From Dysgonomonas sp. 25 (lineage in GTDB: Bacteria > Bacteroidota > Bacteroidia > Bacteroidales > Dysgonomonadaceae): a stretch of DNA of 64,000 nucleotides. The stretch covers positions 1-64,000 of the forward strand of contig NZ_QVMN01000010.1 of assembly GCF_010501075.1 (NCBI RefSeq). The letters run 5' to 3'. Below the pieces are notes generated by a model. The model searched no databases. It was not told the DNA's origin and saw only the letters and a list, made by a program, of their open reading frames with translations. Below are positions 1 through 64,000 of this stretch, piece after piece (position 1 is the first letter of the stretch; each line of letters starts with the position of its first letter). Both the position numbers and the translations under genes were made by a program.

Positions 1-27
1 ATAAATCCCAAGAAAACGTTATATTAC

Positions 28-52
28 GTGTGTGTGTGTGTGTGTGTGTGTG
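28..52. repeat. (GT)n dinucleotide tract, copy 1
   Basis: About 12.5 uninterrupted GT units. On the minus strand it reads (CA)n followed by CGTAATATAACGTTTTC and then TTGGGATTTAT. The same flank follows the CA tracts near 14.1 kb and 61.7 kb, so this is one copy of a three-member family and not just a random microsatellite. It lies beyond the terminator of obgE and no gene is visible in bases 1-219. Confidence 0.85.
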
Positions 53-157
53 CCTATTATCTCACCAATGAACATATTGATAAGACGAAAGTTAAATAAA
101 AAAATAAGGTATTTTTGTTTCATTATCCGTATAGATATTAACCCCACTATATTTGAC

Positions 158-198
158 AAAGAAAAACAAAAAAGCCGAAAAATGCAACTTTCGGCTTT
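158..198 (-). terminator. Intrinsic terminator of obgE
   Basis: The inverted repeat AAAGCCGAAA (171-180) and TTTCGGCTTT (189-198) encloses an 8-base loop. On the minus strand it is followed by a T-rich run (158-170). It lies about 20 bases after the obgE stop codon. Confidence 0.85.
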
Positions 199-219
199 AA
201 TAATATGCTAAATACAGTA

Positions 220-1389
220 TTATTCTTCGTCGTCTAATCCCTCTTCGTAATAAAATTCCGGGTCGAAATCCTCGTCCTCCTCATCGTCGAACCATTCTTC
301 CTCGTATTCATCTTCAGGGATTTCGTCTTCTTCGTCGAATTCGACCTGCTTAATATCCAGATTACGGTGCGAAATGTCGAATGTCTTCTGGTATTCGCCG
401 TCGGCATTCAGTTCTTTCCAAAGTAAATCTTTCAGTTCGTTGATACCTTCGTTGATAACCGATGAAATGAAAATATGTGGAATATCCGGCAAGTCTTCGC
501 TCAGAGCCTCTTTCAGCTCCTCGTCCAGCATGTCCGACTTGGAAATGGCTAACACGCGTCGCTTGTCGAGCAACTCGGGATTATATTGCGATAATTCGTT
601 CAGCAAAATGCGGTATTCCTGATGAATATCGTCCGCATCGGCTGGGACAAGGAATAGCAGCAACGAATTCCGTTCGATGTGGCGGAGGAAACGCAATCCT
701 AAGCCTTTGCCCTCGCTTGCTCCTTCGATGATTCCCGGAATGTCGGCCATTACAAACGAACGGAAATCGCGATATTGCACCATGCCCAGATTCGGTTGCA
801 GGGTGGTAAACGGATAATTGGCTATCTTGGGTTTGGCCGAAGTCATAACGGAAAGCAAAGTCGACTTCCCGGCATTGGGAAATCCTACCAGCCCGACGTC
901 AGCCAATACTTTCAATTCGAATATAACATAGCGCTCCTCGTAAGGCTCGCCTGGTTGGGCATAGCGTGGCGCCTGATTAGTCGAGGTTTTGAAAAAGTTA
1001 TTCCCTTTTCCGCCCCGTCCGCCTTTCAGCAGTACTACTTCCTGCCCGTCCTCGGTCACATCGCAGAGGTATTCACCCGTCTGCCCGTCATAGGCGACTG
1101 TTCCGCAAGGCACTTCGATAATTTTCGAATCGCCGCTTTTGCCTGTCGCTAAACGTCCGGAACCGCTTTCGCCATGTCCGGCAAGTATATGGCGCTGAAA
1201 TTTAAGATGCAGCAACGTCCACAGGTTACGGTTGGCGCGCAGAATGATGTCGCCGCCATTTCCACCGTCGCCGCCGTCGGGTCCGCCTTTAGGAATATAT
1301 TTCTCGCGACGGAAGTGTGTCGACCCCCGTCCGCCTTTACCCGAGCGGCAAAATATCTTGACGTAGTCTATAAAATTCGAATCTGCCAT
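220..1389 (-). CDS. obgE: GTPase ObgE/CgtA
   Basis: Essential ribosome-associated GTPase that acts in 50S subunit maturation and stress signalling in the cytoplasm. The 389-residue protein shows the glycine-rich Obg fold (about 1-160, with clusters such as [14 protein letters not shown]), then a G domain with the P-loop GFPNAGKST (about 169-177), the switch motif [10 protein letters not shown] and the G4-type motif SKSD. It ends in a very acidic Asp/Glu tail of about 50 residues, common in Bacteroidetes Obg. The frame stays open 21 codons further upstream, but [13 protein letters not shown] is the conserved family start. That extra stretch overlaps a -7 promoter element at 1423-1430, so the start at 1389 is preferred. 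It lies downstream of hpt-adk on the same strand with 100 bases between adk and obgE, and has its own promoter. Confidence 0.97.
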
Positions 1390-1422
1390 AATTTGACTTG
1401 GTGTATTATTTGAATGATGGTA

Positions 1423-1430
1423 CAAAGATA
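1423..1430 (-). promoter_or_regulatory. Bacteroidetes -7 promoter element for obgE
   Basis: Minus-strand TATCTTTG, an exact TAnnTTTG match, 34 bases upstream of the obgE start. It suggests that obgE can be transcribed independently of adk. Confidence 0.65.
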
Positions 1431-1489
1431 CGAAAAGGAAGTCATAAGCCAATACTTACGACTTCCTCCCTCTTGTAGCCTGCTATTGC

Positions 1490-2071
1490 TTATTTCTTAA
1501 CTTTCTCGATTGCTTCGGCAATGCGGTCGAAAATTTCTTCTACCTTACCCATTCCGTGAATCGCATGTAATTTTTCGTTCTTTTTGTAATGTTCTTTCAG
1601 CGGCGAAGTCTGGTTGTTATATACTTCGAGGCGGGCTTTGATAGTATCATAATTGTCGTCGCTGCGTCCCAGTTCTTGTCCGCGTTTCAGCAGGCGCTCG
1701 ATAAGCTCTTCTTCCTCCACATCGAGGCTGACAACGGCCGAAACTTCTTCGCCTCTTGCCTCGAGCATTTTGTCCAATGCTTCTCCCTGCGGGATGGTAC
1801 GCGGGAAACCATCGAAGATAACGCCCGATGCTCCGGCTTTTATTTTTTCGTCCAATACCTTAGCCAACATATCGATAACCACTTCGTCGGGTACTAATTG
1901 CCCTTTCGAGATATATCCTTCGGCAAGCTTACCGAGTTCTGTGCCATTCTTCATTTCGGCACGCAAAACGTCTCCTGTCGAGATATGCGCCAGGTTGTAT
2001 TTTTTTATCAGGTTCTCGCTCTGAGTTCCTTTTCCTGAGCCGGGAGCTCCAAATATTACAATATTCAACAT
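1490..2071 (-). CDS. adk: Adenylate kinase
   Basis: Interconverts ATP + AMP and 2 ADP in the cytoplasm. At 193 residues it is the short-LID form. The P-loop GAPGSGKGTQ lies at about residues 8-17, the AMP-binding stretch contains STGDVLR and GFPRT, and the lid carries RGQELGRSDDN in place of the long zinc-type lid. It follows hpt by 22 bases on the same strand, so hpt-adk is probably one purine-related transcript. Confidence 0.97.
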   Translation of the reverse strand: MLNIVIFGAPGSGKGTQSENLIKKYNLAHISTGDVLRAEMKNGTELGKLAEGYISKGQLVPDEVVIDMLAKVLDEKIKAGASGVIFDGFPRTIPQGEALDKMLEARGEEVSAVVSLDVEEEELIERLLKRGQELGRSDDNYDTIKARLEVYNNQTSPLKEHYKKNEKLHAIHGMGKVEEIFDRIAEAIEKVKK

Positions 2072-2093
2072 GTCTGTTTAATGTATTTAGTTA

Positions 2094-2630
2094 TTATTGT
2101 TTCAGTTTATAAATATCCGGCAGGTTGCGTCCGTATCCGTCGTAATCGAGCCCGTATCCGACAATAAAATCGGTCGGTACGCTCAATGCTACATAGTCCA
2201 GTGGAACTTCGTGTTTCAACGCATCGGGTTTAAGCAAGAAAGTTGAAACTTTTATCTCTTTCGGGTTCAATGCTTCGAGTTGGCGGAGCATGCGCTCCAT
2301 CGTGTTGCCGGTGTCTACGATATCTTCTACCACGACAATGGTGCGTCCTTCGATACTCTCTTCCAATCCGTATACAATTTTCACATCCCCTGTCGAAGCC
2401 GTTCCGCTGTACGATGACATGCGGACAAACGAAATCTCGGCAGGAATGTTTATGCGCTTCATCAAATCGGAGGCAAACATAAACGAGCCGTTGAGGACAC
2501 AGATAAACAGCGGGTTTTTCTTTTCGAGATCTTTCGTCATCTTTTCGGCTATCCGGTCTATAGCCTGCTCGATTTCGGATGAAGGGATAAAAAGTTCAAA
2601 TTCTTTATCCTTTATTTTGATTGTTTCCAT
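2094..2630 (-). CDS. hpt: Hypoxanthine phosphoribosyltransferase
   Basis: Salvages hypoxanthine and guanine to IMP and GMP using PRPP. The 178-residue type I phosphoribosyltransferase has the PRPP loop VVVEDIVDTGNTM and the flexible-loop motif MSSYSG. The frame opens 9 codons earlier, but those codons overlap a -7 element (2655-2662), and METIKIKDKE fits the family start. It is the first gene of the hpt-adk unit and complements the guaA/xpt purine salvage genes at 52-56 kb. Confidence 0.95.
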   Translation of the reverse strand: METIKIKDKEFELFIPSSEIEQAIDRIAEKMTKDLEKKNPLFICVLNGSFMFASDLMKRINIPAEISFVRMSSYSGTASTGDVKIVYGLEESIEGRTIVVVEDIVDTGNTMERMLRQLEALNPKEIKVSTFLLKPDALKHEVPLDYVALSVPTDFIVGYGLDYDGYGRNLPDIYKLKQ

Positions 2631-2654
2631 TTTATTGTTCCATAATTTAAATTG

Positions 2655-2662
2655 CAAAAGTA
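2655..2662 (-). promoter_or_regulatory. -7 promoter element for hpt-adk
   Basis: Minus-strand TACTTTTG (TAnnTTTG), 25 bases before the chosen hpt ATG. It rules out the longer hpt reading frame as the translated form. Confidence 0.6.
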
Positions 2663-2744
2663 CTATAATTCGCTCGAAGTTGGGCTATTATCACAGGCTA
2701 AAATTTTCTTCACTTTTATTCCCCTCTAAGATAAGGATTTTGCG

Positions 2745-2752
2745 TACCTTTG
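2745..2752 (+). promoter_or_regulatory. -7 promoter element for the DMP19 gene
   Basis: TACCTTTG, an exact TAnnTTTG match, 53 bases upstream of the chosen ATG. The alternative TTG start at 2754 would lie at or before the expected transcription start. Confidence 0.6.
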
Positions 2753-2804
2753 TTTGTTTAACAGGTATAACCGCTATATTTTCCCGATTGATTACCATTT
2801 TAAA

Positions 2805-3320
2805 ATGAAGTATAACATGAATGTATTACCCGAAATCAGCAGAAAAGAGCTTGCAAAGAATCAGGAAGACGCATGGGATTTCCTTTTTCTGTTTATTGAT
2901 AAGTACGGCGAGATAATCGCCTCAGACACTCAAGAAACCGAGGAACCGTTCAACGGCTCGCAACATACCCTTATGGCTTTTAATTTCCTTTACGGCGAAG
3001 TTGCTAATGGCGGTTTTTTACAGCTTATCCAGAACGGTTATGGACGATATGTCTTCGATACGCCGTTTGCGGATACTATCCGGGCGTGGGGAGCAGAACA
3101 AACAGCACAGATAGTGGAAGAAGCGAGGACTGTATACGAAGAACATCGCGAAGAACTGGAAAAAGAGGTTTCGATAGAGGAATTTTCGGAGATGTACGAT
3201 GAATATACCGATTTCGAATCTTTAGACGATCGCTTCTATGAGATAATGGGTGACGACCTGGAAATCGTGAAAAAGTATGTCGAAAACCACCTCGGAGAGT
3301 TTGCGATATTAATTGACTGA
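2805..3320 (+). CDS. DMP19/DUF4375 family protein
   Basis: A 171-residue acidic cytoplasmic protein with the hallmark of the DMP19 (DUF4375) family: the motif EVANGGFLQLIQNGYG, followed by an amphipathic helix and the segment SLDDRFYEI before the C-terminus. No signal peptide or membrane segment is seen. The family is widespread in Bacteroidetes and its biochemical role is not established; protein interaction or DNA mimicry has been suggested by name only. The start was set at the ATG opening MKYNMNVLPE; an ATG four codons later is also possible. It stands alone between divergent hpt and the alkaline phosphatase gene. Confidence 0.75.
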   Translation: MKYNMNVLPEISRKELAKNQEDAWDFLFLFIDKYGEIIASDTQETEEPFNGSQHTLMAFNFLYGEVANGGFLQLIQNGYGRYVFDTPFADTIRAWGAEQTAQIVEEARTVYEEHREELEKEVSIEEFSEMYDEYTDFESLDDRFYEIMGDDLEIVKKYVENHLGEFAILID

Positions 3321-3347
3321 CGCTATTTTATAACATTACTTAAAAAC

Positions 3348-5006
3348 ATGAAAAGAATATACTTATTGACGCTTTTGTTTGCTTTTTCAGTTGTTTCCCT
3401 TTTCGGGCAATACAGATATAAGAAAGAAATAGAGCCGGTAAAGAATGTGATATTAATGATTCCCGACGGAACGTCTATCGGGGTTGTTTCGGCCGCCCGC
3501 TGGTATAAAAAATACAACAAAATGGGCGAGGCCTTAAACCTCGATCCGTATATGTGCGGCACGGTGATTACGTTCTCCTCCAATGCCCCTATCGGCGATT
3601 CGGCACCGACTACCGCAGCTTATATGACGGGTATGCCGCAGCAATCGGGCAATGTGTCCATTTATCCACTGGCAGATCCCGAAAATGACATGGGAGAGGT
3701 AGACCCGACGATGGCCTATCAGCCTTTGCTCACCATACTCGAAGGAGCCCGTCTGGTAAAAAACAAAGCTACGGGATTGGTGGTGACATCCGAATTTCCG
3801 CACGCAACTCCTGCCGATTGTGCAGCCCACTATTATAGTCGCGGAAAATATGAATATATTGCTTCGCAAATGGCCTATCAGCATCTGGATGTAGTTTTCG
3901 GTGGAGGAAACAGGCTGATGACGGAAGATATAAAGCAACAACTTCGCAATACCGGAACGACATACCTCAAGAATGATATAGAGGCTTTCCGCAATCACAA
4001 AGAAGGAAAATTATGGGCGCTGTTTGCCCAGATGAGTTTGCCCTACGACCTCGACCGCAATGCCGATACAATTCCTTCGCTCGAGGAAATGACGCGTAAG
4101 GCTATCGACTTGCTTTCGCAGAACGAAAACGGCTTTTTCCTGATGGTAGAAGGGAGCAAGGTGGATTGGACTGCTCACAGTAACGATGCCATCGGTTGTA
4201 TTACCGAACTTCTCGCTTTCGACGATGCTGTGGGAGCGGCGGTGGAATTTGCCAAAGAGAATGGCAATACAGCAATTGTTATTTTGCCCGATCATGGCAA
4301 TAGCGGATTCACTATCGGGCGCCACGATCTGAAAAATTACGACAGAGCCGGTCTCGACAAGCTTTTCGGCAACGTGTCGAAATATAAGAAAACAGCTTCG
4401 GGACTTGAACGCATCCTGCTGAAAGAAAAGCCGGAAAATTTCAAGGCTGTCATCAAACAATATACTGATATCGACATTACGGACGAAGAATTGGCGGCAC
4501 TCCTCAATTCGAAGAACTACAAGTACGAAAATTATATGAAGGTCGGCGAAACTCCCAATATGACGGCGACACTCGTCAACATTATGAATAAGCGTACCTA
4601 TTTTGGATTTACGACAGGCGGGCATACCGGCGAAGAGGTTTTTCTGGCTGCTTATCACCCACAAGGAGCTGAGAATCTGCCGATAGGGGTGAATAACAAT
4701 GTGGATATTCACGAATACATGGTTGATTTGTTAGGTATAAAAACACACTTCCGGACGTTGACCGAACAGACATTCGCCAAGCATACCAACGTGCTGAAAG
4801 GTGTGAACTATACCATCTCTAAGGAGAAAGGGACAAACTTCCCGATGCTGGTCATCAAAAAAGGAAAGAATACGCTCGAAGTGCCTGCATTTAAGTCTGT
4901 TGCCTATCTGAATAAAAAGCAAATCGATATAGCTTCGGTAACGATCTATATCGACAAAAACGATACGTTCTATATTCCTGCCAACATCCTCGATTATATA
5001 AAATAG
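3348..5006 (+). CDS. Exported alkaline phosphatase
   Basis: Hydrolyses phosphate monoesters in the periplasm. The 552-residue protein begins with a signal peptide (about 1-20, ending SLFGQ). It has the first metal ligand in MIPDG (D40), the nucleophile serine in GDSAPT (about S85), EGSKVDWTAHSNDA, LPDHGNSG and GGHTGEEV carrying further metal ligands, all in the order of the PhoA superfamily. The fourth motif is DHGNSG, not the usual DHETG, so substrate range or metal geometry could differ. The gene starts 27 bases after the DMP19 gene and ends 7 bases before ogt, so the three may share a transcript. Confidence 0.93.
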   Translation: MKRIYLLTLLFAFSVVSLFGQYRYKKEIEPVKNVILMIPDGTSIGVVSAARWYKKYNKMGEALNLDPYMCGTVITFSSNAPIGDSAPTTAAYMTGMPQQSGNVSIYPLADPENDMGEVDPTMAYQPLLTILEGARLVKNKATGLVVTSEFPHATPADCAAHYYSRGKYEYIASQMAYQHLDVVFGGGNRLMTEDIKQQLRNTGTTYLKNDIEAFRNHKEGKLWALFAQMSLPYDLDRNADTIPSLEEMTRKAIDLLSQNENGFFLMVEGSKVDWTAHSNDAIGCITELLAFDDAVGAAVEFAKENGNTAIVILPDHGNSGFTIGRHDLKNYDRAGLDKLFGNVSKYKKTASGLERILLKEKPENFKAVIKQYTDIDITDEELAALLNSKNYKYENYMKVGETPNMTATLVNIMNKRTYFGFTTGGHTGEEVFLAAYHPQGAENLPIGVNNNVDIHEYMVDLLGIKTHFRTLTEQTFAKHTNVLKGVNYTISKEKGTNFPMLVIKKGKNTLEVPAFKSVAYLNKKQIDIASVTIYIDKNDTFYIPANILDYIK

Positions 5007-5013
5007 AAGGCTT

Positions 5014-5472
5014 ATGAAAACCGGATTTAGCTACGAAACCCCAATCGGCACTCTCTGGATACTCCAGAAAGACGATGCTATTACCAATATTGCCCTGCGA
5101 AAACCCGAAAATTTCAAGGAGGAAGAAACGCCCCTTACGAAGCAAGCGGCAGAGCAATTGAACGAGTATTTCAGAGGTGAGCGCAAAGATTTCGAACTGC
5201 CTTTGGGCGTTCATGGGACAGACTTCCAGAAGAAAGCATGGAGTGCGCTGTTGGAGATTCCTTACGGCGAAACGCGTAGCTACAAGCAGCAGGCCGAAAT
5301 GCTGGGCAATCCTAAGGCTTCGCGTGCGGTGGGTATGGGCAACAACCGCAATCCGCTGATGATTGTCATTCCCTGCCATCGTGTGGTGGGAGCCAATGGC
5401 AGCCTCACGGGCTATGCCGGAGGACTGGATGTGAAGCGCTTTTTATTGGATTTGGAAAAGAAATCCAAATAA
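5014..5472 (+). CDS. ogt: Methylated-DNA--[protein]-cysteine S-methyltransferase
   Basis: Suicide repair protein that takes the methyl group from O6-methylguanine or O4-methylthymine onto its own cysteine. The 152-residue single-domain form has the acceptor motif IPCHRV with the acceptor at about C121. The helix-turn-helix region (YGETRSYKQQAEMLG) precedes it and the GYAGGLDVKRFLLDLE helix follows. It lacks the N-terminal Ada domain, so it is Ogt-like. It starts 7 bases after the phosphatase gene and converges on rlmI. Confidence 0.95.
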   Translation: MKTGFSYETPIGTLWILQKDDAITNIALRKPENFKEEETPLTKQAAEQLNEYFRGERKDFELPLGVHGTDFQKKAWSALLEIPYGETRSYKQQAEMLGNPKASRAVGMGNNRNPLMIVIPCHRVVGANGSLTGYAGGLDVKRFLLDLEKKSK

Positions 5473-5476
5473 ATTT

Positions 5477-6664
5477 CTATTCTACGTACAAGACTAATCC
5501 TTTCAGATATTCCCCTTCGGGGTGGTAGATGTTGACAGGATGATCGGCAGGCTGCGTCAGCTGATGCAGTATCCTTACGCTGCGCCCCGATTGTGCCGCT
5601 GCGCTGAAAACAGCCAGACGGAACATATCTTTGGTGATGGCCTGCGAACAGGAGAACGTAAACAAAATACCCCCTTTAGCTATCTTCTCAAAAGCTACGG
5701 CATTCAGCCGTTTATATCCTTGCAAGGCATTTTTGATAGCTCCGCGGTGTTTGGCAAAGGCAGGCGGATCGAGAACAATCAAATCATATTGTCCATGCTC
5801 CATATCCCGCAGAAACTTGAACGCATCTTCGGCAAAAGCCTTGTGGCGCGGATCTTCGGCAAAATTGAGTTTCACATTTTCCTCTGCCATCACAATAGCC
5901 TTGGATGAGCTATCGACCGAATGAACCGACTTGGCGCCTCCACGCATGGCATAGAACGAGAATCCACCCGTGTAGCAGAACATATTCAGCACGGTGCGTC
6001 CGTCCGAGTATTTCTCGAGGAGGGAGCGGTTGTCGCGCTGGTCGACGAAAAAGCCTGTCTTTTGTCCTTTCAGCCAGTCGCCGTGGAATTTCAAACCATT
6101 TTCAGTCACAATATTGTCGACCTCCCTGCCGCCGTACAGGTAGCCGTTTTCAGCCCCCAGTTCCGCCTTGTAAGGGAGGGTAGTCTCCGATTTGTAGTAT
6201 ATATTCCGGAGGCTTTCGCCCATAACCGTTTTCAATGCTTCGCAAATGGCTTCCCGCGATTCGTGCATCCCCACCGAGTGCGATTGCATCACCGCCGTAT
6301 CGCCGTATATATCGATGATTAAACCGGGAAGGTTATCCCCTTCGCCATGTACCAGCCGATAGGTATTATTATCGGGGCGAATCAGCCCAATCGCCTTACG
6401 CATTTCGTAAGCAGCCGTGAGGCGTTTTTCCCAGAATGCTCCGTCAATAATTGTTTCTTCGAATGAAAGGACACGCACTTCGATGCTGCCGATCTGATAA
6501 TGCCCTACGGCAATAAATTCGCCGTCGGAAGTGTGGACGGTAACAATCGCGCCTTCTTCCAAATTGGCATCTTTCCGCTGAACGGCTCCCGAGAAAACCC
6601 ACGGATGAAAGCGGCGAAGCGATTCGTCTTTCTTGGGTTTAAGTATGATTTTTTTATAATCCAT
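5477..6664 (-). CDS. rlmI: Class I SAM-dependent rRNA (cytosine-C5) methyltransferase, RlmI-like
   Basis: Predicted to methylate 23S rRNA at a cytosine (C1962 in E. coli). The 395-residue protein has an N-terminal PUA-type domain (HPWVFSGAV...), an EEHD-like central region, and a Rossmann methyltransferase domain with FCYTGGFSFYA, DPPAFAKH and FSCSQ, the last holding the catalytic-type cysteine. The start is at MDYKKIILKPKKDES. The longer frame would overlap the -7 element at 6695-6702. It is convergent with ogt, with only 4 bases between stops. Confidence 0.9.
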   Translation of the reverse strand: MDYKKIILKPKKDESLRRFHPWVFSGAVQRKDANLEEGAIVTVHTSDGEFIAVGHYQIGSIEVRVLSFEETIIDGAFWEKRLTAAYEMRKAIGLIRPDNNTYRLVHGEGDNLPGLIIDIYGDTAVMQSHSVGMHESREAICEALKTVMGESLRNIYYKSETTLPYKAELGAENGYLYGGREVDNIVTENGLKFHGDWLKGQKTGFFVDQRDNRSLLEKYSDGRTVLNMFCYTGGFSFYAMRGGAKSVHSVDSSSKAIVMAEENVKLNFAEDPRHKAFAEDAFKFLRDMEHGQYDLIVLDPPAFAKHRGAIKNALQGYKRLNAVAFEKIAKGGILFTFSCSQAITKDMFRLAVFSAAAQSGRSVRILHQLTQPADHPVNIYHPEGEYLKGLVLYVE

Positions 6665-6694
6665 CTGATATCCTGTAAAATTCAAAGAGAGAGA

Positions 6695-6702
6695 CAAAAG
6701 TA
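6695..6702 (-). promoter_or_regulatory. -7 promoter element for rlmI
   Basis: Minus-strand TACTTTTG, 31 bases upstream of the chosen rlmI start. It overlaps the upstream extension of the frame, which supports the shorter protein. Confidence 0.55.
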
Positions 6703-6730
6703 ATACTTTTTCGCGTAAAAGCTTTACGTA

Positions 6731-7354
6731 CTACTCAAAAGACAGGTAAGGTTTCAATCGGACAATGTCCTCCTCCGTAAATTCCTCCAATAACGACAGG
6801 CGGTTGACGGAGGCGATTTTCCCCTTTCGCTGCCGTATATCTGCTATTACCTTCGCCTGCTTGTAACTGATATACGGGTGCTTGCGAAGCTCCTGCTCCG
6901 GCAAGGAGTTTATCCTGATCCGCTTCGGGTTTCCTTCGAGGGTGATATAAGGCTTTATTCGCTGATAAAGATCCTCATCCAACCCCCACACCTCGCGCAG
7001 TTGTTCGATGCGCACATACCCTCCGAGGCTATTGCGGTAGTTGACAATCCGCCTCGAGTAGCTGCTGCCTATTCCCGGGATTTGTTTTAGTAGGGTAGTG
7101 TCGGCAGTGTTGATTTCGATCGTTTCCCCTTCGCGAAGCTTGGTGGGATAGCTGTCGAAAACGGGCTTTTCGGGTTGGCTTCCTTGCAACGAATCGAATC
7201 GGGTGCGGTAGGCAGCCTCTTTCTCTGGTGAGACGGTATTCTTTTCCTTGTCGCTTACAGCAACAAGGACGAGAACCAAAACAAGTATCAATAATAGCAA
7301 AATGATAGCTGTGCGGTCTCGCCTGTCAAAAGAAAAGTAGTCTTTCCAGTTCAT
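6731..7354 (-). CDS. Membrane-anchored helix-hairpin-helix (ComEA-like) protein
   Basis: A 207-residue protein with one N-terminal membrane helix (about 20-38, a run of Ile/Leu/Val) and a periplasmic part. That part carries helix-hairpin-helix repeats: the first is PGIGSSYSRRIVNYRN, and a second copy follows around residues 150-200 (INSLPEQELRKHPYISYKQA). ComEA-type proteins bind DNA non-specifically and in some bacteria help DNA uptake; a role in DNA uptake is inference here because no other competence gene is nearby. The start is at MNWKDYFSF; the upstream codons in frame do not fit the family. Confidence 0.8.
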   Translation of the reverse strand: MNWKDYFSFDRRDRTAIILLLLILVLVLVLVAVSDKEKNTVSPEKEAAYRTRFDSLQGSQPEKPVFDSYPTKLREGETIEINTADTTLLKQIPGIGSSYSRRIVNYRNSLGGYVRIEQLREVWGLDEDLYQRIKPYITLEGNPKRIRINSLPEQELRKHPYISYKQAKVIADIRQRKGKIASVNRLSLLEEFTEEDIVRLKPYLSFE

Positions 7355-7430
7355 ACAGAGGTGTTTAATCAAAAGATACAAAAATACCTTTAATAATAGT
7401 TATGGACAATAGATATGTTACTTTTTTTCA

Positions 7431-7438
7431 TAACTTTG
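7431..7438 (+). promoter_or_regulatory. -7 promoter element for dsbD
   Basis: TAACTTTG (TAnnTTTG) 42 bases before the dsbD ATG, in the gap between the divergent helix-hairpin-helix gene and dsbD. Confidence 0.6.
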
Positions 7439-7480
7439 CGAACATTACAGCGATAACCAATAGCTATACACTAAGATACA

Positions 7481-9526
7481 ATGAAAAGAACATTTTTACT
7501 GCTTGTTACTATCATATCGTTTCTGGGGTTGAAAGCAGACCCTATCGGATGGTCATTCAGATTGGACGATAAAGGAAACGGCGAAGTAGATTTTGTCGCA
7601 ACCGTCAATATAGACGACGGATGGTATATATATGACTCCGAAGTTCCCGACGGAGGGCCTAATCCGACCACTTTCGCATTTGATGAGGTGAAAGGGGCAA
7701 CGGCTGTCGGCAAAGTCAAATTCGATAAAAAGAACCACGAAACTCACTACTATAAGGAGTTTAGCATGAATATCGGTATCTTCAAGAATCAGGCGGTATT
7801 TACCCAACGATTCAAGGTGACCGATAAAGCGGCTTTTTCGCTGAAAGGCGATGTCCGCGCGCAGGCTTGTACCGATCAAACGTGTACACCGCCACTACCG
7901 TTCGATTTTGAGTTTTCGGCGAAGGATTTGCCTAAGACATTAACCGTTGCAGCTGTACAGGCAAAGCCGGCAGAAGAAACACCAAAGGCGGATGATACGA
8001 AGGCGGCTAATGAGCTGGCAACTACAGCAAAAGAGCCGGAAACCACTACAACTACTACGGTAACTCCTGCTCCAACTGATACTAAATCGGATTTGTGGAC
8101 ACCGGTTATCAAGGAGTTGAACGATTACGGTGCAGCAGGCAGCACGAAGGATATGACATTGATATACATCTTCTTCATGGGAATGGTCGGAGGCTTTGTT
8201 GCGCTCCTTACACCGTGTGTGTGGCCGATGATACCGATGACTGTCAGCTTCTTCCTGAAACGGAACAAGAAAAATAAAGGTAAAGCTATCCGCGAGGCAA
8301 TGACCTACGGACTGGGTATTATCATTATATATGTATCGCTCGGATTGATTATTACAGCGATATTTGGCGCAGGCGCGCTAAACGATATGGCGACGAGTGC
8401 TCTGTTTAATCTGATATTCTTTGCCTTGTTGGTAGTATTTGCTATCTCATTCTTGGGGGCATTCGAACTTACCTTGCCATCGTCGTGGACAAATAAAATG
8501 GACAGCAAAGCCGATTCCACAACGGGGATAATCAGTATCTTCTTTATGGCGTTTACGCTGGCATTGGTTTCTTTCTCCTGCACGGGGCCGGTTATTGGAA
8601 TCTTGTTGGTAGATGCTGCCAGTTCGGGAAGTATTGTTGCTCCGGCGATAGGGATGTCTGGTTTTGCCATTGCGTTGGCTATTCCGTTTACGCTGTTTGC
8701 TATTTTCCCTTCGTGGCTCGAAAGCATGCCGAAATCGGGTGGATGGCTCAATTCGGTGAAAGTGGTATTAGGATTCCTCGAACTGGCTTTAGCATTGAAA
8801 TTTTTCTCGGTAGCCGATATGGCCTATGGATGGGGATTGCTCGACCGCGAAGTATTCCTTGTCCTTTGGATTGTGATATTCGCTCTCTTAGGATTATACC
8901 TTTTAGGAAAACTCAAACTATCGCACGACAGCGACTTACAATATGTTTCCGTTCCGCGCGTATTTTTGGCAATTATATCGTTTGCTTTTGCCATCTATAT
9001 GATTCCGGGATTGTGGGGCGCACCGCTAAAATCTATCAGCGCTTTTCTGCCGCTACCTAAAACGCAGGATTTCAGTTTATACGATGGAACGGTTCATGCT
9101 AAATTTGAAGATTACGATTTAGGTATGGCTTATGCCAAGAGCGTAAATAAGCCCGTAATGCTTGACTTTACGGGATACGGTTGTGTTAATTGTCGTAATA
9201 TGGAAAATTCGGTATGGATAGAGCCTCGTGTGAAGGGAATGCTTGAAGACGATTATGTTTTAATTACACTTATTGTTGATGATAAAACAAGATTACCTGA
9301 GGTTATAGAAGTTACCGAAGAGAATGGCAAAAAGACGAAACTGAAAACAATAGGTGATAAATGGAGCTACCTACAACGTCATAAGTTCGGAATGAACTCA
9401 CAACCTTATTACATTCTCTTGAACCACGAAGGAATGCCAATCGGGCCATCTTATGCTTATGACAAAGATGTGAGTAAGTATATAAACTTCCTTCAGACGG
9501 GATTGGATAACTTCAAGAAACAGTAG
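7481..9526 (+). CDS. dsbD: Thiol:disulfide interchange protein DsbD
   Basis: Moves electrons from cytoplasmic thioredoxin across the inner membrane to periplasmic reductases. The 681-residue protein has a signal peptide (about 1-19), a periplasmic immunoglobulin-like alpha domain with C130 and C135 (QACTDQTC), a Thr/Pro/Ala-rich linker (about 155-200), a membrane core of about eight helices with the paired cysteines in LLTPCVWPM and SFSCTGPV, and a C-terminal thioredoxin domain with the active site CVNC at 568-571. This is the complete three-domain architecture. It ends one base before the cysteine desulfidase gene, so the two are almost certainly co-transcribed. Confidence 0.95.
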   Translation: MKRTFLLLVTIISFLGLKADPIGWSFRLDDKGNGEVDFVATVNIDDGWYIYDSEVPDGGPNPTTFAFDEVKGATAVGKVKFDKKNHETHYYKEFSMNIGIFKNQAVFTQRFKVTDKAAFSLKGDVRAQACTDQTCTPPLPFDFEFSAKDLPKTLTVAAVQAKPAEETPKADDTKAANELATTAKEPETTTTTTVTPAPTDTKSDLWTPVIKELNDYGAAGSTKDMTLIYIFFMGMVGGFVALLTPCVWPMIPMTVSFFLKRNKKNKGKAIREAMTYGLGIIIIYVSLGLIITAIFGAGALNDMATSALFNLIFFALLVVFAISFLGAFELTLPSSWTNKMDSKADSTTGIISIFFMAFTLALVSFSCTGPVIGILLVDAASSGSIVAPAIGMSGFAIALAIPFTLFAIFPSWLESMPKSGGWLNSVKVVLGFLELALALKFFSVADMAYGWGLLDREVFLVLWIVIFALLGLYLLGKLKLSHDSDLQYVSVPRVFLAIISFAFAIYMIPGLWGAPLKSISAFLPLPKTQDFSLYDGTVHAKFEDYDLGMAYAKSVNKPVMLDFTGYGCVNCRNMENSVWIEPRVKGMLEDDYVLITLIVDDKTRLPEVIEVTEENGKKTKLKTIGDKWSYLQRHKFGMNSQPYYILLNHEGMPIGPSYAYDKDVSKYINFLQTGLDNFKKQ

Positions 9527-9527
9527 C

Positions 9528-10814
9528 ATGCTGACTGCTGAAGAAAGAAACCAGATTATAGCGCTGGTCAAGCGGGAGGTTGTTCCCGCTATCGGTTGCA
9601 CCGAGCCCATAGCTGTGGCTCTATGTGTAGCCAAAGCAACGGAAACACTCGGTCGCCTTCCCGAAAAAATAGATGTCTTTTTGAGTGCCAATATTCTCAA
9701 AAATGCGATGGGGGTGGGTATCCCCGGCACAGGCATGATCGGGTTGCCTATTGCTATTGCTTTGGGCGCATTGAAAGGCAAATCCGAATACCAGCTGGAA
9801 GTGCTGAAAGACTGCTCCTGCGAAGATGTAGAGCAAGGCAAGCAGTTGATTGAAAGGAAAATAATAACAGTCTCCCTCAAAGAAGATATTACTGATAAAT
9901 TATATATCGAAACCGTTTGTACTGGCGGCGAAGAATCCGTTATGGCCATTATTGCCTGCGAACATGCCAATTTTGTCTATTTAGAGAAAAACGGAGAAAT
10001 TCTTCTCGACAAGCGTTGTCCGTCTACGGAGGAAAAAGAAGAAGCATCTCCCGAACTTTCGATGCGGAAAGTCTATGACTTTGCGATGGAAGCTCCGATA
10101 GATGAGATTGCTTTTATCCTCGAAACAGCCCGATTGAACAAAGCGGCTGCCGAGCAATCACTCACATGCAACTACGGACACTGCTTGGGCAAAACCCTGC
10201 AAGGAGAAGTGGAGCAGAAAATAATGGGGCGGAATACTTTTTCCAGCATCCTGTCTTATACATCGGCTGCCTGCGATGCCCGTATGGCGGGGGCTATGAT
10301 TCCTGTGATGAGCAATTCGGGAAGTGGGAACCAAGGTATTGCAGCCACTGTTCCGGTGGTGATTTTTGCCGAAGAAACCGGAAAAAATGAGGAAGAACTT
10401 ATCCGTGCATTGATGCTTAGCCATCTGACGGTTATCTATATCAAGCAAAGCCTCGGACGCCTGTCTGCCCTTTGCGGTTGTGTTGTTGCAGCTACGGGTT
10501 CGAGTTGCGGCATCACCTACCTGATGGGTGGCTGCTATGAGCGTATCTGCTTTGCTGTGAAGAATATGATTGCCAACCTTACAGGGATGATTTGCGATGG
10601 AGCTAAACCAAGCTGTTCGCTCAAGGTGACAAGCGGAACATCTACGGCAGTGCTTTCGGCTATGATGGCGATGGAACAGCATTGTGTGAGTGCGGTCGAA
10701 GGGATTATCGAAGAAGATGTGGATAAGTGTATTCGCAACCTGACCATTATCGGTTCGCAGGGAATGAACGAGACCGACAAACTGGTGCTGGATATTATGA
10801 CGAATAAGTGTTAA
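9528..10814 (+). CDS. cyuA: L-cysteine desulfidase / UPF0597 (CyuA, formerly YhaM) family protein
   Basis: A member of the UPF0597 family related to the alpha chain of iron-sulfur L-serine dehydratase. Characterised members break L-cysteine down to pyruvate, ammonia and sulfide using a [4Fe-4S] cluster. The 428-residue cytoplasmic protein shows GCTEPIAVAL (C24), GIPGTGMIGLPIA, SNSGSGNQG and conserved cysteines in ATGSSCGITYL and MICDGAKPSC, which probably supply cluster ligands. Its start is one base after the dsbD stop, joining cysteine/thiol catabolism to periplasmic disulfide reduction. Serine or another beta-hydroxy amino acid cannot be excluded as substrate. Confidence 0.88.
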   Translation: MLTAEERNQIIALVKREVVPAIGCTEPIAVALCVAKATETLGRLPEKIDVFLSANILKNAMGVGIPGTGMIGLPIAIALGALKGKSEYQLEVLKDCSCEDVEQGKQLIERKIITVSLKEDITDKLYIETVCTGGEESVMAIIACEHANFVYLEKNGEILLDKRCPSTEEKEEASPELSMRKVYDFAMEAPIDEIAFILETARLNKAAAEQSLTCNYGHCLGKTLQGEVEQKIMGRNTFSSILSYTSAACDARMAGAMIPVMSNSGSGNQGIAATVPVVIFAEETGKNEEELIRALMLSHLTVIYIKQSLGRLSALCGCVVAATGSSCGITYLMGGCYERICFAVKNMIANLTGMICDGAKPSCSLKVTSGTSTAVLSAMMAMEQHCVSAVEGIIEEDVDKCIRNLTIIGSQGMNETDKLVLDIMTNKC

Positions 10815-10826
10815 ATGAATAAAACG

Positions 10827-10896
10827 TGCACAAGAAACAGCGAAAAGTTGTGCATATAATAAAGAATATGCACAAGAAACAATAAAAAGTTGTGCA
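10827..10896. repeat. Tandem pair of 28-base palindromic units upstream of mazG
   Basis: Two near-identical units at 10827-10854 and 10869-10896. Each begins TGCACAA and ends TTGTGCA, an exact 7-base inverted repeat, with a 14-base loop that differs at only three positions. They fill most of the 96-base gap between cyuA and mazG and end 15 bases before the mazG ATG. They could be paired operators, an mRNA structure or an intergenic repeat; neither unit has a T-run typical of a terminator. Confidence 0.75.
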
Positions 10897-10910
10897 TTAT
10901 CCTGTAAGAA

Positions 10911-11696
10911 ATGAAAAATACAAAACAACAAAAACTCGAAGCCTTCGGGCGGCTACTTGATGTGATGGACGAATTGCGGGTGAAATGCCCGTGGGATGCC
11001 GAACAAACAAACGAAAGCCTGCGCACCAATACCATTGAGGAGACATACGAGCTTTGCGAAGCTATTATCAAAAACGACAACAACGAGATAAAGAAAGAAT
11101 TAGGCGATGTGCTGCTGCATATCGTTTTCTATTCCAAGATAGGCGAAGAGAAGCAAGCTTTCGATATTGCCGATGTTTGCAATGCCTTGTGCGATAAACT
11201 GATTTTCCGTCATCCGCATGTATTTGGCGACGATGCCGCGAAAACAGCAGGCGAAGTAGAGCAAAACTGGGAGCAAATCAAACTGAAAGAAAAAGGCGGT
11301 AACAAAACAATTCTCGGCGGCGTTCCCGCTTCATTGGCGTCGATAGCTAAGGCACACCGCATACAGGATAAAGCCCGTCATGCCGGTTTCGATTGGAAGC
11401 AGAAAGAAGATGTATGGGAGAAAGTGACCGAAGAATTTACGGAACTGAAAAGCGAAATAGCCGATATGAATGCCGATAAGATGGAGGCGGAGTTCGGCGA
11501 CTTGTTTTTCAGCCTGATAAATGCAGCACGCTTGTACGATGTCAATCCCGATAACGCTTTGGAGCGCACAAACCAGAAATTTATCCGTCGCTTCAATTAT
11601 ATAGAACAAAAAGCCCGCGAAGCCGGAAAAAATGTGAAAGACATGACGCTTGCCGAAATGGATGCACTCTGGGAAGAGGCGAAAAGGGGAGAGTAG
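10911..11696 (+). CDS. mazG: Nucleoside triphosphate pyrophosphohydrolase MazG
   Basis: Hydrolyses non-canonical NTPs to NMP and pyrophosphate, cleaning the nucleotide pool. The 261-residue protein contains two MazG domains. The first carries KCPWDAEQTNESL, EETYEL and ELGDVLLHIVF (the metal-binding EExxE...ExxD pattern); the second carries EEFTELKSEI and EFGDLFFSL. This is the two-domain length of E. coli MazG. There is no toxin-antitoxin partner such as mazEF next to it, so a housekeeping role is likely. It follows the tandem palindromes after cyuA. Confidence 0.95.
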   Translation: MKNTKQQKLEAFGRLLDVMDELRVKCPWDAEQTNESLRTNTIEETYELCEAIIKNDNNEIKKELGDVLLHIVFYSKIGEEKQAFDIADVCNALCDKLIFRHPHVFGDDAAKTAGEVEQNWEQIKLKEKGGNKTILGGVPASLASIAKAHRIQDKARHAGFDWKQKEDVWEKVTEEFTELKSEIADMNADKMEAEFGDLFFSLINAARLYDVNPDNALERTNQKFIRRFNYIEQKAREAGKNVKDMTLAEMDALWEEAKRGE

Positions 11697-11801
11697 TAAC
11701 AAGGCAAAACAATAAATCACGTCAAATACTGTTTAACATATATAAATTATTTTTTCAATTAATTCTGAGGTAATATCATAGGACTGAACGGAGTTAATTA
11801 A

Positions 11802-11809
11802 TATATTTG
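11802..11809 (+). promoter_or_regulatory. -7 promoter element for the TPR gene
   Basis: TATATTTG, an exact TAnnTTTG match, 77 bases before the GTG start of the TPR protein in an AT-rich gap. Confidence 0.5.
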
Positions 11810-11886
11810 CGACTATTGTAGTCGATTTTTAACAAGATTGTTGCTCGGGAAAAAGCATAAAACTTAAAAAAATAAAGCCGCGTATA

Positions 11887-13941
11887 GTGAAAAAAGGTAT
11901 ACTTCTCATTGCTGTTTTCTGTATCAGCTTATTATCATTCGCTCAAATTAACACTGAACGGGTAATGAGAATCGGTCGGAATGCGCTTTATTTCGAAGAC
12001 TATGTTTTATCCATCCAATATTTCAACCAAGTCATAAAAGCCAAGCCTTACCTGCCTGAACCTTATTTTTTCAGGGGAGTAGCCAAATTCTATCTCGACG
12101 ACTTCAAAGGTGCGGAGGAAGATTGCTCGTTGGCTATCGAACGGAATCCGTTTATGGTCAGGGCTTATCAGCTTCGTGGGGATGCCCGCCAGAGCCTGAG
12201 CGACTACGATGGTGCGCGAGCCGACTACGCCAAGTCATTGGAAAGTTATCCGAACGACCAGTTTGTGCTGGTCAATCTGGGGATAGTCGACATACAAAAG
12301 AAAGATTACGAAGCAGCGGAGACTACCTTGAACGAACTGCTGAAATTATACCCGAAATATGCCGCAGGCTACCTCACACGGGGAGCTATGTATCAGGAAA
12401 GTGGTGATACGCTGAAAGCGTTTGAAGATTATACGACGGCTATCGATTTGGACAAGTATCTGCCGCACTCTTACTCGATGCGGGGATTGCTTTATTACTA
12501 TAAACAGCAATACGATAGCGCCCTTGTCGATTTCGACGAAGCCATCAAACTCGATCCGTTGCAGACAGGAAACTTTATCAACCGCGGATTGGTCAGGTAC
12601 TCGAAGCAGGATTTGCGTGGCGCGATGAGCGATTATGATAAAGTTATCGACCTGGAGCCGAGTAATGTGATAGCCCGCTTCAACCGCGGATTGTTGCGCG
12701 GACAGGTAGGTGATGACAATAATGCGATCGAAGATTTCAATGTCGTTCTCGAGCAGGAGCCGGATAACCATATGGCGTATTTCAACCGGGCATTGCTGAA
12801 AAACAACATTGCCGATTATAACGGTGCGCTGGCTGATATGAATGTCGTCTTGTCTGAATATCCTGACTTCTATCAGGGATATTATGCCCGTTCGGAGATT
12901 AAGCGGCGAAAGAATGACTTAGCCGGAGCAGAGCGGGACTATAACTATGCCCGCAACACCGAAGTCCGCATACAGAAAGAATATGCCGACGGAAAGCAAC
13001 CGGACGAGAAAACCCGCGAAAAATCGGATAAGAATATCAATAAATTCGATAAGCTTGTCGTAGCCGATAAGACGGAAGAAGAAAAGAACAAATTCAACAG
13101 CGAAACCCGCGGAAAAATACAAAACCGTCAGGTTCGCATCGATGCCGAACCGCGCTTCATTGCCACTTATTACGAAAAACCAAATGACGTCAGACGATCG
13201 GTCTATTATAATCCGGTGGTGGATGATGTCAACAAACTGGGAATATTGCCGCGTAAGTTGCGCGTGACGAATAGCGAAACCTCACTGAATGAATTCCAGA
13301 TAGAAGACCACTTTGAATCGATAAACGATTTGTCGAAAGACATTGCCGAAGCGCCGACCAATGCTCTTCTCCTCTTTGCGCGCGGAATCGATTATATGCT
13401 GGTGCAGGATTTCACGGCTTCTATCGACGATTTTAATAAAGCTATCATGCTCGATCCTAATTTCTTGTTAGCATACTTCAATCAGGCGGTGGTGTATGAG
13501 AAAGTGCTCGAGCTGAAAGAACGGACACCCGACTATGATACGGATATTACAGCCGTTTCGGAGCAGATAGAACCACAGAAAAAAGTGCCAACCATAGGAA
13601 CTTCTACGCCTGTTCAGGCTGCTGTGCCCGAACCGAAGAAGAATATGGAGCACGAGATGATTATAAAGAACTACAACAAGGTCATCGAACTGAATCCGGA
13701 TTTTGTGTATGCCTACTACAACCGAGCCGGAGTCCGCTTCAAACAGCAGGATTATAAGTCGGCTATACTCGACTATAACGAGGCTATCCGCCGCGACAAA
13801 GATTTTGCCGAGGCTTACTACAACCGGGGATTAGCCCGCTTCTATATGCGCGACTACGAACGTGCGCTTGCCGATATGCGCAAGGCCGGCGAATTGGGTA
13901 TTGTCGAAGCGTATAGCATCATCAAAAGAATGTCGGAGTAA
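11887..13941 (+). CDS. Exported tetratricopeptide-repeat protein
   Basis: A 684-residue protein that begins with a GTG codon. The N-terminus is a clear signal peptide (basic start, hydrophobic run to about residue 18, FAQ cleavage site). It has two TPR blocks: about nine to ten units between residues 20 and 365, with recurring patterns such as AYFNRALLKNNIADYNGAL and NRGLVRYSKQDLRGAMSDY, and four or so between about 480 and 680. A charged, lower-complexity linker rich in Lys/Glu/Asp separates them. TPR proteins scaffold protein complexes, and a periplasmic location is inferred. The partner is unknown. It stands alone between mazG and the FISUMP A region. Confidence 0.85.
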   Translation: MKKGILLIAVFCISLLSFAQINTERVMRIGRNALYFEDYVLSIQYFNQVIKAKPYLPEPYFFRGVAKFYLDDFKGAEEDCSLAIERNPFMVRAYQLRGDARQSLSDYDGARADYAKSLESYPNDQFVLVNLGIVDIQKKDYEAAETTLNELLKLYPKYAAGYLTRGAMYQESGDTLKAFEDYTTAIDLDKYLPHSYSMRGLLYYYKQQYDSALVDFDEAIKLDPLQTGNFINRGLVRYSKQDLRGAMSDYDKVIDLEPSNVIARFNRGLLRGQVGDDNNAIEDFNVVLEQEPDNHMAYFNRALLKNNIADYNGALADMNVVLSEYPDFYQGYYARSEIKRRKNDLAGAERDYNYARNTEVRIQKEYADGKQPDEKTREKSDKNINKFDKLVVADKTEEEKNKFNSETRGKIQNRQVRIDAEPRFIATYYEKPNDVRRSVYYNPVVDDVNKLGILPRKLRVTNSETSLNEFQIEDHFESINDLSKDIAEAPTNALLLFARGIDYMLVQDFTASIDDFNKAIMLDPNFLLAYFNQAVVYEKVLELKERTPDYDTDITAVSEQIEPQKKVPTIGTSTPVQAAVPEPKKNMEHEMIIKNYNKVIELNPDFVYAYYNRAGVRFKQQDYKSAILDYNEAIRRDKDFAEAYYNRGLARFYMRDYERALADMRKAGELGIVEAYSIIKRMSE

Positions 13942-14092
13942 GTTTTATTTATTTGGATGTTTTTCTATCCGGAATATTTCTTTATCTTTGTTTTATTAAT
14001 AATTGTTATTTGAATAATAATGGGTGTATTCCGTGTGTTATATTTTATTAATTTGCTCAATATTAATTCTTTAATCCTAAAAAATAGGGTTT

Positions 14093-14142
14093 CACACACA
14101 CACACGCACGCGCGTAATATAGCATTTCTTTTTGGATTATCC
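14093..14142. repeat. (CA)n tract with conserved flank, copy 2
   Basis: A CA run (14093-14105) continues as GCACGCGCG and then GTAATATAGCATTTCTTT and GGATTATCC. The flank matches those of the tracts at 28-52 (reverse strand) and 61736-61785. It lies about 220 bases upstream of FISUMP A. Confidence 0.75.
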
Positions 14143-14160
14143 AAGGCTTTAGGTAGAAAT

Positions 14161-14347
14161 CACCTCCCCCCAAGCCCCTCCTACAGAGGGGGAGCAGATA
14201 GACTTTATCAAACAATAAAAATTAAAAATACATACTTCACTAAGCCTCCCTATGGGGCAGGTCTGGAGGGGCTACAAAATCAACAACTATTTATTCATTT
14301 CATCTTTTCCTATTACCCCCTCTGTAGGAGGGGACAGGGGAGGTGAT
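14161..14347. repeat. C/G-rich palindromic block upstream of FISUMP A
   Basis: Three segments of alternating C-runs and G-runs: 14161-14195 (CACCTCCCCCC ... AGAGGGGGAGC), 14243-14273 (GCCTCCC ... GGAGGGGC) and 14313-14347 (TACCCCCTCTGTAGGAGGGG, then ACAGGGGAGGTG). The first and last can pair with each other and each can fold on itself. Similar blocks occur at 46750, 61951 and 63680, always beside a FISUMP gene. The open frame running through this block has no protein-like character. Confidence 0.75.
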
Positions 14348-14362
14348 TAATTTTTTTATGAT

Positions 14363-16225
14363 ATGAAAACTATTTTAACACAGGCTATCATGCTTATAGC
14401 CTTATTCACAACAACCGCCCTGCAAGCGCAGGTAACTATCGGGAGTAATCAAGCGCCGAATAAAGGAGCTTTACTCGATTTGACACAAGGAAGTGCTACA
14501 ACCAAAGGGTTGGCACTGCCTCGTGTTGCGCTCACAGACAAAGACAAGTTATATCCCATGTTATCAAGCGGTTATGCCGTCACCGAAGATGCAGCACATA
14601 CGGGGCTTATCGTTTATAATACTGCCCTATCATGTGACTTTGGCAAAGGAGTTCATATATGGGATGGTAATGAATGGCAAGCCCTACGTCCTCTCGAACC
14701 TTCCGAGTTGAACCTTAGTAAAGGCTACTTCGATTTGCCCAGTGGAAAAGATGCACGTTCTTTAACAGCTCAAACATTGACAGTGACTTGGGATGACGGA
14801 TTAACCCCTACATGGACAGCAGCAGCTTCGGGAGGATTGAGTGCTGTTCTGTTTACAGGAAACCCAATACCTACACTGACAAACTCTCCTCAGAGTATCA
14901 GCCTTTTGCCTGATGCAATGACCATAAATGCTTCTTCACCATGGGCAAGTAGACAAACTGACCTGACCTTTAGCCTCTGTGGGCAAACGAAGACAGCAAT
15001 CTTGAATCAGACCAACTATGTGCTCTGGGCACTCGGAAAGGCAACTAATAGTCAGATTATTTATACTACCACAGCGAGTGGTAGTATCCCTGTACGCAGT
15101 AATGCTACATGGCAGGCTGTTCTCTCCGGAGCAGGAACATTGGCTACGCTTACTCCCTCCAGTGGAGGAACAGATCTGAAAGACGGTAGCAGCCCGGCTG
15201 CCATTAATACCTCCTACAGTGCAGGAACAGGCAGCAGGTATGACTATACAGATATTACTTTTACCGATACAAAGAATCCTAAACGCTTCCACGATGTAAC
15301 AGTATCAGTTCTTAATTGTGGCAGTACAGGGAACGACCCGAGTATGACAGCATGGGCACAACGTGCAGGCTTTACTATTGCTCAAATTAACAGTATATCT
15401 GCCGGTGGAACCCATGCGACTACACAACCTAACGGTATACAACTACACAAAGACCAGAATGGTAATATTTTCCTCTCAGGCAATTTTGGTGCAACGGCCG
15501 GGCGTTGGATGCTGAATAACTTGGCAGCAACAAGCTATGCCAGTAATGTTACGCATCCGTATCGCACCCTGACAGGACCTAATTACAACAGCGGGATGGC
15601 ATATAATACCGCCTACTGGGGCTATCCAGATGCGAATATTACCACTTACAACAACAATCCGCGCATTGGCCGCATATATACATGGGACGCTGCCACTGCC
15701 GGGAAAGGTGGTTCTACAGGACAGGTCAGCATAACTGATGGTGAGAACATAGCCGGCACACCCGCCCGTGTGCAGGGTATTTGCCCTAACGGATGGCATT
15801 TACCCAGTGATGCAGAATGGACAGATCTGGAATTGGCAATAAATAGTAATACCAGTCAATATAGCGGCATAGCTGATGCTAACGCCACTATCACCATTGG
15901 AGCAACAGATTGGCGTGGAAAAACCGCTAATGGTCATGGTAAGGGTATGAAAGATATCTGTCCGGTACCTACGCTATCCACTGCCAGCGACGGAGCCTCT
16001 AATATTATCTCCTCTACTGTCACTCCGGGGATGAATATTCTTCTTGTAGGACTGGCTTCCAACGGGTTGTCATTTGACTACGGCAACTACTCGTGGTTCT
16101 GGACTGCAAGCAGCAACACTACTACTGAGTCATGGATTCGGGGCTTCTCTAGATCGGCCACGACAGTCGGTCGGGATAAGAAGCGTCGCTTCGCCTTATA
16201 CTCCGTCCGCTGCAAGAAGAATTAA
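14363..16225 (+). CDS. FISUMP-domain surface protein A, with inserted Ig/BACON-like region
   Basis: A 620-residue exported protein. Residues 1-22 form a signal peptide (LTQAI core, cleaved near QAQ). Residues 23-115 are an N-terminal domain shared with proteins B and C (QVTIGS, GALLDL, KGLALPRV, VYNT, WDGNEWQ). Residues about 117-340 are unique to this copy and look like two beta-sandwich (BACON/Ig-like) repeats. From about 375 to the end is the FISUMP (Fibrobacter succinogenes major paralogous) module, with WMLNNLA, GICPNGWHLPSDAEW and a final WFWTAS ... YSVRCKKN. FISUMP modules adopt a C-type-lectin-like fold. The roughly 30 residues between WTAS and YSVRC differ almost completely from B and C. 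A ligand-binding or adhesin role is inference. It is flanked by repeats on both sides. Confidence 0.85.
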   Translation: MKTILTQAIMLIALFTTTALQAQVTIGSNQAPNKGALLDLTQGSATTKGLALPRVALTDKDKLYPMLSSGYAVTEDAAHTGLIVYNTALSCDFGKGVHIWDGNEWQALRPLEPSELNLSKGYFDLPSGKDARSLTAQTLTVTWDDGLTPTWTAAASGGLSAVLFTGNPIPTLTNSPQSISLLPDAMTINASSPWASRQTDLTFSLCGQTKTAILNQTNYVLWALGKATNSQIIYTTTASGSIPVRSNATWQAVLSGAGTLATLTPSSGGTDLKDGSSPAAINTSYSAGTGSRYDYTDITFTDTKNPKRFHDVTVSVLNCGSTGNDPSMTAWAQRAGFTIAQINSISAGGTHATTQPNGIQLHKDQNGNIFLSGNFGATAGRWMLNNLAATSYASNVTHPYRTLTGPNYNSGMAYNTAYWGYPDANITTYNNNPRIGRIYTWDAATAGKGGSTGQVSITDGENIAGTPARVQGICPNGWHLPSDAEWTDLELAINSNTSQYSGIADANATITIGATDWRGKTANGHGKGMKDICPVPTLSTASDGASNIISSTVTPGMNILLVGLASNGLSFDYGNYSWFWTASSNTTTESWIRGFSRSATTVGRDKKRRFALYSVRCKKN

Positions 16226-16295
16226 GCAAAGCGGAGCTTTGCACAGTTACTTCGCCCTTCGGGCAGTTACAAGTTGCAAAAAAAATTATCTATAC
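16226..16295. repeat. S repeat (GTTACTTCGCCCTTCGGGC) downstream of FISUMP A
   Basis: Immediately after the stop codon is a 7-base-pair hairpin GCAAAGC/GCTTTGC, then CACAGTTACTTCGCCC and TTCGGGCAGTTACAAGTT, ending TTATCTATAC. The same order follows FISUMP B (46656-46718), where the first hairpin is GTGC/GCAC. A related copy is on the minus strand at 37310-37365. The first hairpin and the CGCCCTTCGGGC hairpin could contribute to transcription termination. Confidence 0.7.
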
Positions 16296-16400
16296 AGGGA
16301 AGTAGCCCGTAAGGGCTGTTTCCCTATGTTTTTTTGGCTTTGTGTTCTTGGTGTAGAATCTTTGAGCCCTTCGTGGTTAAGTAATTAAAAAATGAGCAGA

Positions 16401-16507
16401 GAAAAAACGCCATATCGTGTCGGATCTGTCGGAAGTGTAAGTTTTTAACATAATTTCGATTGATTATCAGCGAGATAGGTTTTCTGGTAAAATCCGACAA
16501 CTGTCAG
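16401..16507 (+). repeat. R element, copy 1 (diverged heptamers)
   Basis: Shares its core ATTTCGATTGATTATCAGCG with copies at 26168, 46831 and 63776. Two direct heptamers TGTCGGA, separated by TC (16419-16434), precede the core and an inverted TCCGACA (16493-16499) follows. In the other copies the corresponding heptamers are TGTCAAG, TGTCAAG and CTTGACA, so all three have changed together. It lies about 180 bases after FISUMP A and about 200 bases before thrS. Confidence 0.75.
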
Positions 16508-16633
16508 GAAAGAAAAATATATTGATGATAGATCTAATACAAAAAAATAACATGTTTGTGCATTTTAGGGACGATATGATTTTTGATTGATACTTTTTAG
16601 CCGGCTAAAAGGCGATTGAAAGCAGAAAATGCT

Positions 16634-16641
16634 TATTTTTG
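16634..16641 (+). promoter_or_regulatory. -7 promoter element for thrS-infC-rpmI-rplT
   Basis: TATTTTTG (TAnnTTTG) 63 bases upstream of the thrS ATG. No canonical -33 TTTG is visible at the usual distance. Confidence 0.45.
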
Positions 16642-16703
16642 CAAGTTGTAAAAACAGCGGATTCATTCGTACGAATCCGAGTATAAATTTAGACTTGCAA
16701 AAG

Positions 16704-18671
16704 ATGATAAAAATTACATTTCCCGATGGTTCGGTACGCGAATTTGCGAAAGGAACCACTTCGATGCAGATAGCAGAGAGCATCAGTCAGCGTTTGGCAC
16801 AGGAAGTCCTTGCCGCTAAAGTGAATGGCGATATCTGGGATCTGACGCGCCCGATAGATGAAGATGCTACGATAGAACTGCTGAAATGGGAAGATGAGGG
16901 TGGCAAACATGCCTTCTGGCATTCGTCGGCTCACCTGATGGCCGAAGCGGTGCAGATCCTTTATCCACACGCTAAATTCGGTATAGGGCCTGCCATCGAG
17001 AACGGATTTTACTATGATATAGATTTCGGCGATACGCCTGTGAAAGATTCCGATTTCCCGAAAATCGAAGCGAAGATGCAGGAATTGGTTGCCCAGAAAG
17101 AAGAAATAAAGAGGAAAGAAATAACCAAAGCCGACGCCCTCAAGATGTTCGGCGACCGTGGCGAGGATTACAAGGTTGAGTTGATCAGCGACCTCGAAGA
17201 CGGAACGATTACGACTTATACGCAAGGGGTATTTACCGACCTTTGTCGTGGACCGCATATCCCGAATACGTCTTACATCAAGGCAATCAAGATATTGAGT
17301 GCCGCCGGTGCATACTGGCGTGGCGACGAGACGCGCAAGCAGCTTACCCGCCTGTATGGAATCACTTTCCCTAAAAAGAAAATGCTGGATGAATATCTGG
17401 TATTGCTGGAAGAGGCGAAGAAGCGCGACCACCGCAAAATCGGTAAGGAACTGGAATTGTTCGCTTTCTCCGAGAATGTAGGGAAAGGTTTGCCATTGTG
17501 GTTGCCGCGTGGTACACAATTACGTCTGAAATTGGAGGACTTCCTCAAGAAGATACAAAAACGCTTCGATTACGAACAGGTGATGACGCCGCACATCGGT
17601 AGTAAATTGCTGTATGTGACATCGGGGCACTATGCCAAATACGGAAAGGATTCGTTCCAGCCGATTCATACACCGGAAGAAGGAGAAGAGTTCTTGCTGA
17701 AACCGATGAACTGTCCGCATCACTGCGAAATTTACAAGGTGGTTCCGCGTTCGTATAAAGACCTTCCGTTGCGTCTGGCGGAATTCGGTACGGTTTACCG
17801 TTACGAGCAAAGTGGCGAACTTCATGGTTTGACACGTGTTCGTGGATTTACGCAGGACGATGCGCACATTTTCTGTACGCCGGAGCAGTTGAAGGCTGAG
17901 TTCCTGAAAGTAATGGATATCATCTTCATTATCTTTAAAGCGTTGGATTTCGAGAACTTCGAAGCACAAATATCGTTGCGTGACCCTGAAAACAAAGAGA
18001 AATATATCGGAAGTGACGAGAACTGGGAAAAGGCCGAACGTGCTATTATCGAGGCTTGCGAAGAAAAAGGCCTGCCAGCCCGCGTAGAATTGGGCGAAGC
18101 AGCTTTCTATGGTCCTAAGCTCGACTTTATGGTGAAAGATGCGCTGGGGCGTCGCTGGCAATTGGGAACAATCCAAGTGGATTATAACCTGCCTGAGCGT
18201 TTCGAGTTGGAATATACAGGTGCGGACAATCAGAAGCACCGTCCGGTGATGATTCACCGCGCGCCGTTTGGCTCGATGGAGCGTTTCATTGCCGTGCTTA
18301 TAGAGCACACAGCCGGAAAATTCCCGTTGTGGCTGACGCCTGATCAGGTGGTAATCCTGCCTATCAGCGACAAATATAACGATTATGCCCATCGCGTAGC
18401 TGCTTATTTCAAGCAACAGGATATCCGCGCAAGTGTGGACGACCGCAACGAGAAAGTGGGTAGAAAAATACGTGATAACGAGTTGAAACGAATCCCTTAT
18501 CTGCTCATCGTTGGAGAGAAAGAGGCAGAAAGTGAAGAAGTTTCGATAAGAAAACAGGGCGAAGGTGATCAAGGTTCAATGAAATTTACTAACTTTGCAG
18601 CCCAACTGAATGAAGAGGTTGAGAAAATGATGAATGCCTGGGAACATGAACAGGTTGTGAGTCGAAACTAA
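16704..18671 (+). CDS. thrS: Threonine--tRNA ligase
   Basis: Charges tRNA-Thr in the cytoplasm. The 655-residue protein has an N-terminal TGS domain ([14 protein letters not shown]...), the editing domain with [10 protein letters not shown] and later DLCRGPH, the class II catalytic core ([41 protein letters not shown], holding the zinc ligands), and a C-terminal anticodon-binding domain. The upstream in-frame ATG at 16629 sits before and across the -7 element, so MIKITFPDG is chosen. It heads the conserved thrS-infC-rpmI-rplT cluster. Confidence 0.97.
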
Positions 18672-18730
18672 TTGATTATAAATACTAAACAAAAATAAAA
18701 GGATAAAAGAACTGAGATTAACATTATTGA

Positions 18731-19327
18731 ATGAGAAATAGCAGGATTAATTTCAAGAAAAAAGAGGATGCACACCGTATTAACGGGAACATTCGTGTAA
18801 GAGAAGTTCGATTGGTAGGCGACAACATTGAACAAGGTGTCTACCCAACCAGTGAAGCTTTGCGCATGGCCGATGAACTGGAGCTGGACTTGGTAGAGAT
18901 ATCTCCTACTGCCGATCCTCCTGTTTGTAAAATAATGGATTATCAGAAGTTCCTTTATCAACAAAAGAAAAAGCAGAAAGAGGCTAAAGCTAAGTCTGTG
19001 AAAGTAGTGGTGAAGGAAATCCGCTTCGGGCCGCAGACGGATGATCATGATTTCAACTTTAAGCTGAAACATGCCAAGAACTTCCTTACGGAAGGAGCCA
19101 AGGTGAAAGCCTATGTGTTCTTTAAAGGGCGTTCGATTCTTTTCAAGGAACAAGGAGAAGTGTTGTTGCTTCGCTTTGCTACCGAGCTCGAGGATTATGC
19201 CAAGGTCGATCAGCTGCCGCAGTTGGAAGGTAAGAAGATGATTATGATGCTTTCGCCTAAAAAGGTTGCAGCGCCAAAGCCTGCATCTAAGCCGAAAGAC
19301 GTATCAGCGGAAGAGAGTGAAGAATAA
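18731..19327 (+). CDS. infC: Translation initiation factor IF-3
   Basis: Binds the 30S subunit and enforces start-codon and initiator-tRNA selection. The 198-residue protein has the N-terminal domain ([40 protein letters not shown]), a lysine-rich linker helix and the C-terminal domain ([31 protein letters not shown]). A short variable Ala/Pro/Ser/Glu tail follows. It starts with ATG, unlike the AUU of E. coli infC. It is 59 bases downstream of thrS. Confidence 0.97.
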
Positions 19328-19377
19328 ATATATGTACTATATATTTCAATTTTAATTAATTATTTAATATTTACAAG

Positions 19378-19575
19378 ATGCCTAAAATGAAGACTAATTC
19401 CGGTGCCAAAAAGAGGTTCGCCCTTACCGGATCAGGAAAAATCAAAAGAAAACATGCTTTTAAAAGTCACATCTTGACTAAGAAAACAAAAAAACAGAAA
19501 AGAAACCTGACTCACACAGGCCTTATCAGCAAAGTTGATGAGAAAGCAGTGAAGCAGCTTCTTGCTATGAAGTAA
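19378..19575 (+). CDS. rpmI: 50S ribosomal protein L35
   Basis: A 65-residue, very basic ribosomal protein that begins [14 protein letters not shown] and contains KRKHAFKSH, the standard L35 signature. It lies 50 bases after infC and about 100 bases before rplT, as in most bacteria. Confidence 0.98.
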
Positions 19576-19677
19576 TTGTTTTTAAGTACGTTTTCAACAA
19601 AAGATTTATTAACCGGATGTATGCCCCAAAGAGTTCTCGGAACGAAGAACCGCTAACATTCAAAACATTTTAAAATT

Positions 19678-20022
19678 ATGCCAAGATCAGTCAATCATGT
19701 TGCCTCGCGCAACCGCAGAAAAAAGATTCTTAAACTAACAAGAGGTTACTATGGTGCACGTAAAAATGTGTGGACAGTAGCTAAAAACACTTGGGAAAAG
19801 GGTTTGACCTATGCTTTCCGTGACCGTCGCGCTAAAAAACGCAATTTCCGCGCTTTGTGGATTCAGCGTATCAATGCTGCTGCACGCATGGAAGGACTTT
19901 CGTATTCTCGCTTGATGGGATTGCTCCACAAGAATGAAATCGAAATCAACCGTAAGGTTCTTGCCGACCTTGCTATGAACCATCCGGAAGCATTCAAAGC
20001 TATCGTGAATAAGGTGAAATAA
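19678..20022 (+). CDS. rplT: 50S ribosomal protein L20
   Basis: A 114-residue rRNA-binding protein needed early in 50S assembly. It begins [19 protein letters not shown] and contains the conserved [19 protein letters not shown] and [17 protein letters not shown]. In other bacteria L20 represses its own operon through a leader structure; the 102-base gap before this gene shows no obvious long pseudoknot by eye. It is the last gene of the cluster and is followed by a hairpin terminator. Confidence 0.98.
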
Positions 20023-20042
20023 ACAGTTTATCTGAATATTAT

Positions 20043-20082
20043 AAAGGTGCAGCCCGTTTTAGAGGTTGCACTTTGTTTTTTT
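20043..20082 (+). terminator. Intrinsic terminator after rplT
   Basis: AAAGGTGCAGCC and GGTTGCACTTT form an imperfect stem with one bulge and a GU pair around an 8-10 base loop, followed by TGTTTTTTT. It closes the thrS-rplT operon. Confidence 0.75.
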
Positions 20083-20150
20083 ACAGGCATTCCTGATCGA
20101 TCGTTATTCGTTATCTTTATCAATGTATTGATTGGCCGGGAGCGGTTATC

Positions 20151-20714
20151 TTACATATATTCTTCGGTTGTACTGATAATAATAGATTCGGGGGCATTAG
20201 CCGGAGGATTCCCGGAGGATTCGCCGGTAGGTACCAATATCAGCGGACGGTCTATCTTGAAACGATATTCCCCGTTGATGATTTTTACTTCTATTGTCCC
20301 TGAATTGTTGGTTGTTCCGTAGCGGATTATATTCTGGTCTCCTGCGACTTCTATTTCGTCATTGCCCAGATTTACGTGCACGAATATATACTTGTTGCCG
20401 GTTTCGGTGTGTATGTCTTCCGACATGGTATAATAGTCGGTCATGGTGTAAATGCCACTGCCTTCCACCTTGTAGGAAAAACCTATCATGCAGGCCGAAA
20501 ATTCATTTGTATCTGAAGAGTGGCCGTATATTTCGACATACTTGTTGTCGTCGTCAGGAGTATCCCCATTGTGATAGGATGCTGTAACGTTGTAATGATA
20601 GTCCGTTCCGTTTATATTGAGAACGAAAGATTTTTTGTCACTATCGCTGCTGCTGCATGCCGTGCCCAATAGGAGAAGCGTAGTTGTCAGTAGTATAGAT
20701 AGCCCTTTTTTCAT
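20151..20714 (-). CDS. Small lipoprotein, paralogue of the next gene
   Basis: A 187-residue protein with a lipoprotein signal peptide; the predicted lipidated cysteine is in LLGTACSSS (about residue 20). The mature part is predicted beta-rich with FVLNINGTDYHYNV, CMIGFSYKVEG, YTMTDYYTMSEDIHTETGNK and a C-terminal PPANAPESIII. It aligns along its full length with the protein at 20829-21389 (shared FILNVNGIDYTYKV-type start, TDYS/YTxSxDxHxET, VANDKN/VAGDQN, KIVRYG/NIIRYG). The function is not recognised. It is convergent with rplT and downstream of its paralogue. Confidence 0.75.
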   Translation of the reverse strand: MKKGLSILLTTTLLLLGTACSSSDSDKKSFVLNINGTDYHYNVTASYHNGDTPDDDNKYVEIYGHSSDTNEFSACMIGFSYKVEGSGIYTMTDYYTMSEDIHTETGNKYIFVHVNLGNDEIEVAGDQNIIRYGTTNNSGTIEVKIINGEYRFKIDRPLILVPTGESSGNPPANAPESIIISTTEEYM

Positions 20715-20771
20715 AATGTTTCTATGTTTTTTACTTATAACAAGTGCCGGGATGGAAATGTTTAGAAAAGG

Positions 20772-20803
20772 AAAAACCTATAGTTGCAGAACCATAGGTT
20801 TTT
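20772..20803 (-). terminator. Hairpin terminator between the two paralogous lipoprotein genes
   Basis: The perfect inverted repeat AAAAACCTAT / ATAGGTTTTT surrounds a 12-base loop. On the minus strand the right arm ends in TTTTTCC, 26 bases past the stop of the upstream paralogue, so the two lipoprotein genes are probably separate transcripts. Confidence 0.7.
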
Positions 20804-20828
20804 AGGTTAATATTATGTTTGTCCGTCT

Positions 20829-21389
20829 TTACATATACGCATTTGGCATGTGTACAATAATACTTGAAGGTGCATTTGTCGGAGGAGTACCTACGCTATT
20901 GTGCGTATCGCCTAAAGTAACCGGCTTGTCTAATTTGAATTTGTAATTGCCGCCACCGGCATCTACATCTACTGTTCCTATAGCGTTAGAAGAACCGTAT
21001 CTTACGATGTTTTTGTCATTGGCAACTTCGTATACTACCGAGCCGAGGCTTACCTGGAGGTACAGATATTTATTGTCTGTTTCTTGGTGTACATCTTGTG
21101 ATAAAGTACTATAGTCTGTGATGAGATATGTTCCGTCGCCATTCACTTTGTAGAAGTATCCTATAATACAAGATGCAAATTCTGTTGTTTCGTCCGATAC
21201 GCCATACAATTCGGTATATCTGTAATTATCTTCGGATGTAACAGACGCATAGCTTCCATATACTTTATAAGTATAATCTATGCCGTTTACATTGAGGATA
21301 AAGTTTTTTCCGCTACCTTCGTCGCTGCTACAGCTCATAGAAAATACTGCTGCAGCTATTACTATTAATGTAATAATATACTTTTTCAT
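20829..21389 (-). CDS. Small lipoprotein, paralogue of the previous gene
   Basis: A 186-residue protein with a lipidation site in FSMSCSSDEG (about residue 20) and the same beta-rich mature domain as the neighbour at 20151-20714. Differences cluster in the mid-region and C-terminal third. The start is set at MKKYIITL; an ATG two codons upstream is equally open. It is probably exposed in the periplasm or at the outer membrane. The function is unknown and it is likely a tandem duplicate of the neighbour. Confidence 0.72.
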   Translation of the reverse strand: MKKYIITLIVIAAAVFSMSCSSDEGSGKNFILNVNGIDYTYKVYGSYASVTSEDNYRYTELYGVSDETTEFASCIIGYFYKVNGDGTYLITDYSTLSQDVHQETDNKYLYLQVSLGSVVYEVANDKNIVRYGSSNAIGTVDVDAGGGNYKFKLDKPVTLGDTHNSVGTPPTNAPSSIIVHMPNAYM

Positions 21390-21646
21390 AATCATCTATA
21401 TTTTATCGTCCGTTCATAATTGAAACATATAGATGAAATATATTGTTTTTGAAATCAAATAGTTAATATATATCAAATAAGTATATTTAACAACATGTTT
21501 AAAAACAATTAAATCGACTGATCAATAGCGTGTTGTGTTGTTCTGCGGGCGGAAATTAACATTGTTATTGTTAACATATTCTATAAAGATGAAGCTTGTG
21601 ATGATTTGTGCAGAAAGGTTTGCAAACAAAATTTACAAGTTTTAGC

Positions 21647-21654
21647 TATATTTG
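21647..21654 (+). promoter_or_regulatory. -7 promoter element for ftsK
   Basis: TATATTTG (TAnnTTTG), 32 bases before the chosen ftsK ATG. The longer frame beginning at 21606 would start upstream of this element and is therefore rejected. Confidence 0.55.
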
Positions 21655-21686
21655 TAAATAAATTAAGTGACGGAGCTATTTTTTTT

Positions 21687-24137
21687 ATGGCAAAAAAGAC
21701 AGTAAAAAAACAGAAAAAGAGTACTTTACAGAAGTTGATCGAGCTTTTTCGGAAGGATAGATCGCATTTTTTGCTGGGGGTCTCCATTGCTTTCATCGGC
21801 GCATATATTTTATTGGCGCAGGTGTCGTTTTTCTTTACAGGAGCGGCGGATCAGAGTAAGGTTATCAATCGCTCGTTCTGGGAACTGATAAGCCAAAAAC
21901 AAGAGATTCATAATTGGACAGGCGTTGTCGGCTCATTTATGGCGGAAAAGCTTATCAATGAATGGTTTGGCTTATTCTCCTTTGCTATACCTGTTTTCCT
22001 TATATTATTAGGCTTGCGGTTAATGAAGGTTATCCGTATCTCGCTTATCCGCACCTTTCTTGTTTCGGCGTTCTTTGTTATCTGGGGCTCTATACTCTCT
22101 TCATTTGCACTATCTCCTGTATTGGGGCATTCCCACATCAGGTGGGGCGGTGCGCATGGGGATTATATCGAAGGGTTATTGCAGGCAGCAATCGGCATCC
22201 CGGGTGTGGTAATGGTGTTGCTCCTTCTGATAATACTGTTTATCATTATAACGAAGAAGGCTTCTGTCGAATATTTCCGTCGTCCTTTCAATCGATCGGC
22301 TGATCCTGTGGACGATGATGATTCCGAAGAACCCGAATATGAAAAGAAACCATCCTTATGGGTGCGGTTTAAGAATCTCTTTAAGCGAACTCCTGTGTTG
22401 CAGGAGGAAGAGGAAGATGACGAAGAAGATACGGCATCTGGCTCGGGCATAGAAGGGTATACACCGCCTGCCGAACCTAAAAGGGAAGAGAAGGTGCTGA
22501 TAGAGGATGATTTCGAAATAGTTGTACCTAAGGACGAGGATGAGGGATATACACCGCCTAAACAGGCTACTCCTATAGTTGCAGTGCCGGAAGAGACCGA
22601 AGGCATGCCGGAAGGCGAGGAAGAGCTGGAAGAGTATGATCCTACGCTGGATTTATCTCACTTCCATTTTCCTGAGACAAGCCTCTTGAAAGTATATGAT
22701 ACCACGGGTAAAGGCGTGGATATGGAAGAACAGAATGCCAATAAGAGCAAAATCATCAACACATTGCTCAACTACGGCATCGAGATTACCTCCATCAAAG
22801 CGACTGTGGGGCCTACCATTACATTATACGAGATTGTGCCTAAAGCCGGAGTGCGTATTTCCAAAATCCGTAATCTTGAAGATGATATAGCATTGAGCCT
22901 CTCGGCGCTCGGGATACGTATTATTGCGCCTATGCCGGGGAAAGGGACTATCGGTATCGAAGTGCCTAACAAGGATCCGCAGATAGTGTCGATGAACTCG
23001 GTTATCAATTCGAAGAAGTTCCAGGAATGTACCTTCGACTTGCCGGTCGCTTTAGGAAAGACTATCACCAACGATGTCTTTATTTTCGACCTTTGCAAGA
23101 TGCCTCACCTCCTTGTTGCCGGAGCAACGGGACAAGGTAAGTCGGTCGGTCTGAATGCGATAATCACTTCCCTGCTTTATAAGAAGCATCCTGCCGAAAT
23201 GAAGATGGTATTGGTCGACCCTAAGATGGTCGAGTTCAATATCTACTCCCGCATAGAAAAGCACTATCTGGCAAAACTACCGGATGCCGAAAAGGCGATT
23301 ATCACGGATGTGACGAAGGTCACCCAGACGCTCAATTCGTTGACCAAGGAGATGGACGACCGTTACGAACTGCTCATGGAGGCCGGCGTGCGTAACATCA
23401 AAGAGTATAACGAGAAATTCCGCAAACGCCGCCTGAATCCGCTCAAAGGGCACCGCTTCCTTCCGTATCTTGTCATCATTATCGACGAGTTCGGCGACCT
23501 CATCATGACGGCAGGGAAAGAGATAGAAATGCCTATTGCCCGCATCGCCCAGAAGGCACGTGCCGTGGGTATGCACATGGTCATTGCCACACAACGCCCT
23601 ACGACCAACATTATTACGGGTACTATCAAAGCGAACTTCCCGGCGCGAATGGCTTTCCGGGTGACATCGCAGATAGACTCGCGCACCATACTCGATATGT
23701 CGGGAGCTAACCAGCTGATAGGGCGGGGTGATATGCTCTTCTCGCAGGGAAGTGACCTGATTCGTATACAATGCGCCTTTGTCGATACGCCCGAGGTGGA
23801 AGGCATTGCCGAGTATATCTCCAATCAACAGGGGTATCCGTCGGCATTCGAGCTGCCTGAATATGTAGGCGAAAGCAATGACGATAAGGTCAATGGCGTC
23901 GACCTTAGCGACCGCGACCCGTTGTTTGACGAAGCAGCCCGTCTGATTGTTGTACATCAGCAAGGCTCTACTTCGCTCATCCAGCGCAAATTCTCTATTG
24001 GATACAATCGTGCCGGACGTTTGATGGACCAACTGGAAGCTGCCGGAATCGTAGGTCCTACACAAGGCAGCAAGCCGCGCGATGTTCTTATTGCAGACGA
24101 ATACAGCTTAGAGCAGAAACTAACCAGCCTCGGTTGA
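21687..24137 (+). CDS. ftsK: DNA translocase FtsK/SpoIIIE
   Basis: Septal DNA pump that clears chromosome termini and activates dimer resolution. The 816-residue protein has about four N-terminal membrane helices (residues 25-200) and an acidic Pro/Glu-rich linker (about 210-330) shorter than that of E. coli. The motor follows, with Walker A GATGQGKSV at about 477-485, Walker B IIIDEFGDL at about 596, and RPTTNIITGTIKANFPARMAFRV. A winged-helix gamma domain ends the protein (SLIQRKFSIGYNRAGRLMDQLE). The start at MAKKTVKKQKKS is fixed by the promoter. vanW follows after one base. Confidence 0.96.
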   Translation: MAKKTVKKQKKSTLQKLIELFRKDRSHFLLGVSIAFIGAYILLAQVSFFFTGAADQSKVINRSFWELISQKQEIHNWTGVVGSFMAEKLINEWFGLFSFAIPVFLILLGLRLMKVIRISLIRTFLVSAFFVIWGSILSSFALSPVLGHSHIRWGGAHGDYIEGLLQAAIGIPGVVMVLLLLIILFIIITKKASVEYFRRPFNRSADPVDDDDSEEPEYEKKPSLWVRFKNLFKRTPVLQEEEEDDEEDTASGSGIEGYTPPAEPKREEKVLIEDDFEIVVPKDEDEGYTPPKQATPIVAVPEETEGMPEGEEELEEYDPTLDLSHFHFPETSLLKVYDTTGKGVDMEEQNANKSKIINTLLNYGIEITSIKATVGPTITLYEIVPKAGVRISKIRNLEDDIALSLSALGIRIIAPMPGKGTIGIEVPNKDPQIVSMNSVINSKKFQECTFDLPVALGKTITNDVFIFDLCKMPHLLVAGATGQGKSVGLNAIITSLLYKKHPAEMKMVLVDPKMVEFNIYSRIEKHYLAKLPDAEKAIITDVTKVTQTLNSLTKEMDDRYELLMEAGVRNIKEYNEKFRKRRLNPLKGHRFLPYLVIIIDEFGDLIMTAGKEIEMPIARIAQKARAVGMHMVIATQRPTTNIITGTIKANFPARMAFRVTSQIDSRTILDMSGANQLIGRGDMLFSQGSDLIRIQCAFVDTPEVEGIAEYISNQQGYPSAFELPEYVGESNDDKVNGVDLSDRDPLFDEAARLIVVHQQGSTSLIQRKFSIGYNRAGRLMDQLEAAGIVGPTQGSKPRDVLIADEYSLEQKLTSLG

Positions 24138-24138
24138 C

Positions 24139-24957
24139 ATGTTAACCAATCATGTAGAGAAGCCTCAGGAAAGAGGCGCTCTACGAAGCTATTTAGGCAA
24201 AGAATACTACATCCTCAAGAGGAAACTTCTCTGGCTGAGGAACAGGGGTAAATATGCCATAGCTGTTCCGCAGAACGATATTTGCCGCTATCCTATTATT
24301 CAGCATCGCTCTTTCCTGTTGCGCCCGTTGAAGGATGTGGATATGATTCTCCAACACAACAAGGTGACTAATCTCAGGCTGGCTATTGCTCCTATAAATG
24401 GTGTCGTAATCAAGCCGGGACAAATATTCTCTATCTGGAAATTAGTCGGTCGCCCCAAACGGTCGAAAGGCTATCTGGACGGCTTGGTGCTGCATAATGG
24501 GCAAATCTCGAAAGGTTGCGGGGGAGGGCTTTGCCAGTTAGGTAACCTCCTGTATTGGATGGCTTTGCATTCAGAACTGGATATCGTCGAACGCTGGCGT
24601 CATGGCTACGATGTCTTCCCCGATATCAACCGCACAATCCCCTTCGCCTGTGGAGCAACGCTCTCTTATAATTATGTCGACCTGCAATTGAAGAACAATA
24701 CGCCTAATACCTACCGCATCAATCTATGGCTGGATGAGGAATACCTGAACGGCGAACTCTTATCCGATAATCCATCCCAATACCGATTCGAAGTGTACGA
24801 AACCGACCATATGTTCAAGTCGCAATGGTGGGGCGGTTATACCCGTCATAATAAGATATGGCGGAAGCGGATTCTTACCGAAGATAATTCCTATACCGAG
24901 GAACTGATGGCGGAGAACCATGCTGTCATGATGTACAATCCGTTACTTCCGTATTAA
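24139..24957 (+). CDS. VanW family protein
   Basis: A 272-residue protein with the VanW signature: a central segment with KPGQIFSIWKLVGRP and the cysteine-containing SKGCGGGLCQLGNLLYWMAL, then an aromatic C-terminal part. VanW occurs in some vancomycin-resistance clusters, but most homologues, like this one, are chromosomal and of unknown function in the cell envelope. No van ligase genes are nearby and resistance should not be inferred. The start is one base after the ftsK stop, implying translational coupling. Confidence 0.85.
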   Translation: MLTNHVEKPQERGALRSYLGKEYYILKRKLLWLRNRGKYAIAVPQNDICRYPIIQHRSFLLRPLKDVDMILQHNKVTNLRLAIAPINGVVIKPGQIFSIWKLVGRPKRSKGYLDGLVLHNGQISKGCGGGLCQLGNLLYWMALHSELDIVERWRHGYDVFPDINRTIPFACGATLSYNYVDLQLKNNTPNTYRINLWLDEEYLNGELLSDNPSQYRFEVYETDHMFKSQWWGGYTRHNKIWRKRILTEDNSYTEELMAENHAVMMYNPLLPY

Positions 24958-25107
24958 TTTCTGCTTTTTTATTACCTGTAAATCAGAAATATATCCCTCC
25001 TTTCTCTTTTTTCTGTCAACAATCTTTCTGCTTTTTTGTTATATTTCTGGACTAAGGATGAAAGAATCTTAATTCCTCTGTACTACTGTTAAATTCAAAA
25101 GCTTTGC

Positions 25108-25233
25108 ATGATTGAAGATGAATTTTTTGTTAAAAAAGCAGATTTATTTATACAACTTAACGAAATATTCAATAATCTTGTCGAAGCAAATGGTAAGTGT
25201 GCTTATTATAAGTGTAAATATAACTTGTTGTAA
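25108..25233 (+). CDS. Possible 41-residue small protein in the vanW-to-barrel gap
   Basis: The 370-base gap 24958-25327 is AT-rich and holds one noticeable short frame starting ATGATTGAAGATGAA. It encodes an acidic, amphipathic stretch (EFFVKKADLFIQLNEIF) and then a Cys/Tyr/Lys-rich tail. No ribosome-binding site stands out and no homologue is recognised. It could be chance; nothing else is seen in the gap. Confidence 0.2.
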   Translation: MIEDEFFVKKADLFIQLNEIFNNLVEANGKCAYYKCKYNLL

Positions 25234-25327
25234 TAGACATAAGATGTGTAATAGTTATTCTTAAATTGCTTTTATTATTATAGATAAATTGATTATCAAA
25301 AGGTGTTTAATTTAAACTAAGGTATTT

Positions 25328-25897
25328 ATGAAAAAAGTATTACTAATTATCATTATTTCATTAGGAGTTGTAAACGTAGCAAATGCCCAGGAAGTTGGGA
25401 AACTTTGGCTGGGAGGTGCTGCGGGAGTAGGCTATACCAAGATGAAAAACGCAGGTAACAATACCAGCGGATTCAATTTTCAGGTGTTGCCCGAAGTCGG
25501 TTATATTGTAAACACTAACCTGAGCGTCGGTATGGCTGTCGGTTACGGCCAGTTCAAATACGACAGAGATGTACATCAGGCAATAGATCAGAAGAAATTT
25601 ATAGTTAAGCCGTTTGTGCGTTATTCATTCCTGCGATTCGACCGTGTAAGCGTATTCGCCGAAGGAGGTCTGGGCTATGAATGGGGCAAACCGGGGAAAC
25701 ATATGAACGAGATAAATACTTTCGAAGCAGGTATACGCCCGGGATTGGCTTTGCATCTTTCGGATAAGATCAATTTTATCACGAAGGTCGGCTTTATGGG
25801 ATATACCTATTCGAAGCAAGGAGATGCCAAACTGCATGATTTTGGTCTGAATGTAGACATGGAAGATGTGCTGTTCGGTGTAAATGTGTTTTTTTAA
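25328..25897 (+). CDS. Outer-membrane beta-barrel protein
   Basis: A 189-residue protein with a signal peptide (about 1-20, cleaved after ANA) and alternating amphipathic strands typical of the small OmpX/PF13505-like barrels: FNFQVLPEVGYIV, LSVGMAVGYGQFKY, FIVKPFVRYSFL, VSVFAEGGLGYEWG, GIRPGLALHL, FITKVGFMGYTY, and a terminal aromatic strand ending VNVFF, as expected for barrel-assembly recognition. Eight strands are plausible. It is monocistronic, with a hairpin about 50 bases downstream. Confidence 0.85.
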   Translation: MKKVLLIIIISLGVVNVANAQEVGKLWLGGAAGVGYTKMKNAGNNTSGFNFQVLPEVGYIVNTNLSVGMAVGYGQFKYDRDVHQAIDQKKFIVKPFVRYSFLRFDRVSVFAEGGLGYEWGKPGKHMNEINTFEAGIRPGLALHLSDKINFITKVGFMGYTYSKQGDAKLHDFGLNVDMEDVLFGVNVFF

Positions 25898-25943
25898 TTA
25901 ATTATATCAAAAGAACGTAACAAGTCATTGTTAAAAATGGGAG

Positions 25944-25973
25944 GCAGACCGCTCGTGAGAGTAGTCTGCTTTA
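25944..25973 (+). terminator. Probable terminator after the barrel gene
   Basis: GCAGAC (25944-25949) and GTCTGC (25964-25969) enclose a 14-base loop and are followed by TTTATTCTTT. The T-tract is imperfect. Confidence 0.5.
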
Positions 25974-26167
25974 TTCTTTGTATGAACTGATAATTGTTCC
26001 CGCCCTAAAAAACAGGCAATCGTGTCATCTTTTTGTATTAGAACTGTTATCCGTGCGAAGTGTGTTTGTTGCTGTTAATAAGCGACTTATGCTTCGAAAA
26101 GCTTTGCAGTCCATTTTTTTTATAAAATGTATTTTTCTCTTTTTCACCACGGAGACCACGAATTGGT

Positions 26168-26286
26168 TCTTTACAGGACTGATATAACTGTCAAGTTTTG
26201 TCAAAAAACTTACTTCGCTGATAATCAATCGAAATTTAGTTAAAACTTGACACACTTGACAAATATTACGCGATACAGTGTTTTTT
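26168..26286 (-). repeat. R element, copy 2 (not next to a FISUMP gene)
   Basis: Reads on the minus strand like the copies at 46831 and 63776: ACTGTATCGCGTAATATT, TGTCAAG-TG-TGTCAAG, the conserved core ATTTCGATTGATTATCAGCG and then inverted CTTGACA. It also shares the outer 18 bases TTCTTTACAGGACTGATA (plus strand, 26168-26185) with the copy at the right edge of the window. It occupies part of the 689-base gap 25898-26586, which contains no convincing gene; the frame at 25978-26187 is a chance opening. Confidence 0.8.
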
Positions 26287-26362
26287 ACTTGTCATTTTTC
26301 TTTTTAACCAAAGAACGACACCGAGTTTTTTCGCAGAGTACCACAAAGAGAAAGAACGGTTC

Positions 26363-26451
26363 TGTCATGCTGAGCCTTTGGCGAAGCATCCCGCCCCGAC
26401 TATAAACAGCGCAAAGCGCAACGAGATTCCATGCATTCGCTCGGGATGACA
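26363..26451. repeat. REP-like palindromic repeat, copy 1
   Basis: Starts TGTCATGCTGAGCC and ends CATTCGCTCGGGATGACA, with complementary outer ends (TGTCAT / ATGACA) and GAAGCATCCCGCCCCG near the left arm. Related copies lie at 38664-38745 and 62038-62112, and a right-half copy at 62361-62391. This is a type of dispersed intergenic palindrome seen in many Bacteroidetes genomes. Confidence 0.7.
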
Positions 26452-26500
26452 ATTTATATGTCGACTTGTCAACTTTTCTTATATAGATAAAATTGTTTGA

Positions 26501-26551
26501 TAAAAACTATCCCCAAGCTGACAGGCCCGCGTATTGTCAGCCTGAGGATAG
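26501..26551 (-). terminator. Terminator of the 26.6-29.1 kb cassette
   Basis: A long imperfect inverted repeat, CTATCCCCAAGCTGACA (26507-26523) with TGTCAGCCTGAGGATAG (26535-26551). On the minus strand it is followed by TTTTTATC. It lies 36 bases after the last cassette gene. Its loop region shares AGGCCCG with the hairpin at 27067-27095. Confidence 0.8.
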
Positions 26552-26586
26552 TAGAAGTTTTCTACCGAATCAGAATAGAGGAATTA

Positions 26587-27051
26587 TCAAAATTTATAGC
26601 TCCAATTAAATCGGTAATATTCAATATCAGGGCAATCTGAGGTTAATTTGAATTGGTATTTTTTCAGTTGTTGCTCTAATTTATATATTTCCTCTATGGA
26701 AATTGATAAATCAGAAGGGGAGTCTTCTTTTGGGGGAATTCTAAAACGAACTTCTTTTATTAGGCCATTTTTGTCCAAAAGCAGAAGAAGAGTTAATCTT
26801 TTCCCTGAAAGTGATTCTTTTTTATCTTTTGATAAAATACCATCAATGATAGTCCTTAATGAAGAAATCTCTTCTGCTCTATAGTACTCGCAATTAGATA
26901 GTTCTTGCTTATAGATGTTATCTTTCTTATTGTATATATAATTATTTTCAATTATATAAGTTTCACCATTAAAGCTTTTCTCTGTTTTTTGAGCAAATGA
27001 GCAGTTCATAAACCCACTTAGGAGTAATATGATAATAATAACCTGTTTCAT
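26587..27051 (-). CDS. Small exported protein, distal paralogue of cassette
   Basis: A 154-residue protein with a signal peptide (about 1-20, MKQVIIIILLLSGF... cleaved at SFAQ). The mature part has a strand-helix pattern with LLLLLDKNGLIKEVRFRI, EEIYKLEQQLKKYQFKL and a closing CPDIEYYRFNWSYKF. The same order occurs in the neighbour at 27114-27623 (LVLICNQDGLVKEVTYLF, EIGLFEKEIKRYKFRL, CEDVKYYTISMPCQF), so the two are paralogues. Such proteins appear periplasmic in Bacteroidetes but no function is recognised. The gene is markedly AT-rich compared with the window's core genes. Confidence 0.75.
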   Translation of the reverse strand: MKQVIIIILLLSGFMNCSFAQKTEKSFNGETYIIENNYIYNKKDNIYKQELSNCEYYRAEEISSLRTIIDGILSKDKKESLSGKRLTLLLLLDKNGLIKEVRFRIPPKEDSPSDLSISIEEIYKLEQQLKKYQFKLTSDCPDIEYYRFNWSYKF

Positions 27052-27066
27052 AATCGATAAAATTAA

Positions 27067-27095
27067 CCAGTCCGATAGGCCCGATACCGGACTGG
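27067..27095 (-). terminator. Intercistronic hairpin between the two small exported paralogues
   Basis: CCAGTCCG and CGGACTGG form an 8-base-pair perfect stem with a 13-base loop containing AGGCCCGATA. It resembles the terminator after the next gene in position, loop and the CTGA that follows the right arm. There is no long T-run on the minus strand, so it may attenuate or stabilise the transcript and not end it. Confidence 0.55.
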
Positions 27096-27113
27096 CTGAA
27101 TTATTTATATTCT

Positions 27114-27623
27114 TTAATTAAGGTATTTTTTAAATTGACAAGGCATACTAATTGTATAATATTTGACATCTTCACAAGTATTACTCAATCTAAACTTATA
27201 TCTTTTAATTTCTTTTTCAAATAACCCTATTTCATTATATGAAATAGAATTATTATCCCCATTTAGAGTAACTGTTGTACTATAGAATAAATATGTTACT
27301 TCTTTTACTAGTCCGTCTTGATTACATATAAGAACCAAGCCAAAGCCCTTATTGTTTTGCGCTAATTCTTTAATTCGGTCTTTTGTAAAAACTCTTTTTA
27401 CAAGATCACTAAACGGGTTCTCTTCATATTGCTCAATTTCAATATATGGACATTTTGATCTGGAGTCTTGGGCTTGAAGTACATTCTTACTAGAATATAA
27501 CTTTGCAGGACTAGCCGTCAAATAATATATCGAATTATTTATCTCGATCTCTTTTCTTTCTTGTGAACTAATACAAGAAAAAGCGCTCATTGTTAATATA
27601 AATAAAATATATAATGCTTTCAT
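27114..27623 (-). CDS. Small exported protein, proximal paralogue of cassette
   Basis: A 169-residue protein with an N-terminal signal peptide ending near SAFSCISSQE; a lipidated cysteine there is possible. The mature domain matches the neighbour at 26587-27051 (DGLVKEVTYLF, EKEIKRYKFRL, C..VKYY). The start is set at the second ATG (MKALYILF); the first lies two codons upstream. It starts 22 bases after the stop of the large lipoprotein gene, so it is probably co-transcribed with it. The function is not known; an accessory or immunity-like role for the C-terminal domain of the upstream protein is only a hypothesis. Confidence 0.72.
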   Translation of the reverse strand: MKALYILFILTMSAFSCISSQERKEIEINNSIYYLTASPAKLYSSKNVLQAQDSRSKCPYIEIEQYEENPFSDLVKRVFTKDRIKELAQNNKGFGLVLICNQDGLVKEVTYLFYSTTVTLNGDNNSISYNEIGLFEKEIKRYKFRLSNTCEDVKYYTISMPCQFKKYLN

Positions 27624-27645
27624 CTTCATATTTTTTAGTTTAAAA

Positions 27646-29130
27646 TCAATAACAACCTGTACTATTTAGAAAATTCATTGCTGCTGGAAGTAAATTCTTG
27701 TCAACAGGGAAATTATAATCCGGTTTACTTCTCCTGAAATCATCTAAAAAATCCCAATAATTGAGATTTCCCCAGCTAGGATCCCTTTTTAATAAATCAG
27801 AATACTTAGGAATATAGGTACCTTCTTTTGTAATATTCATTAACCAATAATCAAATTCATTAATATATTGAGAGCCTCTCGAATAATAAAAACATCCTTC
27901 AGCTTTTATATAGCATAAAATATCCTGAATAAGTTTCGCTTCAAACTCAATATTCGATCGTCCAACATTATTCGAATAGCTAAGCCCATTAGGGTAATAA
28001 TTATCCTGAAAAAAATGAATAAATTCTTCAGGGAAAGCTGTCTGTATACTTCCATTATCCTTGAATGTCATTTCCCCGTTTTCAGGATTATAACCACCAT
28101 AACTTCCGGATGGATCTATTTTAATATTCGAGAGTTTCGAACCCTTATTTACAAGGTAATCATACATCGACTTATAGCCGCATTGTTTCAATTTTTCTTC
28201 TAAAGTATTGTCTAATTCCTTGATCCCTGCAGCATCCAAGCTTATTTTCTTGGTTATTTTTGCGGAAGGCTTTACTTTAGGAGGAGATATTACGCCACCT
28301 CCAACATATATACCGCCACCTCCGCCACCTTCACCGGGGCGATTTGTTTCCCATCTGTCAGGCTGGACATTTATCCACTCCATATACTCCTCACAACGTA
28401 TCATCTCATCCACGACATCAAAAATGCCGTCAGAGCCCGCGATAAGCGCCTCTTGCGTCCAACATCTTGTTACTGGGACAGAGATAAACGCCTTCTTCCT
28501 GTTTCCGCCAAACTCTTCCACATGCGTACCGTAGGTGATTTTCCCCTTCTCATATATCCATCCATTGACGAATTCGCCTGCACAGTTGAAATAGACAACC
28601 TCACCATCCAAGTCACTCTCCCGCGAAAGATACTTGTTCGTTTCCAAGGCATCACCCACACGTTGCATATACTCCAGCGTCGGCATCACCACCATGATAA
28701 AAGCATACGTTTCGCCCGTCTCCCTGTTTCGCATCACCACATGGCGGTGTACCTGCTTCACCTGTTGATACGCCTTATTCTCAATCGCATGATTCAATAC
28801 CTCCTCTTGCATAAAGAGGACACGGATGTCCGAAGAAGATTCCAGTGGACTTTCCACTGTGTACCACATAGAGTCGGCCGAGAGCTCGGCCTCGTTCCAT
28901 TGCGGGATTAAAGTAATCCCGTCATCGTCCCCCGCATCCGAAGATGCTTTCGTCTTAGCCACCGAACCGAAATGCTGGTTGTACCACTTTTGTGCATTTT
29001 CAATAGTTAAGGCTTCCACCGGCTGTTGAGGCTCGGTTGCTATCTCCTCTTTCGTACAGGCATACACCAGTACCGAGAAAAGCAGAACTCCTGCCATCAG
29101 TCCCGAATAAAGTTTGATTTTGTTTTTCAT
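27646..29130 (-). CDS. Lipoprotein with conserved N-terminus, Gly-rich linker and swappable C-terminal domain
   Basis: A 494-residue protein. The start at MKNKIKLYSG gives a lipoprotein signal with lipobox LVYAC (about C25). Residues 30-270 form a soluble domain. A linker of six glycines and GIYVGGGVISPP follows (about 275-300), then a C-terminal domain (about 310-494). The C-terminal domain has PEEFIHFFQDN and, about 20 residues on, NIEFEAKLIQD, which resembles zinc-peptidase-like domains with HExxH, but the first histidine is replaced by glutamate (EEFIH). It could be an inactive or altered peptidase fold. The DNA for the N-terminal part is of normal composition, whereas the part after the linker (below about 28250) is clearly AT-rich, like the two downstream genes. 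No family function is known with certainty. Confidence 0.72.
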   Translation of the reverse strand: MKNKIKLYSGLMAGVLLFSVLVYACTKEEIATEPQQPVEALTIENAQKWYNQHFGSVAKTKASSDAGDDDGITLIPQWNEAELSADSMWYTVESPLESSSDIRVLFMQEEVLNHAIENKAYQQVKQVHRHVVMRNRETGETYAFIMVVMPTLEYMQRVGDALETNKYLSRESDLDGEVVYFNCAGEFVNGWIYEKGKITYGTHVEEFGGNRKKAFISVPVTRCWTQEALIAGSDGIFDVVDEMIRCEEYMEWINVQPDRWETNRPGEGGGGGGIYVGGGVISPPKVKPSAKITKKISLDAAGIKELDNTLEEKLKQCGYKSMYDYLVNKGSKLSNIKIDPSGSYGGYNPENGEMTFKDNGSIQTAFPEEFIHFFQDNYYPNGLSYSNNVGRSNIEFEAKLIQDILCYIKAEGCFYYSRGSQYINEFDYWLMNITKEGTYIPKYSDLLKRDPSWGNLNYWDFLDDFRRSKPDYNFPVDKNLLPAAMNFLNSTGCY

Positions 29131-29303
29131 TAGCTGTTTGTTTATTAAGTACTGTAATTTCTTTGGGTTCATTGCCGCGGGTCTATGAACTTGTTGTAAA
29201 TATAAACTTTACAATTCAACCTACCAAGAAATGCACAATGGTTTTTTTCGATTTTAACAATTAGAATAGCACATGTGAAAATCGACTTTTAAAGGATAGA
29301 GAA

Positions 29304-31115
29304 TTAATTATATAGACGTTTCAGCAAATCCTCCCGCTTCAACCTTTTGAGGGACTTTTCTATCTGCGGGCGGTAATTGCGGTCGTACCAGAAAAAGAAC
29401 TGGCGTTGGGCGAGTTTCTGCTCTTTTGTGCGGGCGGTATATACCTTTTCTAAGGTATAAGGGTGGTAGCCTGTGTAGTATATTTCGGTAGCCAGTGTCA
29501 TGGGCGAAGGGGTGAAATCCTGTATCTGTTCCAGCTTGAAATCTATCTTCTTCATTGCAACGGCTAACTCTGCCATATCCAGCTCCGAACAACCCGGATG
29601 CGATGAGATGAAGTAAGGTATCAGCTGCTGCCGGAGGTTGTTCTCCTTGTTCAGCTTATCGAAAATCCGTTTAAAGGCGTGGAACTGCTCGAAACTTGGT
29701 TTGCGCATATAATTCAACACTTTGTCGGAAGTATGCTCGGGTGCGACTTTTAACCGTCCTGAGACGTGGTTGAGGATAACCTCGCGCGTATATTCGTCCG
29801 AAGCCCTGTTCAGTCGCTCATCATCATTCCGGTGTAGGAGCATATCGTAACGGATGCCGCTTCCTATAAACGATTTCTTTATCGACGGCAGTCTGTCCAC
29901 AGCCTTGTATATATCCAGCAACGGCTGATGATCGATATTCAGATTCTTGCATATATGGGGGTGGATGCAGGACGGACGCCGGCATTTCTCGCAGATGCTT
30001 TCATCCCTGCCCTTCATCTGATACATATTAGCCGAAGGGCCTCCCAAATCGCTTATATAGCCTTTGAAGTCGGGCATCTCTGTGACCGCTCTCACCTCTT
30101 TCAGGATAGATTCTTTGCTGCGCGAAGCGATAAACTTGCCCTGATGCGCCGAGATAGTACAAAAAGCACACCCTCCGAAACAGCCGCGGTGCATATTCAC
30201 CGAGAATTTTATCATTTCGAAAGCAGGAATGGTCTTTTGCTTATACTTGGGGTGCGGCAGGCGCGTATAAGGCAGGTCGAACGAAGCATCTATCTCCTGT
30301 TCGCTCATAGGAGGGTAGGGCGGATTGATAACGACCGCCTTTTCTCCGTAAGTCTGGATGATGCGCGCGGCGTGCACCATATTCGATTGCTCTTCCACTA
30401 TGCGGAAGTTTTTCGCCTGTTTCAGTTTGTCGGATAAACACTCCTCGTGCGAATAGAGAACTATATCCTTTTCGTTTGTTGCGGGTTTATCTGCCAGATA
30501 AGCCGTTTGCGGGATAGCGAGTAGTTGGTTGAAATCTTTACCCGCTTTCAGTTCGGCAACGAGCTGTTTCAGCGGTTGCTCGCCCATTCCGTATATCAGC
30601 AGATCGGCACGCGAATCCAAAAGGATGGACTGATGCAGCCTATCGTCCCAGTAATCGTAGTGTGTTACACGGCGAAGCGACGCTTCTATGCCGCCCAGCA
30701 CCACAGGAACATCGGGGAAAAGGTCTTTCAGGATATTCGAATAAACGATAGAAACCCTGTCGGGGCGCATACCCGCTTTCCCGTCGGGCGTATAAGCATC
30801 ATTCGAGCGCAGGCGCTTATTGGCCGTATAATGGTTGATCATGGAATCCATTGCTCCGCCCGATACCCCGAAAAACAGGCGGGGACGCCCCAGCTTCTTG
30901 AAGTCGCGCAGATCGTCGCGCCAGTTAGGTTGTGGCACAATCGCCACTTTCAACCCTTCGGCTTCGAGCAGGCGCCCGATAACAGCTGCCCCGAACGACG
31001 GATGGTCGATATACGCATCTCCCGAAAAGAGGATAACATCTAATTCGTCCCATTTTCGTAGCTCTACCTCCTTTTTGGTGGTTGGCAGCCAGTCTGTCAG
31101 TTGATACGATTTCAT
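29304..31115 (-). CDS. ygiQ: YgiQ family radical SAM protein
   Basis: A 603-residue protein of the YgiQ family. The N-terminal B12-binding-like domain (LDVILFSGDAYIDHPSFGAAVIGRLLEAEG) is followed by the radical SAM barrel with the cluster motif GCFGGCAFCT (CxxxCxxC) and a later Cys-rich stretch (CEKCRRPSCIHPHIC) that may bind a second cluster or zinc. The substrate is unknown for the family. The start is set at MKSYQLTDWLPTTKKE. The -7 element at 31125-31132 overlaps the longer frame, leaving a very short or absent untranslated leader. It is divergent from the PmoA-like gene. Confidence 0.93.
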   Translation of the reverse strand: MKSYQLTDWLPTTKKEVELRKWDELDVILFSGDAYIDHPSFGAAVIGRLLEAEGLKVAIVPQPNWRDDLRDFKKLGRPRLFFGVSGGAMDSMINHYTANKRLRSNDAYTPDGKAGMRPDRVSIVYSNILKDLFPDVPVVLGGIEASLRRVTHYDYWDDRLHQSILLDSRADLLIYGMGEQPLKQLVAELKAGKDFNQLLAIPQTAYLADKPATNEKDIVLYSHEECLSDKLKQAKNFRIVEEQSNMVHAARIIQTYGEKAVVINPPYPPMSEQEIDASFDLPYTRLPHPKYKQKTIPAFEMIKFSVNMHRGCFGGCAFCTISAHQGKFIASRSKESILKEVRAVTEMPDFKGYISDLGGPSANMYQMKGRDESICEKCRRPSCIHPHICKNLNIDHQPLLDIYKAVDRLPSIKKSFIGSGIRYDMLLHRNDDERLNRASDEYTREVILNHVSGRLKVAPEHTSDKVLNYMRKPSFEQFHAFKRIFDKLNKENNLRQQLIPYFISSHPGCSELDMAELAVAMKKIDFKLEQIQDFTPSPMTLATEIYYTGYHPYTLEKVYTARTKEQKLAQRQFFFWYDRNYRPQIEKSLKRLKREDLLKRLYN

Positions 31116-31124
31116 AATCGGGAA

Positions 31125-31132
31125 CAAAGGTA
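31125..31132 (-). promoter_or_regulatory. -7 promoter element for ygiQ
   Basis: Minus-strand TACCTTTG (TAnnTTTG) ending only 10 bases before the chosen ygiQ ATG. If it is used, the transcript is nearly leaderless. Confidence 0.5.
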
Positions 31133-31270
31133 TGCTTTTTCTTTCAGAAGCTTAGCCGCGGGAGTCTTAAAGTATGTGATAGGTTGTTTCCCTTTTCCGC
31201 AACGTTGAGGAAAGAAGCAATATAAGTCTTATCTTAGCGTTTTATTCAGTACGTAAACCCCGAATCTATT

Positions 31271-32236
31271 ATGAAAACATTCCTGTCTTTCTTTTTCTCC
31301 CTTTTGTTTTTGGCAGCTTGCCAGCCTTCCCTTCATTACGAGGATACAGGCCGTGCATTAGAATATAAATCAGGGGAGAAGACACTATTTGCCTACAATT
31401 ATGCTACTGTCTATCCTCCGGCCGGTGTCGATACGGTTTACAAGCGGAGCGGCTTTTTCCACCCCGTAAACGATATGGCAGGTGAAACGCTGACAAACCT
31501 GTCGCCGTCCGACCACTACCATCACTATGGGCTTTGGTATGCCTGGACGAAAACCACTTTCGAGGGGGATGAGATCGATTTCTGGAATGTCTACAAAAAG
31601 CAGGGAACGGTGCGTTTCCGCGAATTTACGGAGATATCGGATACCGGATTCAGTGCAGTGCTGGATCATATTGTCTACCCCGATTCATCGGCCGAGAAAA
31701 CGGCAATGATCGAAAACCTGGAGATAAGGATCGGAAAACCTGACGGAGCTGCCTACTATCTGGATTATATAACGACAGTACAATGTGCGACCACCAGCCC
31801 GATAACATTGGAACAATACCGGTATGGCGGCTTGGTTATCCGCACGCGTGCCGACTGGACACCCGACCGAACCGCCTTCCTCACTTCCGAAGGTTATACA
31901 CGCGAAAATGCCGATAACACGAATGCTCGATGGGCTCTTTTTGGGGGGAAGACTGACAAAGGTGATGCTTGCATACTTATCCTTTCGCATCCGTCTAACC
32001 TGAACTACCCCGAGCCTCTACGTATATGGGATGAGAAAGCAAACGCCGGAACGGGAGATATGATGTGGAATTTCTCGCCTACAAAAAAATACCCTCACAC
32101 CCTCGATCCATCGGATGAACTGCGCTTGCATTATCGCATATTCGTTTTCGACAATCCCATTCATGCAGATAGGGCGGAACGTTTGTGGCAACGTTTTACA
32201 GAGGAATATCCCGAATACATTAATTATACTTTCTAG
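31271..32236 (+). CDS. PmoA-like DUF6807 lipoprotein
   Basis: A 321-residue protein with a lipoprotein signal (LLFLAACQPS, lipidated C17). The mature domain matches the DUF6807 (PmoA-like) family, with TLTNLSPSDHYHHYGLWYAW, a His-rich motif, and a C-terminal LHYRIFVFDNPIHADRAERLWQ. The family is predicted to be a galactose-mutarotase-like beta-sandwich found in Bacteroidetes with carbohydrate or methane-oxidation-unrelated contexts; the name is historical. Activity is unproven and sugar binding is an inference. It stands alone between ygiQ and ffh. Confidence 0.75.
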   Translation: MKTFLSFFFSLLFLAACQPSLHYEDTGRALEYKSGEKTLFAYNYATVYPPAGVDTVYKRSGFFHPVNDMAGETLTNLSPSDHYHHYGLWYAWTKTTFEGDEIDFWNVYKKQGTVRFREFTEISDTGFSAVLDHIVYPDSSAEKTAMIENLEIRIGKPDGAAYYLDYITTVQCATTSPITLEQYRYGGLVIRTRADWTPDRTAFLTSEGYTRENADNTNARWALFGGKTDKGDACILILSHPSNLNYPEPLRIWDEKANAGTGDMMWNFSPTKKYPHTLDPSDELRLHYRIFVFDNPIHADRAERLWQRFTEEYPEYINYTF

Positions 32237-32285
32237 TAAAAGTAAAAACAACAATAGAGGTATTTCTCATTCTGCCAAAAGTTTA

Positions 32286-32293
32286 TATCTTTG
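32286..32293 (+). promoter_or_regulatory. -7 promoter element for ffh
   Basis: TATCTTTG, an exact TAnnTTTG match, 40 bases before the ffh ATG. Confidence 0.65.
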
Positions 32294-32333
32294 TGCTCCG
32301 ACAATTTTTAAGAACTGATAAACAAGATATACT

Positions 32334-33650
32334 ATGTTCGAAAGTCTCAGTAGCAGGTTAGACCGCTCGTTTAAGATACTGAAAGGTGAAGGAAAAATCA
32401 CCGAAATCAATGTAGCCGAAACCCTTAAAGATGTTCGCCGCGCATTACTCGATGCCGACGTCAACTTCAAAACGGCCAAGCAATTTACCGAAACCGTTAA
32501 GGAGAAAGCAATGGGGCAGAACGTGCTGACAGCCGTTAAGCCGCAACAATTGATGGTGAAAATCGTCCACGACGAACTGGCTGCTTTGATGGGTGGCACG
32601 TCTATGGATATCAACCTGAAAGCTACTCCTGCTATCATTCTGATGTCGGGATTGCAAGGTTCGGGTAAGACGACTTTCTCGGGCAAGCTGGCCAATATGC
32701 TGAAATCGAAGAAGGGGAAAAATCCTCTCTTGGTGGCGGATGATATTTATCGTCCTGCGGCTATCGAGCAGTTGCGGATATTGGGTGAGCAAATCGGCGT
32801 TCCCGTATATACGGAGGAAGGCAATAAAAACCCTGTGGAGATTGCACAGAACGCTATTAAACAGGCAAAACAGAACAACAACGATGTAGTTATCATAGAT
32901 ACCGCCGGACGTCTGGCTGTCGACGAAGAGATGATGAAAGAGATTGAAGCGATAAAGAACGCTATCGATCCGTCCGAAATCTTATTCGTAGTCGATTCCA
33001 TGACCGGGCAGGATGCTGTGAATACAGCGAAGGAATTTAACGACCGCCTCAATTTCGACGGTGTTGTCCTTACCAAATTAGACGGTGACACCCGTGGTGG
33101 TGCGGCGCTCTCTATCCGTTCGGTTGTTGACAAGCCGATCAAGTTTATCGGTACAGGCGAGAAGATGGAAGCGATTGACGTATTCCACCCCGACCGTATG
33201 GCCGACCGTATCTTGGGGATGGGTGATATCGTTTCGCTCGTCGAACGTGCGCAGGAACAATACGATGAGGAAGAAGCCCGTCGCCTGCAAAAGAAGATTG
33301 CCAAGAACCAGTTCGATTTCAACGACTTCATCGGTCAGATACAGCAAATCAAAAAGATGGGTAACCTCAAGGAATTAGCGTCAATGATTCCGGGCGTAGG
33401 CAAAGCCATTAAGGATCTGGACATCGACGACGATGCTTTCAAGAGCATCGAGGCTATTATCCAATCCATGACACCGAAAGAGCGTTCAGCTCCTGAAATC
33501 CTCAACGGTAGCCGCCGCGAACGCATAGCCAAAGGTAGCGGTACTTCGATTCAGGAAGTCAACAAGCTTATCAAGCAGTTTGACCAAACGCGCAAGATGA
33601 TGAAGATGATGACGCAAAACAAAGGCAAGATGCCGAAGATGAGAAGATAA
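32334..33650 (+). CDS. ffh: Signal recognition particle protein Ffh
   Basis: GTPase subunit of the signal recognition particle that binds 4.5S RNA and targets nascent membrane and exported proteins to FtsY. The 438-residue protein has the N domain (MFESLSSRLDRSFKIL), the G domain with GLQGSGKTTFSGKLA, DTAGRLAVDEE and TKLDGDTRGGAAL, and a methionine-rich M domain ending MMKMMTQNKGKMPKM. It has the standard length and no 4.5S RNA gene is visible nearby. It is followed by a strong bidirectional hairpin. Confidence 0.98.
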   Translation: MFESLSSRLDRSFKILKGEGKITEINVAETLKDVRRALLDADVNFKTAKQFTETVKEKAMGQNVLTAVKPQQLMVKIVHDELAALMGGTSMDINLKATPAIILMSGLQGSGKTTFSGKLANMLKSKKGKNPLLVADDIYRPAAIEQLRILGEQIGVPVYTEEGNKNPVEIAQNAIKQAKQNNNDVVIIDTAGRLAVDEEMMKEIEAIKNAIDPSEILFVVDSMTGQDAVNTAKEFNDRLNFDGVVLTKLDGDTRGGAALSIRSVVDKPIKFIGTGEKMEAIDVFHPDRMADRILGMGDIVSLVERAQEQYDEEEARRLQKKIAKNQFDFNDFIGQIQQIKKMGNLKELASMIPGVGKAIKDLDIDDDAFKSIEAIIQSMTPKERSAPEILNGSRRERIAKGSGTSIQEVNKLIKQFDQTRKMMKMMTQNKGKMPKMRR

Positions 33651-33658
33651 GATATAGA

Positions 33659-33690
33659 GCAAGGCTACCATTGGTAGCCTTGCTTATTTT
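33659..33690 (+). terminator. Terminator of ffh, shared with the convergent gene
   Basis: The perfect 11-base-pair inverted repeat GCAAGGCTACC / GGTAGCCTTGC has a 3-base loop and is followed by TTATTTT. It lies between the stop codons of ffh and the minus-strand gene 33684-34304. The T-run favours the plus direction. Confidence 0.88.
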
Positions 33691-34304
33691 ACTTCGTTAC
33701 CATACTTGTCGAGATCTATAATATTACCATTTTCTATTGTAAAGGTATATATGGGGCGGTGTGGAACTTCCTCGAAAATATTAGATCTTGAATTTTCTGT
33801 AACGATTAATTCCAAGATATGTCCTTTTATCTGATACGTCCCTCTCTCGAGCTGAAACCAAGCGACATATCCGGGATGTATAAAACGTTTCATCAGAAAA
33901 GTAGAATCGGATTTTAGCCCGATAACTGTCCCTGCTTTCCCTCCGCTATAGACTTTGCTGAACCCATTTTGAAATTCATACAGATGAAAGTCATCTTTCA
34001 TGTTGATGCTCAGCTCGATTATTTGCTGCGGTGGAGCAAAGTTTATACATGTATCTATCATTATATATTTTCCAATGCTCCCTTTTATGCAGTGCTTGCC
34101 TGCATTCAATGAAATCTTGTAATCGCCAAATTTATCCCCAAACAAATCATCAAAGTCTGGTATCAGAAAAATAGAATCATTTATTGCGAGGAAGCTCAAT
34201 TCGGCTTCATCATTATTGATATCTGTAATCCTTATTTCATACTCGTCCGTTTGAGCTGATAGGCCTAATGGAAAAAGAAGTAATATACAAAACAGATATT
34301 TCAT
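33684..34304 (-). CDS. Hypothetical exported protein
   Basis: A 206-residue protein with a signal peptide (MKYLFCILLLFPLGLSAQ). The mature part is predicted as short beta strands, with repeated DxxxF-type segments (LIPDFDDLFGDKFGDYKI, GKYIMIDTCINF, GTYQIKGHILELIV), and has a single mature cysteine. No family is recognised. The frame is open 12 codons further up, but the signal peptide and the -7 element at 34349 favour this start. It is monocistronic and converges on ffh. Confidence 0.65.
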   Translation of the reverse strand: MKYLFCILLLFPLGLSAQTDEYEIRITDINNDEAELSFLAINDSIFLIPDFDDLFGDKFGDYKISLNAGKHCIKGSIGKYIMIDTCINFAPPQQIIELSINMKDDFHLYEFQNGFSKVYSGGKAGTVIGLKSDSTFLMKRFIHPGYVAWFQLERGTYQIKGHILELIVTENSRSNIFEEVPHRPIYTFTIENGNIIDLDKYGNEVK

Positions 34305-34348
34305 TGAATATGAAGTTATATTTTTGTGATAGATAACCATAAGATATA

Positions 34349-34356
34349 CAAATATA
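34349..34356 (-). promoter_or_regulatory. -7 promoter element for the 33684-34304 gene
   Basis: Minus-strand TATATTTG, 45 bases upstream of the chosen start. Confidence 0.45.
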
Positions 34357-34396
34357 AGATTTCTTTATAATGATAAATAAGATATATTTTTTTTGT

Positions 34397-34404
34397 TATC
34401 TTTG
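34397..34404 (+). promoter_or_regulatory. -7 promoter element for the aspartyl protease gene
   Basis: TATCTTTG (TAnnTTTG) 105 bases before the start codon, implying a leader of about 95 bases. Confidence 0.5.
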
Positions 34405-34508
34405 AAACAAGCCTTTTATACCATAGTCTGAAATATTTATCCCTCTTCTCTTCTGATTTCTCAAAAGAGAAGTCTTCTATTTTCTTTATCTAAAACGAGA
34501 TCATTGTT

Positions 34509-35801
34509 ATGAAAGTACAAAAAATCTTTTCCATCATTTGCTGTTTGATAATATCCTTGCAATTATCCGCTCAAGAGCCTAATGCGCGTATCGGAGAACT
34601 GATAGGAGGAACCGACTATTTCGAATTGAAGAGACAATATGACATTTCCAAAGACAGTATAATTCCTCTTTTACAACTATTGTCCGAAGCGCTGATCAGT
34701 GATGCCCTGAATAAACCGGAAGAGGCAGAAAAAGCTATACAGGTACTACTCACACATCATCAGGGAGATATAGGCGTCGAAGGCTCGGCCGGGATGATAG
34801 GTCTCTGGTCGAACAACCTTATCAAGCAGGGAAAATATAGAGAAGCTGCAGAATTATTGGCAGGGTTGATTCAAGTACCAGAAGCTGCAGCATATATGTC
34901 GGAAGGTACTTTGATCGCACTTACTAATGCGTACAAAAAAGCTTCCTATCTGCAGAATTGTCCACCCGATGAGATTGTCCGTTCCGGCGAAGATTGCGTA
35001 GTTTCACTTGAGAAAAACTCGTTCGGCTTGCCGACTATCCCTGTCGAGATAGATGGCGAAGAAGTTCGTTTTATTTTCGATACGGGAGCTGATGCCCCGG
35101 GATTCATCTCGATGGATTTTGCTCAAAAGTATGGTATAGAAATCATTGGAGATTCCATCCTTGCGGGAGGAATAACACATGTGGGTTATGCAAAAATAGG
35201 ATTTAAAGACCAGTTGAAAATCGGAAATATCACCTACAAAAATGTCTGGTTCATCGTTGCCCCCTCGGCTGATGTTGTCTATAATGACAGTGTAGTTGCC
35301 AGTCTCGATCCTATATTAGGGCGACACTTTATGGAGAAGGTTGGTGAATTTCAGATTTTCCCGAAAGAAGGCAAAGTGGTATTTCCCCTTGTGCAATCGC
35401 CACCCCCTGCCGGCGGATCTAATATGATGCTGTTGCAGTCTCAGCCGTATATCGAAGGCTTTTCGGACGACGAAAGGCTTCTTTTCCATTTCGATACAGG
35501 AGGTGGTATATCGCTCCACGCTCCGTATTACAGGAAACATAAGGAATTTATAGATGCCAACTATGTGTGCGACAGCGTAGGAATAGGCGGCTTTGGCGGT
35601 GCTAAACGGATGGCTTTCTACAAGATTCCTCATTTCCCCCTCCAGATAGGAGATACAAAATGCGAACTGAATGATATAGGAGTGTTAACCGAAGACCTGA
35701 ATATGGGCAAAGACGGTTCGCTGGGTATGGATTTTATTTACCGGTTCGATAAAGCTATATTCAATTTTAGGGAGATGTACCTCCGGATAGAAAATGAATA
35801 G
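34509..35801 (+). CDS. Exported retropepsin-like aspartyl protease
   Basis: A 430-residue protein with a signal peptide (about 1-21, cleaved near LSAQ), an alpha-helical N-terminal region (about 30-155) and a protease region with two DTG motifs: FIFDTGA at 191-193 and FHFDTGG at 329-331. Each DTG is followed by a hydrophobic-hydrophobic-Gly pattern (DPILGRHF at about 268 and LGMDFIYRF near the C-terminus), so the chain looks like two fused retropepsin-type lobes. Bacterial members of this family (PF13650/PF13975-like) are periplasmic with unknown substrates. The gene is monocistronic. Confidence 0.82.
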   Translation: MKVQKIFSIICCLIISLQLSAQEPNARIGELIGGTDYFELKRQYDISKDSIIPLLQLLSEALISDALNKPEEAEKAIQVLLTHHQGDIGVEGSAGMIGLWSNNLIKQGKYREAAELLAGLIQVPEAAAYMSEGTLIALTNAYKKASYLQNCPPDEIVRSGEDCVVSLEKNSFGLPTIPVEIDGEEVRFIFDTGADAPGFISMDFAQKYGIEIIGDSILAGGITHVGYAKIGFKDQLKIGNITYKNVWFIVAPSADVVYNDSVVASLDPILGRHFMEKVGEFQIFPKEGKVVFPLVQSPPPAGGSNMMLLQSQPYIEGFSDDERLLFHFDTGGGISLHAPYYRKHKEFIDANYVCDSVGIGGFGGAKRMAFYKIPHFPLQIGDTKCELNDIGVLTEDLNMGKDGSLGMDFIYRFDKAIFNFREMYLRIENE

Positions 35802-35929
35802 CTAAAGACTTCGCTGTCACGAATCTGTATTCAATTAGCACGCTGTCGGACTATGTAGGGTTGTTTTTCTCCCGATAATTGACTATATTTGTTTGAGTAA
35901 TCTATACCATAAAAACCCTGAGTTCGATT

Positions 35930-36001
35930 ATGAATACAAAAGATATCTATGCAGCGATTCAGTTCGATCCTGCTAATTACATAAGACATTTACATGAATG
36001 A
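35930..36001 (+). pseudogene. Possible 5' remnant of a gene (23 codons)
   Basis: The 397-base gap 35802-36198 contains a -7-like TATATTTG (35884-35891) and, 38 bases further, an ATG frame reading MNTKDIYAAIQFDPANYIRH that stops after 23 codons. Codon use looks like coding sequence, and the arrangement of promoter, start and protein-like start suggests the 5' end of a deleted gene or a very small protein. No downstream continuation was found in the other frames. The rest of the gap has no gene. Confidence 0.25.
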
Positions 36002-36126
36002 TAGTAATGGGGGCAACTTGTTTTTTTATAACGGGTGAATGCCCGAACAAAGATGGGGTTCCGATGTAGCCGATGTTCCCCCTCGGTAGGATCCTCTTAT
36101 TAAAAAATTACCAGAAATCTTTGAAG

Positions 36127-36160
36127 CCCTGTATGATGTGACATTATGCAGGGTTTTATT
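36127..36160 (+). terminator. Hairpin with T-tract before folD
   Basis: CCCTG (36127-36131) and CAGGG (36149-36153) close an extended imperfect stem (with ATG/CAT further in), followed by TTTTATTT. It may terminate the remnant transcript or read-through from the aspartyl protease gene. Confidence 0.5.
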
Positions 36161-36173
36161 TCCTAAATCTTTG

Positions 36174-36181
36174 TATCTTTG
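36174..36181 (+). promoter_or_regulatory. -7 promoter element for folD
   Basis: TATCTTTG, 17 bases before the folD ATG, so the leader would be about ten bases. Confidence 0.6.
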
Positions 36182-36198
36182 TCTCAAACTCAGATTAT

Positions 36199-37080
36199 AT
36201 GCAATTGATAGACGGAAAAGCCATATCGGCACAGATAAAGAAAGAGATAGCAGCAGAAGTAGCCAACATCGAAGCCCGTGGAGGGAAAACGCCTCATCTG
36301 GCAGCCGTATTGGTCGGTCACGATGGCGGAAGCGAAACCTATGTGGCAAGTAAGGTGCGCACCTGCGAAGAAGTAGGCTTCAAATCTTCCCTTATACGGT
36401 TCGAAGAGGATGTGACCGAAGCCGAGTTGTTGGCTTGTGTCGACAAATTGAATAGGGATGCCGATGTAGACGGCTTTATCGTTCAATTGCCTTTGCCGAA
36501 ACATATCTCCGAGCAGAAAGTTATCGAGGCTATCGATTACCGTAAGGATGTGGACGGATTTCATCCTATCAATGTCGGGCGCATGTCTATCGGGCTGCCT
36601 TGCTTTGTATCCGCTACTCCGGCAGGAATACTCGAACTATTGAAGCGCTACGAGATACCGACGCAGGGGAAACATTGCGTTGTCCTCGGGCGAAGCAATA
36701 TTGTCGGAAAGCCTGTTGCCAACCTCATGATGCAGAAGGGCTATCCGGGCGATGCTACGGTGACCGTTTGCCATAGCCGCACACCGAATATCAAAGAGAT
36801 ATGCCTGTCGGCGGATATTATCATTGCTGCCCTCGGCGTTCCCGAATTTCTGAAAGGGGATATGGTGAAGGAAGGAGTTGTTGTTATCGATGTGGGTACG
36901 ACACGCGTCCCTTCTACCGAAACGAAGTCGGGCTTCCGCCTGAAAGGCGATGTAGCTTTCGACGAGGTTGCCCCCAAAGCGTCGTTCATCACACCCGTTC
37001 CGGGCGGAGTAGGGCCGATGACGATTATCTCGCTGATGCGCAATACTTTATTGGCAGGAAAGAAAGAAATATATAAGTAG
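36199..37080 (+). CDS. folD: Bifunctional methylenetetrahydrofolate dehydrogenase/cyclohydrolase FolD
   Basis: Interconverts 5,10-methylene-THF and 10-formyl-THF with NADP. The 293-residue protein shows the substrate-site sequence [23 protein letters not shown], and the nucleotide-binding [14 protein letters not shown] and [10 protein letters not shown] motifs. The loop usually written PCTP reads [11 protein letters not shown] here, a Bacteroidetes-type variant. Along with glyA at 60 kb it belongs to one-carbon metabolism, though the two are not linked. Confidence 0.97.
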
Positions 37081-37376
37081 ACACCGTCATTATAAACCTC
37101 CCTAAAAAGCCTCTAAAGTGTCGCTTTTCTGTACCACTTTTTGTACCAGTAATTGCGTTTGTATCTTTCTCATTAAGGGCTAATTAAGACTATTTTCCGG
37201 AACAAAAAATCAGTATTTTCTATCGAATTACTTTTTTCTTTGAGAACTCCGTGAAAAACTCTGTGTCACTCTGTGGTAAAAAATGTCACGTTTATATAAG
37301 AACACTTTCTTGTAACTCGTAACTGTGCGAAGCACGAAGTAACTCGTAACTAAAACATAGATAAACTTACGGGAAC
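37081..37376. other. Gene-free gap with short dispersed repeats
   Basis: The 296-base gap between folD and the convergent membrane protein gene. It contains GTACCACTTTTTGTACCAG (an imperfect palindrome near 37128), a stretch CTCCGTGAAAAACTCTGTG followed by TCACTCTGTGGT (37247-37274) of the kind also found near 16350 and 26330, and the minus-strand S-repeat relative at 37310-37365. No coding frame is convincing. Confidence 0.6.
37310..37365 (-). repeat. S repeat relative on the minus strand
   Basis: On the minus strand it reads TTTATCTATGTTTTAGTTAC, GAGTTACTTC, GTGCTTCGCACAGTTAC and GAGTTACAAGAAAGTG. The GTGCTTCGCACAGTTAC portion is identical to the bases just after the FISUMP B stop codon. 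It is not beside a FISUMP gene, so S is a dispersed repeat in its own right. Confidence 0.6.
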
Positions 37377-37826
37377 TTAATCGTTCTTATACGGAATATT
37401 CTTGAACTCGCAAAGCTCAGTAATCTTGCTTTTAGCTTGGCGCATATCGTCATAAACCAATTTGCCTAAATCTAATTTCTGCTGCTTTTGCCCGTTGAGC
37501 AGGAAAACGACATAGCTGACACCGAATGTCACTTCCGAAACATTTACCCATTCGATAGCAATAGCCTTTTGAGGAGGAATATCCGCTTCGACAACGTTAT
37601 TGTCTATTTTGAGCAAAGATTTGGTATGAGCCAGAACGTTCTGCAAAAGGATAATTATCCCGAACAACGTAGCAATAGCTGCCAGAATAAACCAGAGGTC
37701 CATCACTCCGGCAAGAAGGTTTTTGATGGTGAAATATAGCCCTATTGCCGTGAAATAGCCACCTGCAATGATGCCGAATATGCGTGCTGCCTTGGGTTTG
37801 CTGTGCCCTATGATAAGTTCGTTCAT
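37377..37826 (-). CDS. Small membrane protein of unknown function
   Basis: A 149-residue protein with two hydrophobic segments (about 15-37, IFGIIAGGYFTAIGLYFTI, and about 43-65, WFILAAIATLFGIIILL) and then a soluble C-terminal part with alternating strands and a Lys/Gln-rich helix. It resembles a bacterial PH-like membrane-protein layout (two helices, then a beta domain), but no family is assigned with confidence. A weak -7 element (TATCTTTA) lies about 30 bases upstream. It is downstream of tcdA on the same strand, with 40 bases between. Confidence 0.65.
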   Translation of the reverse strand: MNELIIGHSKPKAARIFGIIAGGYFTAIGLYFTIKNLLAGVMDLWFILAAIATLFGIIILLQNVLAHTKSLLKIDNNVVEADIPPQKAIAIEWVNVSEVTFGVSYVVFLLNGQKQQKLDLGKLVYDDMRQAKSKITELCEFKNIPYKND

Positions 37827-37866
37827 AATAATCAGTTTAAGTGTAAATGATGATGTAAAGATAAAA

Positions 37867-38628
37867 TTATTCCGCCGAATTGTACGTTTTATCGTATAAA
37901 TCTTGCAAAACCAATGCTGCCAGCCTGAACCCGAAAATGGCGGTGATATGCGCTACCGTTCCGTTTATCTGTGCTTTCAGTTCGTCCCATTGTCCTGCCG
38001 TCCCGGGTGGGGTATATGTACCCTTGTTTTCCAATACCTCGTCGCTGTATACACAGAAAAACTTTTTCGAAGGCATTTCACCTTTCCGCATTTTGCGCCG
38101 GAGGGCGGCGGCCAACGGGCATCCTTTCACCTTCCAGAATTCAGCCGTTTGAATACGCGACGAATCTAACTTGAGGGCTGCACCCATCGACGAAAAAAAG
38201 ACGGCATCGGTCTTTGTCGCCGAACGAATCAGGTTGGCTTTATGCTCGAGGCTGTCGATGGCGTCGATGATATAATCGTAGCCGTTCAACGCGAAAGACG
38301 CATCATTGTCGATGCTGTATATCTCTTGCAGGGCTTCTATCTCGGCATTGGGATTAATCGCCAGCAAACGGGCTTTCAATACCTCTACTTTCGGTTGCCC
38401 CACAGTTTCGGTTGTCGCCATCAGCTGACGGTTGATATTGGTTACATTTACCGTGTCCGAGTCCACTATTGTGAGATGCGTTATGCCCGACCGGACAAGG
38501 CTTTCGGCGCACCAGCTGCCTACACCTCCCACACCGAAAAGTATGACGTGCGCTTCGGCAAGGCGTTTCATTACCTCATCGCCCAGCAATAGGTTCGTAC
38601 GGCTCAATATTTCCTGTTCTGTATACAT
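37867..38628 (-). CDS. tcdA: tRNA threonylcarbamoyladenosine dehydratase (TcdA/CsdL)
   Basis: An E1/ThiF-like ATP-dependent enzyme that cyclises t6A37 of ANN-decoding tRNAs to ct6A. The 253-residue protein has the adenylate-binding GVGGVGSWCAESLVRSG, DSDTVNVTNINRQLMA and DAIDSLEHKANLI. There is no zinc four-cysteine module and no ThiS or MoaD partner nearby, which favours TcdA over ThiF or MoeB. It is followed by the small membrane protein. Confidence 0.9.
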   Translation of the reverse strand: MYTEQEILSRTNLLLGDEVMKRLAEAHVILFGVGGVGSWCAESLVRSGITHLTIVDSDTVNVTNINRQLMATTETVGQPKVEVLKARLLAINPNAEIEALQEIYSIDNDASFALNGYDYIIDAIDSLEHKANLIRSATKTDAVFFSSMGAALKLDSSRIQTAEFWKVKGCPLAAALRRKMRKGEMPSKKFFCVYSDEVLENKGTYTPPGTAGQWDELKAQINGTVAHITAIFGFRLAALVLQDLYDKTYNSAE

Positions 38629-38663
38629 GCCTGATAGTTAATTGAATCAGAGTTATATTTTCG

Positions 38664-38745
38664 TGTCATGCCGAACTTTATGTGAGGCATCTCATTCGGA
38701 TAAAGCAAACGCAAACGAGATCCCTCGCATCCGCTCGGGATGACA
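38664..38745. repeat. REP-like palindromic repeat, copy 2
   Basis: Begins TGTCATGCCGAACTTTATG and ends CATCCGCTCGGGATGACA, with GTGAGGCATCTC and GAGATCCCTCG facing each other as inner complementary arms. It lies in the 142-base gap between tcdA and the NDH-2 gene. Confidence 0.7.
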
Positions 38746-38770
38746 AGGCATGCCAAAGATAATTAAAAAA

Positions 38771-40084
38771 TTATTCCACATCCTGCTCTTCGTATATCTT
38801 GCTGAATTTGGGGCGGATAAATAGCCGGAGCGACACATCGTAGTTGAAGTAGTTCCATACCCAGTCGATGAATACGGCAACTTTGTTCCGCATCCCCACA
38901 ATGGTCAGGATATGGATAAACAGCCAGAGCCACCATGCTACTATGCCGCTGAACTTGAAAGGGCCTAAGTCGGCTACGGCGGCATATTTACCGATTGTGG
39001 CGAGTGAGCCCCTGTCTTGATAGGCGAATCTTTCAGGGCGTTTATTCTTGATTTTTCCGTTCAGGTTTTTGGCGAGGCGCGTAGCCATTTGCAGGGCTAC
39101 CTGTGCCACCTGCGGATGCCCTTTCGGGCTTTTGTCGGTTTGCAGTAAGGCGGTATCGCCTATGGCAAATATATCTTTGCAGTCGTTTACGTGCAGATAT
39201 TCATCTATGACAATCCGCCCTTTCTCGTATGCTTCGGCAGGCATCCCCGGCAAACCGTTGGGAGCTACCCCCGCCACCCAGAATACATTACGCGAACGCA
39301 ATTCGCTTCCGTCGCTCATCTTTATCAGGTTGTTTTCGTAATTGATGACGAAAGCATTATGTTTTATCAGGACGTTCCGTTTAGTCAGCGCTTTAGCTGC
39401 CCCCGCCGATGCCTTTTCGGACATTCCGGCCAGTAATCGCGGCGACCCGTCAATCAGGTGGATTTCCATCTGGTTGAAGTTTATTTCGGGATAATCTTTC
39501 GGCAAGGTATTTTTCCTCAAATCGGCCAAAGCTCCCGACAATTCTACGCCTGTGGCTCCTCCGCCCACCACGACGAAGGTCAGCAACTCTTTCCGTTCTT
39601 CCTCGGTTTTTGCCGTAAGGGCTTCTTCGAAGCTTAATAATATTTTATTCCGCAGAAGAATAGATTCGGGAGTTGATTTCAGTGCGAAGGTTGTTTCGCG
39701 TAAGGCATCGTTTCCGAAATAATTGGTATCGCATCCTGTGGCTATAACTAAATAATCGTAGGGTATATCGCCTATATTGGTGCGCACAATATGTTGGTCG
39801 GGTACCACATATTTGGCTTCGCACATGCGGAAGTGGAAATTCTTGCGCTTCTGGAAGTTCTTGCGCAGCGGATAGGAGATAGAACCCGGCTCCAATCCGG
39901 CGGTTGCCACCTGATAGAACAGCGGCTGGAACTGGTGATAGTTGTATTTGTCTATCATCACTATCTGATAATGCTTGTTGTCGAGCTTTTTTGCCAATTG
40001 CAGCCCACCGAAGCCTCCTCCGATGATGAGGATTCTTTTCAAAGCTCCTTTCCCGGGAATATTCGCAATATATTTTGTATCCAT
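38771..40084 (-). CDS. ndh: Type II NADH dehydrogenase
   Basis: Single-subunit flavoprotein that oxidises NADH and reduces quinone without pumping protons. The 437-residue protein has the FAD-binding IIGGGFGGLQLAKKL (about 20-34), the second dinucleotide fold VVVGGGATGVELSGAL (about 165-180), and IFAIGDTALL near the C-terminal third. The C-terminus carries a hydrophobic segment (FSGIVAWWLWLFIHILTIVG) and an amphipathic tail, as in Bacteroidetes NDH-2, anchoring it to the inner membrane. It is monocistronic. NADPH use cannot be excluded. Confidence 0.93.
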   Translation of the reverse strand: MDTKYIANIPGKGALKRILIIGGGFGGLQLAKKLDNKHYQIVMIDKYNYHQFQPLFYQVATAGLEPGSISYPLRKNFQKRKNFHFRMCEAKYVVPDQHIVRTNIGDIPYDYLVIATGCDTNYFGNDALRETTFALKSTPESILLRNKILLSFEEALTAKTEEERKELLTFVVVGGGATGVELSGALADLRKNTLPKDYPEINFNQMEIHLIDGSPRLLAGMSEKASAGAAKALTKRNVLIKHNAFVINYENNLIKMSDGSELRSRNVFWVAGVAPNGLPGMPAEAYEKGRIVIDEYLHVNDCKDIFAIGDTALLQTDKSPKGHPQVAQVALQMATRLAKNLNGKIKNKRPERFAYQDRGSLATIGKYAAVADLGPFKFSGIVAWWLWLFIHILTIVGMRNKVAVFIDWVWNYFNYDVSLRLFIRPKFSKIYEEQDVE

Positions 40085-40146
40085 AGCGATTGAAATTATT
40101 GTTCCGTATATCTTATTAAAACATTCTATGAACGGGTAAGTTCACC

Positions 40147-43100
40147 TTATTTGCCTGCCGAAGTATTCTCTACCTGCTTGTTTTCAGTTCTTCTTTCATT
40201 CCGGGAGCTTGCTTCGGCGTTCTGGGAGCGGCGGTTACGTCTGCGGCGCGGTAAGAAGAGGCGTTTCAGGGTAGCTGCTTCTTTCGTATAGACGATACCT
40301 ATTCCTTGTGTCATGGGCGCTTGTTTATAGAAGCGGTCATTGGTACGGTTGAAGGCTCTCAGCGTCCAGTTCGTATTCAGTTGGTACTCGGCATCGAAGT
40401 CGCCGATGAAAGTGCCGTCGGCGGTTGCCGATTGGTTATAACCTACATTGGTGTGCAACTTCAATCGGTCGTTGAAAATGCGTGTCGAAACATCCACACT
40501 CATATCCATATCGTTGAATGTGCCGTCGCCCGATTCTATGTTGGTGCCGATTTCCCACTTATCGCCCAGCACATTGCCCAAAAGGGCATTCAGCCCGCTC
40601 GATAAGGTACTGGATGCTACGCTTGTCCACATGCTGTTGCCTATGTTCCCTCCTCCCGACTGGGAATGGAAGGTATTCCCGATGACGAGGTAAGCAAATT
40701 GCGTTGCTTTCTGTTCGTCGGTGACGATGATGCTGCGCACTTTGTTCTTTACATCGTCGTTTGCATCGGGCAAATCGATGTCGTAAGTCACATCCATTTT
40801 GTTTATATCGCCGCTTATGCGGAGGATACAATCAACCTGCACCTTGGGTGAGGAATCTCCTGTCTCGAAGCTCGAATCCAATGTTTTCAGGTCGGCTTTC
40901 ACCCGGCGATAGGCTGTTATGTTGAATTTTGTCTTCATTGGATCGCCGATAAAGTTTAGCTTACTTCCTTCGCGTATCCTGAATTCGAGTTTTTTCAGTC
41001 CTTGCAGGCTTATGCTCACATTCCCGTCGTTTATGGTGTAATCTCCGAATGTGGTCATATTGTCTTTTTGCATATCATAGTTGAAGGCGATTTTCCCGTT
41101 CCCGTTGACATGCATGGCGTCGCCTGTGGCAGGGTCGATTACTACCCGCAATTCTATACTTGGTGTCAGGGTGATATTCGAAGTTATTAACAGCGGCAGG
41201 GCGCTTTCGTTGGGCGGCACGTTCAGCACGATTTCCTTGTCTATTTTTTCTTCGGGCACATTGATATATACGACACCTTTATATAGCTCGGCATCTGTGT
41301 TTTCGGGGACGAGGATATTGATGTTCGATTTATTGTCGTTCCGTATATTCATATTCAGCCTGATGTTGTCTTCGTCTCCCGTTATGCGTACAGTCCCAGT
41401 GGCATATACTTTCCCGTAGAAAAGGCTGTCGGTGCGCGACTGGGTATTGAGGAACATCAGCTTCTCGATGCGTGTGTCGAGCGAATATTTCATATTGTTG
41501 AAATTGTGGTGTGTAACCGTCGCATTGATGGTTGCTTTGTTGCCTTCGCTGTCGAATAGCTTGAGGTCGCTGAATCCGACTTTATCGGGGCTGATTTCTA
41601 TCGTGTCCGAAATCGTATAAACCACATTGGTGTAATCGATGCCGAACGAGGTATTGTTGAACCCGATAAATCCCGATGTAATCGGTGCTTTTGTCGTGCC
41701 CTTTATGCCGATTCCGGCACTTAGCGAGCCGTTCAGTTTGTTGAGCGTCCCCGCCATAAAAGGCTCTATCCAACCGAGCGGGAAGCGGTCGAGGTTTACT
41801 TTCAAATCCAGCTCGCTGTCCTTATCATATATCATCCCGTCTATCAGTGCAAAGCGGGTTTGTCCTCTGTCCAATTTAGAGTTGATACGTATGCCGCCCA
41901 GCTCGTCGTTCATCGCGCAATAAGCATTCAGTGTGCCCAGTGTATCGCCGAAAATGATGATGTCTTCTATCTCTAAGTTTTCGGTATAAAACTCCATTTT
42001 ATCGGTGATTTTCGTCAATTTGATTTCGCCGTCGATGGAGGCTTTGAAGTTGTTTACATTGAAGGTGGACAGGAAATCGCCTATCTGTGCCTCGTCGAAC
42101 GAAAGCGTGAGCGTATCCTGCGGCAGATTGGATATGTAGCCTCCTGCATGGAAATAGCGCTTGCGATTCATATCGATGCCGAAGTTCTCGACCAAGGTGC
42201 GGTCGCCTACATGCACGATGCGGGCTGGACGCAGGTTCAGCTGCATCTTGTCGATGTCGATAGTCGACTGATAGACTTGCAGGAATGTCTGCAACTCATT
42301 TTTGTCCGTTAATCTGAACTGCGTCATACTCTCTATATCGCCTTTGATATTGAATGCGCTGTCGCCCGCATTATTGGTGCCCATCGCCATGTAGGAATGT
42401 ACGGAGTTGTTGGCACCGTTCAATTTGAGGGAGAAATCGTACAATCCATCGCTGAATTCGGGTGCAGCCGAAAGGGTGATATTGAATGTGGAATCGATGT
42501 TGAACATATCGAATTCACCGTTTTTTATCTCTGTATCGCCCGACCGCAGAAACGGAATAGACCCGAAAACGGCAATCTGACGATCGACTGTGCTGATACG
42601 CCCTTTCAGGTTGAACGGTTCGATAACATCCACCGGGAGTTGGAAGATTCTGCCGATTTCTTCGGTGTTTTCGACATTCAGCGTGAAGAAGAAATTGTTC
42701 AGCCGTTTCCGCAACGTATATCTCTCCGGGAAGACAGCCGAGAGGTAATCGTGCATCATATTCGATATTTCATACGGCAGGGTTGAGAAGGTATATTGCC
42801 CCACGATATTGGCCGATAGCAACTTCGATTCCAGTGTGATTGATTTGTCCGTATCTGTTGACTGGTCTATTTCGAGCGTAATCAGTCCCGGCACGAAGTT
42901 GAAGGTAGAATCTTTCAGGCTGAGGCTGTCCAATGCAATCTTGGCCGACAGCTTGTCTATATCTGTTCCCTTTATGTCCCCGTTCAGGCGGAAAGACAGG
43001 CGGGGACGAAACCAATAATCGTTCTGATAGAAGAACGGAACGTCCAATTCATCGACTTTCACGCCGATGTGCACATCCGCTATCTCTGTCTGCGTCATAG

Positions 43101-44670
43101 TTGCATTCAGTGCCAGTTTTCCTATCGGCAGGTCACCCGATAGCGTGACACCCATATCGTTGGCGTTGTAGTGCGCCGTCACAGGCATATCTTTCAGGTC
43201 GGCACCCTGATATTGCAGCAGGTCTATCGCTCCCTGCGCTTCGGCTGTCAGCGGCAATGTATTGCTTTGCTTTATGTTTGCATCCAGATGGAAAGACGCA
43301 TGATTGAGTGTTGTATCTGCCAGCAAGCTCCCCAAATCGAAATCCACAGTAGAGAGGTTGGCACTCAAATCGAAGTCGGTGAAGGTCGTATCTATCGCTC
43401 CCTGTGCTTTCAGCTTTAGTGTGCCTTGCCGGACGGAAGCGTTGGCGTCGAGGCTCAGATTGTTCAATTTTCCCGATAAATTGGCGGTTAAATTGACCGT
43501 CCCCATATCGGAAAGGATATCCGGCGCCACAAAGGTAGAATCGCCCAAGCGTGCCAGATAGGTTATTCCGGCAGGGGTGAGGGATAGCTTGCTGATTTCG
43601 GCTTTTACGTCCGAATTGCCTAAGGCGCTATAGCTGCCTATATAGGCCGAACCGTCTAATATGACATTGTTGCCTAAAGCGAGGTAGATTGTTTTGGCGT
43701 CTACCTGCGGCAGCTTCCCTTTGACATCTATATGGGCTGTGAGCTTGTCTGTTATGTATTTTGCATTGGGGAGGAAGTATCGGACATCCGCCGGAGAAAT
43801 TTCAATATCGTCGGTGAAAAGGGCAAATTCATCCGTGTCGAGATTGTATTCGGCATGGTTGACCTTGAGGTGCGAGTTGGCCAGTTCGAGCGTCAGGTTA
43901 TCTGTCTTGAAAAGCGAACCTTCCGAAACGACATGCCCTTTGAGGGTGTTGATCGTTAGCCCCGATTGCTCGGATGCAGCCAAACTGTTCACACGGACAT
44001 CCAAATCCTCGGTATCGATAGAATAGAGATTGATATTGGCGTTGAAGCCCGAAAGAGCTATGTGCGAAGCATTGAATTCGTTCGGTGTCTGCGGTTCGGA
44101 TAGGATGTCGTAGTGTAACCGCCCGCGATTGATATCGATTTCGCTGATGACGATTTGTATCGACGAGGCTGTTGTATCTTCCACCTGCGTGGTGTCGGAT
44201 GAGGCAAATGCGTCGATGAGGAACTGGAAGTTATAGTCCGAAATCGAATCTTTTGCATTCACCTTGATGACGAAATCGTCGAGGATTATATTGTCTATCA
44301 GCAATTCGTTGCTCAGCAACTTCCACGGGCTGAGGCGGGCATCTAAGAATTGGGCGTAAAGGAGTGTATCCTTGTCCAGATCCTCCACATATAGCCCTTC
44401 GATGGTTGCATGGTTAAACAGGCTGATGCGTACCTTGTCTATCCTGACTTCGGTGCCTGTCATGCTTTTCAGTTCGTCGGTGGCATAGCCGACCAGCTTG
44501 TTTTGGACGAAAGGGATGGATAATAGGATATACAACACCACATTCAGCCCCACGATGACGAGGGCTGTTATCAGCGTAGCTTTCAGCAGCCGTGCCAGAC
44601 AACCTTTTTTCGGCTTTGGCTTGGCGGCAGGCTCCTGCTGATTGGTTGTTGTATGTTCCTTATCTTCCAC
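40147..44670 (-). CDS. tamB: TamB/DUF490 translocation and lipid-transport protein
   Basis: A 1507-residue AsmA-superfamily protein that spans the periplasm as a long beta-helix groove. TamB-like proteins move phospholipid between membranes and assist outer-membrane protein assembly. It has one N-terminal membrane helix (about 27-50, ATLITALVIVGLNVVLYILL), thousands of bases of repeating short beta strands, and a C-terminal DUF490 domain (about 1150-1440; IGNSMWTSVASSTLSSGLNA, LGDKWEIGTN, TNWTLRAFN). A basic, low-complexity tail (RRRRNRR, EASSRNERR) follows. It sits 12 bases after the ArsC/Spx-like gene; no TamA-type barrel gene is adjacent here. Confidence 0.93.
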   Translation of the reverse strand: MEDKEHTTTNQQEPAAKPKPKKGCLARLLKATLITALVIVGLNVVLYILLSIPFVQNKLVGYATDELKSMTGTEVRIDKVRISLFNHATIEGLYVEDLDKDTLLYAQFLDARLSPWKLLSNELLIDNIILDDFVIKVNAKDSISDYNFQFLIDAFASSDTTQVEDTTASSIQIVISEIDINRGRLHYDILSEPQTPNEFNASHIALSGFNANINLYSIDTEDLDVRVNSLAASEQSGLTINTLKGHVVSEGSLFKTDNLTLELANSHLKVNHAEYNLDTDEFALFTDDIEISPADVRYFLPNAKYITDKLTAHIDVKGKLPQVDAKTIYLALGNNVILDGSAYIGSYSALGNSDVKAEISKLSLTPAGITYLARLGDSTFVAPDILSDMGTVNLTANLSGKLNNLSLDANASVRQGTLKLKAQGAIDTTFTDFDLSANLSTVDFDLGSLLADTTLNHASFHLDANIKQSNTLPLTAEAQGAIDLLQYQGADLKDMPVTAHYNANDMGVTLSGDLPIGKLALNATMTQTEIADVHIGVKVDELDVPFFYQNDYWFRPRLSFRLNGDIKGTDIDKLSAKIALDSLSLKDSTFNFVPGLITLEIDQSTDTDKSITLESKLLSANIVGQYTFSTLPYEISNMMHDYLSAVFPERYTLRKRLNNFFFTLNVENTEEIGRIFQLPVDVIEPFNLKGRISTVDRQIAVFGSIPFLRSGDTEIKNGEFDMFNIDSTFNITLSAAPEFSDGLYDFSLKLNGANNSVHSYMAMGTNNAGDSAFNIKGDIESMTQFRLTDKNELQTFLQVYQSTIDIDKMQLNLRPARIVHVGDRTLVENFGIDMNRKRYFHAGGYISNLPQDTLTLSFDEAQIGDFLSTFNVNNFKASIDGEIKLTKITDKMEFYTENLEIEDIIIFGDTLGTLNAYCAMNDELGGIRINSKLDRGQTRFALIDGMIYDKDSELDLKVNLDRFPLGWIEPFMAGTLNKLNGSLSAGIGIKGTTKAPITSGFIGFNNTSFGIDYTNVVYTISDTIEISPDKVGFSDLKLFDSEGNKATINATVTHHNFNNMKYSLDTRIEKLMFLNTQSRTDSLFYGKVYATGTVRITGDEDNIRLNMNIRNDNKSNINILVPENTDAELYKGVVYINVPEEKIDKEIVLNVPPNESALPLLITSNITLTPSIELRVVIDPATGDAMHVNGNGKIAFNYDMQKDNMTTFGDYTINDGNVSISLQGLKKLEFRIREGSKLNFIGDPMKTKFNITAYRRVKADLKTLDSSFETGDSSPKVQVDCILRISGDINKMDVTYDIDLPDANDDVKNKVRSIIVTDEQKATQFAYLVIGNTFHSQSGGGNIGNSMWTSVASSTLSSGLNALLGNVLGDKWEIGTNIESGDGTFNDMDMSVDVSTRIFNDRLKLHTNVGYNQSATADGTFIGDFDAEYQLNTNWTLRAFNRTNDRFYKQAPMTQGIGIVYTKEAATLKRLFLPRRRRNRRSQNAEASSRNERRTENKQVENTSAGK

Positions 44671-44682
44671 CTATCCGAGGGC

Positions 44683-45042
44683 TTATTTCAATTTTTCGCT
44701 CCACAATTGCTCGTCGAATCCTACCAGCACAAAAGCCGGAGTGACGATGATAGGGCGTTTTACGACCATCCCGTTCGAAGCGAGTATTTTTATCAGTTCT
44801 TTTTCCGATGCTGTTTTCACCTTTTCTTTCAGGTTTTGCTCCTTGTATATCAGCCCCGACGTGTTGAAGAATTTACTGATCGGCAACTCACTCTTCGGAA
44901 TCCATTCGGATAATTCTTTTTCGGTGGGGTTGTCGATGCTTATATCGCGGCTTTCCACGTCGATGCTGTTTTCTTTCAGCCATTTAGCCGCTTTTCGGCA
45001 TGTGCCGCACTTCGGGTATTGAATGAAAAGAATTTCTGACAT
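44683..45042 (-). CDS. ArsC/Spx-family thioredoxin-fold protein
   Basis: A 119-residue protein of the arsenate reductase (ArsC)/Spx family. It has a thioredoxin fold with the redox motif KCGTCRKAAKWL (C12 and C15) and the family segment IVTPAFVLVGFDEQLW. The two-cysteine motif is of the Spx/YffB kind, and the second conserved arginine-rich ArsC site is not evident, so arsenate reduction is doubtful. It starts 28 bases after a -7 element and is followed by tamB after 12 bases, so the pair is probably one operon. Confidence 0.85.
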   Translation of the reverse strand: MSEILFIQYPKCGTCRKAAKWLKENSIDVESRDISIDNPTEKELSEWIPKSELPISKFFNTSGLIYKEQNLKEKVKTASEKELIKILASNGMVVKRPIIVTPAFVLVGFDEQLWSEKLK

Positions 45043-45443
45043 GTCGATTGATTTTTAACAATTCTGTATTGATTAACAAAAATACATAAAAGTACTTATA
45101 CCATTAACGTAATAAAACTGATTAAGGTTCAAAGATTCTTAAAATTCACTTTTCTTTTCACTCTAAGCGATCTCTGTATGATAGCACTCTGCAATTTCTC
45201 ACAAGCAGCCAACGGCATAAAAAATCGCGAAAAAGGGTGTGTTCGTCGCTGAAATAGGGCGTTTGGTCTATTATTCCTCCCAATGCCGGAAATGGAACTT
45301 ATTTTTGTGAGTAACTCGCGAATGGTGAAAATGTCGGAATATCACATACAACATGCTTATTTCTGGCAAACAGTGTATAGATTTGTTCTATCCCGCTTAC
45401 CATTTTATATATGCGCTCTATCACGTTAATTAATTTATATCGT
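45043..45443. other. Gap upstream of FISUMP B
   Basis: This 401-base divergent gap holds the promoter for the minus-strand operon and a plus-strand TATTTTTG at 45300-45307 that could serve FISUMP B with a leader of about 130 bases. No CA tract or C/G-rich block lies here, unlike upstream of FISUMP A and C. No gene is seen; the minus-strand frame through 45299-45676 is a shadow. Confidence 0.5.
45077..45084 (-). promoter_or_regulatory. -7 promoter element for the ArsC/Spx-tamB operon
   Basis: Minus-strand TATTTTTG (TAnnTTTG), 35 bases upstream of the ArsC/Spx-like start codon. Confidence 0.5.
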
Positions 45444-46655
45444 ATGAAAAAAATCCTGACACAGGCTATCATTATATTAGCCTTACTTATTACAGTAACC
45501 TCCACCCTGCGCGCGCAGGTAACTATCGGATCGGGCGAAGCGCCCAATGCCGGGGCACTATTGGATCTGAAGGAAGCAACAAATGGTACATCAAAGAAAG
45601 GATTGGGGCTTCCACGGGTAGAACTGACCAATCTGAAACCTACGACACCTGCCGGGCTGGCGCAATCCATCGGCAATGCCTCGGGCAGCTACAATCTAAA
45701 CGAGCATATCGGGATGATAGTCTATAATACCAAAGAGGTTGCCTTCAACAATATTACTTGCAAAATGGAAGGAGCAGGCCCTATTGGCTTATACGTTTGG
45801 GATGGTGGACAATGGCAACTATTGGGCAAAAAAGGAGGAGCAGGCACTGATGTACGGACAATAACCGACGATGGCACACAGGTAACAATTAGCTACAATG
45901 GTGAGACTACCAGCTACCACTACAGCGCATTCGGCGATGCGGGTTATTGGATGACCGAAAATTTGGCTACTCAATACTTGCCCGATGGTACGCAGCTACC
46001 CAAGCATACGGCAAATAGCTATACCGAGCCTCAATTTCGTATTCCTGCCAATCAGTCCAGTGTACAAGGTAAACAAGGACTACTCTACAATTGGCCTGCT
46101 GTGATGAATAAGAATATTTGTACTGCCAATATTGACCAAGGACAGATAGCAGGGGCTACACCCGGAGCAAACGAAGTAGAAACTCTCAGCGGCACTATTC
46201 AGGGTATTTGCCCTATAGGCTGGCACGTTCCATCGGATAGAGAATGGAATGATCTGGAACGGGAAATCACTACTAAGATGAACCAATATACTCAAACCCC
46301 ACTACCGGCTCTAAGTTGGACTGCCGAATGGGAAACCTTTGCAAACTATCGTGGTGCCACGATTGACGGTCATGGCAAGGCTATGAAGGCTAAAGACTCA
46401 GTTCTCAACGGTTACAACTCTAACGGTGATAGCAAGACGGCACATGACGGCGGCTTCGACGTGCTCATAGTTGGTTACGCTTACAATGGCTCAGCCTCTT
46501 ATTTTGGTAACTCCGCGGGTTTTTGGTCGGCGAGTAGTGGCGGTACTAACGTTGCGTGGCGCCGACACCTCATCAGTTCTTCTACTACCACACAAGTACA
46601 CAGAGGCGCAGTCAATCGCTACTACCTGTTTTCTGTTCGTTGCAAGAAAGACTGA
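45444..46655 (+). CDS. FISUMP-domain surface protein B
   Basis: A 403-residue exported protein with a signal peptide (MKKILTQAIIILALL..., cleaved near RAQ). The N-terminal domain is shared with A and C (QVTIGSGEAPNAGALLDL, LGLPRVELTNLKPTTP, LYVWDGGQWQLL; about 27-135). The C-terminal FISUMP module runs from about 165 (YWMTENLATQYLPDG) to the end, with GICPIGWHVPSDREWNDLE and FWSAS ... LFSVRCKKD. Between FWSAS and FSVRC lie about 34 residues nearly unrelated to A and C except for a central AW.R. The start is at MKKILTQ, not the in-frame ATG 11 codons upstream, because it gives a clean signal peptide equal to the paralogues. It is probably a lectin-like surface protein. Confidence 0.85.
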   Translation: MKKILTQAIIILALLITVTSTLRAQVTIGSGEAPNAGALLDLKEATNGTSKKGLGLPRVELTNLKPTTPAGLAQSIGNASGSYNLNEHIGMIVYNTKEVAFNNITCKMEGAGPIGLYVWDGGQWQLLGKKGGAGTDVRTITDDGTQVTISYNGETTSYHYSAFGDAGYWMTENLATQYLPDGTQLPKHTANSYTEPQFRIPANQSSVQGKQGLLYNWPAVMNKNICTANIDQGQIAGATPGANEVETLSGTIQGICPIGWHVPSDREWNDLEREITTKMNQYTQTPLPALSWTAEWETFANYRGATIDGHGKAMKAKDSVLNGYNSNGDSKTAHDGGFDVLIVGYAYNGSASYFGNSAGFWSASSGGTNVAWRRHLISSSTTTQVHRGAVNRYYLFSVRCKKD

Positions 46656-46718
46656 TGTGCTTCGCACAGTTACTTCGCCCTTCGGGCAGTTACAAGTTAC
46701 AAGAAACTTTATCTATAC
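46656..46718. repeat. S repeat downstream of FISUMP B
   Basis: Starts directly after the stop codon: hairpin GTGC TTC GCAC, then AGTTACTTCGCCC and TTCGGGCAGTTACAAGTTAC, ending TTATCTATAC. It is nearly identical to the copy after FISUMP A. Confidence 0.75.
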
Positions 46719-46749
46719 AAAGAAAGAGTTGGCAAGTAGAAGAGAAACC

Positions 46750-46829
46750 CACCTCCCCCTACCCCCTCCACAAGAGGGGGTAATAAAATAAAACAATAGC
46801 CTCCCCTTGTTGGGGGAGGTTGGAGGGGG
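46750..46829. repeat. C/G-rich double-hairpin block downstream of FISUMP B
   Basis: Hairpin 1 is TACCCCCTC-CACAA-GAGGGGGTA (46760-46782), followed by an AT-rich spacer; hairpin 2 is CCTCCCC-TTGTT-GGGGGAGG (46800-46819), followed by TTGGAGGGGGTG. The block at 63680-63773 has the same order and almost the same sequence. The G-rich strand of hairpin 2 has four G-runs that could also form a quadruplex. Confidence 0.8.
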
Positions 46830-46830
46830 T

Positions 46831-46931
46831 GAAAAAACACTGTATCGCGTCAAATATGTCAAGAGTGTCAAGTTTTAACTAAATTTCGGTTGATAATCAG
46901 TGATGTAGGTTTTTGCAGAACTTGACAACTG
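46831..46931 (+). repeat. R element, copy 3
   Basis: GAAAAAACACTGTATCGCG, then direct heptamers TGTCAAG-AG-TGTCAAG (46857-46872), core ATTTCGGTTGATAATCAGTG, and inverted CTTGACA (46921-46927). The first 60 or so bases are identical with the copy at 63776. It lies about 180 bases after FISUMP B and ends about 100 bases before the next gene. Confidence 0.82.
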
Positions 46932-47027
46932 TTTTGTTCGTGATGCAAATTCTAAATAGAACTTAAAAAATTGCAGCCTTTAACCGGTCGGAACAATATT
47001 AATTGTAGATTTGTTAAATATGCAGTT

Positions 47028-47927
47028 ATGATACAGTTCAAAGATATTACACTCGCCGACAAAAAGGCGATAGATTGTTGCCTCACGGGCAACCCATACA
47101 GGGCTTGCGATTTCTCTTTCACCAATTTGTATGCGTGGAAAGCGTGCTTCAAGACGATGTTTACCATCGAGCGCGAAACGCTTTTTCTCCGTTCGCAGGA
47201 CATCAACGGGCAATATTATTATATGATGCCCATCGGGAAGATGCCCCTCAAAGAGGCATTCGCGTTGATAAGGGAAGATGCCCGCCAGAATGGTATTCCC
47301 TTTGTGATGAAAGCTATATCCGAGCGGATGTGGATACGCATAGAGGCGGAGATGCCCGGTGAGTTCAGGTATACGCACGACCGCGACAACGACGAGTATA
47401 TCTACCTGTCGGAGCGGCTTATCAACCTGAGTGGCAAAAAGTTGCAGAGTAAGCGCAACCATATCAACCGTTTCAAAGCGGATAACCCCGATTGGGAATA
47501 CTTTCCGCTGACCTCGCAATCCGATTATCAGGAGTGTGTGGATATGCTCGACGATTGGGAAGATGCGCATAATGATGGCGACAAGGCGCTGCGTTGCGAT
47601 TATATAGCCACCAAATTGATGCTCGACAATTTTGAGTACCTCGGGCTTCGCGGAGGCGGCATCCGGGTGAACGGCAAGCTGGTTGCTTTCACCATTGGCG
47701 AACCGCTGACCGAGGATTCGTTTGTCGTACATGTCGAGAAGGCTTATGCCGAAATCAACGGGGCTTATACTATCATCAACCAGGAGTTTGTCCGCAACGA
47801 GGCGTCGCACTTCACCTACATCAACCGCGAAGAAGATATGGGACTGGAGAACCTGCGCAAAGCTAAGATGTCTTACATACCCGATATTCTTTTGCAAGAA
47901 GCTATTGTAGTACCTGTGAATCCATGA
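47028..47927 (+). CDS. DUF2156 (phosphatidylglycerol lysyltransferase C-terminal-like) protein
   Basis: A 299-residue cytoplasmic protein of the DUF2156 family, which has a duplicated GNAT-like fold like the catalytic part of MprF and FemX-type aminoacyl transferases. It shows PYRACDFSFTNLYAWK at the start, SGKKLQSKRNHINRF in the middle and INREEDMGLENLRKAKMSYIP at the end, all family features. It lacks membrane segments. Its substrate is unknown and lipid aminoacylation would be inference. The start is at MIQFKDITLADK. Its last four bases overlap the next gene's ATG, indicating translational coupling with the GNAT gene. Confidence 0.85.
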   Translation: MIQFKDITLADKKAIDCCLTGNPYRACDFSFTNLYAWKACFKTMFTIERETLFLRSQDINGQYYYMMPIGKMPLKEAFALIREDARQNGIPFVMKAISERMWIRIEAEMPGEFRYTHDRDNDEYIYLSERLINLSGKKLQSKRNHINRFKADNPDWEYFPLTSQSDYQECVDMLDDWEDAHNDGDKALRCDYIATKLMLDNFEYLGLRGGGIRVNGKLVAFTIGEPLTEDSFVVHVEKAYAEINGAYTIINQEFVRNEASHFTYINREEDMGLENLRKAKMSYIPDILLQEAIVVPVNP

Positions 47928-48694
47928 TACGCTTTGCCGACGAACATACGATAGCCGATGTGCGCCACCTGTGGAAAACATGCTTTGGCGACACGGATGA
48001 ATTTCTGGACATTGTTTTCGGAGAGCAGTATAAGTATGAGCATACCCTGCTCTACTTCGACGGAGGCGAGCCGGTAGCCGCATTGCACATGTTTCCTTAC
48101 ACCCTTTCATTTCATGGTGCGGATGTGCCGTTTTACTATCTGGGCGGACTTGGCACTATGCCCGAATACAGGGGGAGGGGATATATGGGGCAACTGATAC
48201 ATCGCTCGTTCGAGGTGATGCGCGAGCGCGCCATACCGCTTTCGATACTTGTGCCTGCCGAAGAAAGCCTGATGGCTTATTACAACCGCTTCGGGTTCGA
48301 GCAGGTATTCGAAAAGAGCGATACGCCTTTGCCCTCCATCAAGGAACTAATAGACAGAAATGAAACCTCAGAAAAGGCTTATCAGGAATTCGATAAGGTA
48401 TTTAACTGGCAGGATGTGACTGTTCAAAAGACTTTCGATAACTTTCTCGCCATTGTCCGCGATGCCGAAACAGATGGATTCCCCGATAAGTTCAACCTGA
48501 ACGGAATGGCCAAAATCATCGATGCCCCCTATCTGAAAGACCTATATAGGCAATCAACCGGCTTGGCTATCCACGAAGACAGAGACGAACGGCTGTTGTG
48601 CCGCCTCTTGTTCGGCTATAAAATAGATAAGCTGCCCAAGCAGTATCACCTGTTTCCGCAGCAAAGGCCTGTTATTAACCTGATGTTGGAATAG
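47924..48694 (+). CDS. GNAT-family N-acetyltransferase
   Basis: A 256-residue protein with a typical GNAT domain in its N-terminal 140 residues (YYLGGLGTMPEYRGRGYMGQLIH is the acetyl-CoA-binding motif A, with PEYRGRGYMG) and a smaller, less conserved C-terminal part. It overlaps the DUF2156 gene by ATGA. The coupling suggests the two act on the same pathway, perhaps modification of an amino acid or lipid, but the substrate cannot be deduced. It is convergent with the metallo-beta-lactamase gene, one base away. Confidence 0.85.
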   Translation: MIRFADEHTIADVRHLWKTCFGDTDEFLDIVFGEQYKYEHTLLYFDGGEPVAALHMFPYTLSFHGADVPFYYLGGLGTMPEYRGRGYMGQLIHRSFEVMRERAIPLSILVPAEESLMAYYNRFGFEQVFEKSDTPLPSIKELIDRNETSEKAYQEFDKVFNWQDVTVQKTFDNFLAIVRDAETDGFPDKFNLNGMAKIIDAPYLKDLYRQSTGLAIHEDRDERLLCRLLFGYKIDKLPKQYHLFPQQRPVINLMLE

Positions 48695-48695
48695 T

Positions 48696-49517
48696 TTAGA
48701 ATTCTCTCAATCCCGAAGCTTTGTGCCTGTTGAGTGTTTCGAGCCTTACGTCCGACGGTTTTACTCCTATCTTCAGCAAGCTGTCTACCACCGTGTTATA
48801 CGCTAATTCGGGATGGTTGTTTTCTTGGCTGAGGTGGCATAACCAGATGTTTTTCATTCCTTTATGATAGATTTCGGCAATAAACTGGGCCGACAGGTGG
48901 TTGCTGATATGCCCCATCCCGGATGAAATGCGCTCTTTCAGATAATACGGATAAGGCCCGTTGCGCAACATCGTCTCATCATAATTGGATTCGATAACCA
49001 AATGGTTGGCTCGTCCGGCATAGCGGCGGATAGTGTCCGTGAAGCGTCCGATATCCGTCAGCAGGACAAAGGTTTGCCCGTTGGTCTCGATGTGGTAGCC
49101 CAGATTCTCGATGCTGTCGTGCGGCACTTCGAAGGCCGTAATCTTGAGGTCTTTGATAAAAAAGGGTTCTTCCTTCCGGATGATATGTTTGCTGTTGAGG
49201 CTCTCTATCTGTAGATAGCGGCTGCGTACGATTCCCGCATGCACACTCTCGGTGGTGTAGATAGGGATATTGTATTTGTTGCTGAGGCAACCGGCCGTTT
49301 TGATGTGGTCGGCATGGTCGTGCGTGACAAGGACACCCAGAATGCGCTCGAACGAAACACCATATTCGCGCAGTGTCTTCCGGATGGTGCGTATGCCTAT
49401 CCCGGCATCTATCAGGACGCCGTATTCCTTTGTGCCGAGGTAATAGCAGTTGCCGCTGCTACCGCTTCCGAGGCTAAAGAACCGGAATTGTGGTTGCGAG
49501 AATAAGTCGAGTTGCAT
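48696..49517 (-). CDS. Metallo-beta-lactamase-fold hydrolase, YycJ/WalJ-like
   Basis: A 273-residue MBL-fold protein of the YycJ/WalJ type. It has the start SLGSGSSGNCYYLGT, the metal motif VTHDHADHIK (HxHxDH), a second histidine in FEVPHDSIENLGY and a later HISNHLSAQ. Homologues are predicted 5' exonucleases involved in cell wall coordination or DNA repair. It lies 22 bases after the PhnA-like gene and is likely co-transcribed. Confidence 0.88.
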   Translation of the reverse strand: MQLDLFSQPQFRFFSLGSGSSGNCYYLGTKEYGVLIDAGIGIRTIRKTLREYGVSFERILGVLVTHDHADHIKTAGCLSNKYNIPIYTTESVHAGIVRSRYLQIESLNSKHIIRKEEPFFIKDLKITAFEVPHDSIENLGYHIETNGQTFVLLTDIGRFTDTIRRYAGRANHLVIESNYDETMLRNGPYPYYLKERISSGMGHISNHLSAQFIAEIYHKGMKNIWLCHLSQENNHPELAYNTVVDSLLKIGVKPSDVRLETLNRHKASGLREF

Positions 49518-49539
49518 TGTGTTTGTCGGGATGCTTTTC

Positions 49540-49869
49540 CTACTTCTTGAGGAAGCATGTTTTCAGTACGATGCTCGAGCCTTCGATTTTGCAGTCTACC
49601 TCGGTAGGATCGTCGGTCAGACGGATGCTTCTTACCTTCGTTCCGCGTTTGATAACCATCGACGAACCTTTTACTTTCAGGTCTTTGATGACTGTCACCG
49701 CATCGCCGTCCTGTAGTTCGGCGCCGTTGCTGTCGCGCGGAGTATTATCTTCGGTTTGCACATCAGCCTCTCCGCTCCATTCGTGGAAACAGTCGGGACA
49801 TACATAATTTGTTCCGTCAAAGTAAGTGTTAGCCATGCTGCAAGCAGGACAATCTGGAAATTCTGCCAT
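49540..49869 (-). CDS. PhnA/YjdM-like zinc-ribbon protein
   Basis: A 109-residue protein with a zinc ribbon (CPACSMANTYFDGTNYVCPDC, two CxxC pairs) followed by an SH3-like domain (DGDAVTVIKDLKVKGSSMVI, KRGTKVRSIRLTDD). These are the features of the YjdM (formerly PhnA) family. Despite the name, members are not thought to use phosphonate. The start at MAEFPDCPAC is set by the -7 element at 49893-49900. Confidence 0.9.
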   Translation of the reverse strand: MAEFPDCPACSMANTYFDGTNYVCPDCFHEWSGEADVQTEDNTPRDSNGAELQDGDAVTVIKDLKVKGSSMVIKRGTKVRSIRLTDDPTEVDCKIEGSSIVLKTCFLKK

Positions 49870-49892
49870 GTTGTTGTTATTTGATTGAGCGA

Positions 49893-49900
49893 CAAAGATA
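49893..49900 (-). promoter_or_regulatory. -7 promoter element for the PhnA-like and MBL genes
   Basis: Minus-strand TATCTTTG (TAnnTTTG), 24 bases before the PhnA-like start codon. Confidence 0.6.
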
Positions 49901-49948
49901 ACAAAAGATAGGAGGCTATCCAAATCTTCCCCTCCGAATGGCGTTGGA

Positions 49949-50665
49949 TTAGCCTTTGCGCCAATACTTGATTTGTTGCAGGCGTTGTTCGGCCTGTTCC
50001 CTTGTCCAGTGCATCTTTTGCGAATAGTCTTCGCGTGGCCAGGTGTCTAAATCTTCTATCACACGATAGTCTCCCTGCACAAAGCCGTGATAGCCTTCCC
50101 TGTCTTCGAAAAAGACGAGGTTATATGTCCCGCACACGGGGCATTCCACGATTACCTTTCCCAGCCATACATCGTTTTGCGTATCGGATTCGTAGAAGGC
50201 TGCATCTCCCAGCATCTTGTATTGGCAATCGGTGCAGGTGATTTCAAACTCTTCCCGGATTCTTCCGTTATCAGATTCGCCCCTTTCTTTTGGCCTTCTC
50301 CAGAAGTAAAGTACTTTTAGGGCTTTTGTGGCAATAATCATAAACAATCCATAGATGACCCTGTTGAGGTGGAAGCTGACATTCACGCCTACAATCTGCG
50401 ATAACTCATAAAACTCGTGAGTGACATATTCCCGCTCCTCGGTTTCGATTATCCGCATCCCGCGGAGGTATTTCAGGTATCTTATCAGGATGCTTTTCTT
50501 CTGCCGGTCAGATGCATCCTGCTCCACGACATCGAGCAACTCCCCGACGCACCCGTCTACATAGATTTGGTATTCTTCCAGATCTACATCGTAAAAGGCC
50601 ATTTGTGTATGCTTCCTCTTTCGGAAGGTTTGCAGTTTGCGTATGGTTATCTCTTTATCAGACAT
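49949..50665 (-). CDS. Hypothetical protein with a membrane segment and zinc-ribbon-like cysteines
   Basis: A 238-residue protein. Residues 1-95 are a charged helical region; one hydrophobic stretch follows (about 97-117, RVIYGLFMIIATKALKVLYF); and the C-terminal part contains TCTDCQYKM and, about 30 residues on, VECPVCGTYNLV, two CxxC pairs that would form a zinc ribbon. No named family is recognised. It starts 10 bases after the DUF6340-like gene, so the two may be co-transcribed. Confidence 0.65.
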   Translation of the reverse strand: MSDKEITIRKLQTFRKRKHTQMAFYDVDLEEYQIYVDGCVGELLDVVEQDASDRQKKSILIRYLKYLRGMRIIETEEREYVTHEFYELSQIVGVNVSFHLNRVIYGLFMIIATKALKVLYFWRRPKERGESDNGRIREEFEITCTDCQYKMLGDAAFYESDTQNDVWLGKVIVECPVCGTYNLVFFEDREGYHGFVQGDYRVIEDLDTWPREDYSQKMHWTREQAEQRLQQIKYWRKG

Positions 50666-50675
50666 TCGGTTGAGG

Positions 50676-51656
50676 CTATTGTCCTATTTGCTCTTTGAGT
50701 TTATTGCGCGAAACCTGCCGCTTCTCCAAAGTCTCTTTATAATTATCGAAATGCTTGTGGATGTTTACGCTTTGGCTGGCGGGTAACAAGTCCAAAGCCG
50801 TCGACATCCATTCGTTGGCCTTTTCTATATCGTCCGTATATTCATAATAGAGTGCTATGTCGAATGCCAGACGGGCACGTTTGGCGGCTTTCTTCTCTGT
50901 CTCGAATGCCTTTTCCCATATGGCAAAAGCCTCGTTCCATTTGTTTTGGGTGATTAATGTCTCTGTGTCGTTTTCGGCGAAATATACCCGGTTCTGTAGG
51001 CTCCAGTAAGGGGTAAGCTGTTTAACCAATACTTCCGAGGCCATTTCTATGCCTTCTTCTATCATTTCCTTCGTCGACGGGAATGGGATAGGATTCCAGT
51101 TGTTATCCAATTTGTTCCAGTAGAGGGTGTCATTGAATATGAGCGGAACGTAAAGCTCCGTCCCGTCCATGTTGTACAGGCGCAGCTTAGAGATGATATT
51201 CATCGATACACCCGATGCGTATTCGATAGGAAGCTGTTCTGGAAAAGTAGTCATCGAGATGAAAAAGTTGTCCACCGAAATCACTGCGTCATTCTCCGTT
51301 TCGGCACAAATATCAGTCACATCTTTGGCCGAAAGCGGAAGCTCTTGCCAGTAAGCCGTATCGGAGCGCATCTCGTAAGGGTATATCTCTACACTACCGA
51401 AAAAGTGCGCATCGGTCAGTTGCTTTTGCAGTTCTTCTACAAAAGAAACTTTGATACTGTCGAAGGTTATCAGTCCTTCTTCGGGCTCGCCTTCGTAAGG
51501 GGCGACTAAAGCATTGTCGGCAAGGATGATATTCACCACTTCGGGCGGAAGTGTTATATGGGCAGGTTCTTTCACTTCGAACGCTGTATGCTTCACGCTG
51601 ATACACGAGCCTAAAAATGCAGGGAGCAATAGTGTCAATAGAAATGCCTTTTTCAT
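50676..51656 (-). CDS. DUF6340-like lipoprotein
   Basis: A 326-residue protein with a lipoprotein signal (LLPAFLGSCISVKH; C18). The mature part has the order of the DUF6340 family in Bacteroidetes: a beta-rich N-terminal domain with PPEVVNIILADNALV and DAVISVDNFF, and a helical, TPR-like C-terminal third (WNEAFAIWEKAFETEKKAAKRARLAFDIALYYEY, split here for length: FAIWEKAFETEKKAAKRA, RLAFDIALYYEYTDD). The function is unknown and it is presumed to sit in the outer membrane. The start is at the second ATG (MKKAFLL). Confidence 0.75.
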   Translation of the reverse strand: MKKAFLLTLLLPAFLGSCISVKHTAFEVKEPAHITLPPEVVNIILADNALVAPYEGEPEEGLITFDSIKVSFVEELQKQLTDAHFFGSVEIYPYEMRSDTAYWQELPLSAKDVTDICAETENDAVISVDNFFISMTTFPEQLPIEYASGVSMNIISKLRLYNMDGTELYVPLIFNDTLYWNKLDNNWNPIPFPSTKEMIEEGIEMASEVLVKQLTPYWSLQNRVYFAENDTETLITQNKWNEAFAIWEKAFETEKKAAKRARLAFDIALYYEYTDDIEKANEWMSTALDLLPASQSVNIHKHFDNYKETLEKRQVSRNKLKEQIGQ

Positions 51657-51724
51657 ATTCAAAATCTTGTTTTAGCAGACAGCTAAGTCTGGTGACGAAT
51701 TAACAATATCGAATCATAAAAGTA

Positions 51725-51732
51725 CAAATTTA
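51725..51732 (-). promoter_or_regulatory. -7 promoter element for the DUF6340-like operon
   Basis: Minus-strand TAAATTTG (TAnnTTTG) about 70 bases upstream of the lipoprotein start. Confidence 0.4.
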
Positions 51733-51746
51733 TATAGAATAACATC

Positions 51747-51777
51747 TTTGATTGCACTGAAAAATGCTTTATCTTTG
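51747..51777 (+). promoter_or_regulatory. Full Bacteroidetes promoter for the 51814 lipoprotein
   Basis: TTTG (51747-51750), a 19-base spacer, and TATCTTTG (51770-51777) match the -33/-7 consensus in full; the ATG follows 36 bases later. This is the clearest promoter in the window. Confidence 0.75.
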
Positions 51778-51813
51778 CTCATATTTTACTAACACATAAA
51801 AGTCTAATCAGCA

Positions 51814-52305
51814 ATGAAAAAAGTAATTTACCTCCCATTTTTCCTTGTATTTGCCTCTCTGTTGACTGCCTGTAGTTTTAGCGCAGGAACAAAAGCAAAA
51901 CCTACTGTAGGCCTTTCTTATTCCTACAATGGCTTTCGTATAGATGACGTGAAAGTATTCGATACGAATAAAAATACTCCCCTGAAAAGCAAAGAGATAG
52001 CCATGGGGAAAACCTTGTTTATCAGCATCGAGAACCTCACCGGATTTACGGTTGAAGACGGCAAAATATATCCGGGCGGCGAATTGACGGTAACCGATCC
52101 TGACGGGAATGTCGTTTTGGAGGGTAGCGATTTGTATAAAGGTGAAGCCGGTTACGACCCGGGCACAAATGTATTCTCGCTGACAGTCCGGATGGGTGCC
52201 CCGATTGTAGCTGGCAAGGAGTACATAACTTCCGGCCGGATATACGATCTGAAAAATCCTGATAACGAACTGAATATAACCGTTAAGAGCGAGGTGGTTA
52301 AATAA
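51814..52305 (+). CDS. Hypothetical lipoprotein
   Basis: A 163-residue protein with a lipoprotein signal (VFASLLTACSFSAG; C20). The mature domain is Ig-like, with strands such as GLSYSYNGFRIDDVKVF, LFISIENLTGFTVEDGKIYPG and VFSLTVRMGAPIVAGKEY. No family is recognised. It has a full consensus promoter and lies just upstream of guaA, which has its own promoter. Confidence 0.7.
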   Translation: MKKVIYLPFFLVFASLLTACSFSAGTKAKPTVGLSYSYNGFRIDDVKVFDTNKNTPLKSKEIAMGKTLFISIENLTGFTVEDGKIYPGGELTVTDPDGNVVLEGSDLYKGEAGYDPGTNVFSLTVRMGAPIVAGKEYITSGRIYDLKNPDNELNITVKSEVVK

Positions 52306-52352
52306 CATAAATTTATATAGGAAACACTTTCTTGGCTATCGAAAAAAATAAG

Positions 52353-52360
52353 TATCTTTG
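52353..52360 (+). promoter_or_regulatory. -7 promoter element for guaA
   Basis: TATCTTTG, 30 bases before the guaA ATG, with CTTTCTTGG about 18 bases further upstream in the -33 position. No purine riboswitch is recognisable in the short leader. Confidence 0.6.
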
Positions 52361-52389
52361 TGCGCATCTAAATAATAATATTATTCAGC

Positions 52390-53910
52390 ATGCACGAGAA
52401 AATTATCATCCTCGATTTTGGTTCGCAAACCACCCAGCTAATCGGTCGCAGAGTCAGAGACCTGAATACTTACTGCGAAATAGTTCCTTACAACAAGTTT
52501 CCTTTCGGCGATACAACGGTAAAAGGTGTAATCCTTTCGGGTAGCCCTTTTTCGGTGAATGATGCTCAATCGTTCAAGCCGGATCTCAGTCAGATTCGCG
52601 GCAAATATCCGGTATTGGGTATATGCTACGGGGCGCAATACCTGGCCTATTCCTCCGGAGGAAAGGTCGAAAAAGGCGATTCGCGCGAGTATGGACGTGC
52701 CCATTTGGATAAAATCAATGCTAACGAACCGCTATTCGACGGAATCCCCGAAGGTACACAGGTATGGATGTCGCACGGCGATACCATCACCTATCTGCCC
52801 GATAACTTCGAGGTGATAGCCAGCACGAAGGATGTAAAGAATGCTGCATACAAAATAAACGGAGAAACAACCTGGGCTGTGCAATACCATCCCGAAGTAT
52901 TCCATACAACAGACGGAACGCGTCTGTTGAGCAACTTCCTGAACATGTGTGGGGTGAAACGCGACTGGTCGCCTGTTTCGTTCATCGAATCCACTGTTGC
53001 CGAGTTGAAACAGCAATTGGGCGACGACAAAGTAATCCTTGCCCTTTCGGGAGGTGTGGATTCATCCGTTACAGCCGTGTTGTTGAACAGGGCAATCGGC
53101 AAAAACCTGACATGTATCTTTGTTGATCACGGTTTGCTCCGCAAAAACGAATTCGAGCAGGTGTTGAAAGACTATGAGCATTTAGGGCTGAACGTTATCG
53201 GTATAAATGCCCGCGACAGATTCTACAAGGCATTGGCGGGAGTGACAGATCCGGAGCAGAAACGCAAAATCATCGGAAAAGGATTTATCGACGTATTCGA
53301 TGAGGAGGCGCATAAACTGAACAATATTAAATGGCTCGGACAGGGAACTATCTACCCTGATATCATCGAGTCTCTCTCCATAACAGGCACAGTTATCAAG
53401 TCTCACCACAATGTAGGTGGATTGCCTGAAAAAATGAACCTTAAATTAGTTGAGCCGCTTCGCCTGCTATTCAAGGACGAAGTTCGCAAGGTCGGACTGG
53501 AGCTCGGCATGATGGAACATTTGATCAAGCGTCACCCGTTCCCGGGACCGGGGCTTGGCATCCGCATATTGGGCGATATTACGCCCGAAAAAGTAGAGAT
53601 CGTTCAGAATGCAGACGATATATTTATCCGTGCTTTGCGCGAGCATAAACTCTACGATCAGGTTTGGCAGGCAGGGGCAATCCTGTTGCCTGTGCAGTCA
53701 GTCGGCGTGATGGGCGACGAGCGTACGTATGAAAACACGATAGCCTTGCGCTCCGTGACTTCTACCGATGCCATGACAGCCGATTGGGCACATCTTCCGT
53801 ACGAGTTTCTGGCGAAGGTATCGAACGAAATCATCAATAAGGTAAAAGGCGTCAACCGCGTCGTTTACGATATTTCGTCCAAACCGCCTGCAACCATCGA
53901 GTGGGAATAA
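52390..53910 (+). CDS. guaA: GMP synthase (glutamine-hydrolysing)
   Basis: Converts XMP to GMP with ATP and glutamine-derived ammonia. The 506-residue protein has a class I amidotransferase domain ([11 protein letters not shown] with the catalytic cysteine and YHPEVFHT with histidine and glutamate), the ATP-pyrophosphatase domain with [11 protein letters not shown], and the C-terminal dimerisation domain ending KPPATIEWE. The permease gene follows after 35 bases, then xpt, so XMP/xanthine supply and GMP formation are clustered. Confidence 0.98.
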
Positions 53911-53945
53911 TCCCCACTCTTTTTTTATTATAATTATTCTCATCA

Positions 53946-55307
53946 ATGGAAATCTCTAAACAAGAGGCGGACGAAATCATCCAGCCGATTAAAAAAACCG
54001 ATCTCATCTACCAGATAGAAGATCGCCCCCCATTCAAAGAAGCGTTGTTTGTCGCTTTACAGCATTTACTCGCAATCTTTGTCGCCATCATTACGCCGCC
54101 CCTTATCATAGCGGGAGCATTAGGATTAGATACGGAGACGACAGCATTTCTCGTATCGATGGCTTTGCTGACTTCCGGCGTTTCTACCTTTGTGCAATGC
54201 CGCCGTTTTGGAGCTGTAGGTTCGGGATTGCTCTGTATACAGGGGACGAGTTTCTCTTTTATAGGCCCATTGACAGCCGGATTCGGAGGGATGGGTGTAG
54301 CTGCCCTTCCTATTATCTTCGGCGTTTGCATGGCAGCCTCGCCGGTGGAAATGATTGTCAGCCGCCTGCTAAAATATACCCGCAAAGTGATAACCCCGCT
54401 TGTTTCGGGTATTGTGGTGACGATGATCGGGTTGAGCCTTATCAAAGTAGCTATTATCTCTTGTGGAGGTGGTTTCAGTGCAATGGAGGCAGGAACAATG
54501 GGAAGCTATCAGAATTTACTGTTGGCCGGAATTGTTTTGCTTACTATCATCCTGCTGAATAGCGTAGGCAATAAATACCTGCGCATGGGTTCGATTGTTA
54601 TCGGTTTGATTGTGGGCTATATAATAGCCTATTGCATGGGAATGATTGATTTCTCGCAGCTATCGGGCTTCGGTTCTATAACCGTTCCTGTGCCGTTCAA
54701 ATACGGATTGGGATTTGATGTAGGGGTTTTCATTGCCATAGCGCTGATTTATTTCATCACGTCTATCGAGGCCTACGGAGACATTACCGCCAACTCGATG
54801 ATCGGTGGCGAACCGATCGAAGGGCCTAAGTTTATGAAGCGTGTGCAAGGTGGTATTTTGGGCGATGGTATCAGCTCCCTTTTTGCAGGGATGTTTAATG
54901 CCTTCCCGACTTCCATATTCGCCCAGAATAACGGGTTGATACAATTGACAGGTGTTGCCAGCCGCTATGTAGGATATTATATTGCCGGATTTCTGGTTGT
55001 CCTTAGTGCATTTCCTTTTATCGGAGGGATATTTTCCATTATGCCCGAACCCGTATTGGGTGGTGCTACGTTGTTGATGTTCGGTACAGTAGCCGCTTCG
55101 GGTATACGTATTATTGCTTCGCAGAATATCAACCGTAAGGCTATTCTGGTGTTGGCCGTAAGTTTTGCCTGCGGATTAGGGGTCGAGCTTGTTCCCGATA
55201 TTCTTTCGCAGACACCGGCATGGTTCAAAGGAATTTTCTCTTCCGGCATCGCAACGGGCGGATTAATCGCTATTATCGCCAATCTTGTTATCCGAATTAA
55301 AGAATAA
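53946..55307 (+). CDS. Xanthine/uracil-type nucleobase permease (NCS2 family)
   Basis: A 453-residue inner-membrane symporter with about 12-14 helices. It has the NCS2 features [16 protein letters not shown] near the start, [15 protein letters not shown] and [22 protein letters not shown] near the middle (the sequence often associated with nucleobase and proton coupling), and [14 protein letters not shown]. Its position between guaA and xpt argues for xanthine as substrate over uracil. The next gene starts 7 bases after its stop codon. Confidence 0.92.
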
Positions 55308-55314
55308 TGATTAT

Positions 55315-55884
55315 ATGAAAATACTGAAAAATCGCATACTGAAAGACGGAAAAAGTTTCGACGGAGGCATCCTCAAAGTAGATAGTTTTATCAATCATCA
55401 GATGGATCCTATTTTGATGAAATCCATTGCTGTGGAATTTGTCCGCCGTTTCGGGAATCTGCCCATCAATAAGATAGTTACCATAGAGGCGAGTGGTATT
55501 GCTCCGGCCATTATGACCGGCTACCTGTTAGAATTGCCTGTGGTATTTGTCAAGAAGGCCGAACCCAAGACAATGGTCAACCCCGTATCGACAACAGCCC
55601 ATTCTTTTACCAAAGACCGTGATTATACGATTTGTATAAGCCGCGACTTTCTGAACGAGAATGATAAAGTCCTCTTTATCGACGACTTTCTGGCAAACGG
55701 TAATGCAGCAATTGCCGTCAACAATCTCGTAAAAGAGGCCGGAGCGGAACTGCTGGGAATGGGATTTATTATCGAAAAGTCGTTTCAGGATGGCGGTGAC
55801 AGGCTTCGCGAATTGGATATTAATGTGGAATCGTTAGCAAAAATTAAGGAATTAGGGAATAATAAGATTATATTTGAGGATTGA
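55315..55884 (+). CDS. xpt: Xanthine phosphoribosyltransferase
   Basis: Converts xanthine and PRPP to XMP, which GuaA then aminates to GMP. The 189-residue protein has [16 protein letters not shown], the PRPP loop [13 protein letters not shown] and [14 protein letters not shown], all as in B. subtilis Xpt. The open frame extends upstream into the permease gene, but [15 protein letters not shown] is the family start; it lies 7 bases after the permease stop. It completes a xanthine uptake and salvage set. Confidence 0.95.
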
Positions 55885-55906
55885 TTAACCTATCAACCAG
55901 CAAAAT

Positions 55907-56680
55907 ATGTCAGAAGTATGTAAAAATTGCGGACAAACAGCAACAGGTAACTATTGCCCCGATTGCGGACAGACGATGCATACCGGACGAATAGACCTGC
56001 ACCACATAATACACGATTTTCTTCATGGAGTGCTCCACGTAGATAAAGGAATCCTTTTCACAATCAAAGAATTAACTCTACGTCCCGGGCAAACCATCCG
56101 TAACTATCTGGAAGGTAAACGCGCCAAGTATTTCAAGCCTTTTGCCTATGTTTTCATTTTGGCTACTATCTATACGGTGATTATGCATTTTATCGGAGTG
56201 CCTATTATAGATGCCAATGATTTTCAGATATCTTCCCGGCCTATACTAGATAGTCCTATTATGCTAACAATGAATGAAATAATAAGGTCTCTATTTAGCA
56301 TAGTTAATGATCATACAGCCATTTCTACATTGTTATTACTCCCTTTATATGCATTAGGTTCTTTTTTAATTTATAGGAAGGAAAAATATAATTATGGCGA
56401 ACATCTGGTCATTAATTCCTATATACACGGGCATGCAATGCTGTTACAAATACTTTCTATCCCTGTGAGCTATTATGTATCAAATCTAAAAGTATTGATG
56501 CTTGTAACCCCTCTCTCTCTCCTTTTAATAGGTTATATGTATTTCAATGTATTTAATAAATATAAAATGATACCCCGGATTTCGTTACCTTTCCTTGCTT
56601 ATTTTTTAGGATATATATTTTCTATTTTTGTATTAGGAGGGATTTTTAGTGGTATCATTATCTTTAAATTGAACTTATGA
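55907..56680 (+). CDS. DUF3667 membrane protein
   Basis: A 257-residue protein. An N-terminal zinc-ribbon-like motif (CKNCGQTATGNYCPDCGQ) is followed by a conserved amphipathic helix (IDLHHIIHDFLHGVLHVDKG, RPGQTIRNYLEGKR) and about four or five membrane helices (from about residue 85). These are the marks of DUF3667, a Bacteroidetes family of unknown function. The gene starts 22 bases after xpt, but its lower GC content from about 56200 on differs from its neighbours. Confidence 0.82.
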   Translation: MSEVCKNCGQTATGNYCPDCGQTMHTGRIDLHHIIHDFLHGVLHVDKGILFTIKELTLRPGQTIRNYLEGKRAKYFKPFAYVFILATIYTVIMHFIGVPIIDANDFQISSRPILDSPIMLTMNEIIRSLFSIVNDHTAISTLLLLPLYALGSFLIYRKEKYNYGEHLVINSYIHGHAMLLQILSIPVSYYVSNLKVLMLVTPLSLLLIGYMYFNVFNKYKMIPRISLPFLAYFLGYIFSIFVLGGIFSGIIIFKLNL

Positions 56681-56705
56681 TTTCATTGATCTACCATTTT
56701 ATCTG

Positions 56706-57410
56706 ATGGAAAAAACAATCTTCTATACGCCCGATATTGCCGTTTCTACGGAATTGCCCGAAGAAGAAGGCAAACATGCTGTGCGTGTTTTGCGCAAGAC
56801 CGAAGGCGATGAAATATACCTCACCGACGGGAAAGGCCATTTCTATGACGCTAAGATTATCGAAGCCAATCCCAAGCATTGCTTTGTCGAAATCGCTAAC
56901 AGGATAGAAGCCCCTAAAAACTGGAATTTCAATCTGCAGATAGCTTTTGCCCCGACCAAGAATATCGACCGCATCGAATGGTTTGCCGAGAAAGCGACCG
57001 AAATAGGCATCGACCATTTTTCGCCTGTCCTCTGCCGCTATTCGGAGCGGAAAGAAATCAAATTGCCGCGAATAGAGAAAATACTCGTTTCGGCCATGAA
57101 GCAGTCCCAAAAAGCAATCCTCCCGCAATTGGACGAGATGATACCCTTTGCTAAATTCATCCAACAACCATTCGAGGGGAGGAAATTTATTGCCCATTGC
57201 TACGATGGCGAAAAGTCCTTATTGAAAGATACTTACCACAAAGGCGAAAATGTCCTTATCCTTATCGGCCCCGAAGGAGACTTCAGCGAAGAGGAGGTAC
57301 AAAAAGCGATAGAAGCCGGATTCGAACCTATTTCGTTAGGCGAAAGCCGCCTCAGAACAGAAACTGCCGCTTTGGTTGCCTGCCATTCTATTCATGCGCT
57401 GAATTGGTAA
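56706..57410 (+). CDS. rsmE: 16S rRNA (uracil(1498)-N3)-methyltransferase
   Basis: SPOUT-family enzyme that methylates U1498 of 16S rRNA. The 234-residue protein has the N-terminal PUA-like domain (ATEEGKHAVRVL-type segment EEEGKHAVRVLRKTEGDEI), the knot motifs LIGPEGDFSEEEV and LGESRLRTETAAL, and the helix AEKATEIGIDHFSPV. Standard length. It lies 25 bases after the DUF3667 gene. Confidence 0.95.
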   Translation: MEKTIFYTPDIAVSTELPEEEGKHAVRVLRKTEGDEIYLTDGKGHFYDAKIIEANPKHCFVEIANRIEAPKNWNFNLQIAFAPTKNIDRIEWFAEKATEIGIDHFSPVLCRYSERKEIKLPRIEKILVSAMKQSQKAILPQLDEMIPFAKFIQQPFEGRKFIAHCYDGEKSLLKDTYHKGENVLILIGPEGDFSEEEVQKAIEAGFEPISLGESRLRTETAALVACHSIHALNW

Positions 57411-57509
57411 TCCTTTGACTATCTGTCCTTCCTCTTAAACTACGTTAACTTCCCGAACATATCATATTGAAGCTTGTTTTAATACCATAAATATTAAAAC
57501 GTCAATAAT

Positions 57510-57965
57510 ATGTTAGCCAACGGAACAAAAGCACCCGACTTCAAGCTCAATTGTACTCCCGATCAGGAGTTAGGTCTTAGCGAACTAAAAGGGAAAAATG
57601 TAATTCTTGTCTTCTATCCGGCGGATTGGAGCCCCGTATGCAGTGACGAGATGTCGCTCTTCAATCTTTCCCTTCCCTTGTTCGAGAAGCACAACGCAAT
57701 TGTGATTGGTATCTCGGTAGACAGCAAATGGTCGCACATGGCTTTTGCCAAGGAGCGCCAACTTAAATTTCCTCTTTTAGCCGATTTCGAGCCGAAAGGA
57801 GCGATTTCGAAGCTATACGAATCGTATGATGAAAAAGGACATAGCAAACGCTCGATATACCTCATCGACAAAGATGGGGTTATCCGCTGGAGCTACCTCT
57901 CGCCCGAAGGAATCAATCCGGGTGTCGACGGCGTTTTGGATGCATTAGAGAAACTAACGAAATAA
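57510..57965 (+). CDS. AhpE/BCP-type peroxiredoxin
   Basis: A 151-residue cytoplasmic peroxiredoxin with the peroxidatic site FYPADWSPVCSDE (Cys at about 47; PxxxSxxC pattern) and the later conserved arginine-containing RSIYLIDKDGVIR. No second resolving cysteine is obvious, so it looks like a 1-Cys or AhpE-type enzyme that needs an external thiol reductant. The next gene, 10 bases downstream, is a cytoplasmic CxxC oxidoreductase that could supply it. Confidence 0.87.
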   Translation: MLANGTKAPDFKLNCTPDQELGLSELKGKNVILVFYPADWSPVCSDEMSLFNLSLPLFEKHNAIVIGISVDSKWSHMAFAKERQLKFPLLADFEPKGAISKLYESYDEKGHSKRSIYLIDKDGVIRWSYLSPEGINPGVDGVLDALEKLTK

Positions 57966-57975
57966 AACAAAAGAT

Positions 57976-58488
57976 ATGGCACTAAGAGAAGCGGTCAGCA
58001 AAAAAGACCATATACAGGGCAGTACCAATGCCCCTATCGAATTGGTTGAGTATGGAGATTATCAATGCCCTTATTGCGGGCAGGCATATTATGTAGTGAA
58101 GAAGATACAAAAAGAATTGGGCGATAAGCTGAAATTCGTTTTTCGTAACTTCCCACTGACGAATATACATCGCTATGCAGCAAGCGCAGCAATTGCCTCC
58201 GAAGTAGCAGGCGGTATGAAAAAATTCTGGGAAATGCATGATATGCTGTTTGAGAATCAAGAACATCTTGACGACAGCCATTTATTACAATATGCCGACG
58301 AACTCGATTTGGATGTTGAAAAATTCGAATCAGACTTTTCCAACCCGAAGTACACAAGCAAAGTAGAGGGAGATCTGGAGAGTGGATTAAGAAGTGGAGT
58401 AAACGGAACACCTTCGTTTTTCATCAATGGTGAGAAATATGAAGGCGAAATGACAGCCGAAGCTATTTTAGCATTTGCAGGGTTGTAA
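57976..58488 (+). CDS. DsbA-family thioredoxin-fold protein without a signal peptide
   Basis: A 170-residue DsbA-like protein. The redox motif is YGDYQCPYCGQAYYVV (CPYC at about 33-36), a helical insert follows with MKKFWEMHDMLFENQEHLDD, and the cis-proline loop is NGTPSFFINGE. There is no N-terminal signal peptide, so it is predicted to be cytoplasmic, which is unusual for an oxidising DsbA and fits a reductant or isomerase-type role. It is in an operon with the peroxiredoxin 10 bases upstream. Confidence 0.87.
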   Translation: MALREAVSKKDHIQGSTNAPIELVEYGDYQCPYCGQAYYVVKKIQKELGDKLKFVFRNFPLTNIHRYAASAAIASEVAGGMKKFWEMHDMLFENQEHLDDSHLLQYADELDLDVEKFESDFSNPKYTSKVEGDLESGLRSGVNGTPSFFINGEKYEGEMTAEAILAFAGL

Positions 58489-58508
58489 TATTTTCATTTC
58501 ATCTATAG

Positions 58509-58545
58509 ATAAGGCTTTCTGATTTCAGGAAGCCTTATTGCTTTT
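58509..58545. terminator. Bidirectional terminator between the DsbA-like and flippase genes
   Basis: AAGGCTTTCTGA and TCAGGAAGCCTT form a 12-base-pair stem (one GU pair) with a 2-base loop, followed by ATTGCTTTTATTTTTTG. The two genes converge on it. Confidence 0.82.
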
Positions 58546-60016
58546 ATTTTTTGAACCACCCTCTGAAATCGTTGAATGTGAATACTTTTCTTAGATTAAT
58601 CAACGCATATGCCACCGCAACAGCCAGCAAAACACTGCCGATTATGTACCTGTATTCCCCTTGGAAGCGGATAATATAAAACAATCCTCCTACCAGTAAC
58701 AGGTTGACTAAAATCATCAGTATATTTTTCCCATCCCAACGGAAAGAAGTCAGCTTCATCCCCATTATAAGAACCGTCAGCAGATACACCACATATGCCG
58801 CCAGATAGCCCATGCCCACAGCATCCAGCCCATAAGACGGAAAGAGGTAGTATGCCACGCCCAGAAACGAGCCATAGAATAGTACTTCGGAGATTAAAAA
58901 CATCACACCCTTATTCCTGGCGAGCAAGACGAAGGCTATCGGCCACGAAAGCACTTTGAGGAAGGTACCCAATACAAACCATTCGAGTAGGGTAGATGCC
59001 TGTCCGAATTCGGCAGAATAGAGAATCGTCAGCACCCAATCGGAGAAAAGGAGCATCCCCATAACAATGGGCGAAGCGATGACAAGTACAATATAACTTT
59101 GCTCGTTGATGAGCTTGTTCGATTCTTCTTTCTGTTCCGCAATAGCTGACAAGCGGGGGAAAAAATCCGTCCCCATCGAACGGAGAATCAATCCTAAATA
59201 GACAGTTGTAATAGTCCATACCGCCTGAAACAATCCGGCTATCTGAATATCCATCATGCGGATAAGATAGGTGCGGATAAGAAACATGCTCACCGTGTAG
59301 ATGATATTCGAAAGGACAATAAACAAGCCCAGTTTGAGCGTGCTCAATCCAACCTCGAATGCCTCTTTGTTATCTACCTTTACCGGCTGGATTTTCAGTT
59401 TACGGTAATAATATTCGGCGCAGATGTACAATATCACGCTGCTGACGATAAGCGCGGGAATAATTCCCTCTGTACCTAAGAAATAATAAAGCGGAACAAC
59501 TGCCAGCAAGCCGAAAAAACTCGCCCATATAGCCGATTTTGCCATATAGCCGATGCGCTGCATCCCCTGCATGACTACCGAACGACCTGTTGCCATTGTA
59601 GAGAAGAAAATGCAGACGGACAAAGCGGCTATTGCCATCGAATACTGCGGATCGCCGAAAGCCCAGAGGCTGATAGGCATACAAAAAACAATACACGTAA
59701 ACAGCCCGATCCAAGCCGTCAGCCAGAACCATTGTTTGAGGATAGCAATTACTTTGTTGAGGTGTTGCCCGTCATCTTTGGCGGCAGCTGCGGCAATATC
59801 TTTCACCCCTCCCGTGTCGATACCCAGATTGGTTACCGAGCGGGTGAGATCGATGATCGATTGGTAAACGCCTATCAGCCCCACGCCCGTTTTACTGAGC
59901 AGGACGGCAATAATCTTGGTACGTATTATGCCGATGATAATCGTCACCACCTGCGAACCGCCGAATATACTCGTCGATTTCAGGATTCGGTTATATGAAT
60001 CGTTTTGTTTTGCCAA
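58544..60016 (-). CDS. O-antigen/polysaccharide flippase (Wzx-like, MATE/MOP superfamily)
   Basis: A 490-residue inner-membrane protein with about 12-14 helices. It has the polysaccharide-flippase opening SYNRILKSTSIFGGSQVVTI, and DLTRSVTNLGIDTGGVKDIA, ARNKGVMFLISEVLFYG and a C-terminal membrane block. It flips lipid-linked oligosaccharide repeats across the inner membrane. No glycosyltransferase cluster is adjacent; it is an isolated gene with its own promoter. Confidence 0.88.
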   Translation of the reverse strand: MAKQNDSYNRILKSTSIFGGSQVVTIIIGIIRTKIIAVLLSKTGVGLIGVYQSIIDLTRSVTNLGIDTGGVKDIAAAAAKDDGQHLNKVIAILKQWFWLTAWIGLFTCIVFCMPISLWAFGDPQYSMAIAALSVCIFFSTMATGRSVVMQGMQRIGYMAKSAIWASFFGLLAVVPLYYFLGTEGIIPALIVSSVILYICAEYYYRKLKIQPVKVDNKEAFEVGLSTLKLGLFIVLSNIIYTVSMFLIRTYLIRMMDIQIAGLFQAVWTITTVYLGLILRSMGTDFFPRLSAIAEQKEESNKLINEQSYIVLVIASPIVMGMLLFSDWVLTILYSAEFGQASTLLEWFVLGTFLKVLSWPIAFVLLARNKGVMFLISEVLFYGSFLGVAYYLFPSYGLDAVGMGYLAAYVVYLLTVLIMGMKLTSFRWDGKNILMILVNLLLVGGLFYIIRFQGEYRYIIGSVLLAVAVAYALINLRKVFTFNDFRGWFKK

Positions 60017-60039
60017 CTATATAAGGTTTAGACCGATAA

Positions 60040-60047
60040 CAAAGGTA
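60040..60047 (-). promoter_or_regulatory. -7 promoter element for the flippase
   Basis: Minus-strand TACCTTTG (TAnnTTTG), 24 bases before the flippase start codon. Confidence 0.55.
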
Positions 60048-60268
60048 ATCAAAAACCATCGAAAAGAAAGAAATTAAATAGAATGTTTGAATTCGCAGAA
60101 TTGTGACTAAATGAGCTGTCTTGTTCGGATAATCAATCGTTGTGCTGTATAATTGCTGAAATTGCTTTCAAATAGAAAAATGTATGCAAAGTGATCGTCC
60201 GATAAATTATAATCACTACCTTTATGCTCTATTTAACCTCATATATAACTAAATAATTTCGAAAACGT

Positions 60269-61549
60269 ATGAAAAGAGACACTGCTATCTTTGATATTAT
60301 CGAGAAAGAATACCAGCGCCAATTGAAAGGTATAGAGTTAATTGCCTCCGAAAACTTTGTCAGCCAGCAAGTGATGGAAGCAATGGGTTCGGTTTTGACC
60401 AATAAATATGCCGAAGGCTATCCGGGGAAACGTTATTATGGGGGGTGCGAAATAGTAGACCAAAGCGAGCAATTGGCAATAGACCGCCTGAAACAGCTAT
60501 TCGGAGCCGAATATGCCAATGTGCAACCGCATTCGGGTGCACAAGCCAATGCTGCCGTATTTATTGCCTGCATGCAACCGGGAGACAAATTCCTTGGATT
60601 GAACCTTTCGCATGGAGGACACCTTTCGCACGGTTCGCCTGTGAATTTCTCGGGATTGGTTTACCATGCGTTGGAGTACAATGTAAAAGAAGATACCGGC
60701 TTAGTCGATTACGAGCAGATGGAACAGGTTGCCCGAAGCGAAAAGCCCAAACTGATTATAGCAGGAGCCTCGGCTTATTCCCGCGATTGGGATTACGCCC
60801 GCATCCGCAAAATTGCAGATTCGGTAGGAGCGCTTTTTTTGGTGGATATGGCACATCCTGCCGGACTGATTGCTGCCGGATTGCTTAATAATCCGCTTCC
60901 ACATGCGCATATCGTGACTACCACAACGCACAAAACGCTTCGTGGGCCACGCGGAGGGGCTATCTTGGTAGGCAAGGACTTCGAAAATCCTTGGGGCAAG
61001 AAAACACTGAAAGGCGAAACACGCATGATGTCGGCATTGCTCGATTCTGCCGTATTCCCGGGCATACAGGGAGGACCACTGGAGCACGTTATTGCCGCTA
61101 AGGCTGTTTCGTTTGCCGAAGCGTTAGATCCTTCGTACAAGGAATATCAGACACAGGTGAAAAAGAATGCAGCCGTTATGGCACAGGCATTTATGGATAT
61201 GGGCTATAAGGTAATTTCGGGAGGTACGGATAATCACAGCATGCTTATCGACCTTCGCCCTAAGTTCCCTGAACTGACAGGTAAATTAGCTGAGAAGGCG
61301 CTTGTAGCAGCCGATATCACGACTAATAAAAATATGGTTCCGTTCGATAGCCGCAGCCCGTTCCTTACATCGGGATTGCGTTTCGGAACTCCCGCTCTTA
61401 CGACAAGAGGTGTAAAAGAACCGCTGATGGGCGAAGTGGTGGAATTGATAGATCGTGTCCTTTCTGCGCCGGAAGATGAGGCTTCTATCAAAGCAGTTCG
61501 CGAGAAGGTGAATAGTATTATGAAAGATTATCCGCTCTTTGCGTGGTAA
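60269..61549 (+). CDS. glyA: Serine hydroxymethyltransferase
   Basis: PLP enzyme that interconverts serine and glycine while passing the one-carbon unit to tetrahydrofolate. The 426-residue protein has [10 protein letters not shown] near the N-terminus, [12 protein letters not shown], the PLP lysine in [14 protein letters not shown], and [12 protein letters not shown]. The product feeds FolD (36 kb). A TACCTTTA element (one mismatch to TAnnTTTG) is at 60217-60224. A strong terminator follows. Confidence 0.98.
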
Positions 61550-61569
61550 ATTTCTCTCGAAAAGAATAG

Positions 61570-61600
61570 AAGCTGTCCGGTCATCGGGCAGCTTTTTTTT
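61570..61600 (+). terminator. Intrinsic terminator of glyA
   Basis: AAGCTGTCCG and CGGGCAGCTT pair (one GU) around GTCAT and run into eight T residues. It begins about 20 bases after the glyA stop. Confidence 0.92.
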
Positions 61601-61735
61601 ATGAAAATGTATATTGTTTACGTTTTTTTTCGTTCCTTTGCTGAAGTATAGCAATACAAATTATGTGGCACAATTCAACCATATTCTTATTTAAGATTCG
61701 TTTTATCAACCTGATAGTTGAAAAAATGAGACTTC

Positions 61736-61785
61736 CACACACACACACACACACACGAAATATAATGAATATTTCGGATTAATCA
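61736..61785. repeat. (CA)n tract with conserved flank, copy 3
   Basis: About 10.5 CA units (61736-61756), followed by GAAATATAATGAATATTTC and GGATTAATC, closely matching the flanks of the tracts at 28-52 and 14093-14142. It lies about 700 bases upstream of FISUMP C. Confidence 0.8.
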
Positions 61786-61950
61786 AAATTTCCAGAGTCC
61801 TTTTTTTAGAAAAAAGTAAACAAGTAGACAAGTATACGAGTACACGAGAATGGTATAAACTTGTTTACTGGTCAACTCGTCTACTTGTCAACTCAATAAT
61901 ATTTGCTTGTGTTAATGTCAGGGGTATTTCCGGCTGCGACAGCCGTACCT

Positions 61951-61990
61951 ACCTCCCCCCGGCCCCCTCCATAAGAGGGGGAGCGAGGGG
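61951..61990. repeat. C/G-rich block upstream of FISUMP C
   Basis: ACCTCCCCCCGGCCCCCTCC followed by ATAAGAGGGGGAGCGAGGGG, an imperfect palindrome like those at 14161, 46750 and 63680. Confidence 0.7.
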
Positions 61991-62037
61991 CAATATTTCA
62001 GTTAACAGTGAGCAGTCAACAGTCAACAACAATACTT

Positions 62038-62112
62038 TGTCATGCCGAACCTTGTGTGAGGCATCCCGCCCCGTTATCGGAAAGAGATCCCTCGTATCCA
62101 CTCAGGATGACA
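62038..62112. repeat. REP-like palindromic repeat, copy 3
   Basis: Begins TGTCATGCCGAACCTTGTG, has GAGGCATCCCGCCCCG and GAGATCCCTCGTATCC in the middle, and ends CTCAGGATGACA. A second, right-half copy (AAGAGATCCCTCG ... TCGGGATGACA) is at 62361-62391. Confidence 0.72.
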
Positions 62113-62254
62113 ATAAAACTAACAGCTATCAGTCAACGGATAACAGTCTAATGTTGCCGCGCCTTTTAGGGCGTGGATATGATTGCATCTTTCAGGAGAT
62201 GACTTTAGTCAAAGGATATTTGGCTAAAGCCCTTTTTGAACTAACCCTTCGAGA

Positions 62255-62274
62255 CCTCCACTTAAAAGTGGAGG
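62255..62274. repeat. Perfect 20-base palindrome
   Basis: CCTCCACTTAAAAGTGGAGG is fully self-complementary except for its centre. It is one of several short palindromes in the repeat-rich stretch 61800-62400 upstream of FISUMP C. Confidence 0.65.
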
Positions 62275-62324
62275 CAATTAAAAAGGATATATATGCGTGG
62301 GGTCGCCCGCAAAGCAATATATCA

Positions 62325-62344
62325 GGCAGACACACTGGTCTGCC
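62325..62344. repeat. 20-base imperfect palindrome
   Basis: GGCAGACACACTGGTCTGCC has 7-base outer arms with one mismatch in the centre. It sits 50 bases after the preceding palindrome, and the half REP-like copy (62361-62391) follows. The region contains no convincing gene; the frame across 62037-62456 is built from these repeats. Confidence 0.55.
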
Positions 62345-62452
62345 CCTACATGAAAACCGAAAGAGATCCCTCGTGTCCACTCGGGATGACAAAGCTAACA
62401 ATGCAATAATTTTCAAATATTCGAATTTACTAATTTCCAAATTGATATTATT

Positions 62453-63676
62453 ATGAAAAGAACAATCTTGACACAGGCTATTATCATATTAGCCTTCTTA
62501 ACAACAACAATCGGCCTGCATGGGCAAGTAACTATCGGGAGCAATACACCACCACGGGCGGGGGCACTATTGGACCTGACCGAGGGTGCAACAACCACTC
62601 ACGGATTGAATATGCCTCGCGTAGAGCTAACTAACCTGAAACCTACTACTCCTGCTGAACTATCGGCCTCTATCGGCGGAAGTGGCAATTGGGTATTGAA
62701 CGACCATACAGCATTGGCTGTATACAACACCAAAGCTGACCATTGTGCAGTCGACCCTATTTACGAAGGGCTGTATGTTTTCGATGGGACTGAATGGCAA
62801 CTAATAGGACAGCCGGGTATCTCTGCTGCTGTTTACGAAGTTATTGACCCTCGCGACAATCAGGTTTACTTAGCCCGTAACTTTGGAAGTACCGCTGGCG
62901 ACTGGATGTTGGAGAACCTCCGCTACGAACCGAAGGCTGCAGATGGCTATACAGGGTATCGTCATGATGCAGGCATGATATCCAGTCCCTACACTGATAA
63001 ATACTGGGCTTATCCTTGGAAAGGGCCAACCGGTACAGGTGGAACATACTATCCTACCCAAGCCCAGGCCGACTGGGATCCACAGATGGGTATTCTTTAC
63101 AATTGGTATGCTGCAACTAACGGCGAAAATAGCGAGACAGTAGACCAGGGGCAGATAGCGGGCACTGTTCCCGGTGCGAATGAAGTAGAGGTCAAAAAAG
63201 AAACAAGTCCAGGAGCCAAAGATGGAAAAATCCGGGGTATTTGCCCACCCAACTGGCATGTACCTACCGACCGTGAATGGAATGAACTGGAAAAGGAACT
63301 CACCGAGCATGCTTCCAGCTATTCTGCTACGGCTAACAGCACATGGTCTTCTACCTGGGAAACGACAGCAGGTGGGCGTGGCCCTACCCTTGGTGAGGCA
63401 ATGAAGAGCGAGTGTGAGCTACCGGGCCATAACTACGGCTCTCCCAACGGCAAGAGCTTCTCTACGGCGCGGGGTGGCTTCAATGTAGTACTTACGGGCT
63501 ACGCCGGCACTGCCAAGGCACTCGATTACGGCTACATCGGCTACTTCTGGTCGGCGAGTGCCTACAGCAGCTACAATGCATGGGTCCGGTCTGTCCGTCG
63601 TAGCCTCGCGTTTGCAGGCCGTGGCCAGACCGGCTGCGGCAGCCTCTTCTCCGTCCGCTGCAAGAAAAACGACTAA
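62453..63676 (+). CDS. FISUMP-domain surface protein C, best candidate for a diversified variable region
   Basis: A 407-residue exported protein with a signal peptide (MKRTILTQAIIILAFL..., cleaved near HGQ). The N-terminal domain is shared with A and B (QVTIGSNTPPRAGALLDL, LNMPRVELTNLKPTTP, LYVFDGTEWQLI). The FISUMP module runs from about 145 (GDWMLENLRYEP) to the end, with GICPPNWHVPTDREWNELE and GYFWSAS ... LFSVRCKKND. Between FWSAS and FSVRC, 17 of 29 codons have the form NNC. In the 120 bases 63541-63660 I count 78 G/C and only 14 A, much richer in G/C than the surrounding genome. This is the pattern left by adenine-directed mutagenesis of an AAC-rich template. It is flanked by repeats on both sides and lies at the window's right edge. 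Confidence 0.85.
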   Translation: MKRTILTQAIIILAFLTTTIGLHGQVTIGSNTPPRAGALLDLTEGATTTHGLNMPRVELTNLKPTTPAELSASIGGSGNWVLNDHTALAVYNTKADHCAVDPIYEGLYVFDGTEWQLIGQPGISAAVYEVIDPRDNQVYLARNFGSTAGDWMLENLRYEPKAADGYTGYRHDAGMISSPYTDKYWAYPWKGPTGTGGTYYPTQAQADWDPQMGILYNWYAATNGENSETVDQGQIAGTVPGANEVEVKKETSPGAKDGKIRGICPPNWHVPTDREWNELEKELTEHASSYSATANSTWSSTWETTAGGRGPTLGEAMKSECELPGHNYGSPNGKSFSTARGGFNVVLTGYAGTAKALDYGYIGYFWSASAYSSYNAWVRSVRRSLAFAGRGQTGCGSLFSVRCKKND

Positions 63677-63679
63677 TCC

Positions 63680-63773
63680 ACCTCCCCCCTACCCCCTCTA
63701 CAAGAGGGGGTAATAAAATAAAACAATTTTATCTATATAATAGCCTCCCCTTGTTGGGGGAGGTTGGAGGGGG
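63680..63773. repeat. C/G-rich double-hairpin block downstream of FISUMP C
   Basis: Hairpin 1 (63690-63712) is TACCCCCTC-TACAA-GAGGGGGTA and hairpin 2 (63744-63763) is CCTCCCC-TTGTT-GGGGGAGG, followed by TTGGAGGGGGTG. This is the same order as at 46750, starting only about 15 bases after the stop codon. A structured hairpin just downstream of the variable region is a feature of DGR targets, but these could simply be terminators. Confidence 0.8.
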
Positions 63774-63775
63774 TG

Positions 63776-63889
63776 AAAAAACACTGTATCGCGTCAAATA
63801 TGTCAAGAGTGTCAAGTTTTAACTAAATTTCGATTGATAATCAGCGAAGTAGGTTTTTGGCAAAACTTGACGGCGGTATCAGTCCTGTA
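63776..63889 (+). repeat. R element, copy 4
   Basis: GAAAAAACACTGTATCGCG, direct heptamers TGTCAAG-AG-TGTCAAG (63801-63816), core ATTTCGATTGATAATCAGCG, inverted CTTGACG (63866-63872; one change from CTTGACA), then TATCAGTCCTGTAAAGAA, which is the reverse complement of the outer segment of copy 2. It starts about 100 bases after FISUMP C. Confidence 0.82.
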
Positions 63890-64000
63890 AAGAAACGCTT
63901 GGTGGCCATTGAGTCACCTTCGTTCGTCGAATTGGAAATTGGCGGAGCCAACAATTGTTTCGAGGAACGTAAACGACTCAATATGTTGACACGATTGTCA
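63890..64000. other. Open reading frames running off the right edge
   Basis: Beyond R copy 4 both strands are open in one frame to the last base. The minus-strand frame runs from the edge to a TGA at 63841-63843 and reads like the C-terminus of a protein (SRLRSSKQLLAPPISNS, GDSMATKRFFTGLIPP). The plus-strand frame (LAKLDGGISPVKKRLVAIES ... NCFEERKRLNMLTRLS) is equally open. I cannot tell which is real, and no family is recognised in either. Confidence 0.25.

Follow-up and report, generated by a model that had tools for sequence, protein, structure and literature searches.

The FISUMP C gene, close to the right end of the window (the whole 64-kb stretch of Dysgonomonas sp. 25 DNA that was analysed), is probably a dispersed, retired target of a diversity-generating retroelement (DGR) like the one that persists on contig C5 of the same genome. 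It was not written from the present C5 template, because 38 of the 128 non-A positions differed between the two, and no second template was found in the genome by DNA searches with the C end and the template repeat (TR) or by a TR peptide search.

The DGR of contig C5

Analysis with the RVT_1 profile revealed two reverse transcriptases (RTs) in the genome, one on contig C5 and one on contig C32. The C32 RT (C32:137113-137661) belonged to the retron St85 family (243.5 bits, cut-off 235). The C5 RT (396 aa; RVT_1, 68.5 bits) carried the motifs IGNLTSQ and YVDD, as read by eye. IGNLTSQ is a form of (L/I/V)GxxxSQ, which is described as the DGR RT motif in PMC3521204, and together with YVDD and the A-biased pairs of TR and variable repeat (VR) beside its relatives it identifies the C5 enzyme, as judged from sequence, as an RT of the DGR clade. 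The sequence-only reading had placed the RT and template for FISUMP C elsewhere, perhaps just beyond the right edge of the window. The genome did contain a DGR RT, a bAvd-like gene and an AAC-rich TR, but on another contig rather than just to the right.

Contig C5, locus L031:4936-7741: complete DGR with an A-only TR/VR pair, the sole DGR found in the assembly

The order in this locus was FISUMP target, 112-aa bAvd-like gene, AAC-rich TR and RT, and the TR showed homology with the FISUMP C end. The 112-aa product scored 46.9 bits against bAvd (cut-off 40) and 55.3 against the NCBIfam Avd, under the cut-off of 80. The TR and the VR of the cis target differed at 20 of 53 A positions and at none of 124 non-A positions; when the first 170 bases were compared, 21 of the 22 differences were at A and the remaining one was located just past the coding VR. 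The same finder returned TR/VR candidates at 36 of the 54 loci that carry C5 RT relatives in other genomes, some of the 36 being chance or repeat pairs (e.g. L154), which showed that the finder works. Viral contigs gave no match when searched with FISUMP C and seven distant RT relatives when searched with the RT.

The end of FISUMP C and the C5 template

62453..63676 (+): FISUMP C gene, 407 aa, with a C-terminal FISUMP domain
63500..63667 (+): variable-repeat-like segment, homologous to the C5 TR (TR peptide match, 45% identity; ungapped codon alignment)
63560..63646 (+): NNC-rich core of 29 codons between FWSAS and FSVRCKK (codon count)
61964..61980 (.): CCCCTC..GAGGGG repeat copy upstream of gene C, the same as past its stop
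63690..63712 (.): 10-bp inverted repeat TACCCCCTCT / AGAGGGGGTA, directly past the FISUMP C stop codon

FISUMP C scored above the curated cut-offs of both PF09603 (74.8 bits, cut-off 33.9, residues 150-403) and TIGR02145 (64.6 bits, cut-off 41.65) and belongs to this family (Fib_succ_major), the definition of which makes no hypermutation claim. A secretion-signal-like stretch was seen by eye at the N-terminus. The end of the gene aligned to the C5 TR without gaps and in register across the whole TR, with 111 of 190 positions identical in the ungapped comparison and the tail LFSVRCKK common to both. Mismatches were found at 33 of 54 A positions (61%) and at 30% of the non-A positions.

The counts reported for this end from the sequence alone were exact, with 17 of the 29 codons between FWSAS and FSVRCKK being NNC and 14 of the 120 bases at 63541-63660 being A. 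The minimum was 25 A per 120 bases in windows starting within the first 300 codons of the gene, and 23 of the 29 core codons were NNY. The earlier part of FISUMP C contained 25.5% NNC (n = 329 codons), and the binomial P for the excess in the core was 1.6e-4. As a composition control, 13,391 windows of 29 codons were scored in the 27 open frames of at least 300 codons on both strands of the 64 kb. At least 17 NNC codons were reached by 30 of them, 18 of which were inside gene C. NNC composition by itself proves little and is not unique to FISUMP C, because 5 of the 27 long frames, that of gene C among them, reached 17 of 29 somewhere. The telling evidence is positional, in that the NNY codons of FISUMP C sit at the AAY columns of the real template of the genome.

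The 10-bp inverted repeat that follows the stop codon may act as a terminator or belong to a dispersed repeat. A role as a DGR homing signal was not supported, since the repeat is dispersed and the C5 cis target had no such stem within 90 bases. Five CCCCTC..GAGGGG palindromic repeats were located in the 64 kb, at 14175, 14317, 46763, 61964 and 63693, and all five adjoined FISUMP genes (upstream of A, downstream of B and on both sides of C). Such repeats also lay beside the FISUMP gene C1:73424, and four in C4:1-16000 likewise adjoined FISUMP genes; two others, at C5:15479 and C5:15661, were near no FISUMP match.

NNY retention across the FISUMP paralogues

45411..46655 (+): FISUMP B, paralogue whose end resembles that of C, NNY at 18/19 TR-AAY columns (counted from the first M of the frame)
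14363..16225 (+): FISUMP A, variable-ended paralogue, NNY at 15/19, near the family average (counted from the first M of the frame)
C4:655-1905: C4a, FISUMP paralogue, NNY at 19/19 TR-AAY columns
C4:11851-12997: C4b, FISUMP paralogue, NNY at 19/19 TR-AAY columns

The FISUMP census of the genome gave 59 matches, two of which were one gene. The 58 places were read, and with two duplicated between contigs C3 and C32 there were 56 distinct genes, one of them (C54:23016) below the family cut-off. The two duplicated genes, at the start of C3 and the end of C32, had identical scores and ends, and their order was reversed between the contigs, which therefore overlap or repeat each other there. The columns used for the NNY analysis were the 19 codons that are AAY in the C5 TR, and with the cis target left out 55 genes were compared.

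A former target should keep NNY wherever a related template has AAY, and FISUMP C did so at 18 of the 19 columns (P = 0.0013 with fixed amino acids and no correction for the 55 genes). The gene C32:408975, like C4a and C4b, had NNY at all 19. Seven of the 55 genes, FISUMP C included, had NNY at n-1 columns or better, versus 1.07 expected with amino acids fixed (P = 0.0002), and the variance of NNY across the FISUMP genes was 2.4 times binomial. The third base at the TR-AAY columns was C 0.62, T 0.35, A 0.02 and G 0.02 in the seven high genes and A 0.19, C 0.23, G 0.15 and T 0.43 in the other 48, while at other VR columns the two groups were alike (Y 0.62 and 0.58, respectively). At codons where C, C4a and C4b, which are related by descent and not independent, all differed in amino acid, the third base was Y in 55 of 60 cases in the VR and in 10 of 18 in the body. 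Two of the seven high genes, FISUMP B and C11:411132, were individually non-significant (P 0.17 and 0.14), and the pooled excess was modest (705 NNY observed versus 664.6 expected, of 1001). The earlier proposal that the end of FISUMP C is a DGR variable repeat is partly supported, by the TR homology and the NNY pattern, but the rule that changes be confined to template A fails for this gene.

Decayed copies in a related genome

Among 25 genomes surveyed in the genus, an RT match at E 1e-20 was found in four, that of Dysgonomonas sp. 25 included. The DGR of Dysgonomonas sp. 521 (G018) had FISUMP-type cis and remote targets. Mismatches with its template were found at 25 of 67 A and 1 of 133 non-A positions in the cis target, and at 29 of 67 A and 2 of 133 non-A positions in a gene on another contig, which is a true remote target. 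Four further copies in G018 had non-A mismatches at 18/133, 20/132, 32/132 and 47/130 positions, and NNY was kept in the same copies at 22/24, 23/23, 18/23 and 21/24 columns, respectively. FISUMP C, by its non-A mismatches and its NNY retention, falls inside this decay series. It differed from the C5 and G018 systems in having no adjoining cassette and in failing the A-only test.

In another draft genome of the genus (G014), there were seven DGR RT matches along with 36 for FISUMP at E 1e-6 (loci L190, L193-L198 and L201-L207). Thirteen loci there resembled the G018 template, and six of the 13, with at most five changed AAY codons, may be templates themselves.

For comparison, 18 of the 32 FISUMP places in three genomes without an RT match at E 1e-20 were taken, and 17 ends were readable, that of L226 aligning poorly. 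NNY was found at no more than 16 of 19 columns in these ends, and none of the 17 reached n-1; by a hand calculation, the contrast with 7 of 55 fell short of significance (about 0.14).

Gene bodies and variable ends

The divergent ends on similar FISUMP bodies were the less ordinary part of the case. The body of FISUMP C was 81% identical in protein to that of C4b and 78% to that of C4a, with ends 32% and 36% identical, and in five FISUMP pairs the bodies were 78-91% identical and the ends 24-36%. In two pairs with bodies about 91% identical the flanks past the stop codon were near-identical, over about 100 bases in C1:85059 with C3:2037 and about 28 bases in C32:154140 with C56:304896; the ends of both pairs were 29-35% identical and showed no marked NNY excess. 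C4a and C4b, with bodies 88% identical, differed in the third base of six of eight tail codons, a sign of recombination in addition to drift. The decoupling of body and end exceeds what A-to-N mutation produces and suggests an exchange of whole ends.

These results bear on the view that diversifying selection and recombination among paralogues produced the ends, that no DGR ever acted, and that the NNC codons reflect codon usage and loop-type residues. Such an origin would account for the near-identical post-stop flanks, which resemble cassette exchange, and for VR identity hardly tracking body identity (Spearman 0.17, compared with 0.57 for body versus the preceding 110 residues, in 233 FISUMP pairs with bodies at least 40% identical). 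It would also fit the 45 of 55 non-cis paralogues with NNY below 0.89 (10 were at 0.89 or above), whose ends were yet equally variable, and the diverse FISUMP ends in genomes without a match to the C5 RT. However, the NNY excess was limited to the TR-AAY columns within the same genes and was above the fixed-amino-acid null, and the decayed G018 copies gave the same picture alongside a true remote target. We regard this explanation as somewhat unlikely.

The two processes may also have been combined, with a single DGR minting variable ends at one locus and recombination spreading the end cassettes over some 55 dispersed FISUMP genes; if so, FISUMP bodies and variable ends would evolve independently. 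The five pairs with similar bodies and dissimilar ends, the near-identical post-stop flanks and the graded NNY retention are compatible with this two-stage system. It is weakened by the fact that no two ends were alike (the highest end-to-end identity in the family was 52%) and that no recent copying of an end was caught, and it is put forward only tentatively, as a doubtful extension.

Search for a live template

The genome contains an RT of the DGR clade, as a current target requires. A template near-identical to the VR of FISUMP C, mismatches confined to template A (as seen in the C5 cis pair) and an adjoining cassette of avd, TR and RT were all lacking for this gene. Contig C1, of which the window is positions 1-64000, extends 22 kb further, and a cassette at this place, as suggested from the sequence alone, was rejected: no RT or TR match was found on C1, and none was seen among the ORFs of at least 120 aa in C1:62001-82000. 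The sequence-only reading had also taken FISUMP C for a diversified target, for which it expected a near-copy differing solely at adenines. No such near-copy was found in the genome, and by two criteria of that reading, this one and the non-A mismatches, FISUMP C is refuted as a current target.

FISUMP C might still be kept live by a second template, either absent from the assembly or too divergent for detection. The genome is a 58-contig draft of 98.86% completeness, remote targets can be served by a single RT, as G018 shows, and Y was still present at nearly all AAY columns of the gene. The searches argue against it. When the end of FISUMP C was used as a DNA query at E 1, 27 of the 28 matches (C included) were at the ends of FISUMP genes and the remaining one was a 24-base match on C21. 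The TR peptide matched 47 places, and a short frame (70 aa) was found only for the TR itself, the other 46, FISUMP C included, being in frames of at least 371 aa. Templates of other DGRs were compared in two sets, the first with 24 entries (the own TR, 20 of the 36 candidate loci and three from relatives; L179 and L200 are an identical template) and the second with 18 entries from the remaining 16 loci, leaving out the weak candidates of L202 and L203. None fitted FISUMP C better than the own TR, the next closest being that of Candidatus Symbiothrix L134 (99/192), and these templates were rejected as its source. A second template is quite improbable.

That the C5 template itself still writes to FISUMP C as a live remote target is hardly credible despite the same register and tail, since the non-A mismatches of the gene contrast with 0/124 in the cis target and 2/133 in the true remote target of G018 and the gene was not among the matches of the TR used as a DNA query at E 10.

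Proposed history and predicted fold

For FISUMP C as a retired target, we infer the following history. Mutagenic retrohoming from an AAY-rich template, a relative of the present TR, would have rewritten the last ~55 codons of its ancestor, with template A free to become any base and the third base of the AAY codons remaining C or T. The gene would then have lost its supply, either by a change of the template or by the copy no longer being recognised, and ordinary substitution would later have altered the non-A positions. The protein may be secreted or exposed on the surface, where the randomised residues would lie on a binding face.

An AlphaFold2 model of the last 285 residues had a pLDDT of 93.2 and a pTM of 0.92. 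The C-terminal domain is likely to be C-type-lectin-like, and the varied residues would then lie on the binding face, because the VIA-align rows for this model were mostly such domains, though under the Z 8 caution line; the best row, at Z 7.2 (rmsd 2.9, 105 aligned), was the Lcl domain of Legionella. Foldseek matched the model to a predicted viral FISUMP protein at 1.3e-10 and found nothing in the PDB at E 0.001, an absence that says little. The PDB sequence search with FISUMP C gave 0 matches.

Relation to known systems

Leftover and remote DGR targets are already known from Treponema and cyanobacteria, and the present genome is a further case with a large paralogue set. In T. denticola, leftover and remote targets of the TvpA type are reported, as dispersed VR genes of a lectin-like family, some in isolates without RT or TR, and some of these VRs were termed suspicious for excessive mutations (PMC4891356), much as in FISUMP C. 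Unlike FISUMP C, the leftover VRs described there depart from the known TR mostly at A, and the isolates have two to seven targets each (PMC4891356), in contrast to 56 distinct FISUMP genes here with one A-only target. The cyanobacterial CLec genes are likewise dispersed paralogues of DGR variable proteins with varying TR/VR similarity, though with other domain architecture (kinases and others) (PMC7517822). DGRs have also been reported with families of paralogous genes, with targets at a distance and with VRs changed at non-A positions (PMC3521204), as well as with multiple VRs and DUF1566 targets (PMC6642488), and a metagenome DGR survey, as described, would miss remote targets (PMC8144416). 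No literature joining DGRs with FISUMP or with Dysgonomonas was found by full-text search, outside which most subscription journals lie.

Our results suggest that the past reach of a DGR is readable from its fossils. Old targets escape the A-only test but may be recovered, and ordered by age, from the NNY kept at template-AAY codons. If the spreading of end cassettes were true, a single retroelement would supply one bacterium with a large repertoire of surface proteins.
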